Source of the DNA: Parvibaculaceae bacterium PLY_AMNH_Bact1
Lineage (GTDB): Bacteria; Pseudomonadota; Alphaproteobacteria; Parvibaculales; Parvibaculaceae
Assembly (NCBI GenBank): GCA_032881465.1
Contig: CP126168.1
Coordinates: forward strand, 2,604,001 to 2,668,000
Reading direction: 5' to 3'
DNA length: 64,000 nt
Positions 1 through 64,000 of the stretch are shown one piece after another (positions within the stretch are counted from its first letter, which is position 1; each line of letters starts with the position of its first letter). The position numbers were made by a program, and so were the translations under genes. The notes beneath the pieces are model-generated. The model did no database searches and had not been told where the DNA came from. It saw only the letters and a program-made list of their open reading frames with translations.

Positions 1-2
1 CT

Positions 3-287
3 GGTGCTTCTGTTTACTCAGAAACGGTCACTAAAGACGCTGGCACACATGACTTCAGTTGGGACGGCTCGGTGGATGAGGGAGGCACAGCATCTGATGG
101 TACATACTTCCTATCCGTCACGGCAGTTGATGCTGATGGCGAACCCGTCAACACAGACGTCCGCACCTTTGGCACGGTAGATACTGTCGACTTCACATCC
201 AATCCGCCAATTTTGCTCGTTGATGGCCTACCGGTAAGCCTCACAAGCGTCACCTCTGTCTCCGAACCGAAAGATGAGGGCTCCTAA
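3..287 (+). CDS. flgD: Flagellar hook cap/scaffolding protein FlgD, C-terminal part (5' cut by window edge)
   Basis: The reading frame is open from the window edge to a TAA stop, giving 94 residues of a C-terminus. The fragment has the FlgD pattern: a HDFSWDG turn, a G-x-Y-x-x-x-V-x-A-x-D strand (GTYFLSVTAVDADG), then short beta strands ending VDGLPVSLTSVTSV. This matches the beta-rich C-terminal half of FlgD, which caps the growing hook so that FlgE can assemble. It lies directly upstream of sciP and the fliF operon, as expected in a flagellar locus. The N-terminal export and cap region is outside the window. Confidence 0.8.
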   Translation, partial: GASVYSETVTKDAGTHDFSWDGSVDEGGTASDGTYFLSVTAVDADGEPVNTDVRTFGTVDTVDFTSNPPILLVDGLPVSLTSVTSVSEPKDEGS

Positions 288-418
288 TGCAAAAAAGTGT
301 GCCAGTCTGAAACACTTAACTCATTGATTTCATTGAAAATTTACCCTGGCATTTAGCCCTTTTTTAAAGTCGCTCCGATAGTCTAACCCCAGTCGTGAGT
401 ACAAGGATCGGGACGGCA

Positions 419-694
419 ATGAGCGAGCACCAGTCATCTCGGGTCAACTATGTGATAGGACCGGACGGAAGTCCCCTAACCATAGCGGACCTGCCACCAC
501 CAAACACAAAGCGGTGGGTCATTCGGCGCAAAGCCGAAGTCGTCGCCGCTGTGCGCGGTGGCCTTCTAAGCCTGGAGGAAGCCTGCAGTCGCTATACGCT
601 GACTGTTGAAGAATTCCTGAGTTGGCAGCGCTCCATTGAAAAACACGGTCTTGCCGGTCTTCGCGCGACGCGGGTTCAGCAATACCGGCAGTGA
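419..694 (+). CDS. sciP: CtrA inhibitor SciP-like DUF1153 protein
   Basis: A 91-residue basic protein with the DUF1153/SciP signature: a YVIGPDGSPLTIADLPPP leader, then KRWVIRRKAEVVAAVRGGLLSLEEAC, a helix-turn-helix-like segment ending LSWQRSIEKHGLAGLRAT. In Caulobacter, SciP binds CtrA and DNA and blocks CtrA-dependent transcription during part of the cell cycle. The ATG at 419 is chosen over an in-frame GTG at 395 because it follows a purine-rich AGGATCGGGA and gives the usual family length. It sits between flgD and fliF and is followed by a strong hairpin terminator. ctrA and chpT lie within 20 kb, so the same circuit is probably present; that link is inferred. Confidence 0.85.
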   Translation: MSEHQSSRVNYVIGPDGSPLTIADLPPPNTKRWVIRRKAEVVAAVRGGLLSLEEACSRYTLTVEEFLSWQRSIEKHGLAGLRATRVQQYRQ

Positions 695-728
695 GATAGA
701 AAAGTAGCTGCGTACTTATCTGCCGCAA

Positions 729-760
729 GGCGCTGGTGTCCAAACGACACCGGCGCCTTT
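729..760 (+). terminator. Rho-independent terminator after sciP
   Basis: A 12-bp stem (729-740 with 746-757, one G-T wobble) with loop CAAAC is followed by TTT. It lies 34 bases past the sciP stop and separates sciP from the fliF operon. Confidence 0.75.
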
Positions 761-807
761 CTGCTATCTAACGCGACTTATCCACAAGGCAGGCACTTTT
801 TTCCACC

Positions 808-837
808 GAATCCATACGCGTTAAACCTCTGTTTAGG
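808..837 (+). promoter_or_regulatory. Candidate CtrA box plus GANTC site upstream of fliF
   Basis: TTAA at 821-824 is followed after exactly seven bases by TTTAG, close to the CtrA consensus TTAA-N7-TTAA. A GAATC (GANTC, CcrM methylation type) lies at 808-812. In Caulobacter the early flagellar genes are CtrA targets, so the position is sensible. The second half-site has one mismatch, so this is a candidate only. Confidence 0.45.
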
Positions 838-984
838 CTAACGGGGTAAATTTTGCCTACTGACACGGGGGCAAGGTCCATATCGGGACCAAATTGCCGA
901 TGAGATAGCCACAGGATGTAGCCACTCCCCGTCGACCAAACGCAAGTCCGGCCCAAGAACAGGATCCGGCACGCAAGGGCGACA

Positions 985-2676
985 ATGGATGGTGAGCGCG
1001 TGGATAGCTTCACTGAATTTCTGAAGACACTGGGACCAGCTCGGATTATTTCCCTTGGGCTCGTTGCCGCTGGCTTGTTCGCATTCTTCGCCTATGTGGG
1101 ATTGCGCGTCAGCGAATCTCCTATGTCCTTGCTCTATGCTGATCTGACCCAGGAAGACGCCGCCCAAATTGTCGCCGAACTCGATGCTCAAGCTATTCCT
1201 TATGAGTTGAAGGGTGACGGCACAAAAATCTTCGTGCCCCAAGACCGCGCCTTACGCCTACGCATGGCAATGGCGGAGCAAGGTCTCCCATCAGGCGGCT
1301 CCGTCGGTTACGAGATTTTCGATAACGCAGATGCTTTGGGCACCACCAGTTTCGTTCAAAATCTCAACTATCTGCGCGCCCTCGAAGGTGAGCTCGCACG
1401 AACCATCAAGGCGATCGACCGCGTCAAAGCTGCACGCGTCCATCTCGTCCTTCCTGAGCGCGAAGTCTTTTCTCGCGAACGCCGGGATCCAAGTGCCTCC
1501 ATCGTGGTTCGCGTGGCAGGCGAGCCTCTTTCCCGCGCTCAGATCCGCTCTATTCAGCATCTTGCCGCATCCGCCATTGAAGGTCTAACGCCGGGCAATG
1601 TCTCAATTGTCGACGAAAAAGGAACATTGCTTGCCAGTGGGGCCGACGGCGAGGAAGAAGGTCTTCTCTCTTCATCCCTCGATGAGCGCAACATTGCTTA
1701 TGAACGCCGCCTGCAGTCTCAGATCCAGACTATTGTTGAAAGCATTGTCGGGCCTGACAATGCGCGCATTCAGGTAAGCGCCGAACTCGATTTCAATCGC
1801 ATCACCCGAACGTCAGATACGTTCGATCCAGAAGGTCAGGTGGTACGGTCCACCCAAACTGTCGAAGAGTCCAACTCCAGTTCTGACGGCCTTCCAAATG
1901 ATGCCGTGACAGTTGGAAATGCTGTTCCCGGTGCAGGTGAGGCAGACGCAGGGGCCAATGGCTCGCTGGATCAATCGAACCGTCTGGAAGAAACAGTCAA
2001 CTATGAGATCTCGCGAACAACACAAACCGAGATCATTGAAGCAGGTTCTGTGAAACGCCTCTCAGTTGCCGTTGCTGTGGACGGAATTTATGGCGTTGCA
2101 GAAGATGGTACGACGACCTACTCGCCACGCTCCGAGGACGAGGTGAACAAGATCTCGGCTCTCGTCCGCTCAGCCATTGGGTTCGATCAGGGACGCGGTG
2201 ATCTTGTGGAAGTCGTCAATATCCAGTTCGCCGCGAGGGCCACACCAGAACCTCTTGAGGAAGTTGAAGAACCATTCCTCGGCCTTACCAAAGCTGACTA
2301 TTTCCGCATGGGAGAAACAGGTGTGCTCGCACTGATCTCCTTACTGGTCCTAATGTTCGTTGTCCGCCCTCTCATTCGCGGCATTATCAATCCAACACCT
2401 GTTGGCGATCAGTTGGCACTCGCCGGTGCCGCCGGCGGCGGCGAAGCAGGCGCAGCCGCCCTTCCCGGTGCTGAAGGTCAAGCACAGCTTCCCGCTCCCG
2501 ACGGAACCATCAACGAAGAAACTGGCGAACCCAAATCAGCTGTCGAACAGATGATCGACATTGCGCAGGTCGAAGGCAAAGTAAAAGAGTCATCCGTGAA
2601 TAAAGTCGGTGAACTCGTCGCAAACCACCCAGATGAAACCATGTCCATTCTTCGGTCATGGTTGCACGAAGGGTAA
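985..2676 (+). CDS. fliF: Flagellar MS-ring protein FliF
   Basis: A 563-residue protein with an N-terminal membrane segment (about residues 20-40), the periplasmic ring-building YscJ/FliF domain with LNYLRALEGELARTI and RVHLVLPERE motifs, a variable low-complexity stretch around 290-325, and a second membrane segment near 445-465. The C-terminal cytoplasmic tail binds FliG, encoded next. FliF forms the inner-membrane base ring that nucleates the basal body and export gate. Length is normal for the family. The ATG at 985 leads a six-gene run (fliF to flbD) with short gaps, probably one operon. The promoter is expected in 761-984. Confidence 0.96.
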   Translation: MDGERVDSFTEFLKTLGPARIISLGLVAAGLFAFFAYVGLRVSESPMSLLYADLTQEDAAQIVAELDAQAIPYELKGDGTKIFVPQDRALRLRMAMAEQGLPSGGSVGYEIFDNADALGTTSFVQNLNYLRALEGELARTIKAIDRVKAARVHLVLPEREVFSRERRDPSASIVVRVAGEPLSRAQIRSIQHLAASAIEGLTPGNVSIVDEKGTLLASGADGEEEGLLSSSLDERNIAYERRLQSQIQTIVESIVGPDNARIQVSAELDFNRITRTSDTFDPEGQVVRSTQTVEESNSSSDGLPNDAVTVGNAVPGAGEADAGANGSLDQSNRLEETVNYEISRTTQTEIIEAGSVKRLSVAVAVDGIYGVAEDGTTTYSPRSEDEVNKISALVRSAIGFDQGRGDLVEVVNIQFAARATPEPLEEVEEPFLGLTKADYFRMGETGVLALISLLVLMFVVRPLIRGIINPTPVGDQLALAGAAGGGEAGAAALPGAEGQAQLPAPDGTINEETGEPKSAVEQMIDIAQVEGKVKESSVNKVGELVANHPDETMSILRSWLHEG

Positions 2677-2691
2677 GAGAGGTCATCGACA

Positions 2692-3723
2692 ATGGCTGCG
2701 GCAGACGAAAAAGTTAAAGATGATATCAAATCCGTTTCCGGCGCGGAGAAGGCTGCAATCTTCATGCTGTCGCTGACCGACGATCATGCGGCAGCTATCT
2801 GGGACCTCTTTGACGAGGATGAAATCAGAGAAATTTCGGTCACCATGTCCAACTTGGGACAGGTCAGCTCCACCCTTGTTGAAAAACTGCTTGTTGAATT
2901 CGCCGGAAAACTATCTGGATCCGGCGCAATTGTCGGCTCCTACGAAGCCACTCAACGCCTCCTCAATCGTTTTCTATCCGACGACCGTGTCAATCAGGTT
3001 ATGGATGAAATCCGTGGTCCCGCTGGTCGGACCATGTGGGAGAAGCTCGGCAATGTGAACGAACAGGTTCTCGCCAACTACCTTAAGAACGAATACCCAC
3101 AGACTGTTGCGGTTGTTCTTTCAAAAATTAAGTCAGATCATGCCGCTCGGGTACTCGGATGCTTACCAGAAGACTTCGCTTTGGAAGTCATCAACCGCAT
3201 GCTCCGCATGGAAACGGTTCAGAAAGAAATCCTCGAAAAGGTCGAACAGACGCTCCGCGCCGAGTTCATGTCCAACCTGTCGCGCACCAACCGCCGCGAC
3301 AGTCACGAAATGATGGCTGACATTTTCAATAATTTTGACCGCCAGACTGAAGGCCGGTTTATGGCATCGCTGGAAGAGCGTAACCGCGAGGCAGCTGAGA
3401 AAATTAAGGCACTGATGTTCACCTTTGAAGACCTAAGCCAGCTCGACCCGGGCAGCATTCAGACCCTGCTGCGCGCCTTTGACAAGGACAAGCTAGGCCT
3501 TGCGCTCAAGGGTGCATCAGACAGCTTGCGTGACCTGTTCTTCTCAAACATGTCGGAACGCGCTGGGAAAATCCTCAAAGAAGACATGGAAGTGATGGGC
3601 CCTGTCCGTCTCCGAGACGTTGACGAGGCCCAGATGTTGATGGTCAACATTGCCAAAGATCTCGCTGCGCGAGGCGAAATCATGCTGGCAGACAATAAAG
3701 GGGAGGATGAGCTCGTCTACTAG
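2692..3723 (+). CDS. fliG: Flagellar motor switch protein FliG
   Basis: A 343-residue FliG with the three expected domains. The N-terminal FliF-binding part contains [13 protein letters not shown]. The middle part has the conserved [14 protein letters not shown] (EHPQ-type) motif. The C-terminal part has [11 protein letters not shown] and the charged torque helix region ending [10 protein letters not shown]. FliG converts stator force into rotation and sits on the MS ring at the cytoplasmic face. It starts 15 bases after fliF, and fliH follows after 17 bases, so co-transcription is likely. No anomaly was seen. Confidence 0.96.
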
Positions 3724-3740
3724 ACAGCTCGCAGAACCCT

Positions 3741-4415
3741 ATGACTGAAGCCGTCAAATTCACATTCAACGAGATGTTCGACGATGACGCCGGTGCCGAT
3801 GAAGCCAACGCGCCACAAAAAATTGTGCGCAAATCACGCTGGACCGACGAAGAAATCGAAGAACTAAAGACAGAAGCGCGAGCAGAAGGTTATGGCGAAG
3901 CGCTAGCATCTGTTGAAGCCAAATCACTTGAGGCGAACTCAGCTGCGCTCGGAAAAATTGCCACCTCTGCCTCAGTCGCACTTAACGAATTGACCCGTGT
4001 AAAGAACGAAGTCCAGGCAGATGCCGCGGACCTCGCCTTTTCAGTTGCACGGAAACTGGCTGACGCTCTTCTCGCAGCTCAACCGCAAAAAGAAATTGAA
4101 GCCGTCATCCACGAGTGCCTGAAGCACCTAAACCGGGAGCCGCGCCTCGTCGTTCGGATCAACGATGCTCTGGTTGACGACATTCAAGCTTCAATGCAGC
4201 AAGCCGCAGCAGAGCGCGGTATGGCAGAAAAAATGATGGTAGTCGGTGACGCCGGCATTGACCTTGGCGACTGTGAAATCGAGTGGTCGGACGGCGGCGT
4301 GACCCGCAGCCGGACGGACCTAGAAGAGAGCGCCGCTAAAATCATCAACAGATATGTCGAGACCTTGACGAGCGGATCAGAAACATCCGCAAACATGGAG
4401 ACCCATAATGGCTGA
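3741..4415 (+). CDS. fliH: Flagellar export ATPase regulator FliH (FlbE-like)
   Basis: A 224-residue acidic protein whose position and architecture fit FliH/FlbE. It has a variable N-terminus, a helical middle part (EEIEELKTEARAEGYGEAL, the G-repeat-like region of FliH) and a C-terminal half with DLAFSVARKLADALL and DLGDCEIEWSDGGV, similar to FliH/HrpE/V-ATPase E-type stalks. It should hold the FliI ATPase in check and link it to the C ring. Its stop overlaps the fliN start by 8 bases, indicating translational coupling. FliH is poorly conserved in sequence, so the name leans partly on synteny. Confidence 0.8.
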   Translation: MTEAVKFTFNEMFDDDAGADEANAPQKIVRKSRWTDEEIEELKTEARAEGYGEALASVEAKSLEANSAALGKIATSASVALNELTRVKNEVQADAADLAFSVARKLADALLAAQPQKEIEAVIHECLKHLNREPRLVVRINDALVDDIQASMQQAAAERGMAEKMMVVGDAGIDLGDCEIEWSDGGVTRSRTDLEESAAKIINRYVETLTSGSETSANMETHNG

Positions 4416-4770
4416 CCAAGAAGAAGGCATGGACCTGCCGGACCTGACAGATGAGGCCAATTTGCCCGCAGAAGGTGGCGCCGAAGATGCAGCAGCACCG
4501 ACAGATGACGGTGAAGAAAAAACAGCCGCCGACCTTGAGGCTGTCTTTGATGTTCCCGTTAATGTCTCAGCTGTGCTCGGAAAAACGGACATCGAAATCA
4601 GTGACCTGCTGAAACTGGATTCCGGGACGACTGTCGAACTCGATCGGAAGGTCGGCGAAGCCATTGACATCTATGTCAATGACCGACTGGTTGCCCGCGG
4701 CGAGGTCGTCATCGTCGAGGAACAACTAGGTGTCACCATGACTGAGATTATTAAGGGCGGCGCCAATTAG
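4408..4770 (+). CDS. fliN: Flagellar motor switch protein FliN
   Basis: 120 residues: an acidic, unstructured N-terminus (about residues 1-45) followed by one SpoA domain with VPVNVSAVLGKTDIEISDLL, the GEAIDIYVND turn and LVARGEVVIVEEQLGVTMTEI. FliN builds most of the C ring with FliM and docks the FliH-FliI export complex and, with FliM, CheY-P. Neither fliM nor fliY occurs in the window. The gene overlaps the end of fliH, which fits their physical interaction. Length and domain are standard. Confidence 0.93.
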   Translation: MADQEEGMDLPDLTDEANLPAEGGAEDAAAPTDDGEEKTAADLEAVFDVPVNVSAVLGKTDIEISDLLKLDSGTTVELDRKVGEAIDIYVNDRLVARGEVVIVEEQLGVTMTEIIKGGAN

Positions 4771-4788
4771 GCCCGCCGGAGCAACCCC

Positions 4789-5556
4789 ATGAACAACGCC
4801 ACAATCATTGGACTCTTTGCAGGACTAGGCCTCGTCGCCCTTGCCATCGGCTTGGGAGGAGATGCAAGTGCATTCCTCAATGCCCGCGCCTTCCTGATTG
4901 TTTTCGGTGGCACCCTGGCGGTCACACTTATCTCCTTCCGGGCCGGCGAGGTAGCAGACGCTCTGCGGGCCGCAGGACGCACACTTACAGGCACACCCGC
5001 AAACACCCGCGGATCCATTGAGAAGCTTATTCATCTGGCTGAGAGCTCCCGCAAAGACGGCGTGCATACACTAGAGCGCCGCATGAAAGAGTTCCGCTCA
5101 AACCCCTTTTTAATGCGCGCACTCTCTCTGGTAGTTGACGGGGCGGCGCCGGAAGACATTGAACGCCTGTTAAACACGGAAAGAGCCGCCGCTCAGGACC
5201 GCGCAACAAAATCATCCGCCGTGCTAAGACGCGCCGCTGAAATCGCCCCTGCAATGGGCTTGATTGGCACCCTGGTAGGTTTGGTTCAGATGCTCTCTGT
5301 TTTGGATGATCCAGCCCAGATTGGCCCAGCCATGGCTGTTGCTCTCATCACGACATTTTATGGCGCCATTCTTGGCAACATGGTCCTCGCACCTCTGGCA
5401 GCGAAGCTTGATCGCCTCACCCAGGAACGCAATGTGCACCTCGCAGTATATTCGGCAAGTGCTGCTGCGATCAGCCGCAAAGAAAACCCACGCCACCTCC
5501 AATCCCTTGTAAATGCCATGCTCCCTCCGTCGGAGCAGGTAAACGTATTTAGTTGA
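4789..5556 (+). CDS. MotA/TolQ/ExbB-family proton channel subunit (MotA-like)
   Basis: 255 residues with four predicted membrane segments: two near the N-terminus (IIGLFAGLGLVALAIGLG, FLIVFGGTLAVTLISF) and two after residue 145 (APAMGLIGTLVGLVQML, GPAMAVALITTFYGAILG). The last pair carries the MotA/ExbB channel signature. A cytoplasmic loop with charged residues lies between them. It would form a stator with a MotB-type partner and drive rotation by ion flow. The partner is not adjacent and not in the window. It sits inside the fliF-flbD run, so a flagellar stator role is more likely than TolQ, but whether it is the sole stator cannot be judged here. Confidence 0.85.
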   Translation: MNNATIIGLFAGLGLVALAIGLGGDASAFLNARAFLIVFGGTLAVTLISFRAGEVADALRAAGRTLTGTPANTRGSIEKLIHLAESSRKDGVHTLERRMKEFRSNPFLMRALSLVVDGAAPEDIERLLNTERAAAQDRATKSSAVLRRAAEIAPAMGLIGTLVGLVQMLSVLDDPAQIGPAMAVALITTFYGAILGNMVLAPLAAKLDRLTQERNVHLAVYSASAAAISRKENPRHLQSLVNAMLPPSEQVNVFS

Positions 5557-5574
5557 AGAGAAGGAACTGCTCCC

Positions 5575-6945
5575 ATGAGACTTCTGATCGTAGGAACACT
5601 GAACGGCCAGCTCTCCACCGCCACAAAAATGGCGATGGAAAAAGGGGCAAAGGTGACCCACGCCGAACGGAGCGAACAAGCAGTTGAAATTCTCCGCGCG
5701 GGCCGCGGCGCAGACCTGCTGATGGTGGATGTCGGGATCGATATCGCCCGGCTGATCGCGCAGCTTGAAAGCGAGCACATTTGCCTGCCAGTCGTTGCGT
5801 GCGGCACCGGGACAGATGCCAAAGCAGCCGTCACCGCCATCCAGGCTGGTGCAAAGGAATACATCCCTCTCCCACCCGACGCAGAATTGATCGCCGCAGT
5901 CCTCTCTGCGGTTGCAGATGACAGCCATCAACTCATCTTCCAAGATCAGAAAATGGCAGAAGCAATTGCCTTCGCAGATCAAGTGGCAAAATCGGAAGCC
6001 AGCATCTTCATCACCGGTGAGTCTGGTACCGGTAAGGAGGTGATGGCACGCTACGTACATCGCAAGTCAAACCGCTCAGACAAACCGTTCATCTCAATGA
6101 ACTGCGCTGCAATTCCCGAAAACCTTCTGGAGTCCGAGCTATTCGGGCACGAAAAAGGCTCTTTCACAGGCGCCGTTGCGCGCCGCATCGGGAAGTTCGA
6201 AGAAGCAAACGGCGGCACCCTCCTTCTCGACGAAATCAGCGAGATGGATATTCGGCTGCAATCCAAGCTGCTTCGCGCCATCCAGGAAAAAGAGATCGAT
6301 CGGGTCGGTGGCAAAGCTCCGATCAAGGTGGACATTCGCATCATCGCCACATCGAACCGCGATCTACAGGAATCCATTCGGGAAGGAAGCTTCCGCGAAG
6401 ACCTTTTCTACCGCCTGAATGTGGTCAACCTTGCCCTGCCTGCTTTGCGCGAACGTCCCGCTGACATCGTCGCGCTCGCAGAGCATTTTGCAAAAAAATA
6501 TGCGGCTGTGAATGGTCTGGAAGGAAAGGCAATTTCCCTCGAAGCCCGTCGTCACCTCGCAAAGCATCGCTGGGCCGGCAATGTGCGGGAGCTGGAAAAC
6601 ACTATTCACCGCGCCGTTCTGCTCGCTATGGGGCCAGAAATTGATGTAGAGGCTATTCGTCTCCCAGATGGGTCCCGCCTTGACGCAAGCCCTGCCCCTG
6701 TTGAGGGACTGGCAGCGCAAGCTGCCGCAACAGCAGATGCAGTATCTCGCACCTATGTTGGGCAGACAGTCGCGGCCGTCGAGCAAGAATTGATCCTGAA
6801 CACGCTGGACCACTGCATCGGCAACCGGACACATGCCGCAAACATTCTGGGCATCTCAATCCGCACACTCCGCAACAAGCTGAAACAATATTCAGACGAT
6901 GGTGTGCAGGTACCACAGCCTGGCGAAGCTCGTATGGCTGGCTAA
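5575..6945 (+). CDS. flbD: Sigma-54-dependent flagellar regulator FlbD
   Basis: 456 residues: a receiver-like domain (1-115), an AAA+ sigma-54 activation domain (about 125-365) and a Fis-type helix-turn-helix (about 410-440). Visible motifs are Walker A GESGTGKE (148-155), the sigma-54 contact loop as GSFTGA (195-200) and Walker B TLLLDE (about 215-220). The receiver keeps Asp52 but lacks the N-terminal acidic pair (LIVGTLNG instead of a DD motif) and the C-terminal Lys-Pro, so normal phosphorylation is doubtful. Degenerate receivers are also known for Caulobacter FlbD, which is controlled by FliX. No fliX is seen here. It should activate late flagellar genes. Confidence 0.9.
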
Positions 6946-6991
6946 TCAAAGACGCATTTAGGTCATTGAGAGTATTTTGGGGAACGACAGT

Positions 6992-9124
6992 ATGAGTGAA
7001 GTGGGGACAAGCAAGGCCGGAGGTGCTGGCGGGGGCTTGGGCGGCTTAACGCCACAACGGATCTTTGCTGAAATTGGCAAGCGCAGCGATCTAGGTCTTG
7101 CACTTGGTGTTCTGACAATCATCGTTGTGCTCATCCTGCCAATGCCAGCTTTCATGCTGGACTTCGCCCTCGCGATTTCGATCACTTTCTCCGTGCTCGT
7201 TTTGATGACGGCTCTTTTCATCCAGAAACCGCTCGAATTTAGCGCCTTCCCGACAGTACTCCTGATCGCAACCATGATCAGGCTCGCCCTCAATCTCGCC
7301 TCAACGCGACTCATCCTTTCCCATGGTCATGAAGGGACAGGCGCAGCTGGTAAGGTCATCGAGGCATTCGGCAATTTTGTTATGCAAGGCAATTTTGTCA
7401 TCGGCATTATCGTCTTCGCAATTCTGGTCATCGTGAATTTTGTGGTCATCACCAAAGGTTCTGGCCGTATCGCAGAGGTCGCAGCCCGCTTTACATTGGA
7501 CGCTATGCCCGGCAAGCAGATGGCAATTGATGCGGACTTGTCATCTGGCCTTATTGACGAAGATCAGGCACGTGAGCGTCGTAAAAATCTGGAAAATGAA
7601 GCTGCCTTCTTCGGCTCCATGGATGGCGCGTCCAAATTCGTTCGCGGCGACGCTATTGCAGGATTGCTAATCACCTTCATCAATATTATTGGCGGCATTA
7701 TTGTCGGTGTTGGCCAGATGGAAATGTCGTTCGCAGATGCAAGTGCAGGCTACACCCTGCTGACCATCGGTGATGGCCTGGTAAGCCAGATCCCAGCGCT
7801 TATCGTATCGACAGCCGCGGGCCTGCTCGTGTCCAAAGCCGGTGTAGAAGGCGCTGCCGACAAAGCTCTGTTTGAGCAGCTGTCAGGCTACCCCCAGGCG
7901 CTGGGCATGTCTTCCTTTGTCCTCGGTGTGATGGCACTTCTTCCAGGCATTCCTATGTTGCCTTTCGTGGCACTTTCTGGCGGGACCGGATACCTCGCCT
8001 ACCGGATCATTTCCAAGAGAAAGAACGCGGCAGAGACGGATGCGGCGGCAGCCATTGCGTCAACCGAAGCGACGGAAGCAGAGCCAAAAGAAGAACCCAT
8101 CTCGCAAACATTGAAAATTGACGAGTTGCGCCTCGAAATTGGCTACGGCCTCCTGCCCTTGATCAACGATTCCGAGGGCCAGAAACTCACAGATCAAATC
8201 AAAGCGCTGCGCCGTCAGTTTGCCGCCGACATGGGCTTCGTGATGCCGCCTGTGCGGATCCTCGACAATATGCAACTTGAAGCAAGCCACTACATGGTGC
8301 GTGTTAAAGAGGTCGAAGCTGGCTCAGGCGAAGTTTATGTGGGTCAGCTGCTGGTGATGGATCCCCACGGCGGTCAGATCGACCTCCCTGGCCTTCACAC
8401 CAAGGAGCCAACCTTTGGCCTTCCTGCAACGTGGATTGATGCTGGCATCCGCGAGGAAGCTGCCTTCCGCGGTTATACTGTTGTCGATCCACCAACTGTC
8501 ATTACGACCCACCTCACCGAGGTTATTCGCGACAATATGCAGGAACTTCTCTCCTACGCAGAAGTTCAGAAACTGCTCGATGAAATGGGCGAAGAACACA
8601 AGAAGCTGCTTGAGGACATTGCACCGAGCCAAATCACCATCTCCGGCATCCAGCGTGTTCTCCAGACACTCTTGGCTGAGCGAATTTCGATCCGCGACCT
8701 GGGTACAATCATGGAAGGCATCGCAGAAGCTGTCGTCCACACCAAACAACTCACCCACATCGGGGAGCATGTCCGCATGCGTCTCGCTCGTCAGCTTTGC
8801 GCCTCCTATGCGGCGCCTGACGGCACCCTCGGTCTCATCACCCTCTCTCCACAATGGGAGCAGGCTTTTGCAGAATCTCTTGTCGGCCAGGGTGACGAAC
8901 AGCAACTCGCAATGGCCCCAAGTGAATTACAACAGTTCATTGCAGTTGTTCGGGAAAAATTCGAACGTGCGGCGGAGGAAGGCGAAATGCCGGTGCTTCT
9001 CACCAGCCCGGGTGTTCGCCCCTATGTTCGCTCTATCATCGAACGCTTCCGCCCCCAGACCATTGTCATGTCTCAGAACGAGGTGCACCCCAAGGCACGC
9101 CTCAAGACAGTCGCAACTGTTTAG
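6992..9124 (+). CDS. flhA: Flagellar type III export gate protein FlhA
   Basis: About 710 residues of the FHIPEP family: a short Gly-rich N-terminus, seven to eight membrane segments (residues about 25-330), the family signature RFTLDAMPGKQMAIDADL near residue 165, and a cytoplasmic domain from about 365 that receives export substrates and chaperones. The ATG at 6992 follows TTGGGGAACGACAGT with a good GGGG spacing. A TTG 15 bases upstream is less likely. FlhA forms the nonameric ring of the export gate and uses the proton gradient. It is preceded by flbD and followed after 19 bases by flhF. Confidence 0.95.
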   Translation: MSEVGTSKAGGAGGGLGGLTPQRIFAEIGKRSDLGLALGVLTIIVVLILPMPAFMLDFALAISITFSVLVLMTALFIQKPLEFSAFPTVLLIATMIRLALNLASTRLILSHGHEGTGAAGKVIEAFGNFVMQGNFVIGIIVFAILVIVNFVVITKGSGRIAEVAARFTLDAMPGKQMAIDADLSSGLIDEDQARERRKNLENEAAFFGSMDGASKFVRGDAIAGLLITFINIIGGIIVGVGQMEMSFADASAGYTLLTIGDGLVSQIPALIVSTAAGLLVSKAGVEGAADKALFEQLSGYPQALGMSSFVLGVMALLPGIPMLPFVALSGGTGYLAYRIISKRKNAAETDAAAAIASTEATEAEPKEEPISQTLKIDELRLEIGYGLLPLINDSEGQKLTDQIKALRRQFAADMGFVMPPVRILDNMQLEASHYMVRVKEVEAGSGEVYVGQLLVMDPHGGQIDLPGLHTKEPTFGLPATWIDAGIREEAAFRGYTVVDPPTVITTHLTEVIRDNMQELLSYAEVQKLLDEMGEEHKKLLEDIAPSQITISGIQRVLQTLLAERISIRDLGTIMEGIAEAVVHTKQLTHIGEHVRMRLARQLCASYAAPDGTLGLITLSPQWEQAFAESLVGQGDEQQLAMAPSELQQFIAVVREKFERAAEEGEMPVLLTSPGVRPYVRSIIERFRPQTIVMSQNEVHPKARLKTVATV

Positions 9125-9143
9125 CGCCGGGGACCGAAAGTAG

Positions 9144-10277
9144 ATGCGCTTGCGAACCTTCATCGCTGACTCCATGGCCGAGGCTGTAGATCAGGTCCGC
9201 GAGGCCATGGGCGTGGACGCAATCATTGTGTCCAGCATCGAAGGAGAGAATGGTGGGTTTGAAGTCACTGCTACGCTAGATCAGCGAGCCCAGGATCGCC
9301 CGACCCCCGCCCCGTCCGAAGAGACAGTTCTCGAAGAGATCCTGAAGGAACATTTGAGTGCATCAACAAAATCAGTCGATACACCTCACACCCATCCGGC
9401 CGAACGAGCCGACGAGCAGATCACACAGACAGCGCCCAAATCAGTTCTATCCGAGACCTCTCTGTTGAAGGTGCTGGAAGATCAAGGCGTGCCTGCTATT
9501 CTGGCAAGTGCACTAACGCAACAAGCAATGAGCGCAGGGATCGATGACCCTACCAGCGCCCTGGCGACAGCCCTGGCAGACCGCTTTTCCTTTGACCCGC
9601 TTCCCATCGCACCATCCCACCCTATTATGGCGGTCGGACTGCCTGGTCACGGAAAGACGGTGACGATCGCCAAGCTCGCCGCACGCGCTGCGCTCGAGAA
9701 CGTGCACGCACAAGTCGTCTCAACAGATGCGGAACGCACCGGCGCACAAGCACAGGCAGAAGCCTACGGAAATTTGCTGCAAATACCGGTACACCATGCA
9801 GAGACAGTCGACGCGATGGGGCTGGTCCTGGATCAGCGCACAGATCGCATGGGCGTAGAAGCGGCCGACCGGCGCGAAGCCTGCTTCATCGACACCGCTG
9901 CGGCTACCCTCCTAACACAAGAAGGCCGCCAGACACTTCAACGTCAGATCGACGCAGGACAGCAAATCTCTGGTGCTGAACCTGTTCTGGTTCTCGCAGC
10001 GAGTGGGGATGCGCGCAGCATGGCTGAAACCGCCCAGGACTTCGCTAACCTCGGCGTCCGTCGTATGATCATTACACAACTCGATGTGTCACGTCGCTTT
10101 GGTGGCATTCTTGCCGCAGCTGAAATCGCCGAACTCTCATTTGCGCAATTCTCTGACACACCCTACCTAGCCCGCGGCGCGTCCGCCGCGACACCGATGC
10201 GGTTGGCACAGATGCTATTGGGACAAATGGTAAAAGCACCGCTTACGGAACATAACAGTCCCATTTCGGCAGACTAG
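9144..10277 (+). CDS. flhF: FlhF-like SRP-family GTPase, divergent
   Basis: 377 residues. The N-terminal segment MRLRTFIADSMAEAVDQVRE-MGVDAIIVSS is typical of FlhF, and it is followed by a linker and an SRP-type NG domain from about residue 150. The P-loop is GLPGHGKT. The next motif is STDAERTGAQAQAEAYG (equivalent to DTxRxGA), then FIDTAA (where DTAG is usual) and TQLD. FlhF normally places the flagellum at a pole and regulates its number. The altered G3 motif suggests weakened or altered GTP hydrolysis, which is inference. It follows flhA closely. Confidence 0.8.
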   Translation: MRLRTFIADSMAEAVDQVREAMGVDAIIVSSIEGENGGFEVTATLDQRAQDRPTPAPSEETVLEEILKEHLSASTKSVDTPHTHPAERADEQITQTAPKSVLSETSLLKVLEDQGVPAILASALTQQAMSAGIDDPTSALATALADRFSFDPLPIAPSHPIMAVGLPGHGKTVTIAKLAARAALENVHAQVVSTDAERTGAQAQAEAYGNLLQIPVHHAETVDAMGLVLDQRTDRMGVEAADRREACFIDTAAATLLTQEGRQTLQRQIDAGQQISGAEPVLVLAASGDARSMAETAQDFANLGVRRMIITQLDVSRRFGGILAAAEIAELSFAQFSDTPYLARGASAATPMRLAQMLLGQMVKAPLTEHNSPISAD

Positions 10278-10421
10278 CGGCAAAAATTCGGCAGATTCCT
10301 TGAGCAGTTAACCTCGTCCAAATTAGATGTGGGATTACGCCCCTTTCCTCATGTACCCTAGCAATTGGTCACTTGGGCGCGGCACCCGGGTGAGACTGAA
10401 CGACAATTCGGGGGAAATATA

Positions 10422-10742
10422 GTGAACGACATTCTTAATCAGGCCATCGCCCTCTTCCAGCAGGGCTTTGATACCGTAAACTCAATTCAGGGTTTGATTA
10501 TCGCGCTGATCGCTGCATTTTTGATGCGCAGGTTTGGACAGATCATCGCCTGGACCTTTGCAGCCACAATCATCCATGAGGTTGTTTCAGCTGGGCGGAG
10601 ATACCTTGCTGGTGACACAAGTCCATTGCCAAACCTGACCGACGTGGATGGCGATCTAAAACTTATCGGAATCAGGTTTCTGGGATACCTTGTTGCAATT
10701 GCGGTTCTTTACATCGTCCGCCGAATTGTGATGAACCGATAG
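10422..10742 (+). CDS. Small two-helix membrane protein of unknown function downstream of flhF
   Basis: About 106 residues starting at a GTG (10422) preceded by CGGGGGAAATATA, a good ribosome site; a TTG at 10365 is possible but has none. Two membrane segments are visible: GLIIALIAAFLMRR and about 75-95 (IRFLGYLVAIAVLYIV). Several Arg residues flank each helix. I do not recognise the family. The gene is downstream of flhF with a 144-bp gap holding a TTAACC motif (near 10307), so it may have its own promoter. A function in motility or envelope is only suggested by location. Confidence 0.6.
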   Translation: MNDILNQAIALFQQGFDTVNSIQGLIIALIAAFLMRRFGQIIAWTFAATIIHEVVSAGRRYLAGDTSPLPNLTDVDGDLKLIGIRFLGYLVAIAVLYIVRRIVMNR

Positions 10743-10757
10743 TAGGCGACAGGAAAC

Positions 10758-11243
10758 TCAGTCGCGGAAGTTTTCGAACTGAAGCGGCTGCTCACCGCCC
10801 TTTTCTTTCAGAAACGCGATGACTTCTTGTAGGTCGTCGCGTTTTTTCCCTGTGATGCGCAGCTCGTCACCCTGAATGGCAACCTGGACCTTCATCTTGG
10901 TCCCTTTAATCTCTTTCACGAGTTTCTTAGCGAGATCCTTCGCAATACCCTGCTTGATCTCCACTTTCTGTCGCACACTTTGACCGGCAGCCGGTTCGAC
11001 CGACTTATAGTCAAGCATGCCAGGCTCTATGCCACGCCGGGACAGATGGCCTTGCAAAAGCTCCTGAACCTGCTTCAACTTCAGATCATCATCGGCATTG
11101 ATAGTGATTTCGGCCTCATCCAGCACAACAGTGCTCTTTGACCCCTTAAAATCGTAGCGCTGACCAATCTCGCGCATCACATTTTGGATGGCATTATCGA
11201 CCTCAGCCAAATCAGTCTTCGAAACAACATCAAATGATGGCAT
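10758..11243 (-). CDS. yajQ: YajQ-family nucleotide-binding protein
   Basis: 161 residues matching the YajQ (UPF0234/DUF520) family across its whole length: MPSFDVVSKTDLAEVDNAI at the start, QRYDFKGSKSTV, the KQVQELLQGHLSRRGIEP stretch, and QVAIQGDELRITGKKRDDLQ near the end. The fold is two ferredoxin-like domains. Some members bind cyclic di-GMP and modulate transcription; whether this one does is not visible. It is convergent with the small membrane gene (15 bases apart) and lies on the same strand as fliJ-fliI. Length is normal. Confidence 0.93.
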   Translation of the reverse strand: MPSFDVVSKTDLAEVDNAIQNVMREIGQRYDFKGSKSTVVLDEAEITINADDDLKLKQVQELLQGHLSRRGIEPGMLDYKSVEPAAGQSVRQKVEIKQGIAKDLAKKLVKEIKGTKMKVQVAIQGDELRITGKKRDDLQEVIAFLKEKGGEQPLQFENFRD

Positions 11244-11337
11244 GACAATGCACTCTCTCTGCTCAGGATGATGAGAGGCGCATTCTAACCAACTATTGCA
11301 TGAGGAAAAGGAGCAAACTGACGCAAAGGTGCATCTT

Positions 11338-11769
11338 CTATTGGTTGCTCGCCTCGATATTGCCCTGACGGTGAATATTGAGAGAAATCTCGTCCATCTC
11401 TTTTTGATCGAGCCGGACAGCTTCTTTCTTCACCCGCCGCTTCCGATTTTCTTCCATCAGCTCATATTTTTTGAGATCGCGGTAGCTGTCAGCCAATTGT
11501 TCTTTGGCATCATCCAGCTGTTTGCTGATCTCATCAATGGACTGAAGAAGATTTTCGCGGCGGACCAGCATTGATTTGGCGAACATCGGATAGGCAAAGT
11601 GCCCCACATCCGAAATGCCCGCTTTATCTTGTTCCGCCTGGACCTGTTTGTTCAAATCACCTTCACGGCGATGGAACTCATCCAACATGGACTCCAGATC
11701 TGCGACCTGGCGTCGGCGTTCATCGACCTGAAATCGATGCAACCGAATTAGCGACTCTTTGTTTCTCAT
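11338..11769 (-). CDS. fliJ: Flagellar export chaperone FliJ
   Basis: 143 residues, almost entirely charged coiled coil (for example RLHRFQVDERRRQVADLESM and RENLLQSIDEISKQLDDAKE), of the usual FliJ length. FliJ acts as the central stalk in the FliI ATPase hexamer and escorts chaperones. The ATG at 11769 overlaps the fliI stop in a TGATG arrangement, indicating coupled translation; a GTG one codon upstream is the alternative. Sequence conservation in FliJ is low, so the call relies on coiled-coil character plus the fliI linkage. Confidence 0.85.
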   Translation of the reverse strand: MRNKESLIRLHRFQVDERRRQVADLESMLDEFHRREGDLNKQVQAEQDKAGISDVGHFAYPMFAKSMLVRRENLLQSIDEISKQLDDAKEQLADSYRDLKKYELMEENRKRRVKKEAVRLDQKEMDEISLNIHRQGNIEASNQ

Positions 11770-13130
11770 CACTCACCCTCCTGGGCCTCACTTGTGTCCA
11801 CTGGTTGAGCGCGCAAAATCTCTTCCAGTAAACCAAATCCAGCAGCTCTGTCGGTCTGCTCAGACTTCGCCTGCGATAGGAATCCTTCCAAGGCAGGCTG
11901 ATAAAAAATGGCCTCATCTACTTTTCCGTCAGAGCCAGGCCGGTACGCACCCAGACGGATTAACTCTTCCATATCGTCATATGTCGCGAGCAACTGCCGC
12001 GCTTGCCCAATCAGCTCCTGCTGCTCGGGTTCGTTACATGACGGCATTGTCCGTGAAACAGATTTCAAAATGTTTATCGCCGGATACCGGCCACGCTCTG
12101 CGATCGAACGTTCCATAACAATGTGCCCGTCGAGAATACCGCGCACGCTGTCGGCAACGGGCTCATCATGGTCGTCCCCATCCACAAGAACAGTGAAAAG
12201 TCCTGTAATCGACCCAGCTCCTGTGCCGGGTCCGGCCCGCTCCAGAAGCTTAGGCAGCTCAGAGAAGACGGTTGGCGTATATCCCTTGCTTGCCGGAGGC
12301 TCACCGCAGGAAAGACCAATTTCCCGTTGTGCCATGGCAAAACGCGTGACGCTATCCATCATGCAGAGGACTTGAGACTCCTGATCGCGAAAATATTCAG
12401 CGATCGCCATCGTCAGCAGCGCCGCCTGGCGCCGCATCAATGCAGTTTCATCTGAAGTCGCCACCACCACGACAGAGCGGGCTAGCCCTTCAGGCCCCAA
12501 ATCATCTTCAATAAATTCCTGAACCTCACGACCACGTTCGCCAATCAACCCAACAACAGCGACATCACAGGCCGTATTGCGCGCCATCATGGACATAAGG
12601 ACCGACTTGCCAACGCCGGAACCTGCAAAAATGCCCATGCGCTGCCCTGAGCAACAGGTCGCAAACGTGTTCAGAGCGCGAACACCGAGATCAATCGGAC
12701 CGCCCACCCGGCTCCGCAAATGAGCGGGGGGTGGCGAACTCCTTAGGTGATAGGGATGAGGCCCCTGTTGGAGCGGTCCTTTGCCGTCGATCGGCTCTCC
12801 CATCGCATTGATGACGCGCCCCAGCCAAGCTGGTGAAGGATGAACCGCGGGAACATTTTCATGAATAGCGGCATGTGCGCCGACGCCAATGCCGTCAAGA
12901 GAGCCAAATGGAAGACATAGAGCACGGTCAGACCGAAATCCCACAACCTCTGCGAGGATCTGGCGCCCCCCGCGCGCTGTAATTTCCACGCGACTGCCGA
13001 CGCTCATGGCATGCAAGGGCCCCGCGATCTCCACCATGAGCCCTTGTACGCTCACGACGCGACCATAATAGGTAACCTCTTGAATTTCCTGGATTTCTGC
13101 CAGCAGAGCGCGCAAAGAACCTGTCCCCAA
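11769..13130 (-). CDS. fliI: Flagellum-specific export ATPase FliI
   Basis: 453 residues with the F1/type III ATPase core: Walker [15 protein letters not shown], the [12 protein letters not shown] motif, Walker [19 protein letters not shown], and the [18 protein letters not shown] segment typical of secretion ATPases. FliI forms a hexamer under the export gate and helps unload substrates. It forms a minus-strand pair with fliJ, separated from the rest of the flagellar genes and divergent from ctrA. The longest frame begins at a TTG at 13130 with no clear ribosome site, so the exact start is uncertain. Confidence 0.94.
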
Positions 13131-13271
13131 TCAAGCCGAAAAGACGGCTGAAACAACTCAGGTAGGCATAATGTGCCGGAAGGCTTTAAGACGCGGTAAA
13201 CCTTGGACACAACCATTGGGGATAAGACGATCTCCTTCTTAGGGCGATATTTATTAGGCTAACTGGAGTAT

Positions 13272-13362
13272 GAATCCGGTATTCGAAAATTTTGTGTATT
13301 TTTTTCGATCTGATTAACCTTTGTTAACCAAATCAGCTTATGTTTCTGAATATGGATTAACC
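13272..13362 (+). promoter_or_regulatory. Putative cell-cycle control region of ctrA (GANTC and TTAA half-sites)
   Basis: Upstream of ctrA there is one GAATC (GANTC) at 13272-13276. A symmetric pair TTAA-N6-TTAACC lies at 13314-13329, and a further TTAACC at 13357-13362. CtrA sites are TTAA-N7-TTAA or TTAACC half-sites, and the Caulobacter ctrA promoter is controlled by CtrA and by CcrM methylation of a GANTC. The pair spacing is six, not seven. The same spacer also serves fliI on the other strand. Confidence 0.5.
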
Positions 13363-13407
13363 AAGGGGAGCCGGGTTGCGGTGACGTAGGGCCCGGTCAG
13401 ACTTGCG

Positions 13408-14109
13408 ATGCGAGTTCTGCTGATTGAAGACGATAGCGCGACAGCGCAGAGCATTGATTTGATGCTCAAATCTGAGGGTTTCAACGTTTACACCACCGAT
13501 TTAGGTGAAGAAGGCGTCGACCTCGGCAAATTGTATGATTACGACATTATCCTGCTGGATCTTAACCTGCCGGATATGAGTGGATATGAGGTCCTTAAGA
13601 CATTGCGCACAGGCAAGGTCGGAACCCCAATTCTCATCCTGTCCGGCCTAGCCGGCATTGAGAACAAGGTTCGTGGTCTGGGCTTTGGCGCAGATGACTA
13701 TATGACCAAGCCGTTCCACAAGGATGAGCTGGTCGCGCGTATCCACGCTGTGGTTCGCCGTTCCAAGGGTCATTCTCAGTCTGTCATCACGACAGGCAAG
13801 CTGACGGTCAATCTGGACACAAAAACGGTGGAAGTCGACGCTCAACGCGTTCATCTCACCGGCAAGGAATACCAGATGCTGGAGCTACTCTCGCTCCGCA
13901 AAGGCACCACGCTCACTAAAGAGATGTTCCTAAACCATCTCTATGGCGGTATGGACGAGCCTGAACTCAAGATCATTGATGTGTTCATCTGTAAGCTCCG
14001 CAAGAAACTTGCAGCGGCTACGAATGGTGAACATTACATCGAAACTGTCTGGGGCCGCGGCTACGTTCTGCGTGACCCGGTTGCAGAGGTCGAAAAGGCA
14101 ACAGCCTAA
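13408..14109 (+). CDS. ctrA: Cell-cycle response regulator CtrA
   Basis: 233 residues, an OmpR-type regulator. The receiver domain has the acidic pair EDD (7-9), phosphoacceptor Asp51 in [11 protein letters not shown], and the TKPF lysine. The winged-helix DNA-binding domain starts at about residue 125 with [18 protein letters not shown] and ends [12 protein letters not shown]. This near-full-length pattern is the CtrA signature. In alphaproteobacteria CtrA is phosphorylated through ChpT (encoded 6 kb downstream) and controls flagellar, chemotaxis and division genes. SciP (start of window) would antagonise it. It is monocistronic, with a hairpin terminator after it. Confidence 0.96.
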
Positions 14110-14236
14110 ACGACTAAAAACGAGCTTCTCTCTCTGCGCTATCTGGGGGAGATGAAAGGACGCTGCTTCGGGGGGAGCGCGTCCTTTCTTACTATCTGCA
14201 CCCTATTCACACTTAAGACCAACACCCGAACACAAA

Positions 14237-14263
14237 AAAGCCGCCTGCACTGCAGACGGCTTT
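14237..14263. terminator. Bidirectional terminator between ctrA and cheR
   Basis: An AAAGCCGCCTGCA arm (14237-14249) pairs with TGCAGACGGCTTT (14251-14263), with one mismatch and a single-base loop centre. The A-run before and T-run after make it usable from both strands, serving the convergent ctrA and cheR. Confidence 0.75.
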
Positions 14264-14286
14264 CTGTTGAGCACATGTCGATAAGA

Positions 14287-15123
14287 TCAGGCGACAGCAG
14301 CGCCCTTCAACTGAGCTGCAGGTACATAAAGCCCACGTTGACCGGCTTGTGGTTTGAATGAATCAGTGATCCCGATAACAGTTTCTGCTGCCCCAAGGAA
14401 CAGGTATCCATCAGGAGCAAGCATCTGCGACATGCGCTCAAGGATCTCTGCTTTTGTTGGCTGATCGAAATAGATCAGAACATTCCGGCAAAAAATGACA
14501 TCGAACTTGCCCAGACTATTGAAATTTTCCAGAAGGTTCAGCTTGCGGTACTGAACCATGGACCGAATTTCGGAAGCGACCTCCCAGTCATTACCTTCCT
14601 GCTTGAAATATTTCATGAGCATCTGAACCGGCAGACCGCGTTGAACTTCAAACTGCGTGTACTGCCCCAGCTTTGCTCGTCGCAGAACGTCTGTCGACAA
14701 GTCTGTCCCAACGATCTCACTGGTCCAGGCGGGGTTTTTCTCCGCCCATTCCTTCAAGATCATGGCGATCGAATAGGGCTCCTGCCCTGTTGATGCAGCA
14801 GCGCACCAGATACGAAGTTTACGGGAAGCTCCACGAGTCTCCTGAAACTTTGGAAGCACCGTCTCCTCAAAAATCGTGAAAGGTGTTTTGTCCCTAAAGA
14901 AGAACGACTCATTCGTCGTCATCGCTTCTGTGACTTCATCAAGCAACGCTTTTTGCGCACCAGACCGCATCTTCTTCACCAGGCCGGACACATCGTCCAG
15001 GCCTTGCTCACGGGCGATAGGTAACAGGCGGCTTTCAATCAGATAGCCTTTGCTTTCGCTGACGACCAGCCCAGATTCCTTCTTAAGGAAATCAGCCAGG
15101 TACGAAAATTCCTCTGGCGTCAT
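14287..15123 (-). CDS. cheR: Chemotaxis protein methyltransferase CheR
   Basis: 278 residues with the CheR N-terminal helical domain (1-75) and the SAM-dependent methyltransferase domain. Motifs visible are EAMTTNESFFFRD, RIWCAAASTGQEPYSIAM (SAM loop), DVIFCRNVLIYFD and GYLFLGAAETV. It methylates glutamates on chemoreceptors for adaptation. The start overlaps the cheB stop by 4 bases (ATGA). It is the last gene of the five-gene minus-strand che run. No chemoreceptor gene is in the window. Confidence 0.95.
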   Translation of the reverse strand: MTPEEFSYLADFLKKESGLVVSESKGYLIESRLLPIAREQGLDDVSGLVKKMRSGAQKALLDEVTEAMTTNESFFFRDKTPFTIFEETVLPKFQETRGASRKLRIWCAAASTGQEPYSIAMILKEWAEKNPAWTSEIVGTDLSTDVLRRAKLGQYTQFEVQRGLPVQMLMKYFKQEGNDWEVASEIRSMVQYRKLNLLENFNSLGKFDVIFCRNVLIYFDQPTKAEILERMSQMLAPDGYLFLGAAETVIGITDSFKPQAGQRGLYVPAAQLKGAAVA

Positions 15124-16268
15124 AGCCGTCTCCCTTCAATAAGCTTCGATGCCACGTCGGACAGTTCTTTTAGCGGCACTACCTTGTGGCATATGCCTGC
15201 TTGAGCAACGGCACCTGGCATTCCCCAGACCACACTCGAAGCTTCGTCCTGGGCAATGATCGTGCCCCCTTCAGACTGAACACGTGTCGAGCCATCTCTT
15301 CCGTCGTGTCCCATACCCGTCAAAATACAAACCAACAATGACGCGCCATAAATCGGAACGAGGCTATCTAGCATCGGGTCAACAGCTGGCTTACAAAAGT
15401 TGACCGGTGGACCATCATCCAGATGGATGCGAACACTTGTGCCCTCTTGTTTCATGATCATGTGCTTGCCACCGGGAGCAACATAGATCTTCCCAGGCTC
15501 CACAAGCATGCCTTCCTCACCCTCAACGCACGTGCGATTTGCGCTTCCGCTAAGATGCTCAGCCAGGATCGCTGTAAAAGTCGGCGGCATATGCTGTGTA
15601 ATAACGACAGGAATTTTTGATAGGGAAGGTGACAATGCTTCAAAGAAATCAAACAGCGCCTTCGGCCCGCCTGTGGAACTTCCGACCGCCAAAATTCTCG
15701 GCCGTGTTTTGGATGCTGGCTTAAACTGGAGACCTGGAGCTGCCGCAGCAGCCTCCATCGTGCCCTTAGCAATTGCCGTCTTTTCAGCAGCAAATACGCG
15801 GCGTGGTGCGTTTGGTTTTCTAGCTTGTCCAACTGCTCTGATCTTATCGACCAGCTCAGTTTGGAATCCCTCAGATGCATAGCCGTCGCGTGTAGACTCT
15901 GGCTTCGGCACATAGTCTGTCGCCCCGAGGGTCAAAGCCTTAATCGAAATGCTGGCATTTCTGCGCGTCAAGGTCGATGCCATTAGAACACGAGAAGATG
16001 GCGAAGCCTCCAGTATTTTTGGAAGCGCCGTTAGCCCATCCATCACCGGCATTTCAATGTCAAGGACGACCACATCTGGTTTGATCTTGGCGGCCTGCGC
16101 CACCGCATCTTGTCCGTTGCGGCATCGGGCCACAACATCCATGTCCGGCAAGGCATCGAGCCACCGGCCGATCAAGCCACGAATGACGACGGAGTCATCC
16201 ACAATCATGACTTTGATTTTTGCGCCGCCACTACTCGCGGGCGAAGATTGCTTCTCTAACGCTGGCAC
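15120..16268 (-). CDS. cheB: Chemotaxis response regulator and methylesterase CheB
   Basis: 382 residues. The receiver domain (about 18-135) has phosphoacceptor Asp70 in VVVLDIEMPVMDG. After a linker comes the C-terminal methylesterase with the catalytic serine in AVGSSTGGPKAL, the histidine in VVITQHMPP and the aspartate in CILTGMGHDGRDGS. Phosphorylated by CheA, it demethylates or deamidates chemoreceptors, opposing CheR. The N-terminus has about 15 extra residues before the receiver core, so an internal start is possible. It is in an operon with cheY upstream and cheR downstream. Confidence 0.95.
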   Translation of the reverse strand: MPALEKQSSPASSGGAKIKVMIVDDSVVIRGLIGRWLDALPDMDVVARCRNGQDAVAQAAKIKPDVVVLDIEMPVMDGLTALPKILEASPSSRVLMASTLTRRNASISIKALTLGATDYVPKPESTRDGYASEGFQTELVDKIRAVGQARKPNAPRRVFAAEKTAIAKGTMEAAAAAPGLQFKPASKTRPRILAVGSSTGGPKALFDFFEALSPSLSKIPVVITQHMPPTFTAILAEHLSGSANRTCVEGEEGMLVEPGKIYVAPGGKHMIMKQEGTSVRIHLDDGPPVNFCKPAVDPMLDSLVPIYGASLLVCILTGMGHDGRDGSTRVQSEGGTIIAQDEASSVVWGMPGAVAQAGICHKVVPLKELSDVASKLIEGRRL

Positions 16269-16299
16269 TTTACTGCAACCTACCTAAATGAGTTCGGTA

Positions 16300-16668
16300 C
16301 TAAATGAGCCCTGCTTGGGCGAACTTGGACTCAATAATTTCTTTGTCGAAGGGCTTCATGATGTACTCATTGGCCCCTGCTGAGATGGCATCTTTGATAT
16401 GTGCCATGTCATTTTCTGTCGTGCAGAAGACAACAATGGGCTCATCACCACCGTCCGACTTGCGAAGGGCCGTCAGAAACTCCAGCCCATCCATCACCGG
16501 CATATTCCAGTCAAGCAAGACAGCATCGGGCATTGAACCGGCACATTGGTCCAATGCCTGCTTGCCGTCAGCAGCTTCGGCGATGGAAAAATCCATCTCC
16601 TCAAGAATCCGCCGGGCAACCTTTCGGATCACCGAGCTGTCATCTACTACCAAACATGTTTTCATCAT
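16300..16668 (-). CDS. cheY: Chemotaxis response regulator CheY
   Basis: 122 residues, a stand-alone receiver: VVDDSSVIRKVARRIL at the start, phosphoacceptor Asp in LLDWNMPVMDGLEF (residue 53), the switch Thr region VVFCTTENDM, and Lys in IMKPFDKE. Phosphorylated by CheA, it should bind FliM and set motor direction. It lies between cheW and cheB. Two ATG codons open the frame; either is possible, a one-residue difference. Confidence 0.93.
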   Translation of the reverse strand: MMKTCLVVDDSSVIRKVARRILEEMDFSIAEAADGKQALDQCAGSMPDAVLLDWNMPVMDGLEFLTALRKSDGGDEPIVVFCTTENDMAHIKDAISAGANEYIMKPFDKEIIESKFAQAGLI

Positions 16669-16694
16669 CTTGTCCCTAGCTTCACCACCCAGCC

Positions 16695-17210
16695 TTAGGC
16701 CGCGATCGAACGTCCTTGAAAGTCGAGAACCTTTTCCACGTCAATAAGGACCATCAAACGGTCTTTGAGCTGCTGAACACCCATCGAAATGGAGCGCCAG
16801 CGCGGATCAAGGTTAGAAGGGTTACGCTCAAGCGAAGAGTCGCTTACGCGCAACACTTCACCCACGCTGTCGATAACAAGCCCGTATGACTCACCTCGAT
16901 ACTCGACGCCGACCGCAAGGCCGGTTTTTCCATCTGCTCTTGGCTCCAAGTCCAGACGACGGCGCATATCAATCGCCGTAACGATACGGCCACGCATGTT
17001 AAGCACACCCGCAACCTCGGGCATCGCCATGGGAACAGGCGTAACTGACTCAGGCATAAAGACGTCCTGCACCATCGGGACGGATATCCCGAAAAGCTGA
17101 TCACCGATCATTACAGTGATGTATTCCGACGTCGCACCATCAAGAACAAAACTATCATCTGTCGTTCCCACAGTTTCGTCCAAACCAGCTGATTCACTAG
17201 ACGCACTCAT
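16695..17210 (-). CDS. cheW: Chemotaxis coupling protein CheW
   Basis: 171 residues: an acidic N-terminal tail (1-25) and a single CheW domain with YITVMIGDQLFGISVPMVQD, EVAGVLNMRGRIVTAIDMRR, and LVIDSVGEVLRVSD. It bridges chemoreceptors to CheA. The N-terminal tail is slightly longer than in enteric CheW. The start overlaps the cheA stop by 4 bases, so the two are probably translationally coupled. Together with two CheW-type domains in CheA, this locus encodes three coupling domains. Confidence 0.94.
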   Translation of the reverse strand: MSASSESAGLDETVGTTDDSFVLDGATSEYITVMIGDQLFGISVPMVQDVFMPESVTPVPMAMPEVAGVLNMRGRIVTAIDMRRRLDLEPRADGKTGLAVGVEYRGESYGLVIDSVGEVLRVSDSSLERNPSNLDPRWRSISMGVQQLKDRLMVLIDVEKVLDFQGRSIAA

Positions 17211-20008
17211 GCCGCTTCTCCCTTACACGTAACAATTTCGTTCACGACCTGTACGAGGCCATCGCGGTCGAACTTGGCAACATAGTCATCAAATCCGGCG
17301 TCACGCCCACGGTTGAGGTCTTCAGCGGTCCCGTGCGCAGAGAGCGCAACAAGAGGAATACCCGTCCAAGAACCTTCTGACTTAACCGCTCCGGCAAATT
17401 CAAAACCGCTCATTCCAGGCATTTCGATATCTGAGATGATGACATCAAACTCATCACCCTTTTCTCGAAGAGCAAGGGCGTCCGCGCCACAAGTAACTTC
17501 CGTCACGTCGTACCCAGCCATACTCAGCATAGGCCGGACGATCGCACGGAAAAATGAGCTGTCATCGACCAGCAGAACTTTCTTGCCATAAGCCTCAGGA
17601 ACACCAGCCGGACCTTCTTTCCGGAACCAGTCTTCAAAGACCTGCGTCAGATAGTGTCCGACATCCAGCACTTCCGTGGCTTTGCCGCGCACAATCGCTG
17701 AGCCCATCATGCCTGGCATTTCAGAGGTAAGCTCGACATTCAACTGGTCTGTAACGATGTCGACGATTTCGTCGACCGCAAGACCAATTGACCGATCATC
17801 CTCAGTAAATACCAAAACAGGCTGACGGCCTTCTGTTTTGAGCGGCGCATTATCAACAACATTGATGATCGGCATCAGCTTGCCGCGATACTGAATGAGA
17901 CTCTGGTCGTTTGAATGCTCAAGATCAGCAACATCAAACTCCTCAAGCCGAGTCACGAGAGACAACGGCACAGCTTTCGGTTCATCAGAACCGGCGCGGA
18001 AGACGAGCAGTGACATCTCACCATCGACACCACCAGCACCTTCTTCTGCAGAGCTGGCTTCATCTGACGCCTCAGAAAGCTCGCTGGTGATCGACTGCGC
18101 AATGCCGTTCGGATCAACAATCATAATGACACTACCATCACCAAGGATCGTGTTGCCGGAGAACATTGAAATATCACGAAGAATAGAAGCCGCTGGTTTG
18201 ACAACAATTTCTTCAGTGTCAAAAACACTGTCGACAACGATGCCAAACTGTTGATCCCCGACATGGGTAACAACGATGAAAGCTTCTTCGTTCTCTGCGG
18301 TCCGGCGCACAGGCTTGGGATTAGAGTTCGCAGCATCAACAACTTCCACGTCACCCTCTTCGGGGACATCTGCTTCACTGTGTTCGACAATTTCAGGAGC
18401 AACCCGATCCAGCTGCAGCAGGTCATCCATAAAGACGAGCGGCAATAGATGATTGCGCAACCTCAAGACAGGCGTCTTGTTGATATGCTCAATCCGGTGC
18501 TCACTGTCGGCTTTTGCCCGCACAAGCTCAACAACCGCGAGCTGTGGAATAGCAAACCGTTCATTGGCTGACTCAACGATAAGAGCCGACACAATGGCCA
18601 GCGTGAGCGGGATCTTGATTGTGAAGGTCGAACCCTTGCCGGCGGCCGTGCGCAGGTCAATAGAACCACCGATCAATTCGATATTGGTGCGCACCACATC
18701 CATACCAACACCACGGCCAGACACGCTTGTGACTTCCGCGGCAGTGGAGAGACCCGGATGGAAGATGAAGCGGCAAATCTGCTGCTCGGTCAGCTTCTCC
18801 AGTTCAGCTTCGGTCGCCAGCCCATTGGAGGCCACCTTCTGCTTAATCCGTTCAACATTAAGGCCGCGCCCGTCATCTTCGATTTCGATGATGATGTGGC
18901 CACCTTCATGATACGCGCGAAGTGTGACACGCCCTTTGTCAGACTTGCCAGCAGCGACGCGTTCTTCCGGACCTTCCAATCCATGGTCGGCAGAGTTGCG
19001 GACCATGTGGGTGAGTGGATCTTTAATGAGGTCGAGAACCTGACGGTCCAACTCCGTGTCGGCACCAACCATTTCAAGGTCAATTTTTTTATCAAGCTCT
19101 TTTGACAGATCGCGAATGATACGCGGCAATTTCTGCCAGGCATTACCAATCGGCTGCATCCGTGTTTCCATCACGGCGCCCTGAAGCTCACCTGTCACAT
19201 TGGAAAGGCGCTGCAAGGGTACTTTAAACTCACTGTCATCAAGACGGCGTACCATCTCCATAAGCTGATTACGTGTAAGCACCAGCTCCGACACCATCGT
19301 CATGAGATTTTCGAGCGTATCAACATTTACCCGAATTGACTGAGCCGCAACGGAGCCCTCTTTCTTTGGTGCTCCATCATTGGATTTGGCATCAGCTTTG
19401 GGCGCGTCAGCTTTCGGTGCTTCAGCAACCGGCGCTGGTTCCGGCTCTGCAGGTGCCGCAACCGCAGCCTCCGCAGGCGATGGCACCATATCCTCTGGTC
19501 CCTCTGCCTCCTGGAAAGCACGCTCAAGCTCTTCCTCCGAAACTTCACCAGGGCGTATCTCACGCTCTGGTTGCGCAGGCTCAACCGGCGCTTCGGGAGC
19601 AGCAGCAGTTTCACCTGAGCCATCTACAGTCGTGCCGCCCTCTGACAGAACAACAAGTTGATCGATCAAATCACCATCAACGCCTTCCGGTTCTGCTTCC
19701 GTAGCTTCCAGCTCAGCCAGAATTTCTTTAATGCGGTCGATTGAGTGAAGGATGATGGTAACACCATCATCAGTCACAGCCATGCCATCTCGGTACTTGC
19801 CCATCAAGGTCTCTGCGGCATGTGCGAGAGCCTCCAGACGCGGCAACCCTAGAAACCCGCAGGTTCCTTTGACGGTGTGAACCAAACGGAAGATGTTGCC
19901 GAGGATCTCATCATTGTTTGGTTCTTGTTCAAACTTGACGAGTTCAACATCAACGACATCAAGACTCTCATTGGTCTCAGTCAGAAATTCACTTAGCAGA
20001 TCGTCCAT
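17207..20008 (-). CDS. cheA: Hybrid chemotaxis histidine kinase CheA with extra CheW and receiver domains
   Basis: 933 residues, much longer than a standard CheA (about 650). In order: HPt with phosphorylated His44 in RLVHTVKGTCGFLG; a Pro/Ala/Glu-rich linker (about 135-220); the dimerisation domain; HATPase with the MVRNSADHGLE N-box, DDGRGLN and GRGVGMDVV motifs; a CheW domain split by an acidic insert; a second CheW-like domain (about 660-795); and a C-terminal receiver with VLLVDDSSFFR and phosphoacceptor Asp in VIISDIEMPGMSG. The receiver may act as a phosphate sink. It heads the che operon. A perfect 6-bp hairpin lies just upstream (20032-20047). Confidence 0.94.
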   Translation of the reverse strand: MDDLLSEFLTETNESLDVVDVELVKFEQEPNNDEILGNIFRLVHTVKGTCGFLGLPRLEALAHAAETLMGKYRDGMAVTDDGVTIILHSIDRIKEILAELEATEAEPEGVDGDLIDQLVVLSEGGTTVDGSGETAAAPEAPVEPAQPEREIRPGEVSEEELERAFQEAEGPEDMVPSPAEAAVAAPAEPEPAPVAEAPKADAPKADAKSNDGAPKKEGSVAAQSIRVNVDTLENLMTMVSELVLTRNQLMEMVRRLDDSEFKVPLQRLSNVTGELQGAVMETRMQPIGNAWQKLPRIIRDLSKELDKKIDLEMVGADTELDRQVLDLIKDPLTHMVRNSADHGLEGPEERVAAGKSDKGRVTLRAYHEGGHIIIEIEDDGRGLNVERIKQKVASNGLATEAELEKLTEQQICRFIFHPGLSTAAEVTSVSGRGVGMDVVRTNIELIGGSIDLRTAAGKGSTFTIKIPLTLAIVSALIVESANERFAIPQLAVVELVRAKADSEHRIEHINKTPVLRLRNHLLPLVFMDDLLQLDRVAPEIVEHSEADVPEEGDVEVVDAANSNPKPVRRTAENEEAFIVVTHVGDQQFGIVVDSVFDTEEIVVKPAASILRDISMFSGNTILGDGSVIMIVDPNGIAQSITSELSEASDEASSAEEGAGGVDGEMSLLVFRAGSDEPKAVPLSLVTRLEEFDVADLEHSNDQSLIQYRGKLMPIINVVDNAPLKTEGRQPVLVFTEDDRSIGLAVDEIVDIVTDQLNVELTSEMPGMMGSAIVRGKATEVLDVGHYLTQVFEDWFRKEGPAGVPEAYGKKVLLVDDSSFFRAIVRPMLSMAGYDVTEVTCGADALALREKGDEFDVIISDIEMPGMSGFEFAGAVKSEGSWTGIPLVALSAHGTAEDLNRGRDAGFDDYVAKFDRDGLVQVVNEIVTCKGEAA

Positions 20009-20251
20009 CTCAGCCCCTCATATCAGCCTGCTCCTATGAGCAGCGACTTAGCCTCGGCCCCTGTTGAGCGGACCAACGACATTGAGGAGATCGTGCCTGC
20101 GAACTGTTAAAAACCTCTGAAAAACCCGTGCTTTTGGTTTAGATCACAACCATAAAGGGAAATTTACGCCATTTTTCAGCCGTCAGGCTGCCATCAAGCC
20201 TGGATACTGGACGGAATAAACATCAAAAACAGTGCGGTTTTAGGAAAGACG

Positions 20252-20899
20252 TTAGTCTCTGGCCTTGGCGATCAACCGGAAATCTTCGCCGTCCATCTCT
20301 GCAGAAATATCCATCTTGCATTCCCGCGCGACGAGCCCGGTGAAATAGGGCTGAATTGCCCGCGCATCGAGAACATCATCTGCAGAACGCCCATTCAGGA
20401 AGCGTTCGGTCTCCGTTGGCACACGCGCGTTGATCCCTTTTGAGATCAGAGAGAAAGTGGGCCGCTCCGGATCACCCGATACCTCAAGGGAGATGTTCCC
20501 CCCGCGCGGGATTGCAGCAAGCGCGATCAAGATCATGTTGAGGAGCAGTTTGACGAGATCCTTCGGCATCACCGCAGATGGACCTTCCCAGGTCATCTCC
20601 GCCTTCTCATGAGAAACAAAGCCCATCGCCACATCCCTGGCATCGTTGAGATCCAAGGACGCTCCAGCAGAGCCTGCCGCCCCAAATGCCAACCGGGCAA
20701 ACTGTAGCTTTGAAGATGCTTGGGTCGCGCTTTTCTGGATGAGTTCCATGGCATAGCGCTGCATCTCGGCATCGTCTTCATCTTCCAGGACTTCAAGGCC
20801 GTTGGTAATAGCGCCAACAGGACTGATCACATCATGGCAAACACGGCTGCACAAAAGCGCAGCCAAATCCAAAGCCTCAATCTCGTTCGCCTGTTCCAT
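20252..20899 (-). CDS. chpT: Histidine phosphotransferase ChpT
   Basis: About 215 residues with a histidine-kinase-like dimerisation helix carrying the phospho-accepting His in LCSRVCHDVISPVGAI, then a degenerate ATPase-like domain lacking canonical nucleotide-binding boxes. That is the ChpT architecture. ChpT passes phosphate from CckA to CtrA and CpdR. The ATG at 20899 is chosen because GGGGGG stands just upstream; a 25-residue upstream extension has no such site. A GGTTAACC palindrome (CtrA half-site type) lies 13-20 bases before the start. It sits downstream of cheA but after a 243-bp gap, so it has its own unit. Confidence 0.88.
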   Translation of the reverse strand: MEQANEIEALDLAALLCSRVCHDVISPVGAITNGLEVLEDEDDAEMQRYAMELIQKSATQASSKLQFARLAFGAAGSAGASLDLNDARDVAMGFVSHEKAEMTWEGPSAVMPKDLVKLLLNMILIALAAIPRGGNISLEVSGDPERPTFSLISKGINARVPTETERFLNGRSADDVLDARAIQPYFTGLVARECKMDISAEMDGEDFRLIAKARD

Positions 20900-21068
20900 C
20901 GATCCCCCCAGGGTTAACCATCCACCATGGCCGCTGATACCATTTCTGGAGGCTCCGGGCCAACCCTGTTCCACCGTTGAGGCACTCAGAAAAGATCAAT
21001 TGACCTGCCGACCCGGAAAATGCTGTTCTCCGGCCTTCCAGGGCGGCCAAATTGTGAGGAAAGCGCGC

Positions 21069-21884
21069 GTGACAAAGTTTCAAGGCAACCGAAATGAGCT
21101 CATGGATGCTCTCTGCCGAATCGCTGTGCAAGCCGGTGCTGCCATCATGGATCACTACGCGACCGACATTGTCGTCAACGAAAAGGATGATAAAACGCCC
21201 GTAACTGCCGCAGATCAGGAAGCGGAGGACATAATCCTGCCAGCACTTGCAGACGCGGCACCAGGCATCCCAATCGTATCTGAGGAGGCAACAGCGGCAG
21301 GAGCGAAACCAGAGGTTGGGCCCGCTTTCTTTCTTGTCGACCCCCTTGATGGCACGCGGGAGTTCATCAACAAGAACGGCGAATTCACCGTCAACATCGC
21401 GCTCATCGAAGATGGATGTCCAACAATGGGTGTCGTCTACGCGCCAGCAAAAAACCGCATTTTCTATTCCGCTGGACCGGAGAAGGCTTACGAACAGGAC
21501 ATAGAGCCCAATCCGACTGGGTCTCTTGATGACGCCACAAAGCCAACGCGCCTAGCAGTTCGTAAAGCCGACCCCAAAGGAATGATAGCAGTCGCGAGTA
21601 GGTCCCACCGCGATCACAAGACAGATGAATATCTTGAGATGTACAACATCCGGGACTTTCTGACAGCTGGCTCATCTCTGAAGTTCTGTCTGATTGCAGC
21701 AGGTGAAGCCGACATTTATCCCCGCCACGGACGCACCATGGAATGGGACACCGCCGCTGGCCATGCGGTTCTGTCCGGCGCAGGCGGACGTGTCGACGAA
21801 ATGGATGGATCACCACTCAAATATGGAAAGCTGGAACGGGGATTGGACAATCCCTATTTCGTCGCCAAAGGCGGCTTAGAGTAG
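21069..21884 (+). CDS. cysQ: 3'(2'),5'-bisphosphate nucleotidase CysQ
   Basis: 271 residues of the inositol monophosphatase superfamily with the metal-binding motifs VSEEA, DPLDGTREFINKNGEFTVNIAL (DPxDGT) and MEWDTAAGHAVLSGAGG. The wording around DPLDGTREF is specific for CysQ, which removes phosphate from the sulfate-assimilation by-product PAP. The GTG at 21069 is chosen because AGGA sits 8 bases upstream and the length then fits the family; the longer upstream frame reads across the chpT promoter. It is divergent from chpT and convergent with the FNR gene. Confidence 0.92.
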   Translation: MTKFQGNRNELMDALCRIAVQAGAAIMDHYATDIVVNEKDDKTPVTAADQEAEDIILPALADAAPGIPIVSEEATAAGAKPEVGPAFFLVDPLDGTREFINKNGEFTVNIALIEDGCPTMGVVYAPAKNRIFYSAGPEKAYEQDIEPNPTGSLDDATKPTRLAVRKADPKGMIAVASRSHRDHKTDEYLEMYNIRDFLTAGSSLKFCLIAAGEADIYPRHGRTMEWDTAAGHAVLSGAGGRVDEMDGSPLKYGKLERGLDNPYFVAKGGLE

Positions 21885-21920
21885 AATAGTCTCTCAGCTC
21901 AACAACGATCACTATCACCA

Positions 21921-22664
21921 CTATCCAGCAGCAATATCTTCCAGGCGGTCGAGATCCTTGATCTCAATGATCCCTTTATCTGCCAGATGAATCACGCCTG
22001 CAATCTTCAGCTTCGTGACCGTTCGACTGACAGTCTCGACAGTGAGCCCAAGATAGTCGCCCATATCCGTTCGGCTCATCGGGACATAAAGCTTGGTGGG
22101 ACTGTCACCGCGGTCTTCAGCACGTGCGCTGAGCCAAAGCAGGAATGAAGCAAGTCGCTCCTGTGCCGTCTTTCGACCCAGAAGGAGCATTTGTTCCTGC
22201 GCTGAGGCAATACCACGACTTGCAACTTGAAGAAGCTTGCGGCCCAGCGGCTGTGAGTCACTCACCAACATCTCAAAATTGCTACGCGGCATCTGGCAGA
22301 GTTTGACACCCTCTAGGGCTTCCGCAGTTACCGAGTGCTCTTCAGCAAACGTGAGGCCCAGAAAATCCCCTTTGAACAAAAAGCCTGTCACCTGCCGACG
22401 TCCGTCGGCAAGCAGTTTGTAAAGTTTCAGCGAGCCGTCGATGACAACATAGTAAGCCTCACTCGCGTCGCCTTCAAAGAACAGGCATTCGCCGGTTTCC
22501 AGAGACTTGTCCCGATTGACACTGGCAAGCTCAGCCAATTCAGAATTGTCCAACGCTGCACATATCGCCCGTGATCTCACGTCACAATCAGCACAAGGGT
22601 TCGCATCACCAACAGCACTGCCGCCAGAACGCACTTCCATTCCCGCATCAGAGACCATTTTCAT
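21921..22664 (-). CDS. fnrL: FNR-type oxygen-responsive transcription regulator
   Basis: About 247 residues, Crp/Fnr family. Three N-terminal cysteines (24, 27 and 35 in CADCDVRSRAIC) and Cys123 (KLCQM) form the four-ligand pattern of a [4Fe-4S] sensor as in FNR/FnrL. A cyclic-nucleotide-type beta barrel (about 45-150) is followed by a helix-turn-helix with ETVSRTVTKL, whose Glu, Ser and Arg match the FNR residues that read TTGAT. It should be active at low oxygen and is the obvious candidate regulator of the cbb3 oxidase genes 5 kb away. The start is uncertain; 22664 follows GGGGTGGTCGGGT. Confidence 0.88.
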   Translation of the reverse strand: MKMVSDAGMEVRSGGSAVGDANPCADCDVRSRAICAALDNSELAELASVNRDKSLETGECLFFEGDASEAYYVVIDGSLKLYKLLADGRRQVTGFLFKGDFLGLTFAEEHSVTAEALEGVKLCQMPRSNFEMLVSDSQPLGRKLLQVASRGIASAQEQMLLLGRKTAQERLASFLLWLSARAEDRGDSPTKLYVPMSRTDMGDYLGLTVETVSRTVTKLKIAGVIHLADKGIIEIKDLDRLEDIAAG

Positions 22665-22846
22665 ACCCGACCACCCCGCCGATTTGCACAAGGCCGCCAC
22701 AGGGCCTGTTTCCTACATTCAGCACCTGTGAAATTAGGCAGTTTGGAGCAGAACTGCAAGGAAACTAGGCAGGCCCTTATGACGCAGGCAACAAGGCTTA
22801 AACACCTCTTGCAGGCGCAATATCCTAACAATAATAGGTGGTTACG

Positions 22847-23206
22847 CTATTTCCGCACCCAGGCGCCTGAGGCATTTTGAACATATTGTCCAGCCGGGGT
22901 TTGCCCAATTATCTTGGCACCCGCCAGAGCCTCAACATCCGCCAGCGTTGAACCTGGCGTCGCCTGGGCAATTTCTCGGTACCTATCCCGGCGTTTCAGG
23001 TTGATGTCTTGCACAAGCCGCTGAGTGGCTGCATCCGCCCCGCCGGACACGATGCCCAGATAGCCATCACGCTTTTCGCCGACAATTCCAGCAGCCTTAG
23101 CATCGTCCAACGCGTCAGCAAATGCCGCTGGCGAAAACAAGGTCACAGCAAAGGCCATTCCAATGAGGGCCACCAGCATGCGAAATTTAGAAACAGATTT
23201 TCTCAT
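22847..23206 (-). CDS. ydbL: YdbL-family periplasmic protein (DUF1318)
   Basis: 119 residues: a signal peptide (KFRMLVALIGMAFAVTLF, cleaved after AAFA) and the DUF1318 domain with DDAKAAGIVGEKRDGYLGIV, DINLKRRDRYREIAQ and KIIGQTPAGQYVQ. In E. coli YdbL is encoded with YdbH and YnbE and modulates their intermembrane complex. The ATG at 23206 has GGGAGGGCGCT before it; a longer frame extends into the spacer but lacks a ribosome site. It is the last gene of the ydbH-ynbE-ydbL run, which runs toward the FNR gene. Confidence 0.9.
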   Translation of the reverse strand: MRKSVSKFRMLVALIGMAFAVTLFSPAAFADALDDAKAAGIVGEKRDGYLGIVSGGADAATQRLVQDINLKRRDRYREIAQATPGSTLADVEALAGAKIIGQTPAGQYVQNASGAWVRK

Positions 23207-23216
23207 AGCGCCCTCC

Positions 23217-23417
23217 CTAGAAAAGGTCTGGATTTTCAGCAAGCAGGTCATCCAATTCCCGGTCAACCTTGACCCGAATTTCCTGCTCAATCTTCACGTT
23301 CAGATTGATCTCAATGGGTTTATCCGGTGCTTCAATTTTCACCGTTGGCTGACATGCAGCCAAGGCACCCACCAAGAAAATTGCCACTGAAGGCAACACA
23401 ATGCGTTTTTCCATCAT
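23217..23417 (-). CDS. ynbE: YnbE-family outer-membrane lipoprotein
   Basis: 66 residues: a lipoprotein signal with lipobox LVGALAAC, then a short mature part with PIEINLNVKIEQEIRVKVD and a C-terminal ENPDLF. This is closely like E. coli YnbE, which stacks onto YdbH by beta-strand augmentation. The start at 23417 gives the usual length. An ATG at 23498 overlaps the ydbH stop (ATGA) and would add 27 residues before the signal peptide; it may be used for coupling or be chance. It sits 10 bases upstream of ydbL. Confidence 0.88.
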   Translation of the reverse strand: MMEKRIVLPSVAIFLVGALAACQPTVKIEAPDKPIEINLNVKIEQEIRVKVDRELDDLLAENPDLF

Positions 23418-23494
23418 GGAGGCAACCCTGTCACGTGGTGGATGAACCAAGCCTGAATAGCCACCTGCATTTTCGGGAGGCCCTACTGGTTTTA

Positions 23495-25483
23495 TCATTG
23501 ATCGGTGACTCCTTTGCCCCGAATAAGATCAATCGCGTTCGTGCCCAGCGTAGCAGACCGCAACAACTCCGCAAATGATGCTTCCGTATTGATATTGATC
23601 GCAAATGGGTACCCGTCATAAAGCCCCGGATTTGCGCCCTCGAGGTTCAGTTTCAAGGTGAGGCGGTCCTGAGCGTTCCCTTCAAGCGACAATGTCAGGC
23701 CAGTATACTGGAAGTCTTCCAGTGCTTGAAAAACCAGAGCTCCCTGCCCTCCACCAACAGCGTCCGACCCGCCGCCTTTATAGGACAGCTGCCCTGGTTC
23801 GCTGGCGGTTAGAACACCCTCCGCGATGATGGGATCTCCGTCTCGAATGGTAACGGGAATGCGTCCGCTGATAACCCCGGTGCCACTCGCTCCATCAAGC
23901 GCCAGCAGGTTGATAAAGGCAGCAAGGTCGACTTTATCTACGGCAAGTTCAAATGACTGCTCAGAAGCGCCTGGCTCAATCACGCCGGAAGAAAGAGTAA
24001 TTGCACCCCCGGCAAAAGGCCACGAAGCGCTTTCAACGATGACACCCCCCATCCCGTCAAGACTGAACGTCACCGCCCCATCGGTCAGGACCATACCGGC
24101 ATCAACAGAACCAACATCTAAGCGTTGGCCTTCAGCCGTCCGTGGTGGAAATAAATCATCAAATGCGAGGTTCCCAGCCACCCCTTCGACACGTGCGGCT
24201 TCTGTGCTGAAGCCCAGGTCATCAAGGCGCGCATCGGCAGTGCCGCGCACATCACCCGGCCCCCATTGAATGTGCGCCGTCGCACTCATGCTGCCCACAA
24301 CATTGGTCAGAAGCCCTTTCAATGTCGGCAACAATGCCTGAGGCTGAAGACCAGCAGGGGAATAAATGAGCGGGCCAGCGACGACTTGCGCCGTACCTCG
24401 ACCACTAACAGCACTATGAGTTCCTTCAACCGAGGCCAGGAGCGAGTACGTAGCTGCGTCGGAAACCAGCAAATCGAAACTTGTTGAAGCTGCCGCAACT
24501 CTGCCATCACCCACAATGCCTAACGGGGCAAAGCGCCGGACGTCCGCCAAATCACTTAGCCCTCCAGAAGTCAGCCGCCACTGGCCTGCCAAAGAGACGA
24601 GATCATCGAAAGAGATCTCAATGTCCGCATTACTAAGGGAGAGGTCTTGCGGCGGAAGTAGAAAGTCAGCCCCTTCTGTTCGCAACTGAAGCGTGATTTT
24701 TTCCCTGAGACTTGCCTTGGCTCTAAGTTCCGTAAGCTGAATTTGAAGCAGCGGACCTCCCAGGTCGTTGCGCACAATGAGCGGAACAGCAGAAGTACGA
24801 AAAGAAATGCCGGACGTCGGTGGCCAATAAACGTCACCATCGACACTTGTGGCGCAGGCCTGAGTGGAAAACGGATCAAGCAGAACACCACCGAGGCGAA
24901 GTGTGCCAACATCAACATTCACGCACCCATCCGTCGGCGCAATCCGATAGCTGCTTCCCACCTGCTCGACAGCACCAGAACCACTCACATGGACCGACCC
25001 CTGAGGCAGATCGAGACTAGCGCTAAAAGACTTCACAAAAATCGGTCCGGTTTGAAAACCGGCGCCGTCTCCCCCGCCCCCCATAAGCGGCAGGAGTGGC
25101 CCAAGATCGAGCCCGGTCTCATCCCCCTTCAACGAAAGAGAAATAGCTCCAACCTCGATTGACTGAAGGCGCCGTTCAAGAAGACCCGAAAGGGTGTAGC
25201 CAGCACGAATATTCTCGACGCGAAGTAGGGGGCGCGAGCTATCCCCCACGACGAATGATTTGACCCTCACGCCACCGAGCCCCACATCCAACAAAGCAAG
25301 GTCAAAATCTTCCAGCCCAGCGGCCATCAATGCTGTACGAATTTGCTCTTCGGCCAAAGCAACACGCTCTGACCACCAATATGTCCCCACTAAAGACCCG
25401 CAGAGCACGAGCAGGAGAACAACCAACTGTTTCAGCCATCGCAGACGTCCCTTTTTGCTGCTTTTGTCGGTCTTCTCGCTCAC
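23495..25483 (-). CDS. ydbH: YdbH-like AsmA-superfamily intermembrane lipid-transfer protein
   Basis: About 662 residues: a basic N-terminus, one membrane helix (LKQLVVLLLVLCGSLVGTYW), and a long periplasmic beta-rich body with GLGGVRVKSFVVGD near the start and a C-terminal YdbH domain (EGVLTASEPGQLSYKGGG through DRLTLKLNLEGANPGLYDGY). In E. coli YdbH, TamB and YhdP share the job of moving phospholipids to the outer membrane. The GTG at 25483 has AAGGAAG eight bases upstream; the open frame extends to 25555. It leads the operon with ynbE and ydbL. The region is divergent from eipA. Confidence 0.85.
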   Translation of the reverse strand: MSEKTDKSSKKGRLRWLKQLVVLLLVLCGSLVGTYWWSERVALAEEQIRTALMAAGLEDFDLALLDVGLGGVRVKSFVVGDSSRPLLRVENIRAGYTLSGLLERRLQSIEVGAISLSLKGDETGLDLGPLLPLMGGGGDGAGFQTGPIFVKSFSASLDLPQGSVHVSGSGAVEQVGSSYRIAPTDGCVNVDVGTLRLGGVLLDPFSTQACATSVDGDVYWPPTSGISFRTSAVPLIVRNDLGGPLLQIQLTELRAKASLREKITLQLRTEGADFLLPPQDLSLSNADIEISFDDLVSLAGQWRLTSGGLSDLADVRRFAPLGIVGDGRVAAASTSFDLLVSDAATYSLLASVEGTHSAVSGRGTAQVVAGPLIYSPAGLQPQALLPTLKGLLTNVVGSMSATAHIQWGPGDVRGTADARLDDLGFSTEAARVEGVAGNLAFDDLFPPRTAEGQRLDVGSVDAGMVLTDGAVTFSLDGMGGVIVESASWPFAGGAITLSSGVIEPGASEQSFELAVDKVDLAAFINLLALDGASGTGVISGRIPVTIRDGDPIIAEGVLTASEPGQLSYKGGGSDAVGGGQGALVFQALEDFQYTGLTLSLEGNAQDRLTLKLNLEGANPGLYDGYPFAININTEASFAELLRSATLGTNAIDLIRGKGVTDQ

Positions 25484-25695
25484 GTTTGAGACTTCCTTGG
25501 TCCTGCACCTGCCGCCAAAAGGTCGGGTGCCTCTGATTTGCCGATTTTTTGCCACACTAGCGTGGTGGCATGCTTCTCTATGGGACTGCCAGAGTTTTCG
25601 CGAATTGGCAGGTTAAGCGCTCCTGAGTGAACCGCATAGTGGGGATGCAGGATACCGGAATGTCCGGCGCACCCAAGGCAGATATGGGGACAACA

Positions 25696-26307
25696 ATGTT
25701 GACAGCTCTTCTTCAGCGTCAGAAAAAGGCCAAAACGATAGCTCTCTCCCTCGCCGGGATGCTCACGTTTGGTTCGATGGCTGCGCATGCAGAAAATGAG
25801 ACAGCCCCTCCACGAGAGACAGATCCTAAATTCTCAGAAGAAGAAGTCTACGCCGCCGCATCGGAATTTTTCGGAGGCACAGCTGAAGGGCTGGCAGAAG
25901 TCGTGCATCGCATCTTCTCTGAAAATGGAGAGCCCAACGCCTATATCCAAGGCGAAGAGGGAAGCGGCGCGATCGTCATCGGCGCGAGATATGGCGACGG
26001 CACGCTTGTCACCAAGGCAGGACCAACCGCCAGAGTCTTCTGGCAAGGCCCCTCTGCTGGGTGGGATTTTGGCGGAGATGCCGCCAAAACCTTCACACTC
26101 GTCTATAACCTGCCGGACACCGACGCCATCTATCAGCGATTTCCCGGTGTTTCCGGAAGTGCCTTTTTTATCGGCGGCATAGGCGCAAACTATCAGCAGC
26201 GCGGGGACATTATCCTTGTTCCCATGAGAGCGGGTGTTGGCCTGCGCCTGGGTGCAAATGTTGGTTATCTGAACTACACGCGAGAACGAGACTGGTTACC
26301 GTTCTAG
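25696..26307 (+). CDS. eipA: EipA-family periplasmic envelope-integrity protein (DUF1134)
   Basis: About 203 residues: a signal peptide (KKAKTIALSLAGMLTFGS, cleavage after AAHA) and the DUF1134 domain with FFGGTAEGLAEVVHRIF, GSGAIVIGARYGDGTL, FWQGPSAGWDFGGDAAKTF, RFPGVSGSAFFIGGIGANYQ and VPMRAGVGLRLGANVGYL. The family is alphaproteobacterial; Brucella EipA is a soluble periplasmic eight-stranded barrel needed for envelope integrity. Several in-frame starts exist from 25627. ATG 25696 follows ATGGGGACAACA and places the signal peptide best. It is divergent from ydbH, so two envelope-maintenance units share one promoter region. Confidence 0.9.
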   Translation: MLTALLQRQKKAKTIALSLAGMLTFGSMAAHAENETAPPRETDPKFSEEEVYAAASEFFGGTAEGLAEVVHRIFSENGEPNAYIQGEEGSGAIVIGARYGDGTLVTKAGPTARVFWQGPSAGWDFGGDAAKTFTLVYNLPDTDAIYQRFPGVSGSAFFIGGIGANYQQRGDIILVPMRAGVGLRLGANVGYLNYTRERDWLPF

Positions 26308-26421
26308 GTCCCCAAACGCTTGTCATATTCGTCACGCAGAATATTTAAAGTGGCAGCACTTTTGCGTATCATGTGATCATCGGGAGCAGGCTGTCCCTAT
26401 ACGGCACACCCCAACCTATGC

Positions 26422-27210
26422 ATGAGTTTAGAGAAGGTAGCGAGCGATCTGATGTCCGAGAGTTTACTTTTTGCCATTTTGGGCTTCCTCGTTGCCTGCC
26501 TCCTTGGAACCGTGTTCGCGAGCTTTCTGTGGCGCCGAGCGGTCACAGTCACAACACGCAAAATTACTGAAGACGAGAATTTTGCCGGTCTGGATGAAGT
26601 AGCAAGCCTCAAAACAGAGCTCCGGGCTGCTCAGAACAGTGTGGCGTCCAAAGATCGGGAAATTGATGAGGCCGCGACAAAAGCGGCAGAACTAGAGGCG
26701 TCCATTGCCGACGCCAAAGCATCTGGTGAAGGCGCGGCAGAAAACCTCAAGCAGGGACTTCAGGCTGCCGGCGTCGCTCTCGAGGCAGCTCATGCCGAAA
26801 GGGATGCCGCGAAAGCGGCCCTCACAGCAAAAGATGAAGAGATTAAGGCAGCTGAAGAACATGTAACCGAGGCGCAGGATCGAGTAGCAGAACTTGAAAA
26901 TGCCATTCGCGCACTTGTCAAAGAAACGTCTCTGTTTGACGCTAAGCCCCAGCAAGAGACACCCCTAGATGCGCAAACGCTGGAAACCAAGACACCGACC
27001 TCACCTGGCCCCATCGCCAGCGACAACACAAATGAGGACGGGAACCCCTCTGCTGCAGAAAGCACACCTTCTCTTCAGAAACCAAACCCCGCAGCAGCAA
27101 CAGAGTTGCCAGCAGGCGATGAAGACACCGTTGAGCCGTCACTGGCGATCAGCAAGTCTCTTGAAGAGCGAATAGAAGCTCTCAAGCAGGGCGAAAAGAC
27201 ATCTGCTTAG
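26422..27210 (+). CDS. Membrane-anchored coiled-coil protein of unknown function
   Basis: 262 residues: one N-terminal membrane helix (LLFAILGFLVACLLGTVFAS) followed by basic residues, then a long coiled coil (about 60-165, Ala/Glu/Lys-rich with heptads such as KAALTAKDEEIKAAEEHV) and a Pro/Thr/Asn-rich disordered part with a short terminal helix (LEERIEALKQ). I do not recognise a named family. The helix plus cytoplasmic coil suggests a scaffold or tether at the inner membrane. It ends 245 bases upstream of ccoN. ATG 26422 and ATG 26452 are both possible starts. Confidence 0.65.
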   Translation: MSLEKVASDLMSESLLFAILGFLVACLLGTVFASFLWRRAVTVTTRKITEDENFAGLDEVASLKTELRAAQNSVASKDREIDEAATKAAELEASIADAKASGEGAAENLKQGLQAAGVALEAAHAERDAAKAALTAKDEEIKAAEEHVTEAQDRVAELENAIRALVKETSLFDAKPQQETPLDAQTLETKTPTSPGPIASDNTNEDGNPSAAESTPSLQKPNPAAATELPAGDEDTVEPSLAISKSLEERIEALKQGEKTSA

Positions 27211-27326
27211 ACAGACTTCGTTCTAACTCTGGCGCGGCCCTGACAATCTGCCGCGCGTCACTATTCCACAACAAAACACAGTAAAAGCAACTTGAGCGAC
27301 TCGGATGCTTGGCGCATGCTTGTTAA

Positions 27327-27353
27327 GCCATATCCCTTGTAAGGAAATATGGC
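27327..27353. repeat. Imperfect inverted repeat upstream of ccoN
   Basis: GCCATATCCCTT (27327-27338) and AAGGAAATATGGC (27341-27353) form a stem with a one-base bulge and a two-base loop. It lies between the coiled-coil gene and ccoN and is followed by GCTTTTC. It may end the upstream transcript or bind a regulator; nothing decides between these. Confidence 0.5.
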
Positions 27354-27455
27354 GCTTTTCTTCGGAAAATCGGTTGATCAATTGATCTACGGCAAATACG
27401 GGGCGACCGAGTCGATCTAAAGAAAGGCAAGGCAACAAGCTTTAGGAGATCTATC

Positions 27456-29138
27456 ATGGCGGCTTCCAAAGAAGCGGCCCCAGGCACAGTGACAGCAGCG
27501 TCTTTTGGCGTTGGTGGTCTATTTGTGGTCGGTGCGCTCATTTCTATGTTCATTGCTGCGGGGACACATGACGGCGTCATGGCGTTTCACGCGACCCTTT
27601 TTATTCTGTTTTTTGTGCTCGGCATCTTTGCCATCGGCAAGCGCCATTTTGATGCACAGGAAAATCCACCTGAGCCACCAGCTCGCGACGGCATCGCCTA
27701 CCATGATGGCCCAATAAGGGTAGCGACCATTGCCTCACTCTTCTGGGGTGTTGCAGGCTTCCTAGCGGGACTGGTGATCGCGTTGCAACTGGCCTTCCCG
27801 GTTCTCAACTTTGATCTGGCCTTCCTCAATTTCGGACGTCTGCGTCCACTTCATACATCCGCTGTGATCTTTGCATTCGGGGGCAATGCGCTCATCGCAA
27901 CGTCGCTCTATGTCGTTCAGAGGACATGTAAAACCCGGATCGCCGGGGATCTGGCGCCATGGTTCATCGTTTGGGGCTATCAGCTCTTCATCGTGCTGGC
28001 CGCCACCGGCTATCTGCTCGGCGTCACCCAGGGCAAGGAATATGCAGAACCTGAATGGTATGTGGACCTCTGGCTCACCATTGTCTGGGTAACCTACCTC
28101 CTGGTTTTTCTCTTCACTCTCGCAAAAAGAAAAGAACCCCACATCTATGTGGCCAACTGGTTCTATCTTGCCTTCATCGTCACCATTGCCATGTTGCACC
28201 TGGTGAACAATGCTGCGGTACCTGTCTCGCTGACATCGCCCAAGTCCTACATCATCTGGTCTGGCGTCCAAGACGCACTGATCCAGTGGTGGTACGGACA
28301 TAACGCGGTTGGCTTCTTCCTTACCGCAGGCTTCCTCGGCATGATGTACTACTTCGTGCCAAAGCGGGCGGAACGGCCAGTCTATTCCTACAGACTTTCC
28401 ATCGTTCACTTTTGGGCCCTCATCTTCCTCTACATCTGGGCGGGTCCTCACCATCTGCACTACACAGCTCTGCCTGATTGGGCGCAGACACTGGGCATGA
28501 CCTTCTCAATCATGCTGTGGATGCCCTCCTGGGGCGGCATGATCAACGGTCTGATGACCCTCTCAGGTGCCTGGGACAAGCTCAGAACCGATCCGGTCAT
28601 CCGCATGTTGGTGGTCTCCATCGCCTTCTATGGCATGTCCACCTTCGAAGGGCCTGTCATGTCCATCAAGGCTGTGAATTCTCTCAGCCACTACACCGAC
28701 TGGACCATCGGCCACGTGCACTCAGGTGCCTTGGGTTGGGTTGGCTTCGTAACCTTCGGCGCCATCTACTGTCTGGTGCCTTGGTTGTGGAACCGCAAGC
28801 AGCTCTACTCTCTTGCGCTCGTCAACTGGCACTTCTGGATCGCCACGCTTGGCATCGTTCTCTACATCACAGCCATGTGGGTGTCCGGCATCCTCCAGGG
28901 TCTGATGTGGCGGGCATATGACAGCCTTGGTTTCCTCGAGTATTCCTTCGTGGAGACGGTGGAAGCCATGCACCCATTCTACGTAATCCGTGCAATGGGC
29001 GGTGGCCTCTTCCTGATCGGGGCGCTCATCATGGCCTACAACATTTACATGACCATTCAAGGTCGTGTGCGTGAAGGCGAAACCATGGAACCTGCACCAG
29101 CCGGTGACGGACAACTAGCCGCCGTCGGCGCGAAATAA
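27456..29138 (+). CDS. ccoN: cbb3-type cytochrome c oxidase subunit I CcoN
   Basis: 560 residues with at least 12 membrane segments, the catalytic haem-copper subunit of the high-affinity cbb3 oxidase in the inner membrane. Key histidines for haem and Cu-B are visible in [45 protein letters not shown] and [14 protein letters not shown]. The N-terminus carries an extra pair of hydrophobic stretches (residues 15-65) before the core. Ribosome site AGGAGATCTATC precedes ATG 27456. It leads ccoNOQP. No canonical FNR box (TTGAT-N4-ATCAA) is in the 245-bp upstream spacer; only two TTGAT motifs eight bases apart (27374 and 27382). Confidence 0.97.
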
Positions 29139-29152
29139 GGAGGACAGGTCCT

Positions 29153-29881
29153 ATGTCTAGATTTTCACATGCCACTATCGAGAAAAACTCGATCCTCCTT
29201 CTCGTCCTGACCCTGATCGCTGTTGCGATCGGTGGTCTGGTCGAGATTGTGCCCACCTTCCTCATCAAGACCACGGTCGAAGATGTGGAAGGGGTGCGCC
29301 CCTACACCCCGCTGGAGCTGGCGGGACGGGACATCTATGTCCGTGAAGGCTGCTACGCCTGTCACAGTCAGATGATCCGGTCTCTTCGCTCCGAAGTGGA
29401 ACGCTATGGGCACTACTCACTTGCCGCTGAAAGCAAATATGACCACCCGTTCCAATGGGGGTCGAAAAGAACCGGTCCCGACCTTGCCCGTGTTGGCGGT
29501 AAATATTCTGACGAATGGCACCGGGTTCACATGGCAGATCCTCGCGCAGTTGTGCCGGAATCGGTCATGCCTGGATATCCATTCCTCGCAGAAACACCAC
29601 TGGCAACCCACGACATGCGAAACAGCCTGAAAGTATTGGCTCTGTTGGGCACGCCTTATTCTGAGGAGATGGTGACCGAAACGCTCAACGACCTCTACGT
29701 CCAGCAAAATCCGGACGAAGACTATGATCCGATGGTTGAACGCTATCCCGGCGCAGTTGTCTCCAACTTCGACGGCAATCCAGAAGTCGTAACAGAGCTG
29801 GATGCCATCATCGCATACATGCAGATGCTGGGCACGTTGGTGGATTTCTCCACCGTCGAACGCTCAACACTGGTGCAATAG
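29153..29881 (+). CDS. ccoO: cbb3 oxidase monohaem cytochrome c subunit CcoO
   Basis: 242 residues: one N-terminal membrane helix ([20 protein letters not shown]) and a periplasmic cytochrome c domain with haem motif CYACH (in [12 protein letters not shown]) and a likely axial Met in [10 protein letters not shown]. It passes electrons from CcoP or soluble cytochromes to CcoN. It starts 14 bases after ccoN. Length and motifs are standard. Confidence 0.96.
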
Positions 29882-29891
29882 GAGAAGATTG

Positions 29892-30071
29892 ATGGATTAT
29901 GAAACCTTTTCGATCTTCGCTGGCACCTGGGGGCTCGTTCTCTTGGTGATCATGTTCACTGCCGCAATGGCCTACGCGCTTTGGCCCTCCAATAAGGAGA
30001 TGTTTGAGCACGCCGCCCACTTGCCGCTTGATGCAGAAAATCCTTCTGACAAAGGAGAACCCCGGTCATGA
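29892..30071 (+). CDS. ccoQ: cbb3 oxidase small subunit CcoQ
   Basis: A 59-residue single-helix protein: MDYETFSIFAGTWGLVLLV leads into one membrane segment, then WPSNKEMFEHAAHLPLD. Size, position between ccoO and ccoP, and the short cytoplasmic tail fit CcoQ, which stabilises the complex. ATG 29892 follows GGAGAAGATTG. The stop overlaps the ccoP start by 4 bases (ATGA). Confidence 0.92.
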   Translation: MDYETFSIFAGTWGLVLLVIMFTAAMAYALWPSNKEMFEHAAHLPLDAENPSDKGEPRS

Positions 30072-30952
30072 CCGATACAAAGCACACAGATGACGTGACC
30101 GGCGTCGACACGACCGGTCACCAATGGGATGACATTCGCGAGTTGAACAATCCGCTGCCAAAATGGTGGGTCTACAGCTTCTATGCCTGCATTGTCTGGT
30201 CCGTTGTTTATTGGATCGTCATGCCAGCCTGGCCGATCTTCATGAACGGCGCCTGGACCTACACCGGTGGTGTCATCGGCTACGACCAGCGGGTCGTGGT
30301 GGAAAATGACATCGCCGAGGTCACAGCAGGCCGACAGGTCTTTTTGGACCAGATCAGCGCGCAAGATCTCCCAACCATCCAGCAAAACGCAGAGCTGATG
30401 GAAGTGGCGTTAGCCGGTGGCCGCGCGGCCTTCGGTGACAATTGCGCACCCTGCCATGGGTCGGGTGCTCAAGGGTCAACCGGCTTCCCCAATCTGAATG
30501 ACGATGATTGGATTTGGGGCGGCTCGCTGGAAGACATTCATGTCACCCTGAAACACGGCATCCGTTGGGAAGCAGATGATGATACGCGGTTCAATGAAAT
30601 GCCCCGCTATCTGACAGATGAAATCCTGACTAGCGATCAGGTGAATGATGTCACGGACTATGTCCTCACCCTGTCAGGCACAGGGGAAGTGACAGAGGCC
30701 TCCACGCGAGGTTCAGAGGTCTTCGCAAGAGAGTGCACCGCCTGTCACATGGACGGCGGCATCGGAAACCGGGAACTTGGCGCACCAAATCTCGCGGACG
30801 CCATCTGGCTGTACGGTGGTGACCGGGCATCTGTCTATGAGAGCGTCGCCAATGCGCGCTCGGGGCAAATGCCTGCATGGGGCGACCGACTGGACCCGGT
30901 CACTGTGAAACAGCTCGCCCTCTACGTCCACGCGCTAGGCGGCGGCGAATAA
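30068..30952 (+). CDS. ccoP: cbb3 oxidase dihaem cytochrome c subunit CcoP
   Basis: 294 residues: a cytoplasmic N-terminus with the family motif HQWDDIRELNNPLPKWW, one or two membrane helices (about 35-65), then two tandem cytochrome c domains with CAPCH and CTACH haem sites and axial methionines in NEMPRYL and GQMPAWGD. CcoP is the electron entry subunit of the oxidase. It is last in the ccoNOQP unit and is followed by two unusually strong hairpins before ccoG. Confidence 0.97.
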   Translation: MTDTKHTDDVTGVDTTGHQWDDIRELNNPLPKWWVYSFYACIVWSVVYWIVMPAWPIFMNGAWTYTGGVIGYDQRVVVENDIAEVTAGRQVFLDQISAQDLPTIQQNAELMEVALAGGRAAFGDNCAPCHGSGAQGSTGFPNLNDDDWIWGGSLEDIHVTLKHGIRWEADDDTRFNEMPRYLTDEILTSDQVNDVTDYVLTLSGTGEVTEASTRGSEVFARECTACHMDGGIGNRELGAPNLADAIWLYGGDRASVYESVANARSGQMPAWGDRLDPVTVKQLALYVHALGGGE

Positions 30953-30957
30953 ACTAC

Positions 30958-30986
30958 GGTCTAAGGCTCGCACAGGGCCTTAGACC
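30958..30986 (+). terminator. Hairpin immediately after ccoP
   Basis: GGTCTAAGGC (30958-30967) pairs perfectly with GCCTTAGACC (30977-30986) around a nine-base loop. It starts 5 bases past the ccoP stop. No T-run follows, so it may stabilise the ccoNOQP transcript or attenuate rather than terminate. Confidence 0.6.
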
Positions 30987-31042
30987 ACCTTTCAGAGCGG
31001 TTCGTTGACCAAACATTAAGACGAACCCCTCTGAAAGGTGGT
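30984..31042. repeat. Long inverted repeat between ccoP and ccoG
   Basis: Arms 30984-31005 and 31021-31042 can form a 22-bp stem with one mismatch (14 perfect outer pairs from ACCACCTTTCAGAG) and a 15-base loop. Its first three bases are shared with the preceding hairpin, so the two structures compete at the junction. No T-run follows on either strand. It lies 170 bases upstream of ccoG. Confidence 0.75.
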
Positions 31043-31212
31043 CAGCGGAGAGAGGGACGCAGGCAGATTGCCGCAGCGGCCCTTCGCCACGGCGATTTTT
31101 CGTCAATCACCCAGTAGATAAAAGTCGCTGCCTGGATGGGAGGTCCCTACGGGGAAAGGCAACGCACAGATCACACACTCCGCTGCGATCCAGCGGTACA
31201 GAAGAGGCGGAC

Positions 31213-32757
31213 ATGACCAGCGACGCGTCAACAGCCGGACCCGAAACTGCAGGAGCAGGACTGACCTCCCTCATTGGCGAGGCTGAGAAGCTCGCCAACC
31301 CGCATGGGCACGAGGGAGAAACCGCGACCGCGGTGAACTCCGAAAAAAACCGCTCCCTCTACGCAAGCCGCATCAAGATTTACCCCAAGCTCGTCCATGG
31401 ACGCTATCGATTGGTCAAATGGATCGTCATGGCCATCACACTGGGCGTCTATTACCTCACGCCGTGGATCCGCTGGGACCGAGGTCCTTTTGCGCCGGAC
31501 CAGGCAGTGCTTCTCGACTTCCCACATCGGCGCTTCTACTTTTTCTGGATCGAGATCTGGCCGCAGGAAGTCTACTACCTGACGGGCCTCCTGATCTTGG
31601 CCTCTGTCCTTCTCTTTCTGGTGACGTCGCTCGCTGGTCGCGTTTGGTGTGGCTATACATGTCCGCAGACCGTCTGGACAGATCTCTTCATCTATATTGA
31701 ACGCTTGATCGAAGGGGACCGCTCCGCCCGCATCCGGTTGGACAAATCATCTTTCTCCCTGAGCAAGCTCTTCCGTAAAGTATCCAAACATACGGTTTGG
31801 CTGATCGTCGCCATCGCGACAGGTGGAGCATGGGTGTTCTACTTTGACGATGCACCGACACTTGCCACCAATCTGCTAACCTTCAGTGCTGACCCAGTCG
31901 CCTATCTCTTCATCGCGATTTTCGCTGCCTTCACTTATGTTTTTGGCGGTCTCGCCCGCGAACAGGTCTGCACCTATATGTGCCCATGGCCGCGCATCCA
32001 AGGCGCCATGTTTGATGACGAGTCCTTCCTCGTTACCTACAAATATGATCGTGGCGATCCCCGCGGTCCTCACAAGAAGAACACCTCCTGGGACGGACGG
32101 GGCGATTGCATTGACTGCGGGCAATGCGTAGCCGCCTGCCCCATGGGCATCGACATTCGCGATGGTATGCAGCTGGAATGCATCCAGTGCGCACTCTGCA
32201 TTGATGCCTGCGATGAAATCATGGCCAAGGTGGACCGCCCCCGCGGATTGATCGAATATGACACGCCGGCCAATATGGACCGGCGCCTTGCAGGCGAAAA
32301 AGAGCGCATCCATATTTTCCGGCCGAGAACAGTCATCTATATGGGCGTGCTTGTCCTGGTAAGTGCCATCATGTTCTTCTCACTCGCCACCCGTGGCGCC
32401 ATTGACCTCAACGTCCTGCGCGACCGCAACCCGCTCTTCGTCCAGCTTTCTGATGGCAGTATCCGGAACGGATATACGGTAAAGATCATCAACAAGGTTC
32501 ACCAGGAACAGGCATTCTCCATCCGTATTGACGGCCTGCCCTCTGCGCAACTAATCCAGCAGGGTGTGAGCGCGGGCGATAGCGTCAAAACCGCCATTGC
32601 CCCCGACAGCCTGAAAGACATCAAGACATTTGTCATCTTGCCGCGCGACGCTTTAGGCTCGCTGGATGAGGGCGAAGCCAGCCTTCGGTTTATCGTTGAA
32701 AATATGAGCACAGGCGAAACCGTCTCCAATGAGACAAGTTTCAGAGGTCCAAGATGA
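31213..32757 (+). CDS. ccoG: cbb3 oxidase assembly iron-sulfur protein CcoG
   Basis: 514 residues with five or six membrane segments. The NapH-like part has VWCGYTCPQTVWTDLF and CTYMCPWPRIQGAMFD. A double [4Fe-4S] ferredoxin motif follows: CIDCGQCVAACPMGIDIRDG and then ECIQCALCIDACDE. The C-terminal part is an Ig-like extracytoplasmic domain. In Rhodobacter capsulatus CcoG reduces Cu(II) to Cu(I) during oxidase maturation. It starts the ccoGHIS group with overlapping or closely spaced genes. About 60 acidic and polar residues precede the first helix. Confidence 0.95.
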   Translation: MTSDASTAGPETAGAGLTSLIGEAEKLANPHGHEGETATAVNSEKNRSLYASRIKIYPKLVHGRYRLVKWIVMAITLGVYYLTPWIRWDRGPFAPDQAVLLDFPHRRFYFFWIEIWPQEVYYLTGLLILASVLLFLVTSLAGRVWCGYTCPQTVWTDLFIYIERLIEGDRSARIRLDKSSFSLSKLFRKVSKHTVWLIVAIATGGAWVFYFDDAPTLATNLLTFSADPVAYLFIAIFAAFTYVFGGLAREQVCTYMCPWPRIQGAMFDDESFLVTYKYDRGDPRGPHKKNTSWDGRGDCIDCGQCVAACPMGIDIRDGMQLECIQCALCIDACDEIMAKVDRPRGLIEYDTPANMDRRLAGEKERIHIFRPRTVIYMGVLVLVSAIMFFSLATRGAIDLNVLRDRNPLFVQLSDGSIRNGYTVKIINKVHQEQAFSIRIDGLPSAQLIQQGVSAGDSVKTAIAPDSLKDIKTFVILPRDALGSLDEGEASLRFIVENMSTGETVSNETSFRGPR

Positions 32758-33275
32758 GCATCGATGCAAGCACTGACAAAGTCTGGACGGGACGCCGAAT
32801 ATTGATCGGACTGAGCGCATTCTTCCTGTCAGTGTTCGCAGCCAACGGCATAATGGTTTTCTATGCCCTCTCAACCTTTGATGGTGTCGAAACAGATGAT
32901 GCCTATCGAAAGGGCCGCGCCTATAACCATGTGCTGGAAGCAGATGCCGCCCAAGACGCACTTGGCTGGACCACGGCGATAGAAATCATGTCATCGCGCT
33001 CACCCGAAGGTGTCTCCCTTTACACAACGATCAAAGTCACAACTGCTGATGGACAGGCCGCCCCTTTGGTCAATCCAACGCTCACCTTCTGGCGTCCAAC
33101 AGTGCAAGGCATGGATGTAGAAGCAACCATCACAGCAGCCGGGGACGGCACCTATCAGGGTACAGCCCAACTGCAACGTGAGGGAAACTGGATCATTCGA
33201 TTGAATGCGGAGACTGCCGACGGCAGGCCTTATGTTTACGAGGAACGCCAGTTCATACAACCCGGCGCCGGATAA
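32754..33275 (+). CDS. ccoH: cbb3 oxidase assembly protein CcoH (FixH)
   Basis: 173 residues: one N-terminal membrane helix (RILIGLSAFFLSVFAANGIM with FYALSTFDGVETDDAYRKG immediately after, a FixH hallmark), then a periplasmic beta-sandwich. CcoH is required for stable oxidase assembly and binds the CcoNOQP complex. The start overlaps the ccoG stop (ATGA), and ccoI begins 3 bases after its stop. Confidence 0.93.
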   Translation: MSIDASTDKVWTGRRILIGLSAFFLSVFAANGIMVFYALSTFDGVETDDAYRKGRAYNHVLEADAAQDALGWTTAIEIMSSRSPEGVSLYTTIKVTTADGQAAPLVNPTLTFWRPTVQGMDVEATITAAGDGTYQGTAQLQREGNWIIRLNAETADGRPYVYEERQFIQPGAG

Positions 33276-33278
33276 GCC

Positions 33279-35465
33279 ATGACCGACACCGCCCTTGATG
33301 CAAACCTGTTCGTTCGTGGCGATGACGAGACCGCTCAAATTGATCTCGTGGTGGAAGGCATGCATTGCGCAGGGTGTATGCAGAAAATCGAAAAAGGCTT
33401 AGGCCGTGTTGAGGGCATCACAAATGCCCGTTGCAATCTTTCGACAAAACGGGTCGCTGTCTCCTGGGACCGCGGCACCACAACCGGTGACGATGTGATC
33501 GCCGAGCTTGACTCGCTTGGCTTCAGCGCAGTTCCATTTGATCCAAAGCTTGTCGGGGCCATCGACGAAACAGAAGCCAGCCAGCTTCTCCGTGCCATGG
33601 GCATTGCTGGCTTTGCCGCCGCAAATGTGATGCTTCTGTCCGTCTCTGTCTGGTCGGGCCTTGTGAGCGACATGGAGCTTGAAACTCGTGCTCTGTTTCA
33701 CTGGCTCTCAGCTCTGATTGCCCTACCCGCCGTCGCCTATGCCGGACGGCCCTTTTTTGGTTCCGCCTGGGCCGCGCTCAAAGCACGCACAACCAATATG
33801 GATGTGCCAATCTCGCTGGCCGTCTTACTCGCCTGCTCCATGAGCCTCGTGCAAACGCTTCAAAATGCAGAGCATGTCTATTTTGACGCCAGCATCACCC
33901 TGCTCTTTTTCCTGCTGATCGGTCGTTACCTGGACGTTCAAACCCGCGCCAAGGCTTGCTCTGTCGCGCAGAACCTACTAGCGCTCCGAGCAGTCGCAGC
34001 AACGCTAGTGGACGCGGACGGGAAAACGCGGGCCGTACCGGTGGACACGCTAGAACCCGGGATGACCGTGTCCGTCGCAGCCGGTCAACGCTTGCCCGCT
34101 GACGGGGTCATCACGGAAGGCCTCAGCGATATCGACACCAGCCTCGTGACTGGCGAAAGCCTGCCCACGACCGCCAATATCGGCACACCGGTCTATGCGG
34201 GCACCTTGAACCTCTCCGCCCCCCTTCTCATTGAGGTAACCGCCAAAGACGACGCCTCCCTCCTGTCTGAAATTGTACGGCTGATGGAGTCGGCAGAACA
34301 GGGTCGCGCGGGATATGTACGCCTTGCCGACCGGATCGCCAGCAAATACGCACCGACCGTCCACGCTTTAGCAGCAGCCACTCTCATTTTATGGATAGCC
34401 CTTGGTGCTGGCTGGCAGGTCGGCCTCATGAACGCCATCGCAGTCCTGATCATCACCTGCCCCTGTGCGCTGGGACTTGCCGTGCCGGTCGTACAGGTTG
34501 TCGCCAGTGGCCGCCTCCTGAAGCTCGGAGTTCTTGTCAAAGCACCTGATGCTTTAGAACGGCTCGCGCAAATCGACACTATTGTCTTTGATAAAACGGG
34601 CACTCTGACGCTTGGCGAACCGAAACTCACAAATGGGGACGCCATCGCAGCAGACGACCTCGCCCTGGCTGCTGCCCTTGCCGCGCGAAGCAACCACCCA
34701 TTAGCCCGCGCTGTCTCGACCGCAGCAGATGACATCTCCCTCCCCGCCCTTACCAACATCAGTGAGACGCCGGGCTTTGGCGTTGAAGCTGAACACAAAG
34801 ACGAAACCCTCCGCCTTGGAAGCCGTGTGTGGACAGATGCAAAGGGACCGGCCGCCTCAGGCCCGGAGCTTTGGCTCCGCCGGGGAATAGAGGAACCTGT
34901 CCAATTCACGTTTGCTGATCTTCTCCGGGATGACGCGAAATCAGTCGTCAAGTACCTAAGTAAGAGCTATGACGTGGTTCTCCTGTCCGGCGACCAGAAA
35001 CCTGTTGCAAAATCCGTAGCCGATGAGCTTGGCATTGCCAACTGGGCCGCAGAACAAACCCCCGCCGACAAAATCGCCAAGATCGACACCATGAACAAAG
35101 CCGGTAAGACGGTCCTCATGGTGGGTGATGGTTTGAATGATGCCCCCGCGCTGAAAGCAGCCCACGTCTCCATGTCACCGGCAAGTGCAGCTGACATATC
35201 ACAGACAGCCGCTGACTTTGTTTTTCAGGGCGTACATCTGGGCGCAGTTGCAGACACGCTCTCAACAGCCACCCGCTCTCGCAGCCTGGTGTTCCAGAAT
35301 TTCGGGCTGGCGATCGGGTACAACTTCATCGCTGTCCCTCTCGCCGTGATGGGCTTTGTCACCCCGCTGGTTGCAGCGGTGGCTATGTCATCCTCTTCAT
35401 TGATTGTGACACTCAATGCGCTTCGCTTGGGGTTAACATCTAAGAGCACACCATGGACGCGCTGA
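33279..35465 (+). CDS. ccoI: Copper-exporting P1B-type ATPase CcoI (FixI)
   Basis: 728 residues: an N-terminal metal-binding domain with GMHCAGCMQ, eight membrane helices, the TGES actuator motif (SLVTGESLPT), the intramembrane copper site CPCALG, the phosphorylated Asp in DKTGTLTLGEP, the HP motif (NHPLARA) and GDGLNDAPAL. FixI-type ATPases deliver copper to the cbb3 oxidase rather than detoxify. The gene overlaps ccoS by 13 bases. The ccoGHIS order is canonical. Confidence 0.95.
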   Translation: MTDTALDANLFVRGDDETAQIDLVVEGMHCAGCMQKIEKGLGRVEGITNARCNLSTKRVAVSWDRGTTTGDDVIAELDSLGFSAVPFDPKLVGAIDETEASQLLRAMGIAGFAAANVMLLSVSVWSGLVSDMELETRALFHWLSALIALPAVAYAGRPFFGSAWAALKARTTNMDVPISLAVLLACSMSLVQTLQNAEHVYFDASITLLFFLLIGRYLDVQTRAKACSVAQNLLALRAVAATLVDADGKTRAVPVDTLEPGMTVSVAAGQRLPADGVITEGLSDIDTSLVTGESLPTTANIGTPVYAGTLNLSAPLLIEVTAKDDASLLSEIVRLMESAEQGRAGYVRLADRIASKYAPTVHALAAATLILWIALGAGWQVGLMNAIAVLIITCPCALGLAVPVVQVVASGRLLKLGVLVKAPDALERLAQIDTIVFDKTGTLTLGEPKLTNGDAIAADDLALAAALAARSNHPLARAVSTAADDISLPALTNISETPGFGVEAEHKDETLRLGSRVWTDAKGPAASGPELWLRRGIEEPVQFTFADLLRDDAKSVVKYLSKSYDVVLLSGDQKPVAKSVADELGIANWAAEQTPADKIAKIDTMNKAGKTVLMVGDGLNDAPALKAAHVSMSPASAADISQTAADFVFQGVHLGAVADTLSTATRSRSLVFQNFGLAIGYNFIAVPLAVMGFVTPLVAAVAMSSSSLIVTLNALRLGLTSKSTPWTR

Positions 35466-35608
35466 TCTTTCTGATCCCCATAGCACTTGGCCTTGGCCTA
35501 CTGGGCCTTGGCGCGTTTCTATGGTCGCTAAAATCCGGTCAGTATGACGATATGGACGGCGCCGCTGAGCGCATCCTCTTCGACGACGACACACCGCCTA
35601 ACAAATAG
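35453..35608 (+). CDS. ccoS: cbb3 oxidase maturation protein CcoS
   Basis: 51 residues: one membrane helix (LIFLIPIALGLGLLGLGAFL) followed by WSLKSGQYDDMDGAAERILF, the conserved CcoS motif. CcoS is needed for cofactor insertion into the oxidase. It starts inside the end of ccoI and is too short for common ORF cut-offs. Confidence 0.93.
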   Translation: MDALIFLIPIALGLGLLGLGAFLWSLKSGQYDDMDGAAERILFDDDTPPNK

Positions 35609-35614
35609 GCCTGT

Positions 35615-36406
35615 TTAATCTGCCTCTGAGATAGTTGCCCGGTATGCATGCCATGTCGCATGGCCCACCAGTGGAAAGGCGAGGACCATACCGACAAAGA
35701 AGGTCGCCATCCCCACCGCCATGACGACAGCAATTATCCAGGCCCACAGAAGCATCGGTCCTGGATTCTCGCGCACCACGCGGACACTCGCAAGCACCGC
35801 GCTGATAGCGTCCACATCACGGTGCATCAGCATCGGCACAGACAAGGCAGAAACCGCAAAGACCGCAAAAGCAATGAGCGCGCCGACCCCGGTTCCAACG
35901 ACCAAAAGCCCAAGACCATAGGGGCTGAATACAAGCGTAGGGAGGAAGTCAGGCAGCGGCGGAAACCCTTCCAGCCCGAAGAACAAAGCAAACAATAGAC
36001 TGGCGATCCGCATCCACGCGAGCAGTGCCAACATCAAGAGCGCGCCAAGAAACGCGAGCTGAGCGGGAGACGCTGTTTTGACCAGCAGCACATCTCTCAG
36101 CGATAGCTGCTCATCATTTTCCAGCCGCCGGCTTGCTTCATAGAGTCCGACAGCGAAAAGAGGCCCAACAAGCATGAAGCCCGCCGCCAGCGGCAAAACA
36201 ATAGAGCTGAGCTCCACCAGAAAGAGAGAGAGGGCAAGAAGCATGGAAATACCGGCGAACAACACACCGTAGAAAAGGCTGATGCCAGGCATGGCCCACA
36301 TGTCGCGCCATCCAGCGGACATCCACCGCCATGGATCATCCAGCGTCAGATTTCCTGAAGTTCGTGGTCCATCTTCTGTGGCCGGATTCCCGGTAGTTAC
36401 CGCCAT
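35615..36406 (-). CDS. DUF2189 multi-pass membrane protein
   Basis: 263 residues with about six membrane segments, including GISLFYGVLFAGISMLLALS and AFLGALLMLALLAWMRIASL. The wording DPWRWMSAGWRDMWAMPGIS at the N-terminus and RDVDAISAVLASVRVVRENP near the C-terminus is typical of DUF2189, a family often encoded beside cbb3 oxidase genes. Function is unknown. ATG 36406 has GGAGGAGAG just upstream. It converges on ccoS with a 6-base gap. Confidence 0.82.
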   Translation of the reverse strand: MAVTTGNPATEDGPRTSGNLTLDDPWRWMSAGWRDMWAMPGISLFYGVLFAGISMLLALSLFLVELSSIVLPLAAGFMLVGPLFAVGLYEASRRLENDEQLSLRDVLLVKTASPAQLAFLGALLMLALLAWMRIASLLFALFFGLEGFPPLPDFLPTLVFSPYGLGLLVVGTGVGALIAFAVFAVSALSVPMLMHRDVDAISAVLASVRVVRENPGPMLLWAWIIAVVMAVGMATFFVGMVLAFPLVGHATWHAYRATISEAD

Positions 36407-36693
36407 ATCTCTCCTCCAAATCGACCACCAACAGGACCGTAAAACGCCCCGCTCGCCTGGGCAACAGGTGACGAACACCTGATTCCGCTAATTCCGCCCA
36501 ATCTGGGGGCAAATCGACCCCGAAAAACGCCCTTTTTCGCTTGAGCGCGCTGCGTCAAACCAACGCATTTGCAAGAAATATTCGTGAGTCTCTCTTACAA
36601 GTTACAAAAAATATCAAATACTTTCAATGAGTTAGGGGAAAAACCCACTTACTTAGTTGTATGTAGTTTATTTTGCATCGCACCATTTCAATG
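36407..36693. other. Gene-free spacer upstream of the small RNA
   Basis: This stretch holds the promoter side of the DUF2189 gene and A/T-rich DNA toward 36590-36690. I see no open frame with a ribosome site, no tRNA and no repeat. Confidence 0.5.
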
Positions 36694-36722
36694 TTGACAA
36701 CTTGTCATATTCGGCAGATAAA
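36694..36722 (+). promoter_or_regulatory. Sigma-70-type promoter of the predicted small RNA
   Basis: TTGACA (36694-36699) is followed after exactly 17 bases by GATAAA (36717-36722), four of six matches to TATAAT. Predicted start of transcription is near 36729. Confidence 0.65.
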
Positions 36723-36728
36723 GGTTCT

Positions 36729-36815
36729 CAAGAGCCCGGCCTTACCTCCTCCCAAGGCCATAGGCTTGATAGGCCGCTTGCACACTCCTCCTCCCCCCGT
36801 GCGAGCGGCCTTTTT
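36729..36815 (+). ncRNA. Predicted small RNA with two anti-Shine-Dalgarno loops (alpha-r14/NfeR1-like)
   Basis: About 87 nt between a near-consensus promoter and a T-run terminator, with no coding frame. Hairpin 1: GGCCTT (36738-36743) and AAGGCC (36754-36759) enclose a loop containing CCTCCTCCC (36745-36753). Hairpin 2: a 13-bp stem (36771-36783 with 36799-36811, one wobble) whose loop again contains CCTCCTCCC (36787-36795), followed by five Ts. A loop CCUCCUCCC can pair with ribosome-binding sites. Alphaproteobacterial sRNA families with this motif exist (rhizobial alpha-r14/NfeR1; other C-rich-loop sRNAs in Rhodobacter and Caulobacter). Membership is inferred from the loops and architecture. 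It likely represses translation of several mRNAs. Confidence 0.75.
36771..36815 (+). terminator. Rho-independent terminator of the small RNA
   Basis: A 13-bp GC-rich stem with a 15-base C-rich loop (36784-36798) is followed by TTTTT (36811-36815). No protein gene on this strand lies upstream within 1 kb, so the terminator belongs to the small RNA. Its loop doubles as the second anti-Shine-Dalgarno motif. Confidence 0.85.
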
Positions 36816-36877
36816 CATTCCCGATGCAAATCAAGAACGCTCAAACGCTCAGCAATATGTGTTGGGGGTTAGCGACC

Positions 36878-37306
36878 TTATTCTGCCGCGGGCGGCGCTG
36901 CCGGTACAGAAGACCCACCATCAGCCGTCAGCCGAACGCGTCCAAGCTCAACTCCGCGCTTGGTGTCGATAATGATCACCTCAAGCACGCCTTCGTTGGT
37001 GGTCACGATGGAGAGGCGGTCCTCAATAAAGGTTGTCCGCACAACAGCGGTGCCCTCTGCGACGGGTACATCAACGGGGCCGAATTGACCCCGCACTGGT
37101 GTTGTCGCCGGATCGGGGCTTGAGCTCAGCCGATAGATAATCGTGCCAAACACAACAATGAGCCCGATCACGATCAGCACACCCATCACGATGACAGATG
37201 CGAACAAGACAGGCCGTTCTTTCACCGCCTCCATTTGAGTGACAGCCCCCGTTTCACTGTCGGAAGGTGTTTCCATGGCACCGTTGGGTTCGCTATTGTC
37301 CGGCAT
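36878..37306 (-). CDS. Single-pass membrane protein of unknown function
   Basis: About 142 residues: a Ser/Glu-rich cytoplasmic N-terminus (1-28), one membrane helix (VLFASVIVMGVLIVIGLIVV), and a small beta-rich domain (GTAVVRTTFIEDRLSIVTTN, GVLEVIIIDTKRGVELGRVR) with a Pro/Ala tail. I recognise no named family beyond a general alphaproteobacterial conserved hypothetical. It is divergent from rluD, and the most likely start codons overlap by two bases on opposite strands, so at least one start is probably further inside. GTG 37348 gives a longer form. Confidence 0.6.
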   Translation of the reverse strand: MPDNSEPNGAMETPSDSETGAVTQMEAVKERPVLFASVIVMGVLIVIGLIVVFGTIIYRLSSSPDPATTPVRGQFGPVDVPVAEGTAVVRTTFIEDRLSIVTTNEGVLEVIIIDTKRGVELGRVRLTADGGSSVPAAPPAAE

Positions 37307-38354
37307 GAATTTATCAACCTTGAAAGTCACGGGTGGCACACGCCACACCGTGTGTGTCAGTGAAGAGGATGCAGGAGCGCGGCTTGACCGCTATCTCGCA
37401 ACCGCACTGGAAGCCCTGGACCCCGCCCCCAGCCGATCGCGTATTCGCACGTTGATCGAAGAAGGACATGTGACGCGAGGCACACCCAATGAGGAGCGGA
37501 CGATAGGTGAGGTCGCCTATCGGGTCAAACAGGACGAGACCTATAACCTCACCCTGCCAACGCCTGGGCCCGCCACACCGCAGCCCGAAGACATCCCCCT
37601 GACCATCGTGCATGAAGACGCTCAGCTGATTGTCATCGACAAACCCGCGGGGCTTGTCGTCCATCCAGCACCCGGATCGCCAGACGGCACGCTGGTGAAC
37701 GCTCTTCTCGCCTATTGTGGGCCGGACTTCACCGGCATCGGGGGCGAACTTCGCCCTGGCATCGTACACAGGCTGGATAAAGAAACGAGCGGCCTCATGG
37801 TGATCGCAAAAACCGAACCGGCCCTGAAGAACCTGCAAGAGCAGTTCGCCATCCATGGCCGCGACGGGCGATTGGAACGCGCCTACACCGCCTTCGTCTG
37901 GGGCAAGCCCCATCCGAGCAAAGGCACGGTAAATGCGCCTCTGGCCCGAAGCCGCCACAATCGCCTCAAAATCACCGTCACCCGCTCTGTAGAGGCCCAG
38001 GGAGCACGGGAAGCCATAACGCACTACAAAGTGGCTCAGAGTTTTGGGGCGCCGGAACCCCTGGTAAGCCAGGTGATTTGCCATCTGGAAACCGGCCGTA
38101 CCCACCAGATCAGGGTCCACATGACCCATCTAGGGCATCCGATCCTGGGCGACCCCGTTTACGGCACAGCCCATAAGAACCGCTCTGTGAAGCTCTCAGA
38201 GGGCGCAAGAAGCGCCCTTGATAGGCTGGGCCGCCAGGCGCTCCACGCCCACCTTTTGGGTTTTGAGCACCCGGAAACCGGGGAAAAACTGCGCTTTGAG
38301 AACCCACTCCCACCGGAAATGGCAGATCTCCTTGCTGCCTTAGAATCCCTATAA
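37305..38354 (+). CDS. rluD: 23S rRNA pseudouridine synthase, RluD/RluA family
   Basis: About 349 residues: an S4-like RNA-binding part (DAGARLDRYLATAL to LIEEGHVTRG) and the catalytic domain with the active Asp in GIVHRLDKETSGLMVIAKT, plus QVICHLETGRTHQIRVHM and HPILGDPVYG. RluD modifies helix 69 of 23S rRNA. The start is uncertain: ATG 37305 overlaps the opposite gene's start and has no ribosome site; GTG 37350 is an alternative. rluD upstream of rpoH is a common alphaproteobacterial arrangement. Confidence 0.92.
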   Translation: MNLSTLKVTGGTRHTVCVSEEDAGARLDRYLATALEALDPAPSRSRIRTLIEEGHVTRGTPNEERTIGEVAYRVKQDETYNLTLPTPGPATPQPEDIPLTIVHEDAQLIVIDKPAGLVVHPAPGSPDGTLVNALLAYCGPDFTGIGGELRPGIVHRLDKETSGLMVIAKTEPALKNLQEQFAIHGRDGRLERAYTAFVWGKPHPSKGTVNAPLARSRHNRLKITVTRSVEAQGAREAITHYKVAQSFGAPEPLVSQVICHLETGRTHQIRVHMTHLGHPILGDPVYGTAHKNRSVKLSEGARSALDRLGRQALHAHLLGFEHPETGEKLRFENPLPPEMADLLAALESL

Positions 38355-38446
38355 ACAATATGTGAATACCCCTTTTTTTGGCCCCAATCCCCCCCTATAT
38401 GAGAGCGACTTAAGATGCTGAGTACGCATCACTGAAGGGGGTCATC

Positions 38447-39379
38447 ATGGCGACTACACCAACAAACAGCACTTCCCGCATGCCCGCCGTTACGCCGGAG
38501 CAATCGCTGTCACGCTACCTGCAGGAAATCCGCAAATTTCCAATGCTGGAGCCACAGGAAGAATACATGCTGGCAAAGCGCTTCAAAGAGCATGAAGACC
38601 CCGACGCGGCTGAGAAGATGGTCACCAGCCATCTCCGCCTCGTCGCAAAAATCGCCATGGGCTATCGCGGCTACGGCCTGCCAACCGGGGAAGTGATTTC
38701 TGAAGGCAATGTGGGTCTCATGCAGGCGGTGAAACGCTTCGAACCCGAGAAAGGCTTTCGCCTCGCAACCTACGCCATGTGGTGGATCCGGGCTGCCATA
38801 CAGGAATACATCCTGCGCTCCTGGTCGCTCGTAAAAATGGGCACGACGGCTGCACAAAAGAAACTCTTCTTCAATCTGCGCAAAGTGAAGGGTCAGCTAC
38901 AAGCCTTCGAAGAAGGGGACTTGAAGCCGGAAAACCTCTCCACGATCGCAACGCGCTTAGGCGTGACGGAGAAAGAAGTGACGGATATGAACCGTCGCAT
39001 GTCGGGCCCGGACAATTCACTCAATGCCCCGATCCGCAATGCAGAAGCGGACGGTGGCGAATGGCAGGACTGGCTGGTTGATGAGAGCATCGACCAGGAA
39101 GTCGAGCTTGGTGAAAAAGAAGAACTCAATGTCCGCCGCGACATGTTGCACGCAGCGATGCAGTCCCTCAACGAACGTGAGATGCACATCCTCACCGAGC
39201 GCCGCTTGAAAGATAATCCGGCAACGCTCGAGGAGCTAAGTCAGGAATATGACATTAGCCGCGAACGCGTCCGCCAGATTGAAGTGCGCGCGTTTGAAAA
39301 ACTGCAAAAAGCCATGCGCGATGCGGTGAGCGAACAAGCAGCTGAACGCCGCGCAGCGCGGGACGAGCTCCTGAACTAG
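38447..39379 (+). CDS. rpoH: Heat-shock sigma factor RpoH (sigma-32)
   Basis: 310 residues with sigma-70 regions 2 to 4. Region 2 contains HLRLVAKIAMGYRGYGLP and RLATYAMWWIRAAIQEYILR. The RpoH box, diagnostic for sigma-32, is TAAQKKLFFNLRKVKG. Region 4 has LEELSQEYDISRERVRQIEV. It directs transcription of chaperone and protease genes after heat shock. Ribosome site GAAGGGGGTCATC precedes ATG 38447. The 92-bp spacer after rluD has a C-run followed by CTATAT that may be a promoter. A strong terminator follows. Confidence 0.97.
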   Translation: MATTPTNSTSRMPAVTPEQSLSRYLQEIRKFPMLEPQEEYMLAKRFKEHEDPDAAEKMVTSHLRLVAKIAMGYRGYGLPTGEVISEGNVGLMQAVKRFEPEKGFRLATYAMWWIRAAIQEYILRSWSLVKMGTTAAQKKLFFNLRKVKGQLQAFEEGDLKPENLSTIATRLGVTEKEVTDMNRRMSGPDNSLNAPIRNAEADGGEWQDWLVDESIDQEVELGEKEELNVRRDMLHAAMQSLNEREMHILTERRLKDNPATLEELSQEYDISRERVRQIEVRAFEKLQKAMRDAVSEQAAERRAARDELLN

Positions 39380-39405
39380 AACGTCCCAAGCGCCCTAACA
39401 ATTTG

Positions 39406-39441
39406 AAGCCCGTGGTTTTAGACTGAGCCGCGGGCTTTTTT
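39406..39441 (+). terminator. Rho-independent terminator after rpoH
   Basis: AAGCCCGTGG (39406-39415) pairs with CCGCGGGCTT (39428-39437), one wobble, followed by a six-T run. It lies 26 bases past the rpoH stop. Confidence 0.9.
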
Positions 39442-39470
39442 GTGCCCACCGAGTTTAAGGGGAAGACAGC

Positions 39471-40217
39471 ATGGCAATACTTATAACCGGCGGCACAAAG
39501 GGCATTGGCCTCGCCATTGCCAAGCGTCTGTCAAAGAGCGGTGAAGACACGTTCCTCGCCTATCACAGTGACGACATTGCCGCCGAAGACGCAAAGAGGA
39601 CATTGGAAACCACTGGCGCACAGGTCCACCTTGTCAAAGCTGATATCGGCACCATTGACGGCGCTGCCAACATTCATCAGGCGGTCGCCGACACAGGCGC
39701 ACGTCTTACGGGCATCGTGCACAGCGCGGCCTTCATCTATCCCACCACACTGCTCGACGCGGATCTGGAGAAGTTTACCCGCGCGGTGGAGACCAATGGC
39801 CTCTCCCTGCTCTACCTTGTGCAGAAGCTGCTGCCTGTCATGGACCGCGGCACCAGCATCGTCTTCATTACAAGCAGCGGCGCGCGCATTCCCCAGCCCC
39901 GCTACGGCGCGCTCGGCGTTGGCAAGGCACTGGCTGAAAGCATTGTGCGCTATCTGGTGATGGAACTGGCACCCAAAGGCATTCGCATCAATGGCGTGGC
40001 ACCCGGTCTCGTCGCCACAACATCCGTTGCGGACATGGTGGGCAGCCAGGACGCGGCAGATCGCTTGTTTGAGAAAGCCGCAAAAGCCAATCCGTCCGGA
40101 CGCATGTCGCAAGACAGCGACTATGCCTCTCTTGTGGAATATCTCATGAGCCCGGAAGCTGAATTCATTCAGGGACAGGTGATTGCCGCCACCGGTGGCG
40201 TGGGCGTAGTCGGCTGA
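39471..40217 (+). CDS. FabL-like short-chain dehydrogenase/reductase
   Basis: 248 residues with a Rossmann NAD(P) motif TGGTKGIG (7-14). The catalytic pair is Tyr145 and Lys152 in RYGALGVGKA, a Tyr-X6-Lys spacing as in enoyl-ACP reductases FabI and FabL, instead of Tyr-X3-Lys of ordinary family members. The C-terminal wording (RYLVMELAPKGIRINGVAPG, NPSGRMSQDSDYASLVEYLM and GQVIAATGG) resembles Bacillus FabL. A role as an NADPH-dependent enoyl reductase is likely but untested. It is a lone gene after the rpoH terminator with ribosome site AAGGGGAAGACAGC, and it abuts the convergent msrA. Confidence 0.8.
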   Translation: MAILITGGTKGIGLAIAKRLSKSGEDTFLAYHSDDIAAEDAKRTLETTGAQVHLVKADIGTIDGAANIHQAVADTGARLTGIVHSAAFIYPTTLLDADLEKFTRAVETNGLSLLYLVQKLLPVMDRGTSIVFITSSGARIPQPRYGALGVGKALAESIVRYLVMELAPKGIRINGVAPGLVATTSVADMVGSQDAADRLFEKAAKANPSGRMSQDSDYASLVEYLMSPEAEFIQGQVIAATGGVGVVG

Positions 40218-40223
40218 AGAGTA

Positions 40224-40883
40224 TTACTCCGCAGCATCAACCCCAACGCCAATCGGGCAACTCACGCCGGTGCCGCCGAGGCCGCAATAGCCATTCGGGT
40301 TCTTGGCAAGATATTGCTGGTGATAGTCTTCCGCAAAATAGAATTCCGGCGCATCCAGAATTTCAGTTGTGATCGCCCCATAGCCTTGTGCCAAGAGCTG
40401 TTTGCCATAGGCCGCTTTGGAGGCTTCAGCCGCCGCCTTCTGCTCAGGCGAATAAGTGTACACACCGGACCGATATTGCGTGCCTTTATCGTTCCCCTGT
40501 TGCATGCCCTGCGTCGGGTTATGCGCTTCCCAGAAAGCCTTGAGCAGTGTCTCGAACGACACCTGCTTCGGGTCAAACGTCACCAGCACAACTTCATTGT
40601 GGCCTGTACCGCCTGAGCAGACTTCTTCGTAAGTTGGGTTCGGCGTATAGCCAGCCGCATAGCCGACGACCGTCAGCTCCACGCCCGGCAGCTCCCAGAA
40701 CTTCCGCTCTGCGCCCCAGAAGCACCCAAGACCAAACATGGCTTGCTCAAGACCTGCCGCGACCGGCCCCTTCAAAGGTTTCCCGTTCACAAAATGTGTT
40801 TCTGCGGTTGGGATCGCGAACTCACGGCCCGGCAGCGCATCAGCCGGATCAGGCATCTGGGATTTCTTCGACAGACCAAACAT
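40224..40883 (-). CDS. msrA: Peptide methionine sulfoxide reductase MsrA
   Basis: 219 residues with catalytic Cys54 in [20 protein letters not shown], the [20 protein letters not shown] signature, [13 protein letters not shown] and a resolving-cysteine tail ([12 protein letters not shown]). It reduces the S-epimer of methionine sulfoxide in proteins. The N-terminus carries about 45 residues before the core, as in many alphaproteobacterial forms. ATG 40883 is chosen because the upstream extension (to 40955) shows no family similarity. Confidence 0.96.
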
Positions 40884-41039
40884 GGGGCATTCTTCCTCTG
40901 AGATATTTCGATCTGAAATGTAGGAAGTCAGCCACCTCCCGTCGAGCCTCTTCACGCCCTCTTGACCATCAACTCATCACCACGCGCCCAATCGCACAGC
41001 CCATCTCCCTGCAACATAATCCCTTGTTCTCTGCCAAAT

Positions 41040-41092
41040 TTGACTCTTCGCGATGATCATCATAAAAAATGTGAACATGGTTTACATTTTTT
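41040..41092 (+). promoter_or_regulatory. Promoter and palindromic operator over the tetR start
   Basis: TTGACT (41040-41045), a 17-base spacer and TAAAAA (41063-41068) form a sigma-70-type promoter with start of transcription near 41075-41077. A 29-bp palindrome (41064-41092) with arms AAAAAATGTgAAC and GTTtACATTTTTT overlaps the -10 box and the ATG. It is a natural site for autorepression by the TetR protein, and it makes the message leaderless or nearly so. Confidence 0.65.
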
Positions 41093-41847
41093 CAGATAAA
41101 TCCGAGCGCAGTCCAATCGTCGCCAAAAACCGCTCCCACAAGATGCGGGAAATCCTGTCGGTTGCACTGACGCTGGCCTGCGAAGGCGGACTGGACAATC
41201 TCACACTGCACCGTCTTGCAGATCGGATGGACCGCTCCGTCGGTGCGGTTTACCGCTACTTCCCGTCGAAAGAGGCAGTGGTTGCAGAGGTACAACGACT
41301 GATTGCAACGCATATCGTTCTCCTAACGCAAGACGCTCAAGAAAAGCTTGCCGCATTCGCAGAAGAATGCCGCATGAGTGACGAGGACCGCGCCCTTGCA
41401 GCTCTGCTTGTGTCAGGCCTTTCATATGAAGCCTACGCCATGAAAGCACCGCTCGAGTTCGGGCTGGTCTCGCACTATCTGTCATCCACCCGCCATGACT
41501 TGCCGGAGCGGGATGCGGCTCATGTGTTTAGCGTAACCAGCAGCAGTCTGGATGGATTGGCGGGCTTGTTCACCCAAGCCGAAGAGCTGCATCTGCTACG
41601 CGCTGGCAGTTCACGCGAACGAGCAGTGGCATTCTGGGGTGCTCTGCAGGGCACGATGGATGTAACCCGTTTTGTCATCCGTGGGGGGTGGCAGACATCG
41701 CCCTCACTCATCACACAGGTACTCATCAGCCTGTTGACGGGTTGGGGTGCGGACCGCACCCGGCTTGAAGCGCTCAGCAACATCATTGCTGGCGCGCATA
41801 TCACCAACATCAAGAGGAATGCATCAGATCTCCTGCTCGCCGAATGA
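41077..41847 (+). CDS. TetR-family transcription regulator
   Basis: About 256 residues. The N-terminal helix-turn-helix is clear (REILSVALTLACEGG, LTLHRLADRMDRSVGAVYRYF, PSKEAVVAEV); the C-terminal ligand domain is not recognisable. ATG 41077 lies inside the palindrome; ATG 41053 would be upstream of the predicted transcription start, and ATG 41143 would cut into the DNA-binding domain. Its stop is 32 bases before the deacylase gene, so it likely controls itself and that gene. The ligand is unknown. Confidence 0.85.
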   Translation: MVYIFSDKSERSPIVAKNRSHKMREILSVALTLACEGGLDNLTLHRLADRMDRSVGAVYRYFPSKEAVVAEVQRLIATHIVLLTQDAQEKLAAFAEECRMSDEDRALAALLVSGLSYEAYAMKAPLEFGLVSHYLSSTRHDLPERDAAHVFSVTSSSLDGLAGLFTQAEELHLLRAGSSRERAVAFWGALQGTMDVTRFVIRGGWQTSPSLITQVLISLLTGWGADRTRLEALSNIIAGAHITNIKRNASDLLLAE

Positions 41848-41879
41848 CGCAGAGACAGAATGCCTAGAGGAGAGAGCAC

Positions 41880-43613
41880 ATGACCACCTATGATCTCATC
41901 ATTCGCGGAGGCAACATTGTCGACGGAACTGGCGCCCCGGCATTTAAGGGCGACATCGCGATCGATAACGGCATCATCACCGCAGTAGGCGAGGTTGACG
42001 GCACAGCCAAACAGGAGATTGATGCCAAGGGGCTTCTCGTAACCCCCGGCTTTGTGGACATTCACACCCACTACGATGCGCAGGCCACCTGGGACCCTTA
42101 CCTGACACCCTCATCCCTGAACGGTGTCACCACCGCAGTGATGGGAAATTGCGGTGTCGGATTTGCTCCTGTTAAACCAGAAGATCACGATCAACTCATT
42201 GAATTGATGGAAGCAGTGGAAGATATTCCAGGTGCTGCGATGCATGAAGGTATCAATTGGGAATGGGAGAGCTTTCCCGAATTCATGGATGCACTCGACA
42301 AACGCTCCTATTCCATGGACATCGCAGCTCAAGTACCTCACTGCTCGTTGCGCGTCTATGTCATGGGCGAGCGTGGCGTCAACAATGAACCAGCCACACC
42401 GGAAGACATCAAGCAGATGCATGACTTAACCCTGCAAGGCATGCAGGCTGGCGCTCTTGGTTTTTCGACCTCCCGAACCGACCTGCACAACACGCTGGAA
42501 GGGGACCCTGTACCGGGCACACTTGCCGCAAATGATGAACTGGATGGCATTGCCAACGCCTTGCAAGAGCACGGGGCAGGCGTCTTTCAGATATCAGCAA
42601 CCCATCGCGATATGGAACAGGAATTCAAATGGATGGTCGACATGGCTGAGCGCACAGGTCGCATGGTGACATTCAATCTGCAACAAACTGATGAGTATCC
42701 CGATCTCTACAAGAAGATGCTGGGCCTTTTGGATGAAGCCCGCGCCAAGGGAATTACAAACGTTCGCGGCCAACATTCAGGACGGCCCGTCGGCATGCTC
42801 ATGGGATGGCAATCATCTGTGCATCCGTTTCTCGCCTTTCCCGAATATGCAGAATACAACGCCATGCCTTTTGAAGAACGCATTGAGAAGCTGCGCGACC
42901 CTGCGGTCAAAGCAAAGATCATCGCAGGCGACAACATTGACGGCCTCGGCGACTTCGGAAATTTTGTGACTAAGAGCTTCCACAAAATGTACCCGATGGG
43001 CGAAAAGGAAAACTACGAGCCAGCTCCAGAAGACAGCATCGCAGCCATCGCAGAACGAAAAGGCGAAAACCCTGCCTCCGTTGCCTATGACGCAATGTTG
43101 GAAAATGACGGCAAGGCGCTGCTCTACTTCCCTCTCTTTGGCTATTCCACCAACGATTTCACAGCCATTGAAGAAACAATAAAACACCCACAAACAGGGC
43201 TCAGCCTCGCAGATGGCGGTGCTCATGTGGGCATGATCTGTGACGGCGGCACTCCTACTTTCATGCTGACCCACTGGACACGGGACCGCACACGCGGTGA
43301 GAAGCTACCGATTGAGGACATTATCCGTATTCAAACAAAAGACACTGCCGAACAATACGGATTGCTGGACCGTGGTGTTCTGAAACCAGGCATGCGGGCG
43401 GACATCAACGTGATTGACTACGACAATCTTGCCATGCAGCCCCCTGAAATGGTTTTTGACCTGCCAGCCAAGGGGCGTCGACTACTGCAAAAAGTGACGG
43501 GCTACAAAGCCACCATTGTTGCCGGGACCATTGTCTTGAAAGATGGAGAGGCAACCGGCGAGCTGCCAGGAAGGCTGATCCGCGGAGCTCAACCAGCACC
43601 GCAGGCTGCCTAA
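41880..43613 (+). CDS. N-acyl-D-amino-acid deacylase-type amidohydrolase
   Basis: 577 residues of the amidohydrolase superfamily. The N-terminal part has DLIIRGGNIVDGTGAP and the metal motif VDIHTHYDAQATWDP. Further along are TTAVMGNCGVGFAPV (the Cys-containing turn of D-aminoacylases), QISATHRDME, GQHSGRPVGMLMGWQSS, and GGAHVGMICDGGTPTFML near the C-terminus. The family hydrolyses N-acyl-D-amino acids, though related enzymes act on other amides, so the exact substrate is open. Ribosome site GAGGAGAGAGCAC precedes the ATG. It is probably co-transcribed with the TetR gene; a strong terminator follows. Confidence 0.85.
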   Translation: MTTYDLIIRGGNIVDGTGAPAFKGDIAIDNGIITAVGEVDGTAKQEIDAKGLLVTPGFVDIHTHYDAQATWDPYLTPSSLNGVTTAVMGNCGVGFAPVKPEDHDQLIELMEAVEDIPGAAMHEGINWEWESFPEFMDALDKRSYSMDIAAQVPHCSLRVYVMGERGVNNEPATPEDIKQMHDLTLQGMQAGALGFSTSRTDLHNTLEGDPVPGTLAANDELDGIANALQEHGAGVFQISATHRDMEQEFKWMVDMAERTGRMVTFNLQQTDEYPDLYKKMLGLLDEARAKGITNVRGQHSGRPVGMLMGWQSSVHPFLAFPEYAEYNAMPFEERIEKLRDPAVKAKIIAGDNIDGLGDFGNFVTKSFHKMYPMGEKENYEPAPEDSIAAIAERKGENPASVAYDAMLENDGKALLYFPLFGYSTNDFTAIEETIKHPQTGLSLADGGAHVGMICDGGTPTFMLTHWTRDRTRGEKLPIEDIIRIQTKDTAEQYGLLDRGVLKPGMRADINVIDYDNLAMQPPEMVFDLPAKGRRLLQKVTGYKATIVAGTIVLKDGEATGELPGRLIRGAQPAPQAA

Positions 43614-43635
43614 GAAAATCCAATAGCTAGACCTG

Positions 43636-43664
43636 GGGCGCTGCCACCGGCAGCGTCCTTTTTT
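43636..43664 (+). terminator. Rho-independent terminator after the deacylase gene
   Basis: A GC-rich stem of about ten pairs (43636-43645 with 43649-43658, one G-T pair) with loop ACC is followed by six Ts. It closes the tetR-deacylase unit. Confidence 0.9.
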
Positions 43665-43737
43665 GCATTCAACGAAAGTCAAACCCTTGTCAGATGTTCT
43701 CGCGCTCTTCTCCAATGCTACCTTGCCAGTTGCAGAC

Positions 43738-44457
43738 ATGGCCCTGGCCGCTGCGGCAATCTTCTTCGCGGGCGCACTGCGGGCTTTTGTGGGGTTTGGC
43801 TTTGCGCTCGCAGGCGTGCCCCTGCTTGCCATGACCGTGGGCCCTGCCGCCGCTGTGCCCATGATCCTGGCGCTGGAAATCATGAGCGGCCTGCAAATGC
43901 TCCCCAAAGTGCGCAAGGTCGCAGACTGGCGCGCCATCTGGCTCATCCTGCCTGCGGCCCTCATCGCCGCCCCCTTTGGTATCTACCTGTTGGATGTACT
44001 TGATGCCGACAGCCTGCGCCTTCTGATCGCGCTAGCGCTCTTGGGCGCAGTGGCCCTCATGGCAAGTGGCTTGCAGATTCCGGCAAAAGTGCCGCTCCCG
44101 GTCTCGCTCGGCATAGGCGGCGCGTCGGGCCTGCTTGCAGGCAGCACCGCCATGGCCGGGCCGCCGGTGCTTCTCTATTTCATCGGGCGTGCAGGCACGC
44201 CGGAAGCAGCGCGGGCTTCCATGTTCATGTATTTCTCCCTCACGGGGGCGATCACGCTGGGGTTCGGGTTTGCCTCCGGCATTGTCGAGCTGAGCACAAT
44301 GCTGCTGACGCTCATGCTGAGCCCCGCTCTCTTCCTCTCCAACGTGATCGGAAGTTGGGCGTTCCACGCGACCGGCGATCACCATTACCGCCCGATTGCC
44401 CTCGGCCTCCTCACCATCATCGCTCTCGCAACATTGGTGCAGGCGGTGACTAATTAG
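43738..44457 (+). CDS. TauE/SafE-family sulfite or organic-anion permease
   Basis: About 239 residues with seven to eight membrane helices. The TauE/SafE half-motifs are visible: FFAGALRAFVGFGFALAGVP at the start and LGIGGASGLLAGSTAMAGPP in the middle, followed by VLLYFIGRAGTPEAARASMF. The family exports or imports sulfite, sulfoacetate and related anions. The substrate cannot be told. The open frame extends upstream to a TTG within the preceding terminator T-run, which is unlikely as start; TTG 43687 is another candidate. Confidence 0.85.
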   Translation: MALAAAAIFFAGALRAFVGFGFALAGVPLLAMTVGPAAAVPMILALEIMSGLQMLPKVRKVADWRAIWLILPAALIAAPFGIYLLDVLDADSLRLLIALALLGAVALMASGLQIPAKVPLPVSLGIGGASGLLAGSTAMAGPPVLLYFIGRAGTPEAARASMFMYFSLTGAITLGFGFASGIVELSTMLLTLMLSPALFLSNVIGSWAFHATGDHHYRPIALGLLTIIALATLVQAVTN

Positions 44458-44594
44458 GCACACCATGTCGCAAATGCCCGTGTTTCCCGGTCAAACTGCT
44501 CAAAACATCAAGAACACGGTTTTATCTATAGCTACCATTTGTTAACCATCTCGGGATTCAATGCTCAGTAACCATTTTGACGGCGGAGTTTCAG

Positions 44595-45053
44595 ATGTTG
44601 AACACCATTGGATATGAAGGCGCTGATCTTGAGGACTTCATTCAAACTCTAGTCGAGGCCGACGTGGACACCCTCGTCGATATTCGCGAAAGAGCTCAAT
44701 CGCGCCGAAAAGGCTTCTCAAAGACTGCACTTAGCGAGCGCCTAGCAGAAAACGGAATCTCGTACATCCACATGCGTGAACTCGGCGACCCCAAAGAGGG
44801 TCGCGAGGCCGCAAGAGCTGGAAACTGGGGGAAATTCAGAAAAGTGTTCCAAGCGGTTTTGAAAACCGATGAAGCACAGTCTGCAATATCAACTATTACA
44901 AACCTTTCCAGATCCCAAAATACCTGCCTCCTTTGCTACGAACGGGACGAGAAGACTTGCCATCGTAAGATAGTTTCGGAAATAATCGAAAAGAAACTAA
45001 AACGAAAAACTCGCCATTTGGGAGTTGGGCAATTTGAGCGAGAGGCTGCGTAG
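44595..45053 (+). CDS. DUF488-family protein
   Basis: 152 residues. DUF488 hallmarks are the N-terminal TIGYEGADLEDFIQTLVEAD, VDIRERAQSRRKGFSK, the HMRELGDPKEGREAA stretch, and the C-terminal cysteine motif CLLCYERDEKTCHR (Cys111, Cys114, Cys122, His123). The family's function is unknown; the Cys-X2-Cys and Cys-His pattern suggests a metal or redox site. ATG 44595 follows GGCGGAGTTTCAG. The end overlaps the next gene, so the two act as a unit. The stretch looks richer in A and T than its surroundings. Confidence 0.85.
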   Translation: MLNTIGYEGADLEDFIQTLVEADVDTLVDIRERAQSRRKGFSKTALSERLAENGISYIHMRELGDPKEGREAARAGNWGKFRKVFQAVLKTDEAQSAISTITNLSRSQNTCLLCYERDEKTCHRKIVSEIIEKKLKRKTRHLGVGQFEREAA

Positions 45054-45807
45054 CTCATCCGATCAAGCGCTGATCCTTGTTAAGGCACTACCCCACCGAA
45101 GTAGCAACTATTTCGAGACCGTTTGCTGTGCGGGAATCGGTTTAGATCAAAAGTGGCGCCGACAATACCCTGTTCCATTTCGAGTACTTGATCCCCAACA
45201 ACAATTCAAACGCTGGACCTGGATTCAGTATGAATACACTTCTCCGCGTGATGACAAGCGGTCGGAAAGTCAGAAAGTTGTTCCTGAGTCAATTCAGATA
45301 AACGGAACCATGAAGCAAGCCGAACGCGCTAGGTTTTTGGCTCCGCTCATTCGCGAATCTGCCAAAGAAGCACAAAGCAAAGGCGAAAGCCTTACCCTTG
45401 TACGCCCCAATCAAATGAACCTGTCGTGGCGGAAAAAATCCACCAACGAAGTCGAAGACGAGACACGCAAACACGCCGATCTCGCAAATCAACTTTCTTT
45501 GTTGGATCGGCCAGCAAAACCTATGGACCCGTGCCCATACGAGTTCCATTTCGAATGGGCAACGAGTGCTGGGTCCAAACATCGGCACGTCTGCGACGAC
45601 TGGGAAACTTCAACTGCATTTTTCAAACGCAGAAGCGCTCTTGGCGAAGAGGCTGCCCTAGCTTCACTGAAGTCGACGTATGAGGAAGACTATCTCAAAA
45701 GAGGAGTTGTCTTCGCCTTAGGAACCCACAAACGTAGGCAAGACCAATGGCTGCTCGTTGGCATCATACGCCTAGACGAGTTTATGCAATCCGAACTTCC
45801 CCTATGA
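45034..45807 (+). CDS. Uncharacterised partner protein of DUF488
   Basis: About 257 residues, soluble. Distinct segments: QALILVKALPHRSSNYFETV with CCAGIG, WRRQYPVPFRVLDPQQQFKR and WTWIQYEYTSP, a variable middle (about 110-160), YEFHFEWATSAGSKHRHVCD, and FALGTHKRRQDQWLLVGIIR. I recall such sequences next to DUF488 genes in distant prokaryotes, but that is memory, not a search. No known catalytic motif is evident. TTG starts at 45025 and 45034 are both possible, and each overlaps the DUF488 gene. The stop at 45805-45807 directly abuts the convergent thiC stop. Confidence 0.7.
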   Translation: MSERLRSSSDQALILVKALPHRSSNYFETVCCAGIGLDQKWRRQYPVPFRVLDPQQQFKRWTWIQYEYTSPRDDKRSESQKVVPESIQINGTMKQAERARFLAPLIRESAKEAQSKGESLTLVRPNQMNLSWRKKSTNEVEDETRKHADLANQLSLLDRPAKPMDPCPYEFHFEWATSAGSKHRHVCDDWETSTAFFKRRSALGEEAALASLKSTYEEDYLKRGVVFALGTHKRRQDQWLLVGIIRLDEFMQSELPL

Positions 45808-47703
<1,896 letters not shown>

Positions 47704-47742
47704 TCAGTCGAGCGAAAGACCGCAGCTTTAGACTAAACAGCT

Positions 47743-47853
47743 ACTCCGTCCCTTCGCCGGCATGACCCGGATCAGGTTCTAAGGGTCTAGCCAACTGGCC
47801 ATCTCAGCCCGCTCCAAAACACATGTAAGCGGACACCCCTCGGATGAGCCGGA
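47743..47853 (-). promoter_or_regulatory. TPP riboswitch (THI element) of thiC
   Basis: Read on the minus strand, the leader holds all conserved parts: CGAGGGGTGTCC at the 5' side, GCTGAGATGGCC (the CUGAGA motif) and GAACCTGATCCGGGTCATGC, then GCGAAGGGA. These are the pyrimidine- and pyrophosphate-sensing helices of the TPP aptamer. It lies about 65 bases before the thiC start, so ligand binding probably hides the ribosome site or stops transcription. Confidence 0.96.
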
Positions 47854-47881
47854 GTGTGCACGTTTCACGCGAAATCGTCAA
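47853..47881 (-). promoter_or_regulatory. Candidate promoter of thiC
   Basis: On the minus strand TTGACG (47881-47876) stands 17 bases from CACACT (47858-47853). The -10 is weak (three of six). Predicted start of transcription falls at the first base of the riboswitch. Confidence 0.4.
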
Positions 47882-48029
47882 AGCCCGGGCATGTTGATTC
47901 GGCGCTCTGGTCCAATTTTTCATTGCAGCACAGACCGTTTCCGCTCTGCCCTCGCCAAAAGGCCTGAACACGGGCATGATTCCCTTGTTTCAGACGTAAA
48001 ACGGCCAAACCAAAAAGAGAGGGAACCCA

Positions 48030-48422
48030 ATGTCTGTAGAACTATCCATGCTGATGTGGAGTGGCGTGCTTTTGCTTGTCCTTGTTGTGATGTCCGCCAA
48101 CGCAGGCATCATGGCCATGGGAATGTCGTGGGGCTTCAGCAACCGTGACGAAGCAGCCACTCTGGATGGCTGGGGCGCGCGTGCAAAGCGCTGCTACATG
48201 AACCATTTGGAAAATACGGTCATCTTCGCCGCGATCCTGTTGCCGGTGAGCCTGTCAGGCATCAGCAATGACATGACTGCGCTTGGCGCTCAGATTTTCC
48301 TCGCAGGCCGAGTGGCCCATGCCATCATCTATGTCGCAGGCATCACGCTCCTGGGGCTTCGCACGCTGGCGTACTTTGCAGGGGTCATCGGAACCGTCTT
48401 AATCTTGATCCAGGCATTCTAA
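48030..48422 (+). CDS. MAPEG-family membrane protein (copy 1)
   Basis: 130 residues with four membrane helices. MAPEG features are WGFSNRDEAATLDGWGARAK, the loop RCYMNHLENTVIFAAILLPV (the conserved Asn-x-x-Glu motif) and LAGRVAHAIIYVAGI. MAPEG proteins include glutathione-dependent peroxidases and transferases; this bacterial branch is uncharacterised. The ATG follows AGAGAGGGAACCCA. A second member lies directly downstream. Confidence 0.85.
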   Translation: MSVELSMLMWSGVLLLVLVVMSANAGIMAMGMSWGFSNRDEAATLDGWGARAKRCYMNHLENTVIFAAILLPVSLSGISNDMTALGAQIFLAGRVAHAIIYVAGITLLGLRTLAYFAGVIGTVLILIQAF

Positions 48423-48484
48423 ACACGTGAGGCGGCGACTATGACCAATTCTGGCGCCGCCTTACCCCTTCTGAGGCAACACGC

Positions 48485-48874
48485 ATGACCCTTGAACTCT
48501 GGATGCTCTTCTGGTCCTGCGTGCTGGGCATTGCGCACTTGAGCGCGTCGAGCTTTGCCTATAAAGGCCAGGAGGGAAACAAATACACGATCGGGCCGCG
48601 TGATGAGCACCGCCCACCCATGGGACTCGCAGGACGCTTCGTTCGCGCCCAGCAGAACTTCAACGAAACCTTCGCCATTTTTGCAGCGCTTATCCTGATG
48701 GTGCACGTGCTGAATGAAAATGGGATGTGGAGTGCCTGGGGCGCCCAGGTCTATTTCTGGGCACGGGTCGGGTACTTGCCCGCCTATGCCATGGGCCTGC
48801 CCTGGGTGCGCACCTTCATCTGGCAGCTTTCCATGGTGGGACTTCTCGGTGTCGGCGCGGACTTGTTCGTGTGA
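48485..48874 (+). CDS. MAPEG-family membrane protein (copy 2)
   Basis: 129 residues, again four membrane helices with the MAPEG pattern: YTIGPRDEHRPPMGLAGRFV, the RAQQNFNETFAIFAALILMV loop with the conserved Asn-x-x-Glu, and FWARVGYLPAYAMGLPWVRT. It is clearly related in length and layout to the gene before it, so the pair is probably an old tandem duplication with strong divergence. Convergent with the steroid-reductase-like gene. Confidence 0.85.
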   Translation: MTLELWMLFWSCVLGIAHLSASSFAYKGQEGNKYTIGPRDEHRPPMGLAGRFVRAQQNFNETFAIFAALILMVHVLNENGMWSAWGAQVYFWARVGYLPAYAMGLPWVRTFIWQLSMVGLLGVGADLFV

Positions 48875-48890
48875 GCGCCGCCCACCGCGC

Positions 48891-49646
48891 TCAAAGCAGG
48901 CCCGGAATGATTGCACGCCGCTCTTTGGGATAGTCCGGGAACGTCTCCTGATACCAACGATGATGTGTCAGCGCCCTCGGGATCATGTAGCCAGCGGTAA
49001 AGAGCGCAAAAGCAAGACCGGCAAGCGTCCAACTCATAATAGAAAACCCCGCCCAGATCATCATCTCGCCCAGATAGTTGGGCGCCGTCACCTTCTCAAA
49101 CAAAAATCCCCGCGGGATTTTGTAGCCCGCACTGCCATCCTCGCGCAGATGAATAAGCATCGTGTCTGCACGCAGGTTCACATAAAGGCCTGCAATCATG
49201 ACACAAAGGCCAATCCAGAAACGCGGATCGCCAAACCACGTTACCGATTGCAGATGGTCCACATGACCCAATGCCCACCCATTCACAAACCCGTTCATTG
49301 TGTTGAACAGGATCGCCAGCGGTACCGCAATGATAGGAAACGGCTTGTCGCCGCTGTTTAACCGAAAGGGAAAGATGAAGCCTCTATGGACATAGTGCAC
49401 CTGCCATAACAGAATACAGATGAGCGCTGGCCAGGAATAAGCAGGCGCCAGCCAAAAGTAAAAGCCGCAGCAGGCAAGTGCCGCCGGGATTTCCATCGCA
49501 AGCCATCCGGTCCGCGCTCTAATCGCCCACCAGCCAGGCGTGTAGTACCGCCCAAGCGGGTTGGGAAACACGAGCCCCTGGACAGCAACGCCCACCACAT
49601 TCGCGAACATAACTATTAGCAGCCAGTCAAAGACCTGTTCCGCCAT
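48891..49646 (-). CDS. Steroid 5-alpha-reductase-like membrane protein
   Basis: 251 residues, six to seven membrane helices. The C-terminal third strongly resembles the steroid 5-alpha-reductase domain (PF02544): IPRGFLFEKVTAPNYLGEMM, then WTLAGLAFALFTAGYM and RALTHHRWYQETFPDYPKER, ending IIPGLL. The pattern of human SRD5A1, including HHxWY and YPKxRxxIIP, is visibly matched. The family uses NADPH to reduce a double bond conjugated to a ketone. The bacterial substrate is unknown and need not be a steroid. Confidence 0.8.
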   Translation of the reverse strand: MAEQVFDWLLIVMFANVVGVAVQGLVFPNPLGRYYTPGWWAIRARTGWLAMEIPAALACCGFYFWLAPAYSWPALICILLWQVHYVHRGFIFPFRLNSGDKPFPIIAVPLAILFNTMNGFVNGWALGHVDHLQSVTWFGDPRFWIGLCVMIAGLYVNLRADTMLIHLREDGSAGYKIPRGFLFEKVTAPNYLGEMMIWAGFSIMSWTLAGLAFALFTAGYMIPRALTHHRWYQETFPDYPKERRAIIPGLL

Positions 49647-49759
49647 ATCGTCCCTCCAGAACCAACGGGTGTGATCCTACACGTTTCACAAAAGACCGTT
49701 CACGGGTTCGTCAAAGGCTGTGATTGGCGGAGCGCCCTGCCCACGCCCAAATTAAAAGC

Positions 49760-49909
49760 ATGACAAAGACAATCGGCACTGGACTCATATTCATTCTGGC
49801 AGGTTTCATCCTGCTGGCGGTCAATCAACTCGCATATGCTGCAGAGACATCACCATCGTCCACCATCCATTTCCATCCACCAGCAATCTCCGCCGCTCAG
49901 GTCAGATAA
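49760..49909 (+). CDS. Possible small membrane or secreted peptide
   Basis: 49 residues: KTIGTGLIFILAGFILLAVN looks like a signal or single membrane helix, with AYAAE a possible cleavage site, then a short polar tail. No ribosome site better than AAATTAAAAGC is present. It overlaps the end of the convergent CPBP gene by 13 bases. I do not recognise it, and it may not be expressed. Confidence 0.3.
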   Translation: MTKTIGTGLIFILAGFILLAVNQLAYAAETSPSSTIHFHPPAISAAQVR

Positions 49910-50694
49910 GTGACAACAAGAAAGGCGATCGCATTGTTGGCAGCGTGCAGCACAAACGGTGGCAAAATTGACCGGCTTTGGCCATAGAGCCACATCAGAA
50001 CAGCTCCCAATAGGAAAATCTGGAAAAGACCGACTGCCGCAACCCATCCGCCGAGGAGCAAATATTGGGTATGCACGGCGGTGAAGATGCAGGTTCCCAA
50101 AAACCCGGCAGCAAGGGCAGGCATGTATCGCGTAAATGCATTGTAGAGAGCCGCCCGAAAGAACAGCTCTTCTGCAAAAGGCACCAGCAGGATGACAAAG
50201 CTCATGCTCACAAGAAGAGACAGGCCCTCCGAAGCGAGAAGATCGTCATTCGCGTCATTCAGCAGGGCAATGTCTGATGCCTCAAGAAACCTCTCCAGCG
50301 CCAGACCGACGCCCAAGACGAAAATAAGACCCAAGAGCGCATAGAAATAGTATCGGCCATCACTTTTGCGAAACCCAAGATCACTCAACGGCACACCACG
50401 CAAACGCGCGAACATTGGCACGAGCAGCACCGGTCCAATGAACAAAGCCCCCAGTCCCAGGAGCACACTGGTCTCCTTGCCCTGAGGCAGATCGAAATAA
50501 CCAACAATTTCTTGCGACGTGTAGCCCTGCGTCCCCAGATAGATGGCGTAAGCCAATCCGAACACAGCAGACAAGGCAAAAGTAAGCCCGCCGACCAAAA
50601 CCACATCAAGGATGGTGAGGTGAGTGCGCGCAGGCCCTTCATTAAGAGGTGCATGCGGGTCGTGCTCGTTTGCTGCTGTTTCGACCGACGACAT
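49897..50694 (-). CDS. CPBP-family intramembrane metalloprotease
   Basis: 265 residues with about eight membrane helices and the CPBP (Rce1-like, ABI) motifs: PFAEELFFRAALYNAF (catalytic Glu-Glu), IFTAVHTQYLLLGG (first His) and PFVLHAANNAIAF (second His and Asn). Bacterial members have roles in membrane stress or bacteriocin self-immunity, but this one's substrate is unknown. ATG 50694 is chosen because GGGGG stands just upstream; a GTG at 50706 has no ribosome site. Confidence 0.88.
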   Translation of the reverse strand: MSSVETAANEHDPHAPLNEGPARTHLTILDVVLVGGLTFALSAVFGLAYAIYLGTQGYTSQEIVGYFDLPQGKETSVLLGLGALFIGPVLLVPMFARLRGVPLSDLGFRKSDGRYYFYALLGLIFVLGVGLALERFLEASDIALLNDANDDLLASEGLSLLVSMSFVILLVPFAEELFFRAALYNAFTRYMPALAAGFLGTCIFTAVHTQYLLLGGWVAAVGLFQIFLLGAVLMWLYGQSRSILPPFVLHAANNAIAFLVVTYLT

Positions 50695-50825
50695 GATTAC
50701 CCCCAAAACATTTATTGTCGGGGTATCAGATCACAAAAGCGAAACGTCACAAAATGTCGGCAGATGAGCCTGAAGAAACGAAGCCAGACTAGAGCAAGGG
50801 TAGAGCAAGGGGGCTTCGCCCCAAT

Positions 50826-50969
50826 TCAATCCGCGAACGGGTCGTGCATCAGGGTCGTGTCGTCTCGCTCCGACGATGTGGAGAGAAGCGCCAGAGGGTG
50901 CTCGATCAGCGCTTCCACATAACGCACATATGTGACAGCAGCGGCGGGCAAGGCAGCCCAGCTACGTGA
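50826..50969 (-). pseudogene. Remnant duplicate of the purA 3' end
   Basis: On the minus strand this encodes [20 protein letters not shown] and continues to HDPFAD with a TGA stop, matching the last 46 residues of PurA (51686-51826) at 39 of 46 positions. DNA differences are spread along the block and the frame is intact, so the copy either diverged under some constraint or is recent. No start codon and no upstream PurA part is present. It lies just past the alanine-rich lipoprotein gene, suggesting an ancient tandem duplication of the purA region with later loss. Confidence 0.85.
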
Positions 50970-51005
50970 GCAACCGGGCTGACAAATTTCGGTAAGAAGC
51001 AATCC

Positions 51006-51578
51006 TTACTGTTGGTCGACAGCCTCTTTGGCTGCGTCCGCTGCGGCAGCGGCTCCATCTTCTGCAGCACCCTCAGCAGCCTCACCTGTATCTTCGGCGG
51101 CGCCTTCTGTCATACCGGCGGCATCATTGAGCGCATCACCGGCCGCAGTCGCCGCCTCACCTGCAGCTTCCACGGTTGCATCTACCGCATTGCCTGCAGC
51201 ATCAACTGCATCTCCAGCAGCCTCAACCGTTGCATCAACCGCACCGCTTGCTGCGTCGGCAGCATCACCAGCTGCTTCCACCGTCGCATCAACGGCAGTG
51301 CCGGCAGCATCCACGGCGTCATCTGCGACACCTTCGACAGCATCAGCCGCATCGCGAGCTGCTTCGCCTACAGCGTCGGCAGCGCTGCCAGCAGCTTCAC
51401 TTGCATCTTCGAGCAGGGAGGCTGCAGGGTTTTCAGAAGCCGCTTCAGCGGCTGAATCTTCAGCAGCGGGTTCAGGAGCACTCGCTTCATCCTGGCCAGA
51501 CTGGTCATCGCAGGCAGAGACAAACAAGGCGCCGGCGAAGGTAAGCGAAAGCGCGAGCTTCATAGGTAGGTTAGACAT
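51006..51578 (-). CDS. Alanine-rich repetitive lipoprotein
   Basis: 190 residues: a lipoprotein signal (KLALSLTFAGALFVSAC, lipid Cys23) and an acidic Ala/Asp/Glu-rich body. Residues 88-141 are three 18-residue repeats of the type AVDAAGxAVDATVEAAGD. Eighteen residues equal five helical turns, so the body is probably a long amphipathic helix, as in LEA-like or apolipoprotein-like proteins. ATG 51578 has GGGGATGTGTCTA upstream; ATG 51587 is too near its ribosome site. Low-complexity sequence makes any homology call unsafe. It lies between purA and the purA remnant. Confidence 0.75.
   Translation of the reverse strand: MSNLPMKLALSLTFAGALFVSACDDQSGQDEASAPEPAAEDSAAEAASENPAASLLEDASEAAGSAADAVGEAARDAADAVEGVADDAVDAAGTAVDATVEAAGDAADAASGAVDATVEAAGDAVDAAGNAVDATVEAAGEAATAAGDALNDAAGMTEGAAEDTGEAAEGAAEDGAAAAADAAKEAVDQQ
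51156..51317 (-). repeat. Three 54-bp tandem repeats inside the lipoprotein gene
   Basis: The segment encodes residues 88-141 as three consecutive 18-residue units that differ at a few positions. The repeat could allow slippage or recombination changing protein length. Confidence 0.75.
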
Positions 51579-51685
51579 TAGACACATCCCCTAGTTCAGA
51601 TGTCCGTACTGACATCTTTTTAAGTACCCCAGGGAAGCAGACCACATAATCGGCACAGCATTCAAGCGATGAAAGAGATCAATCT

Positions 51686-52978
51686 CTAATCCGCGAATGG
51701 GTCGTGCATCAGGATTGTGTCGTCCCGCTCTGGCGACGTAGAGAGAAGCGCCACGGGGCACTCAATCAGTTCTTCCACATAACGCACATATTTGACGGCA
51801 GCCGCGGGCAGGTCCGCCCAACTGCGCGCACCAAAGGTGGTTTCGGTCCAACCGTCCATCTCTTCATAGATAGGCTTGATCCGCGCCTGAAGCGCCGGTG
51901 TGGCGGGCAAATAATCAATCCGCTCACCATCGAGCTCATAGGCCACGCAGATTTTGATCTTTTCAAACCCGTCGAGCACATCAAGCTTGGTGAGCGCAAT
52001 ACCCTGCATGCCGTTAGTCTTGAGCGACTGATTGACGAGCACTGCATCAAACCAACCGCAGCGGCGCTTACGCCCTGTTACGACACCAAACTCATGGCCT
52101 CGCTCGCCAAGCCGTTGACCGTCTTCGTCCTCAAGCTCTGTCGGGAATGGCCCTTCGCCCACACGCGTTGTGTAGGCCTTGGTAATGCCAAGCACATATT
52201 CAACAGCCGACGGTCCCATGCCGGATCCTGTCGCAGCCTGTCCCGAAACCACATTGGACGAGGTCACAAACGGATAGGTCCCGTGGTCAATGTCGAGAAG
52301 CGTGCCTTGCGCGCCTTCAAAGAGAATGCGTTTGCCATCTTTTCGTGCCTGCGCCAAATAGCGCCAGACCGTATCCATGTGCGGCAGAATTTTAGGTGTC
52401 ACTTCTGCAAGGGCATCAAGCGTAGGTTGCGCGTCCAGCTCATCCTTGCCAAGGCCACGACGCAGCGCATTGTGGTGATGCAGCAGCTTCTCCACCTTGT
52501 CCGGCAAGGTCGCGGGGTCGGCCAGATCCATCACGCGGATCGCGCGACGCCCCACCTTGTCTTCATAAGCCGGACCAATGCCCCGCTTGGTGGTGCCGAT
52601 CTTGGTGCCCTTGTTAGAGGTCTCCCGGATCACATCCAATTCTGCGTGGACCGGGAGAATAAGAACCGCGTTTTCCGCGATCTTCAAATTCTCCGGGGTC
52701 ACGATAACGCCCTGCTCAGCGAGCTTCGCGATCTCCGCCACCAGAGCCCAGGGATCAATCACCACCCCATTGCCCAGCACGGACATTTTGCCGCCGCGCA
52801 CGATGCCTGATGGAAGCAGCGAAAGCTTGTAGGTCACCCCATCAATCACGAGCGTATGGCCCGCATTGTGGCCTCCCTGAAAGCGCACAACCACATCTGC
52901 GCGCTCTGAGAGCCAATCCACAATCTTGCCCTTGCCTTCGTCGCCCCATTGGGAGCCGACGACCGCTACATTCGCCAT
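51686..52978 (-). CDS. purA: Adenylosuccinate synthetase PurA
   Basis: 430 residues with the GTP-binding P-loop [32 protein letters not shown], the IMP-binding [34 protein letters not shown], and [12 protein letters not shown]. It catalyses the first committed step from IMP to AMP. ATG 52978 gives the normal family start ([15 protein letters not shown]). The frame stays open 53 codons upstream, but that part crosses an intergenic palindrome and is not coding. A degenerate copy of its 3' end is found at 50826-50969. Confidence 0.98.
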
Positions 52979-52996
52979 GAGAATCACCGATTTTTC

Positions 52997-53013
52997 GGGG
53001 TTTTTTGGGCCCC
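52997..53013. repeat. Small GGGG...CCCC palindrome before purA
   Basis: GGGG and CCCC flank a nine-base T- and G-rich loop. It is part of a cluster of palindromes in the purA-serA spacer. Confidence 0.4.
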
Positions 53014-53069
53014 TGAGCATTTCCAGGTGAAGTGAATGCGGTTCACCGTCCGGAAATGCGACAAACAAA
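53014..53069. repeat. Dispersed palindromic repeat, copy 1
   Basis: A 56-bp element identical to 63353-63408 except for five bases at its centre (53035-53039). It is itself palindromic: GCATTTCC and GGAAATGC at the outside, GGTGAA and TTCACC inside. Both copies have the same orientation and lie just upstream of a minus-strand housekeeping gene (purA and glmM). Similar GCATTTCC...GGAAATGC elements are common in alphaproteobacterial genomes. Confidence 0.9.
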
Positions 53070-53073
53070 GAAT

Positions 53074-53135
53074 CAGAGCCAAAAAGGCTCTGAACATGAA
53101 GAAAGCCCCCGCGCCATTTCCGGCTGGGGACTTTC
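53074..53135. repeat. Two further hairpins in the purA-serA spacer
   Basis: CAGAGCC-AAAAA-GGCTCTG (53074-53092) is a perfect 7-bp stem. GAAAGCCCCC (53101-53110) pairs with GGGGACTTTC (53126-53135) with one mismatch. Neither is followed by a T-run on the strand of purA. Confidence 0.7.
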
Positions 53136-53149
53136 ATAGCTTTTACCGA

Positions 53150-53171
53150 CTCTGGCCCAGAAAGGCCAGAG
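53150..53171 (-). terminator. Hairpin after serA
   Basis: A perfect 8-bp stem (CTCTGGCC with GGCCAGAG) and a six-base loop lie 15 bases past the serA stop. On the minus strand it is followed by TCGGTAAAAG, a poor T-run, so termination efficiency is uncertain. Confidence 0.55.
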
Positions 53172-53185
53172 GGAAGTGAAAAGGC

Positions 53186-54766
53186 CTAAAAGGTTAGTGC
53201 TTTTGCCTGCTTCACGTGGGGAATCGCTTCCACAGCCTTCAGGCAATCAGCTGATAGGTCCTGATCCAGATCGATAAGGGCGATGGCATCACCACCCTGC
53301 TCATCGCGACCGAGGCGGAAGTTGGCGATATTGGCGCCGGAATTGCCGAGCACGGTGCCCAAAGCGCCGATAAAGCCAGGCTTGTCCTCATTGGTGACAT
53401 AGAGCATGTGCGGAGAAAGCTCGGCTTCCATATTGATGCCCTTCACCTGAATGAGCCGTGGCTTGCCATCCGAGAAGATCGTACCTGCGACAGAGCGTTC
53501 CTGACGTTCTGTCTTCACCGTGAGACGGATATAGGTTTCGAACGCACCGCGTGGCTCTTCCCGCTTCACTTCCGTGAGCTCAATGTCCCGCTGCTTCGCG
53601 ATGACGGGCGCAGACACCATGTTCACGTCAGAGAGAAGTGGTTTCAGAAGACCGCAAAGGGCAGCGTTCGTAAGTGCCTTTGTGTTGAGCTCAGAAACTT
53701 CACCTTCATACTCGATGATGACTTCTTCAATGCCTGTCTCAGTGAGCTGTCCGGCAAAAGAGCCAAGCTGATCAGCCAATGCGACATAGGGTTCGAGCTT
53801 CGGTGCTTCTTCTGCCGTGATGGACGGCACGTTGATGGAGTTCGTCACCGCACCCGTCAGCAGATAGTCCGCCATCTGATCTGCCACCTGAAGTGCCACA
53901 TTTTCTTGCGCTTCGGAGGTAGATGCGCCCAGATGCGGCGTGCAGATGACATTCGCCATGCCAAAGAGTGGGTTCTCTTTTGCTGGCTCTTCTTCAAATA
54001 CGTCCAGAGCAGCACCAGCCACCTTGCCGCTTTCCAGAGCTGCTTTGAGGTCGGCCTCAACAATGAGACCACCACGCGCACAGTTCACAATGCGCACACC
54101 GTCTTTCATCTTGGCAAATGCGTCTGCGTTCAAGATGTTGCGTGTCTTGTCAGTGAGTGGTGTGTGCAGCGTAATGAAATCAGCACGTTTCAGAAGCTCA
54201 TCAAGCTCAACTTTCTCAACACCAATATCCGCAGCCCGTTCAGGCGTTAGGAAGGGGTCAAACGCAACCACTTTCATACGCAAGCCCAGAGCGCGGTCAG
54301 CCGCAATCGAGCCGATATTCCCGCAGCCGATAACGCCGAGCGTTTTAGCGGTCAGCTCAACACCCATGAACTTGGATTTTTCCCACTTACCTTCATGCGT
54401 AGACGCATTGGCTTCCGGGATTTGACGCGCCAGCGCGGCCATCATGGAGATGGCATGCTCTGCCGTCGTGATGGAATTGCCGAAAGGTGTGTTCATGACG
54501 ATCACACCGGCAGCCGTTGCGGCAGGAAGATCGACATTGTCGACACCAATACCCGCACGGCCAACCACTTTGAGGTTCTTTGCAGCTTCAATAACCGGTG
54601 GTGTCAGCTTGGTTGCGGAGCGAATAGCCACCCCATCATAGTCGCCAATAATTTTAATCAGTTCATCCCGGTCGAGACCGGTAATCACATCCACCTCAAC
54701 GCCACGATCTTTAAAGATCTGCGCAGCAGCGGGGCTCATCTTGTCGGAAATAAGGACCTTCGGCAT
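53186..54766 (-). CDS. serA: D-3-phosphoglycerate dehydrogenase SerA
   Basis: 526 residues of the long form: a catalytic and NAD-binding domain (1-320) with LGVIGCGNIGSIAADRALGL, the Arg in VRIVNCARGGLIVEADL, and the His region in VICTPHLGAST; an intervening ASB domain (about 320-450); and a C-terminal ACT domain with LLYVTNEDKPG-type wording (MLYVTNEDKPGFIGALGTVL). It oxidises 3-phosphoglycerate, the first step to serine, and the ACT part usually mediates serine feedback. It is 85 bp downstream of serC on the same strand and likely co-transcribed. Confidence 0.97.
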   Translation of the reverse strand: MPKVLISDKMSPAAAQIFKDRGVEVDVITGLDRDELIKIIGDYDGVAIRSATKLTPPVIEAAKNLKVVGRAGIGVDNVDLPAATAAGVIVMNTPFGNSITTAEHAISMMAALARQIPEANASTHEGKWEKSKFMGVELTAKTLGVIGCGNIGSIAADRALGLRMKVVAFDPFLTPERAADIGVEKVELDELLKRADFITLHTPLTDKTRNILNADAFAKMKDGVRIVNCARGGLIVEADLKAALESGKVAGAALDVFEEEPAKENPLFGMANVICTPHLGASTSEAQENVALQVADQMADYLLTGAVTNSINVPSITAEEAPKLEPYVALADQLGSFAGQLTETGIEEVIIEYEGEVSELNTKALTNAALCGLLKPLLSDVNMVSAPVIAKQRDIELTEVKREEPRGAFETYIRLTVKTERQERSVAGTIFSDGKPRLIQVKGINMEAELSPHMLYVTNEDKPGFIGALGTVLGNSGANIANFRLGRDEQGGDAIALIDLDQDLSADCLKAVEAIPHVKQAKALTF

Positions 54767-54850
54767 CAGATTGTCTCCTGAATGCGAAATAGAAAATAAA
54801 TCGGGAAAAGTGAGTGGGGGAGCAGCGTCGCCGCTCCCCGAATATCAATC

Positions 54851-56023
54851 TCAGGCGGGAACAAGTTCCGCGCAGGCTTCAGCGAAGGCCCAGTCGAGCC
54901 AAGGCGTCAGCGCCTGCATGTCGGAGACTTCAATCGTCGCCCCTGCCCAGATGCGAAGACCGGCAGGTGCATCCCGATAGGCGCCGATGTCATAGGCGAC
55001 ACCTTCCGCATCAAGGATCGAGCCAATCTTCTTGGCAATGGCTGCCTGCACATCATCCGGCAGGCTCGTGACTTTTGGGTCCACAACTTTGAGACAGACC
55101 GACGTGCAAGAGCGCGTCGCAACATCTGTGTTCAAAAAGTCGACCCATTCAGTCTGAGAGGCCCAGTCAGCAAGCACGGCAAGATTTGATTCTGCCCGGC
55201 CAATGAGGCTGTTCAAGCCACCAATCGAGTCAGCCCATTTGAGTGTGTCGAGATAGTCCTCAACGCAGAGCATGGACGGCGTGTTGATGGTTTCGCCCTT
55301 GAAGATGCCTTCGATCAGCTTCCCGCCTTTGGTGAGACGAAAAATCTTCGGCAACGGCCACGCTGGCGTGTAGCTCTCTAAGCGTTCCACAGCCCGGGGG
55401 CTGAGAATGATGATCCCGTGGGCTGCTTCACCGCCCATCACCTTCTGCCAAGAGAAAGTGGTGACATCGAGCTTCGTCCAAGGCAGATCCATCGCGAACG
55501 CCGCAGACGTTGCATCGCAGATTGTGAGCCCTGTACGCTCCGCATCGATCCAGTCACCGTTCGGAACCCGAACACCGGACGTTGTACCGTTCCAGGTAAA
55601 CACCACATCGCGTGTGAAGTCGACAGCACCGAGGTCCGGCAGTTCGCCATAGCCTGCTTCGAGCTTGCGCACATCTTCGAGTTTGAGCTGCTTGGCAACA
55701 TCAGTCACCCAGCCAGAGCCAAAGCTCTCCCAGGCCATCATGTCGACGCCACGTTCGCCCAGAAGCGACCACATGGCCATTTCCATAGCACCCGTGTCAG
55801 ATGCGGCGACAATGCCGATCTTATAGTCGTCAGGCACCCCGAGGACCGACCGTGTCAGGTCAATCGCTTGCGCCAACTTCGCCTTACCCGGCTTAGAGCG
55901 GTGGCTCCGGCCAAGACAGGCATTTTCAAGATTTTGGAGGGTCCAACCCGGCCGCTTAGCGCATGGCCCGGATGAAAAATTAGGATTAGCCGGACGCATT
56001 GCCGGCGCAGCAGTCTTTGTCAT
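54851..56023 (-). CDS. serC: Phosphoserine aminotransferase SerC
   Basis: 390 residues, alphaproteobacterial-type Ser[19 protein letters not shown] at the start, [13 protein letters not shown]-type wording near residue 35, the pyridoxal-phosphate Lys in [20 protein letters not shown], and [17 protein letters not shown]. It converts 3-phosphohydroxypyruvate to phosphoserine. It precedes serA, and its leader contains a structured RNA that probably controls the pair. Confidence 0.97.
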
Positions 56024-56078
56024 TATCTGTATCTATCCTCACAGATAGTCGCCTCTCGGTGGGGAGAGGTGGCCCACC
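56024..56078 (-). ncRNA. Structured serC leader (serC-motif candidate)
   Basis: The roughly 55-nt leader contains, in transcript order, GGTGGG (56078-56073), CCTCTC (56069-56064), CCCACC (56063-56058) and GAGAGG (56057-56052). GGTGGG can pair with CCCACC, or CCTCTC with GAGAGG, but not easily both. A further hairpin CTATC-TGTGAG-GATAG lies close to the start codon and includes the ribosome site. A conserved serC RNA motif upstream of serC in Alphaproteobacteria has been described. Whether this is that motif is inferred from position and structure. Confidence 0.65.
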
Positions 56079-56081
56079 GCC

Positions 56082-56110
56082 GATATAGGCGTGTGAGTTC
56101 CCCCTGTCAA
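56082..56110 (-). promoter_or_regulatory. Promoter of serC-serA
   Basis: On the minus strand TTGACA (56110-56105) is followed after 17 bases by TATATC (56087-56082). Predicted transcription start is near 56075-56078, the first base of the structured leader. Confidence 0.75.
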
Positions 56111-56251
56111 ATATCTTTCTGCCGCAGCCGAAAAACTCACGCCAACATCATTAAAATTTTAGGAAAAACAAGGACTTAACAAGTTGAAAAGATGTTGGAC
56201 TCACTATTGCGCGTACAAAGTTCTATGACCTTTAGGTCAAGGGAGTGAGTG

Positions 56252-56620
56252 ATGGCCAGCGAGTTACGACAGATCGTTTTGTCCGACGAAGAGTTCACAT
56301 CGAGCCTGAACTCCTTCAGGCGAACCCATGTTGATTTCCTTCCCACAGGGGAGATTGTCAAATGGGAAGCCGGTGACAATGGAACGCTGGATGTCACCGT
56401 GAACATCAAAGGGGGGTCTACCATCAACAAGATGACCTTCACCATTGAGCCGCAGGATGTCATCGACATCCTTGTTCGGTTCTGCATGGAGAACAACATC
56501 CCCGTTCCCCGCGCGGGAGAGAAAAACTGGCGCAGCTGCGATAAAGGCATCACCCTTTCCATCGCGCTTTTAGGAGCCGAACTGGAACGCGCCAACATCG
56601 ATCTGGCAGCTCTCGCTTAA
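56252..56620 (+). CDS. Conserved-looking hypothetical protein
   Basis: 122 residues, soluble and compact, no signal peptide or membrane helix. Segments such as VDFLPTGEIVKWEAGDNGTL, VNIKGGSTINKMTFTIEPQD and FCMENNIPVPRAGEKNWRSC suggest an alpha/beta fold. Two cysteines (78 and 96) are far apart. I do not recognise a family. ATG 56252 follows GGGAGTGAGTG. It is divergent from serC with about 130 bp between the serC promoter and the ATG and may have its own promoter there. Confidence 0.65.
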   Translation: MASELRQIVLSDEEFTSSLNSFRRTHVDFLPTGEIVKWEAGDNGTLDVTVNIKGGSTINKMTFTIEPQDVIDILVRFCMENNIPVPRAGEKNWRSCDKGITLSIALLGAELERANIDLAALA

Positions 56621-56719
56621 TCTATTCAGCACTGCTCAAAAAACGTTGAACCAAAATCCGGTTCGGGCGACGCTGCGACCGCCCCGCGCTCCTCAGCGGT
56701 ATTCGAGTCGGACTCAAAC

Positions 56720-57886
56720 ATGCAAGCCATAGATCCATCGCTGATCCCCAATCAACGTTCTCTCTTCGACATTCCAGATCACATCGCCTACCTGAACTGT
56801 GCCTACATGTCGCCCCTGCTGAAAAACGCAGCACAGGCAGGTGAGCAGGCAGCAGCATCAAAAAAGCAGCCCTGGAACACAACATCTGACGACTTCTTCA
56901 CAGAGTCCGAAACAACACGCTCTCTCTTTGCGAGTGTGGTCGGCGCAGACGTAGAAGGCATTTCTTTCATTCCATCCGCGTCCTATGGCATTGCCATCGC
57001 CGCCGCAAATATCCCTGTCGGCGAAGGCCAGGAAGTTCTGGTGCTTGCCGAGCAGTTTCCCTCAAACATCTATGCCTGGGAAAGAGCAGCCGACGAACAA
57101 GGTGGGCACATCAGAACAGTCGTCTCGCCTGCAGAGACACCCCATGGTCCCGACTGGACACCGGCTATCCTGGACGCCATCACAGAGCGCACCGACATTG
57201 TCGCCCTGCCACACTGTCACTGGACAGATGGTGCGCTGATCGGACTGAAGAGCGTCTCAAAAAAGGCAAAGTCCGTGGGCGCCGCCCTGGTTCTCGACGT
57301 CTCACAGTCTCTGGGCGCCCTGCCCCTCAACTTGGCAGATATTGATCCGGATTTTGTTGTAGCGCCTACTTACAAATGGCTGCTTGGCCCCTATGCCATG
57401 GGCTTCCTCTATGTCGCCCCCAGATGGCGAGAGGGCCGCCCTATTGAAGAAAACTGGCTGAACCGAAAGGGCTCGGAGGACTTTGCAGGTCTGGTTGACT
57501 ATGAGCGCGACTACCAGCCCGGTGCCCGCCGCTTTGACATGGGAGAGCGTGCCAACTTCCAGCTCATGCCGATGGCCAAATCGGCGTTGCAACAAATCGC
57601 TGACTGGGGCATCGAAAACATCGCGGCCACCTTACAGACAAAAACCAATGCCATTGCTGACCGTGCAGCCAAATTCGGCCTCACGGTTTCCGCACCTGAG
57701 TTGAGGGCACCCCACTTTCTCGGCGTGCGCTTCCCAGATGGGGTGCCAGACGGATTGCTGGATCAACTCGCAAAACAGCATGTTTATGTAAGCCTGCGGG
57801 GCACCTCCATGCGGGTCACCCCGCATCTCTACAATACCGATGATGATGTGGACCGTTTGTTCGCTGCTTTGCAGGCCGTTCTGTGA
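56720..57886 (+). CDS. Class V aminotransferase (isopenicillin-N-epimerase/cysteine-desulfurase-like)
   Basis: 388 residues, pyridoxal-phosphate enzyme of fold type I. Visible features are AYLNCAYMSPLLKNAAQAGE at the N-terminus, the PLP Asp region LVLDVSQSLGALPLNLADI, and the Schiff-base Lys in VVAPTYKWLLGPYAMGFLYV. It is not an IscS or SufS. The substrate is unclear; it could be an amino-acid lyase or an epimerase-like enzyme. The next gene, an EamA transporter, overlaps its stop, suggesting that the product or substrate is transported. Confidence 0.8.
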   Translation: MQAIDPSLIPNQRSLFDIPDHIAYLNCAYMSPLLKNAAQAGEQAAASKKQPWNTTSDDFFTESETTRSLFASVVGADVEGISFIPSASYGIAIAAANIPVGEGQEVLVLAEQFPSNIYAWERAADEQGGHIRTVVSPAETPHGPDWTPAILDAITERTDIVALPHCHWTDGALIGLKSVSKKAKSVGAALVLDVSQSLGALPLNLADIDPDFVVAPTYKWLLGPYAMGFLYVAPRWREGRPIEENWLNRKGSEDFAGLVDYERDYQPGARRFDMGERANFQLMPMAKSALQQIADWGIENIAATLQTKTNAIADRAAKFGLTVSAPELRAPHFLGVRFPDGVPDGLLDQLAKQHVYVSLRGTSMRVTPHLYNTDDDVDRLFAALQAVL

Positions 57887-58773
57887 GCCTTCGCAAACAT
57901 ACCAGCGCTGACTATCGTGACCTGGCCCTGCTTGCTGTCCTTTGGAGCGGCGCATTTGCACTCACCGATCTCGCTGTGGCAACGATGACCCCTGCCTGGT
58001 CTGTGGCGATCAGAATGCTCGTCTCTGCCGCAGTCCTGGCGCCTTTCATGGTGGTCAACCGTGAACCGATCCCGCGCACACGAAAAATGTGGGGATGGCT
58101 GACAGCGCTCGCCCTTTGTGGTGATCTCATTCCCTTCTTTCTACTCTCCTGGGGCATCACCCTCATTGCCTCGGGCCTCTCGGCAATCCTCGTTGGCGTT
58201 ATGCCGCTCATCACGCTGGTCCTTGCACGGGTTTTTGTGCCCGGTGAGACACTCACTGCAACGCGGATTAGCGGTTTTGTCATTGGCCTCATAGGGCTCA
58301 TAATCGTCGTGGGACCAAATACGCTAGACGGAGCGTCTGCAGCAGGCACACCGCTTCTGGGAGAAATGTTAGTGCTCGCAGCCGCTTTTTTCTTCGCGAT
58401 GAATGCGATCATTGCACGCCGCGCGCCGCCTGCCCCTCTCTACTCAAAAGCCTGCCTGACAACAGGTCTCGCAGGCGTCATCATGCTGCCCCTCGCATGG
58501 GCGGAAGCACCGCTCAATATGGACGCCATCACAGTTCAGTCCTGGATTGCCGTTATCGTGCTGGGCGCACTGCCAGTGGGCTATGCCACCATCGTCTATT
58601 TCCGGGTGATTGAAAGCGCGGGGCCGTCTTTCATGGCCATGACCAACTATCTGGTGCCTGTGCTCGCCCTCGCCATCGGCGCGGTCTTCCTCGACGAAAC
58701 CATCACCCTGCATGCCATGATCGGGTTGGCAGTCATTCTAGGCGGCATTGGCCTCGCAGAGCTTAGACGGTGA
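57883..58773 (+). CDS. EamA/DMT-superfamily exporter
   Basis: 296 residues with ten membrane helices in two EamA halves. Each half has the pattern of DMT proteins: LLAVLWSGAFALTDLAVATM, GITLIASGLSAILVGVMPLI, and IESAGPSFMAMTNYLVPVLA near the end. Related proteins export amino acids and metabolites. Translation starts at a GTG overlapping the stop of the aminotransferase gene (GTGA), so they form an operon. Its 3' end overlaps the convergent phzF by 11 bases. Confidence 0.85.
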   Translation: MSLRKHTSADYRDLALLAVLWSGAFALTDLAVATMTPAWSVAIRMLVSAAVLAPFMVVNREPIPRTRKMWGWLTALALCGDLIPFFLLSWGITLIASGLSAILVGVMPLITLVLARVFVPGETLTATRISGFVIGLIGLIIVVGPNTLDGASAAGTPLLGEMLVLAAAFFFAMNAIIARRAPPAPLYSKACLTTGLAGVIMLPLAWAEAPLNMDAITVQSWIAVIVLGALPVGYATIVYFRVIESAGPSFMAMTNYLVPVLALAIGAVFLDETITLHAMIGLAVILGGIGLAELRR

Positions 58774-59563
58774 TGGTGCCTTTAAGGTAGTCAACAGCCC
58801 GACCGCGCATCACGACCCGATCTCCATTAAGCGTGCAATAGAGCGTGCCCCCGCGCTTCGATATTTGGCGCGCGACAATCGCGTCTTTCTTCAGGCGCGA
58901 TGCCCAAAAAGGCACGATGGTTGTGTGCGCGGAACCTGTGACCGGATCCTCCGCAATCCCCACATGCGGTGCAAAGAAACGGGACGCACAGTCCCAGCCC
59001 GACGCTTCATCGCCCGGAGCGGTTGCAATCAACCCTTTGCCAGTCTCGTTGCACAAACCGGTAAGCTTTGCGAGATCCGGCTGCAGCGCCGCCACCTGTC
59101 GCATGTCGTCAAACACTGCCAGTAGGTGATGTCCGCTCAACACCATCGACGGCCGCGCCCCTAAGGCATCTGCAATTGTTTCTGCAACCATGGTGGGCTT
59201 TGCCGGGTTGGCAGGAAAATCCATCACGTAAAGATCACCGTCCCTGCCGACTGTAAGCGGCCCGCTCTTTGTCTGAAAAACGATCTCAGAACCTGCAAAA
59301 CCAAGATGGGTGAAAAGCACGTGTGCCGATGCCAGTGTCGCGTGACCACAGAGCGGCACCTCAGCTGCCGGTGTAAACCAACGCAGTTCATATCCCTCGC
59401 CAGCGCCAACAAAGAACGCCGTCTCAGCAAGATTGTTTTCCGCCGCGATGGAGAGCATCAGATCATCCGGCAGCCAGCTGTCGAGCGGCACCACCGCAGC
59501 AGGGTTGCCCTCAAACACGCCATCAGCAAAGGCATCAACCTGAAACATCGTGAACTCAGTCAT
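58763..59563 (-). CDS. PhzF-family isomerase-like protein
   Basis: 266 residues with the PhzF double-hotdog pattern: MFQVDAFADGVFEGNPAAVV, the catalytic Glu in ENNLAETAFFV, FTPAAEVPLCGHATLASAHV, and DPVTGSAHTTIVPFW. PhzF enzymes isomerise or epimerise small metabolites; most members have unknown substrates. ATG 59563 follows GGAGAAAGTG. It is divergent from the MocR gene, which often means that the regulator controls it. Confidence 0.88.
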   Translation of the reverse strand: MTEFTMFQVDAFADGVFEGNPAAVVPLDSWLPDDLMLSIAAENNLAETAFFVGAGEGYELRWFTPAAEVPLCGHATLASAHVLFTHLGFAGSEIVFQTKSGPLTVGRDGDLYVMDFPANPAKPTMVAETIADALGARPSMVLSGHHLLAVFDDMRQVAALQPDLAKLTGLCNETGKGLIATAPGDEASGWDCASRFFAPHVGIAEDPVTGSAHTTIVPFWASRLKKDAIVARQISKRGGTLYCTLNGDRVVMRGRAVDYLKGTITV

Positions 59564-59605
59564 CACTTTCTCCAACGCACCTGTTCAATTGCGTTCATTT
59601 AGGCA

Positions 59606-59634
59606 TAGAAGAAAATAGATACAATCATTATATT
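59606..59634 (+). promoter_or_regulatory. Promoter of the MocR gene, apparently leaderless, with inverted repeat
   Basis: TATATT (59629-59634) ends seven bases before the ATG at 59641, so transcription should begin at or next to the start codon. The -35 (TAGAAG, 59606) is weak. An inverted repeat ACAAT-N6-ATTGT (59621-59636) overlaps the -10 and could be the regulator's site, shared with divergent phzF. Confidence 0.5.
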
Positions 59635-59640
59635 GTCACC

Positions 59641-60999
59641 ATGACATTTTGGACAAAAGCGCTTGAGACCGGAATCGGGCCAGCCTATCGGCGACTGGCG
59701 GACGGCCTGCATACAGCCATCAATGACGGCATTGTGCGGGTCGGAGACCGCCTACCCCCACAGCGTGAGCTCGCCTACGAACTGGGCGTCAGCACCGGCA
59801 CCATCACCCGTGCCTACGACCTGGCGACCCGGCGCGGAGATGTGACAGCGGTGACAGGCAAAGGCTCTTTTGTCGCCTCACCGGCCATGCGCAAGGGGGA
59901 AGAAGCCGTCAATCTGCGGATCAATCTTCCTGCAGATGTGGGCCAGGGAGTGGACCTCGCCGCAGCCCTTAGCCAACGCAGCGCCGCAGAGTTTCTCTCT
60001 TACATACCTTTCGGCGGCTCTGAAGCTAACCGGCAGGCCGGTGCGGCTTACATGAAGCTCGGCGGGGTGACAGCCTCTGCCGACGACGTGATCGTCACAG
60101 CCGGTGGTCAGCATGCCCTCACAACCGCCCTCATGGTGGCCACAAAACCCGGTGACACCATCCTATGTGAACCCTTCACCTTTGCCGGTTTCCTCGACTA
60201 TGCCCGGCTCACCGATCGACGGGTTGTCGCGATCCCCGCAGACAAAGAAGGTATTCGTCCCGCCGCCTTTGAGGAACTTTGCAAGAAGCATCAACCCGCC
60301 GCAGCCTTCCTGACACCCACCGCGCAAAACCCCACCGGCACCAACCTGCCCGTGAACCGCAGAAAAGCGATTGCTAAATCCGCCGTCAAATATGGAACAA
60401 CCCTCATTGAAGATGGGATCTACGACCCCCTGATGCCGGAACCACCAATCACCTTTCACGAGCTCGTGCCGGAGCAAACGCTCTACATTGCATCCCTGTC
60501 CAAGACTGTGGCGCCCGGGCTTCGCGTCGGCTATCTCATCTGCCCGCCTGCTTTGCGCGATGCCGCAAACGATATCCAACACCTATTGGGAATGGGACCG
60601 CCCCAGGCCATGGCCAATCTCACAACCAGTTTGATCGCGACCGGCAGCGTTGAAACCATGACCAGGGCTCAAGCAAAGGAAATTGCTGCCCGGCAAAAAC
60701 AAGCCCGCGCAATCCTTAAGCAACCAGAGAGCAGCGAAAAAAACCACGCGCCTCACTTCTGGCTGCCGCTGCCCAAAACCTGGACGCCGGAGGCGTTTGT
60801 CGCCGCGGCTGAGGCGGACGGCGTGCTCGTCTCTCCATCCAACCATTTTGCTGTTGAGGCAGGGTCAAGCGAGACGGGGTCAAACCATGTGCGCCTTGCG
60901 CTTGGTGCCGCTCCAGATCGCAAGACCCTGGAAGACACCCTGGCCATGCTCGCACAGCTCCTGGAAAAGGCGCCCACGCGCGCCAGTCGGTCTGTTTAG
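59641..60999 (+). CDS. MocR/PdxR-family regulator (GntR-type HTH fused to aminotransferase)
   Basis: 452 residues: an N-terminal winged HTH (about 12-80, RVGDRLPPQRELAYELGVST and GTITRAYDLATRRG) fused to an aminotransferase class I fold (about 95-445) with the PLP Asp and Tyr region LIEDGIYDPLMPEPP and Schiff-base Lys in YIASLSKTVAPGLRVGYLIC. MocR proteins sense PLP or amino-acid adducts and control vitamin B6, GABA or other metabolic genes. It is divergent from phzF. No ribosome site precedes ATG 59641. Confidence 0.88.
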   Translation: MTFWTKALETGIGPAYRRLADGLHTAINDGIVRVGDRLPPQRELAYELGVSTGTITRAYDLATRRGDVTAVTGKGSFVASPAMRKGEEAVNLRINLPADVGQGVDLAAALSQRSAAEFLSYIPFGGSEANRQAGAAYMKLGGVTASADDVIVTAGGQHALTTALMVATKPGDTILCEPFTFAGFLDYARLTDRRVVAIPADKEGIRPAAFEELCKKHQPAAAFLTPTAQNPTGTNLPVNRRKAIAKSAVKYGTTLIEDGIYDPLMPEPPITFHELVPEQTLYIASLSKTVAPGLRVGYLICPPALRDAANDIQHLLGMGPPQAMANLTTSLIATGSVETMTRAQAKEIAARQKQARAILKQPESSEKNHAPHFWLPLPKTWTPEAFVAAAEADGVLVSPSNHFAVEAGSSETGSNHVRLALGAAPDRKTLEDTLAMLAQLLEKAPTRASRSV

Positions 61000-61017
61000 C
61001 GAGAATTGCCTCTATCC

Positions 61018-61132
61018 CTGGTTCGAGACGGCCCACCATCTCTTTCAGATGGCGCGCCTCCTCACCATGAGGACCTAGTTTTTAACCTCTCCCTCATCCT
61101 GAGGAGAAGGCGAAGCCTTCGTCTCGAAGGAT
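61018..61132. repeat. REP-like palindromic intergenic element
   Basis: Between MocR and thiD lies a run of hairpin-forming segments: CCATCT...AGATGG (61035 area), CCTCACCATGAGG, AAGGCGAAGCCTT, and the wording CCTCATCCTGAGGAG and GTCTCGAAGGAT. The last phrases are typical of a repeat I know from many alphaproteobacterial genomes. No coding frame. Only one copy is in this window, so the repeat status rests on recognition. Confidence 0.6.
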
Positions 61133-61149
61133 ACCCGCTAACAAGCTCT

Positions 61150-61977
61150 TCATTCAGGCTGCTGAAATGGGTGCATGTGATTAAGGGGCCCGTGGCCTTT
61201 GCCAAAACCGGGCGCCGTCGCGATCGCCTCATGCACATAGTCCCGTGCAATGGAGACGGCGTCGCGCATCGGCGCGCCCTGAGAGAGCAGCGCCGCAATA
61301 GCAGACGCCAATGTGCACCCTGTTCCGTGGGTATGAAGGGTGTCGATGCGCGGGCTCGACATCACCTCGATACTCTCCTCGGTCACCAGCACATCATGCA
61401 CGTCATCACCTTGCCCATGACCACCTTTGACCAGCACAGCGCTTGGGCCAAGCCCCATCAACGCATCAGCCGCCCGCTTTTGGTCATCCAGCGTCTCAAC
61501 TGACTGGCCCGTAAGCCGCGCCGCCTCCGGCATGTTGGGCGTCAAGATGGTCGCAGCAGGTACCAGCAAATTGCGAAGCGCGATCATGGCATCATCCTGC
61601 AACAGCGGATCACCGCTGGTGGCCACCATCACCGGATCGACAACCAGCTTCAGGTCCGAGCGGGCATCAAGCTCCTGTGACACAGCCTCAATGACCTCAG
61701 TTGAATGCAACATGCCCGTCTTCACAACATCAGCGCCTATATCATCAAGCACTGCTTGCATCTGACGAACGATGATATCGGGGTCTAGCGGCAGCACATC
61801 AGACACGCCTTGCGTGTTCTGAACGGTGATAGCGCTCACAGCCGTGGCTGCGTATGCGCCAAACATAGTGACCGTCTTGATATCGGCTTGAATACCAGCG
61901 CCACCGCCACTGTCAGATCCAGCGACAATCAACACCCGGCCCATAGCTGGATCGGGAGACGTGTCATTATCATTCAT
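61150..61977 (-). CDS. thiD: Hydroxymethylpyrimidine/phosphomethylpyrimidine kinase ThiD
   Basis: 275 residues, ribokinase-like: VAGSDSGGGAGIQADIKTVT at the N-terminus (HMP binding), KTGMLHSTEVIEAV, DPVMVATSGDPLLQDDAM, and the anion-hole motif THGTGCTLASAIAALLSQGA. It phosphorylates HMP and HMP-P for thiamine synthesis, acting downstream of ThiC. It starts 6 bases after glmM on the same strand. Start could be ATG 61977 or 61941. Confidence 0.95.
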   Translation of the reverse strand: MNDNDTSPDPAMGRVLIVAGSDSGGGAGIQADIKTVTMFGAYAATAVSAITVQNTQGVSDVLPLDPDIIVRQMQAVLDDIGADVVKTGMLHSTEVIEAVSQELDARSDLKLVVDPVMVATSGDPLLQDDAMIALRNLLVPAATILTPNMPEAARLTGQSVETLDDQKRAADALMGLGPSAVLVKGGHGQGDDVHDVLVTEESIEVMSSPRIDTLHTHGTGCTLASAIAALLSQGAPMRDAVSIARDYVHEAIATAPGFGKGHGPLNHMHPFQQPE

Positions 61978-61982
61978 GGAAA

Positions 61983-63329
61983 TCAGGCGGCCGCGTCTGC
62001 GATGGCAGCCGTGATATCGCCCACAACATTTTCGACCAAGCCTTTATCATCGCCTTCCGCCATAACGCGGATCAACGGCTCAGTGCCCGATTTGCGCACA
62101 ACGATGCGTCCACACTCGCCTAAGCGCCCTTCACCTTCTTTGATGGCCTCTTGAACTTTCGTACATTCAAGCGGGGCACCGGATTTGAAGCGAACATTCT
62201 TCAGAAGCTGTGGTACCGGCTCAAATAGATTGCACGCTTCGCTCACAGGTCTGTTGGTTGACTGCAACACAGCCAACACCTGCAGCCCAGCGATCAAACC
62301 ATCACCCGTCGTCGCGAAGTCAGACAGCACAATATGCCCGGACTGTTCACCGCCCACATTGAAACCGTTTGCACGCATGTGCTCAACCACATAGCGGTCG
62401 CCGACCTGCGTCCGCGCAAGCTCCAGGCCGAGGCCCTGAAGGTAACGCTCAAGCCCGAGGTTGGACATGACTGTCGAGACAATGCCAGGCCCAGCAAGCA
62501 TGTCAGACTCTTTCCAGGACTGCGCGACGAGACCCATAATCTGGTCCCCATCAACAATCTCACCCTTTTCATCGCAGACAATAACGCGGTCCGCGTCACC
62601 ATCGAGAGCCAGGCCAATATCGGCGCGGCGCTCCCGCACCAGCTCACACATGCGTTCTGGTGCTGTCGACCCACAGCCGGAATTAATATTCGTACCATCC
62701 GGGTCAACACCAACGGTGACAACCTCCGCACCAAGCTCCCAGAGAGCTGTCGGCGCGACCTTGTAGGATGCGCCATGTGCGCAATCCACAACAATACGCA
62801 TGCCTTCCAGACTCAAGTGCTTCGGGAAGGTACGCTTGGCAAACTCTATGTAGCGCGCCTGAGCATCTTCAATCCGTTTTGCCCGGCCAATCGCTTCTGG
62901 CGCAGCCAGATGGTCCATGATGCCATTGTCCATGCGCCGCTCGATCTCATGCTCAACAATGTCAGAGAGCTTGTATCCATCCGGCCCGAACAGCTTGATG
63001 CCATTATCTTCATAGGAATTGTGCGAGGCAGAAATCATCACCCCAAGGTCAGCACGCATGGAGCGGGTCAGCATCGCAACCGCAGGCGTCGGCAGTGGGC
63101 CAAACTGGAACACGTCCATTCCCACAGAGGTAAAGCCTGCCACCAGGGCATTCTCAATCATGTAACCCGACAGGCGTGTATCTTTGCCGATCACCACCCG
63201 ATGACGGTGATCACCGCGCGTAAACACACGGCCAGCGGCCATGCCCACACGCAACGCCATTTCTGCCGTCATGTTCGGTTGATTGGCGGTACCTCGAATA
63301 CCATCCGTGCCAAAATATTTGCGCGACAT
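61983..63329 (-). CDS. glmM: Phosphoglucosamine mutase GlmM
   Basis: 448 residues: [12 protein letters not shown] at the N-terminus, the phosphoserine loop [20 protein letters not shown], the Mg-binding [17 protein letters not shown], the sugar-binding [20 protein letters not shown], and the phosphate-binding [15 protein letters not shown]. It converts glucosamine-6-phosphate to the 1-phosphate for cell-wall precursors. It is downstream of folP (a common order) but with a spacer holding a palindromic repeat. Confidence 0.98.
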
Positions 63330-63352
63330 TGAAGGTCTTTATCCCAGTAAAT

Positions 63353-63408
63353 TGAGCATTTCCAGGTGAAGTGGTCCCGGTTCACCGTCCGGAAATGCGA
63401 CAAACAAA
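63353..63408. repeat. Dispersed palindromic repeat, copy 2
   Basis: Same element as 53014-53069, identical in 51 of 56 bases with the five differences contiguous at the loop (63374-63378). It lies 24 bases upstream of the glmM start. The changes confined to the loop suggest that the stem is conserved. Confidence 0.9.
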
Positions 63409-63542
63409 ACAGATGGAGCCCGGTTTGGACACCGTTTGCACAGGGGCCAAACCCAAACGGCTCCAAATCGTCCCCAGCAGCGGAACTATATAGCTGAACC
63501 GCTGGATAGTCGGTTAACGATTTATTTCTTTCTTTTACGGGG

Positions 63543-64000
63543 TTAACGCCGTCCAGATGGCGCAAGATGGCCCCAAATCGTCAGAGAATCCGCCAATTGC
63601 CGCGGTTCATGGGTCCGGATCATGTTCGCGCCCGCTGACGCCGCAAAAAGCTCTGCGGCAAGGGTCGCCGCTGCAGCGTTCCCAACTTCTGCGCCGGCAA
63701 GCTTCCGAAGGAAACTTTTCCGCGAGACGGAAACGAGAACGGGTACGCCAAACCGCTCCTTCAAGACGCCCAAACCGCGGATCACCTCAAGCGACGGGTC
63801 TGGTTGATTGCCGAGGAAAAAGCCCATGCCGGGGTCCAAAATCAGACGCCCCCGGGCCACGCCTGCGTCTTGAAGAGCCCCAAAACGCTCATCGAAAAAG
63901 CGGGAGACATGATCCACCATGGAGCCCGGTGGCGGGGCGGCCCGCGTCGCTGGCCCCCGCCCCTGAATGGAGTGCATCACGATGAGATTCGCGGAAGCCT
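63543..64000 (-). CDS. folP: Dihydropteroate synthase FolP, C-terminal part (5' cut by window edge)
   Basis: The frame runs from the window edge to a TAA stop at 63543. The visible 151 residues show the FolP signature: ANLIVMHSIQGRGPATR, RFFDERFGALQDAGVARGRL, ILDPGMGFFLGNQPDPSLEV, PVLVSVSRKSFLRKLAG, and MIRTHEP near the end. It joins pABA to the pterin in folate synthesis. The start is outside the window. folP-glmM is a common gene order. Confidence 0.93.
   Translation of the reverse strand, partial: ASANLIVMHSIQGRGPATRAAPPPGSMVDHVSRFFDERFGALQDAGVARGRLILDPGMGFFLGNQPDPSLEVIRGLGVLKERFGVPVLVSVSRKSFLRKLAGAEVGNAAAATLAAELFAASAGANMIRTHEPRQLADSLTIWGHLAPSGRR

Follow-up and report, generated by a model that had tools for sequence, protein, structure and literature searches.

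A predicted two-hairpin small RNA conserved 5' of rluD in the Parvibaculaceae, and its candidate TetR-type operator

Described RNAs with C-rich loops and the locus compared with them

sRNAs carrying CCUCCUCCC are already known in rhizobia and in Rhodobacter. The alpha-r14/NfeR1 RNA of Sinorhizobium meliloti is described as a stand-alone gene with a sigma-70-type promoter of its own, at which sites for the regulators LsrB and NtrC are conserved; each of its three hairpins, whose stems vary, has CCUCCUCCC in an unpaired loop (PMC10746234). The same account reports that NfeR1 silences ntrB through this motif and that repression at a start region was demonstrated with reporters (PMC10746234). The CcsR1-4/RSs0680a 'cuckoo' RNAs of Rhodobacter sphaeroides, with a promoter of the RpoHI/RpoHII type, form two hairpins, each with CCUCCUCCC (PMC3927594); according to the descriptions, RNase E releases the four copies from the transcript of ccaF1, a DUF1127 gene (PMC10253847, PMC8307010), and the RNAs are associated with that gene at the CIN1 locus (PMC10253847). 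In Caulobacter crescentus, the four siblings SisA-D carry an anti-Shine-Dalgarno 10-mer that acts 5' of start codons, within an Hfq-associated network in which the sponge CrfA inactivates them (PMC12559287); no TetR link was found in that description. Another Caulobacter RNA, GsrN, uses an exposed cytosine-rich 5' loop as its target seed, which pairs with the G-rich katG leader and raises KatG, and is described as lying close to the general stress locus under a Sigma-EcfG promoter (PMC5869019).

No prior report of Parvibaculum sRNAs was found in the open-access literature. 6C RNA (RF01066), known from Actinobacteria, also has two C-rich hairpin loops. Its model matches the present locus at 27.6 bits (E 0.12), under the gathering score of 47, and in its consensus the loops consist of C runs, not CCUCCUCCC.

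The locus lies in a 64,000-nt stretch of DNA, called the window throughout, from Parvibaculaceae bacterium PLY_AMNH_Bact1. A first-pass annotation of the window had proposed an sRNA gene here, naming a TTGACA-N17-GATAAA promoter, two hairpins whose loops contain CCTCCTCCC, and a T-run. All of these elements were found: the spacing between the promoter boxes, read directly from the window, is 17 nt, and the CCTCCTCCC copies fall at 36745-36753 (loop 1) and 36787-36795 (loop 2). The features are as follows.

36674..36682, plus strand: upstream box TGCATCGCA (family consensus TGC[AG]N[CT]GCA), about 20 nt 5' of the -35 box
36694..36699, plus strand: -35 box TTGACA, kept in 31/31 aligned family promoters
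36695..36707, no strand assigned: palindrome TGACA-ACT-TGTCA, a predicted TetR-family operator overlapping the -35 box; TGTCA in 29/31 promoters, GTCA in 31/31
36717..36722, plus strand: -10 box GATAAA (in the family mostly GATAWW); GATA in 28/31 promoters
36729..36815, plus strand: predicted sRNA of about 87 nt, its 5' end placed from the -10 box and its 3' end from the T-run
36732..36767, plus strand: hairpin 1, with loop ACCUCCUCCC at 36744-36753, drawn from fold, alignment and covariation
36732-36736/36763-36767, plus strand: outer stem of hairpin 1, outside the structure counted for covariation
36738-36743/36754-36759, plus strand: inner stem of hairpin 1
36771..36815, plus strand: hairpin 2, terminator-like, with stem 36771-36783/36799-36811 and loop ACUCCUCCUCCCCCC at 36784-36798
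36811-36815, plus strand: U-run (TTTTT) after hairpin 2
37305..38354, plus strand: RluD-type pseudouridine synthase gene (Pfam PF00849), a positional landmark
38447..39379, plus strand: rpoH-like sigma factor gene (Pfam sigma-70 regions), a positional landmark

The rluD-type and rpoH-type gene names rest partly on our recognition of the sequences, and the product of 38447..39379 is presumably RpoH on that ground. The spacer, given earlier as 470 bp without a reading frame, measures 471 bp from the start of a DUF2189 gene (36406) to the stop of a DUF6476-like gene (36878), but mechanically called open reading frames do span it. Both flanking genes are on the minus strand, and the DUF6476 match is weak (19.6 bits against a cut-off of 24).

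The first-pass annotation had likened this RNA to alpha-r14/NfeR1 and had pointed to Rfam models of the alpha-r14 and suhB types. The likeness holds in style, in that CCUCCUCCC sits in unpaired loops on variable stems of a stand-alone gene with its own promoter; the ar14 model (RF02344), however, scores only 35.7 bits when 501 bases are searched (E 4.4e-5), whereas its gathering score is 58.8. CcsR1 (RF02791) gives the best E-value among the Rfam families (33.5 bits, E 1.8e-6, gathering score 65.3), and no suhB-type RNA is among the five matches at E of at most 5. At gathering scores, neither ar14 nor CcsR1 appears in the window-wide Rfam list. Across the family, the CcsR1 gathering score is reached in 0/40 genomes; 16/40 match at E 0.01, many of them weakly and without both motifs. 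The DUF1127 domain (PF06568) was found in 0/40 family genomes at E 0.001, a search in which E. coli was positive among 14 control genomes. The RNA would work like these RNAs but, with sub-gathering scores and no DUF1127 gene found, is not filed in either Rfam family.

Further differences separate the locus from each described system. Unlike NfeR1, it has two hairpins and not three, a promoter of the form TTGACA-N17-GATAWW where CTTAGAC-N17-CTATAT is given for the NfeR1 homologues (PMC10746234), and a predicted TetR-type palindrome where LsrB and NtrC sites are reported. It shares the two hairpins with the CcsR RNAs as described, but occurs as one copy with its own promoter, whose conserved boxes look sigma-70-like as judged from sequence. 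SisA-D, set side by side with it from their description, are alike in the anti-Shine-Dalgarno motif and unlike in their siblings, sponge and network; GsrN, as described, is alike in its exposed C-rich loop and unlike in its promoter, its surroundings and the activation of katG. What is known already would thus be the loop chemistry, and what appears new is the locus and its predicted controller.

Conservation of the sRNA gene, its promoter and its place

The predicted RNA folds far more stably than expected from its composition: positions 36727-36815 have a minimum free energy of -39.6 kcal/mol (z -5.81), which none of 200 shuffled sequences equalled. The number of motifs carries no such weight. 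Two CCTCCTCCC copies per 64 kb are within chance, since at least two occurred in 15 of 100 shuffled windows, and the motif count was accordingly dropped as evidence for an sRNA. A plain two-motif pattern is present in 36/40 family genomes, and a reversed control is about equally common, so loci were kept only if they folded. A simple promoter and terminator scanner reported neither the sRNA promoter nor its terminator in the window, because its -10 rule demands a final T, which GATAAA lacks, and its loop rule allows at most 8 nt, fewer than the loop of hairpin 2 has; the Parvibaculum counterpart promoter, TTGACA-N17-GATATT, does appear in its output. What lifts the predicted sRNA above chance is its conservation across genomes.

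Searched by blastn, the locus is found in 7/7 genomes of the window's genus, its own genome included, and in 0/30 other family genomes and 0/24 other genomes of the class. Covariance models reach further. A model built from the genus (R1) found the locus in just 16/40 family genomes at E 1, and together with folded pattern matches placed it in all five genera; it was replaced by a family model (R2), which matches at E 5.1e-17 or better in 36/40. The order-level genome set consists of the same 40 genomes. Every genome with a completeness of 90% or more and no more than 5% contamination has a strong R2 match (27/27), and the four family genomes that lack one are 68-83% complete, three of them with weak matches and one with none. 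Five of the 36 R2-positive genomes lie outside the alignment behind the model. Five genomes found later (G063, G031, G019, G017 and G021) were left out of the sRNA alignment A3 (31 loci, 29 distinct rows) and of the promoter alignment A4 (31 family promoters). In its own genome the sRNA gives the single R2 match at E 0.1, and only one adjacent pair occurs among the 18 CCTCCTCCC sites there.

The alignment shows two covarying hairpins with CCUCCUCCC in their predicted loops. Stem cells are paired in 98.8% of cases, and 12 of the 17 stem pairs carry double compensatory changes, on both sides, among the 29 distinct sequences. The covariation score is 0.500, as compared to 0.214 for shuffled alignments and at most 0.112 with slid partners, a control that flatters the result, since the alignment being scored also supplied the structure. 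By its count of further pair types, the alignment did not exceed its shuffles (26 against 24.6; 131 of 500 shuffles reached 26). In loop 1, CCTCCTCCC is invariant (31/31 rows); loop 2 is C-rich and variable in length. The conserved signal is thus covariation in the stems, with indels falling in the loops and the linker. Covariance of both stems in related genomes, proposed earlier as a check, is therefore seen, and loss of the stems or C-rich loops in relatives was looked for and did not turn up. Conservation, covariation and fold together support the earlier call of an sRNA gene, about 87 nt long and preceded by a sigma-70-like promoter of its own.

The 3' end differs among genera. At least four T follow hairpin 2 in 11/31 rows, all from genera g1, g3 and g4; no such run follows it in the rows of g5 (Parvibaculum) and g2, two of these rows ending at contig ends. 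In g5, ACCCTCCC-type sequence stands where the window has its T-run, and the scanner found no terminator in the Parvibaculum-type genome G015 (L081 7500-8200).

The place of the gene is conserved along with the gene and its promoter. In 10/10 loci checked, covering all five genera, the predicted sRNA lies 5' of rluD on the same strand, and rpoH was seen in nine of them, the tenth ending at a contig end. DUF2189 adjoins it only in genera g1, g3 and g4 among these ten. When the whole collection was scanned for the operator together with CCTCCTCCC, 26 of 32 matches were alphaproteobacterial, mostly Parvibaculum, Tepidicaulis and Rhodobiaceae, and included Tepidicaulis marinus MA2, Parvibaculaceae and alpha proteobacterium Mf 1.05b.01; four of the 26 are labelled only Alphaproteobacteria bacterium or Hyphomicrobiales. 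The other six (e.g. Cryobacterium, Azoarcus) are unrelated and were treated as chance.

A class-wide covariance search matched 26/385 genomes at E 0.01, five in the family and 21 outside it. No rluD was found within about 1.5 kb on either side of the 16 non-family loci examined, out of 22 matched; near one of the 16 (L115) there is a weak 53-residue RpoH match. A genome of another alphaproteobacterial family (G057, L099, minus strand, about 1380-1625) contains an array in which a hairpin-like unit with a CCTCCTCCC loop occurs four times; this is clearly a multi-copy relative, and it stands at another genomic place.

Two further copies were noted within the family. Genome G001, which is 6% contaminated, has another C-rich locus with two hairpins, under a different promoter (C1:11351-11431, L025/L053); it possibly comes from a contaminant and was excluded from the alignments. 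In G005 the sRNA region stands on two contigs (C9 and C5) that are identical over 3086 bases, through either duplication or assembly redundancy, and the second contig was excluded from alignments A2 and A3.

The palindrome over the -35 box and the TetR gene

The first-pass annotation had read the promoter boxes correctly but had overlooked a conserved palindrome and its TetR partner. TGACA-N3-TGTCA recurs over the -35 box among the 31 aligned promoters; as TTGACA is expected at any strong promoter, the information is carried only by the TGTCA half. The upstream box starts 19-21 nt 5' of the -35 box in 30/30 promoters with sequence there, and is a candidate site for a second regulator.

In the window's own genome the operator TTGACANNNTGTCA has three copies: at the sRNA, at an acyl-CoA dehydrogenase gene and at a TetR-family gene. 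In the 40 family genomes the pattern gives 104 raw matches as compared to six for its reversed form, and merging leaves 93 distinct sites, of which 35 are at the sRNA, 39 at the TetR gene and 19 elsewhere. The operator is exact at the sRNA in 34 of the 36 sRNA-bearing genomes; the other two (G009 and G013) have one mismatch, CGTCA. It lies within 150 bp 5' of the aligned TetR start in 39/39 genomes with the gene (E 1e-25), the sole genome of the 40 in which the gene was not found being G063, which is 57% complete. In the 30 TetR loci compared (genera g1, g2, g4 and g5), the operator is exact and the flanking sequence divergent. The -35-box palindrome of the predicted sRNA thus also stands at the promoter of one TetR gene wherever that gene is found in the family.

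Such an arrangement, a palindrome at a gene's own promoter whose first half is TTGACA, is typical of TetR genes that repress themselves. A TetR_N domain is present in the TetR protein (PF00440, 52.7 bits), which reached no cut-off among the curated NCBIfam models. Because the exact site is common to the TetR gene and to the sRNA promoter, an autoregulated TetR protein probably controls the sRNA through this predicted shared operator. Going by how TetR repressors commonly work, repression of both tetR and the sRNA is the most likely outcome.

Among the 19 sites elsewhere, five precede an acyl-CoA dehydrogenase gene (in 5/7 genomes of the window's genus), whose products are 96.7-98.5% identical to the protein of the window's own genome, and two, in two other genomes, precede genes for FMO-like flavoproteins. 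Ten of the remaining 12 were inspected and share no common theme, some of them lying inside long open frames. Because operator copies precede acyl-CoA dehydrogenase and FMO-like genes, the ligand of the TetR protein may be a lipid-type or acyl-CoA metabolite, a guess with few sites behind it. The counts cover exact sites that include TTGACA, and so take in no operator away from a -35 box and no TGACANNNTGTCA without the leading T or with one mismatch; the operator regulon may be larger than counted.

A GGAGGA within 70 nt after the site is present in 18/30 TetR loci, all 18 of them among the 21 loci of g5, and in 0/7 loci of the window's genus. Feedback of the sRNA on tetR across the family was rejected on this account. 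In Parvibaculum, where 18/21 loci have GGAGGA in the 5' region of tetR, the sRNA may feed back on that gene.

The surroundings of tetR were also recorded. A 257-aa protein without a Pfam match is encoded 3' of tetR (L227 674-1444, minus strand), and its gene adjoins tetR in 28/30 loci, the exceptions (L235 and L246) being short loci. The gene for peroxide stress protein YaaA (L180 1532-2320, minus strand) lies directly 5' of tetR in 8/30 loci, namely all seven from the window's genus plus L256. Judged by eye, the promoter spacing in L227 and L234 suggests that tetR may have a leaderless mRNA, beginning at the ATG or close to it.

Mode of action, targets and alternative explanations

As a whole, the proposal that 36729-36815 is a TetR-gated, stand-alone, trans-acting anti-Shine-Dalgarno sRNA is one we hold to be probable. 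The stretch would be a single-copy, trans-acting sRNA gene. A TetR protein would bind the palindrome over the -35 box and repress, or otherwise gate, its own gene and the sRNA; when its ligand is present, the sRNA would be made, and its C-rich loops would reduce the translation of several mRNAs by pairing with their G-rich ribosome-binding sites. Because the loops match the NfeR1/CcsR motif and form, ribosome-site blocking is our best guess by analogy. More tentatively, and with somewhat less than even confidence, the TetR sensor would govern a conserved core regulon throughout the family, made up of tetR itself and the sRNA, and would turn a metabolic signal, possibly related to acyl-CoA or a hydrophobic substrate, directly into broad translational braking, with feedback on tetR possible in Parvibaculum.

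No target stands out in the window's genome. The GGAGGAG that had been offered as a candidate site 5' of the DUF2189 gene is real (36411-36417, minus strand), yet nothing sets DUF2189 apart, and the proposed in-silico search with the loop sequence supported no target. Elsewhere in the genome there are 16 perfect complements of 9 nt, none of them at a convincing ribosome site. In four of them a start codon follows 3-15 nt 3' and opens a frame of 40 codons or more, and by eye, without annotation, these frames look short or internal to longer ones; the target list from these complements was rejected for this reason. Start regions in the window are not enriched, with a match of at least 6 nt in 3/57 as compared to 7/171 internal controls; the starts used were mechanical first starts, which partly miss true sites such as that of DUF2189. 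Since the loop matches any strong Shine-Dalgarno sequence, target lists from a single genome are of little value.

The annotation's claim that ribosome-site blocking is the only sensible explanation was too strong, as activation by GsrN and sponging by CrfA are known. A real sRNA that mainly activates or stabilises mRNAs, or is held by a sponge, would follow the precedents of GsrN with katG (PMC5869019) and of CrfA with SisA-D (PMC12559287) and would suit the lack of enrichment at ribosome sites, both among the 16 complements and among the window's starts. We consider this unlikely, since the loop is the exact CCUCCUCCC of NfeR1, described as a reporter-proven repressor. How the gene is switched admits another reading, in which a different regulator, or a promoter feature, explains the TGTCA of the sRNA promoter and tetR is merely co-regulated. 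The second conserved box, TGC-N3-GCA, suggests another factor at the sRNA promoter, and the TetR operator is itself a prediction from sequence; against this stand the palindrome's presence 5' of the TetR gene in all 39 genomes, in the usual autorepression layout, and the sRNA being the only other place where it recurs across genera. This too seems improbable, at about the level of the activating or sponge-held sRNA.

The locus might instead be a true CcsR or alpha-r14 orthologue whose sequence and neighbourhood have simply diverged, to which the sub-threshold RF02791 and RF02344 matches, the same loop motif and the similarly variable stems would be suited. All 40 genomes, however, stay under the CcsR1 gathering score and the window under that of ar14, the promoter differs, no DUF1127 gene was found in the 40 genomes, and rluD is near none of the outside-family loci examined; orthology is thus rather unlikely, though it keeps some weight. 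Open frames of 71 and 99 codons that span the stretch, and the terminator-like form of hairpin 2, could be taken to argue for something other than an sRNA gene: a short protein-coding gene, a leader or attenuator of a gene further 3', or a chance fold. The next gene lies on the opposite strand with rluD beyond it, and the covariation, the indels in loops and linker and the conserved promoter all fit an RNA gene, which makes the lack of any sRNA gene very improbable.

If the TetR-gated sRNA is the right reading, a CCUCCUCCC sRNA is linked here to a single transcription-factor gene through a short, exactly matching DNA site, in a constant chromosomal position and without a DUF1127 partner of the CcsR type. 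The switch of such RNAs would thereby become a directly testable question in a family that includes Parvibaculum.

Two other RNA elements in the window, both on the minus strand, score above their gathering thresholds: a TPP riboswitch at 47732-47850 (77.2 bits) and a serC leader RNA at 56028-56079 (67.7 bits).
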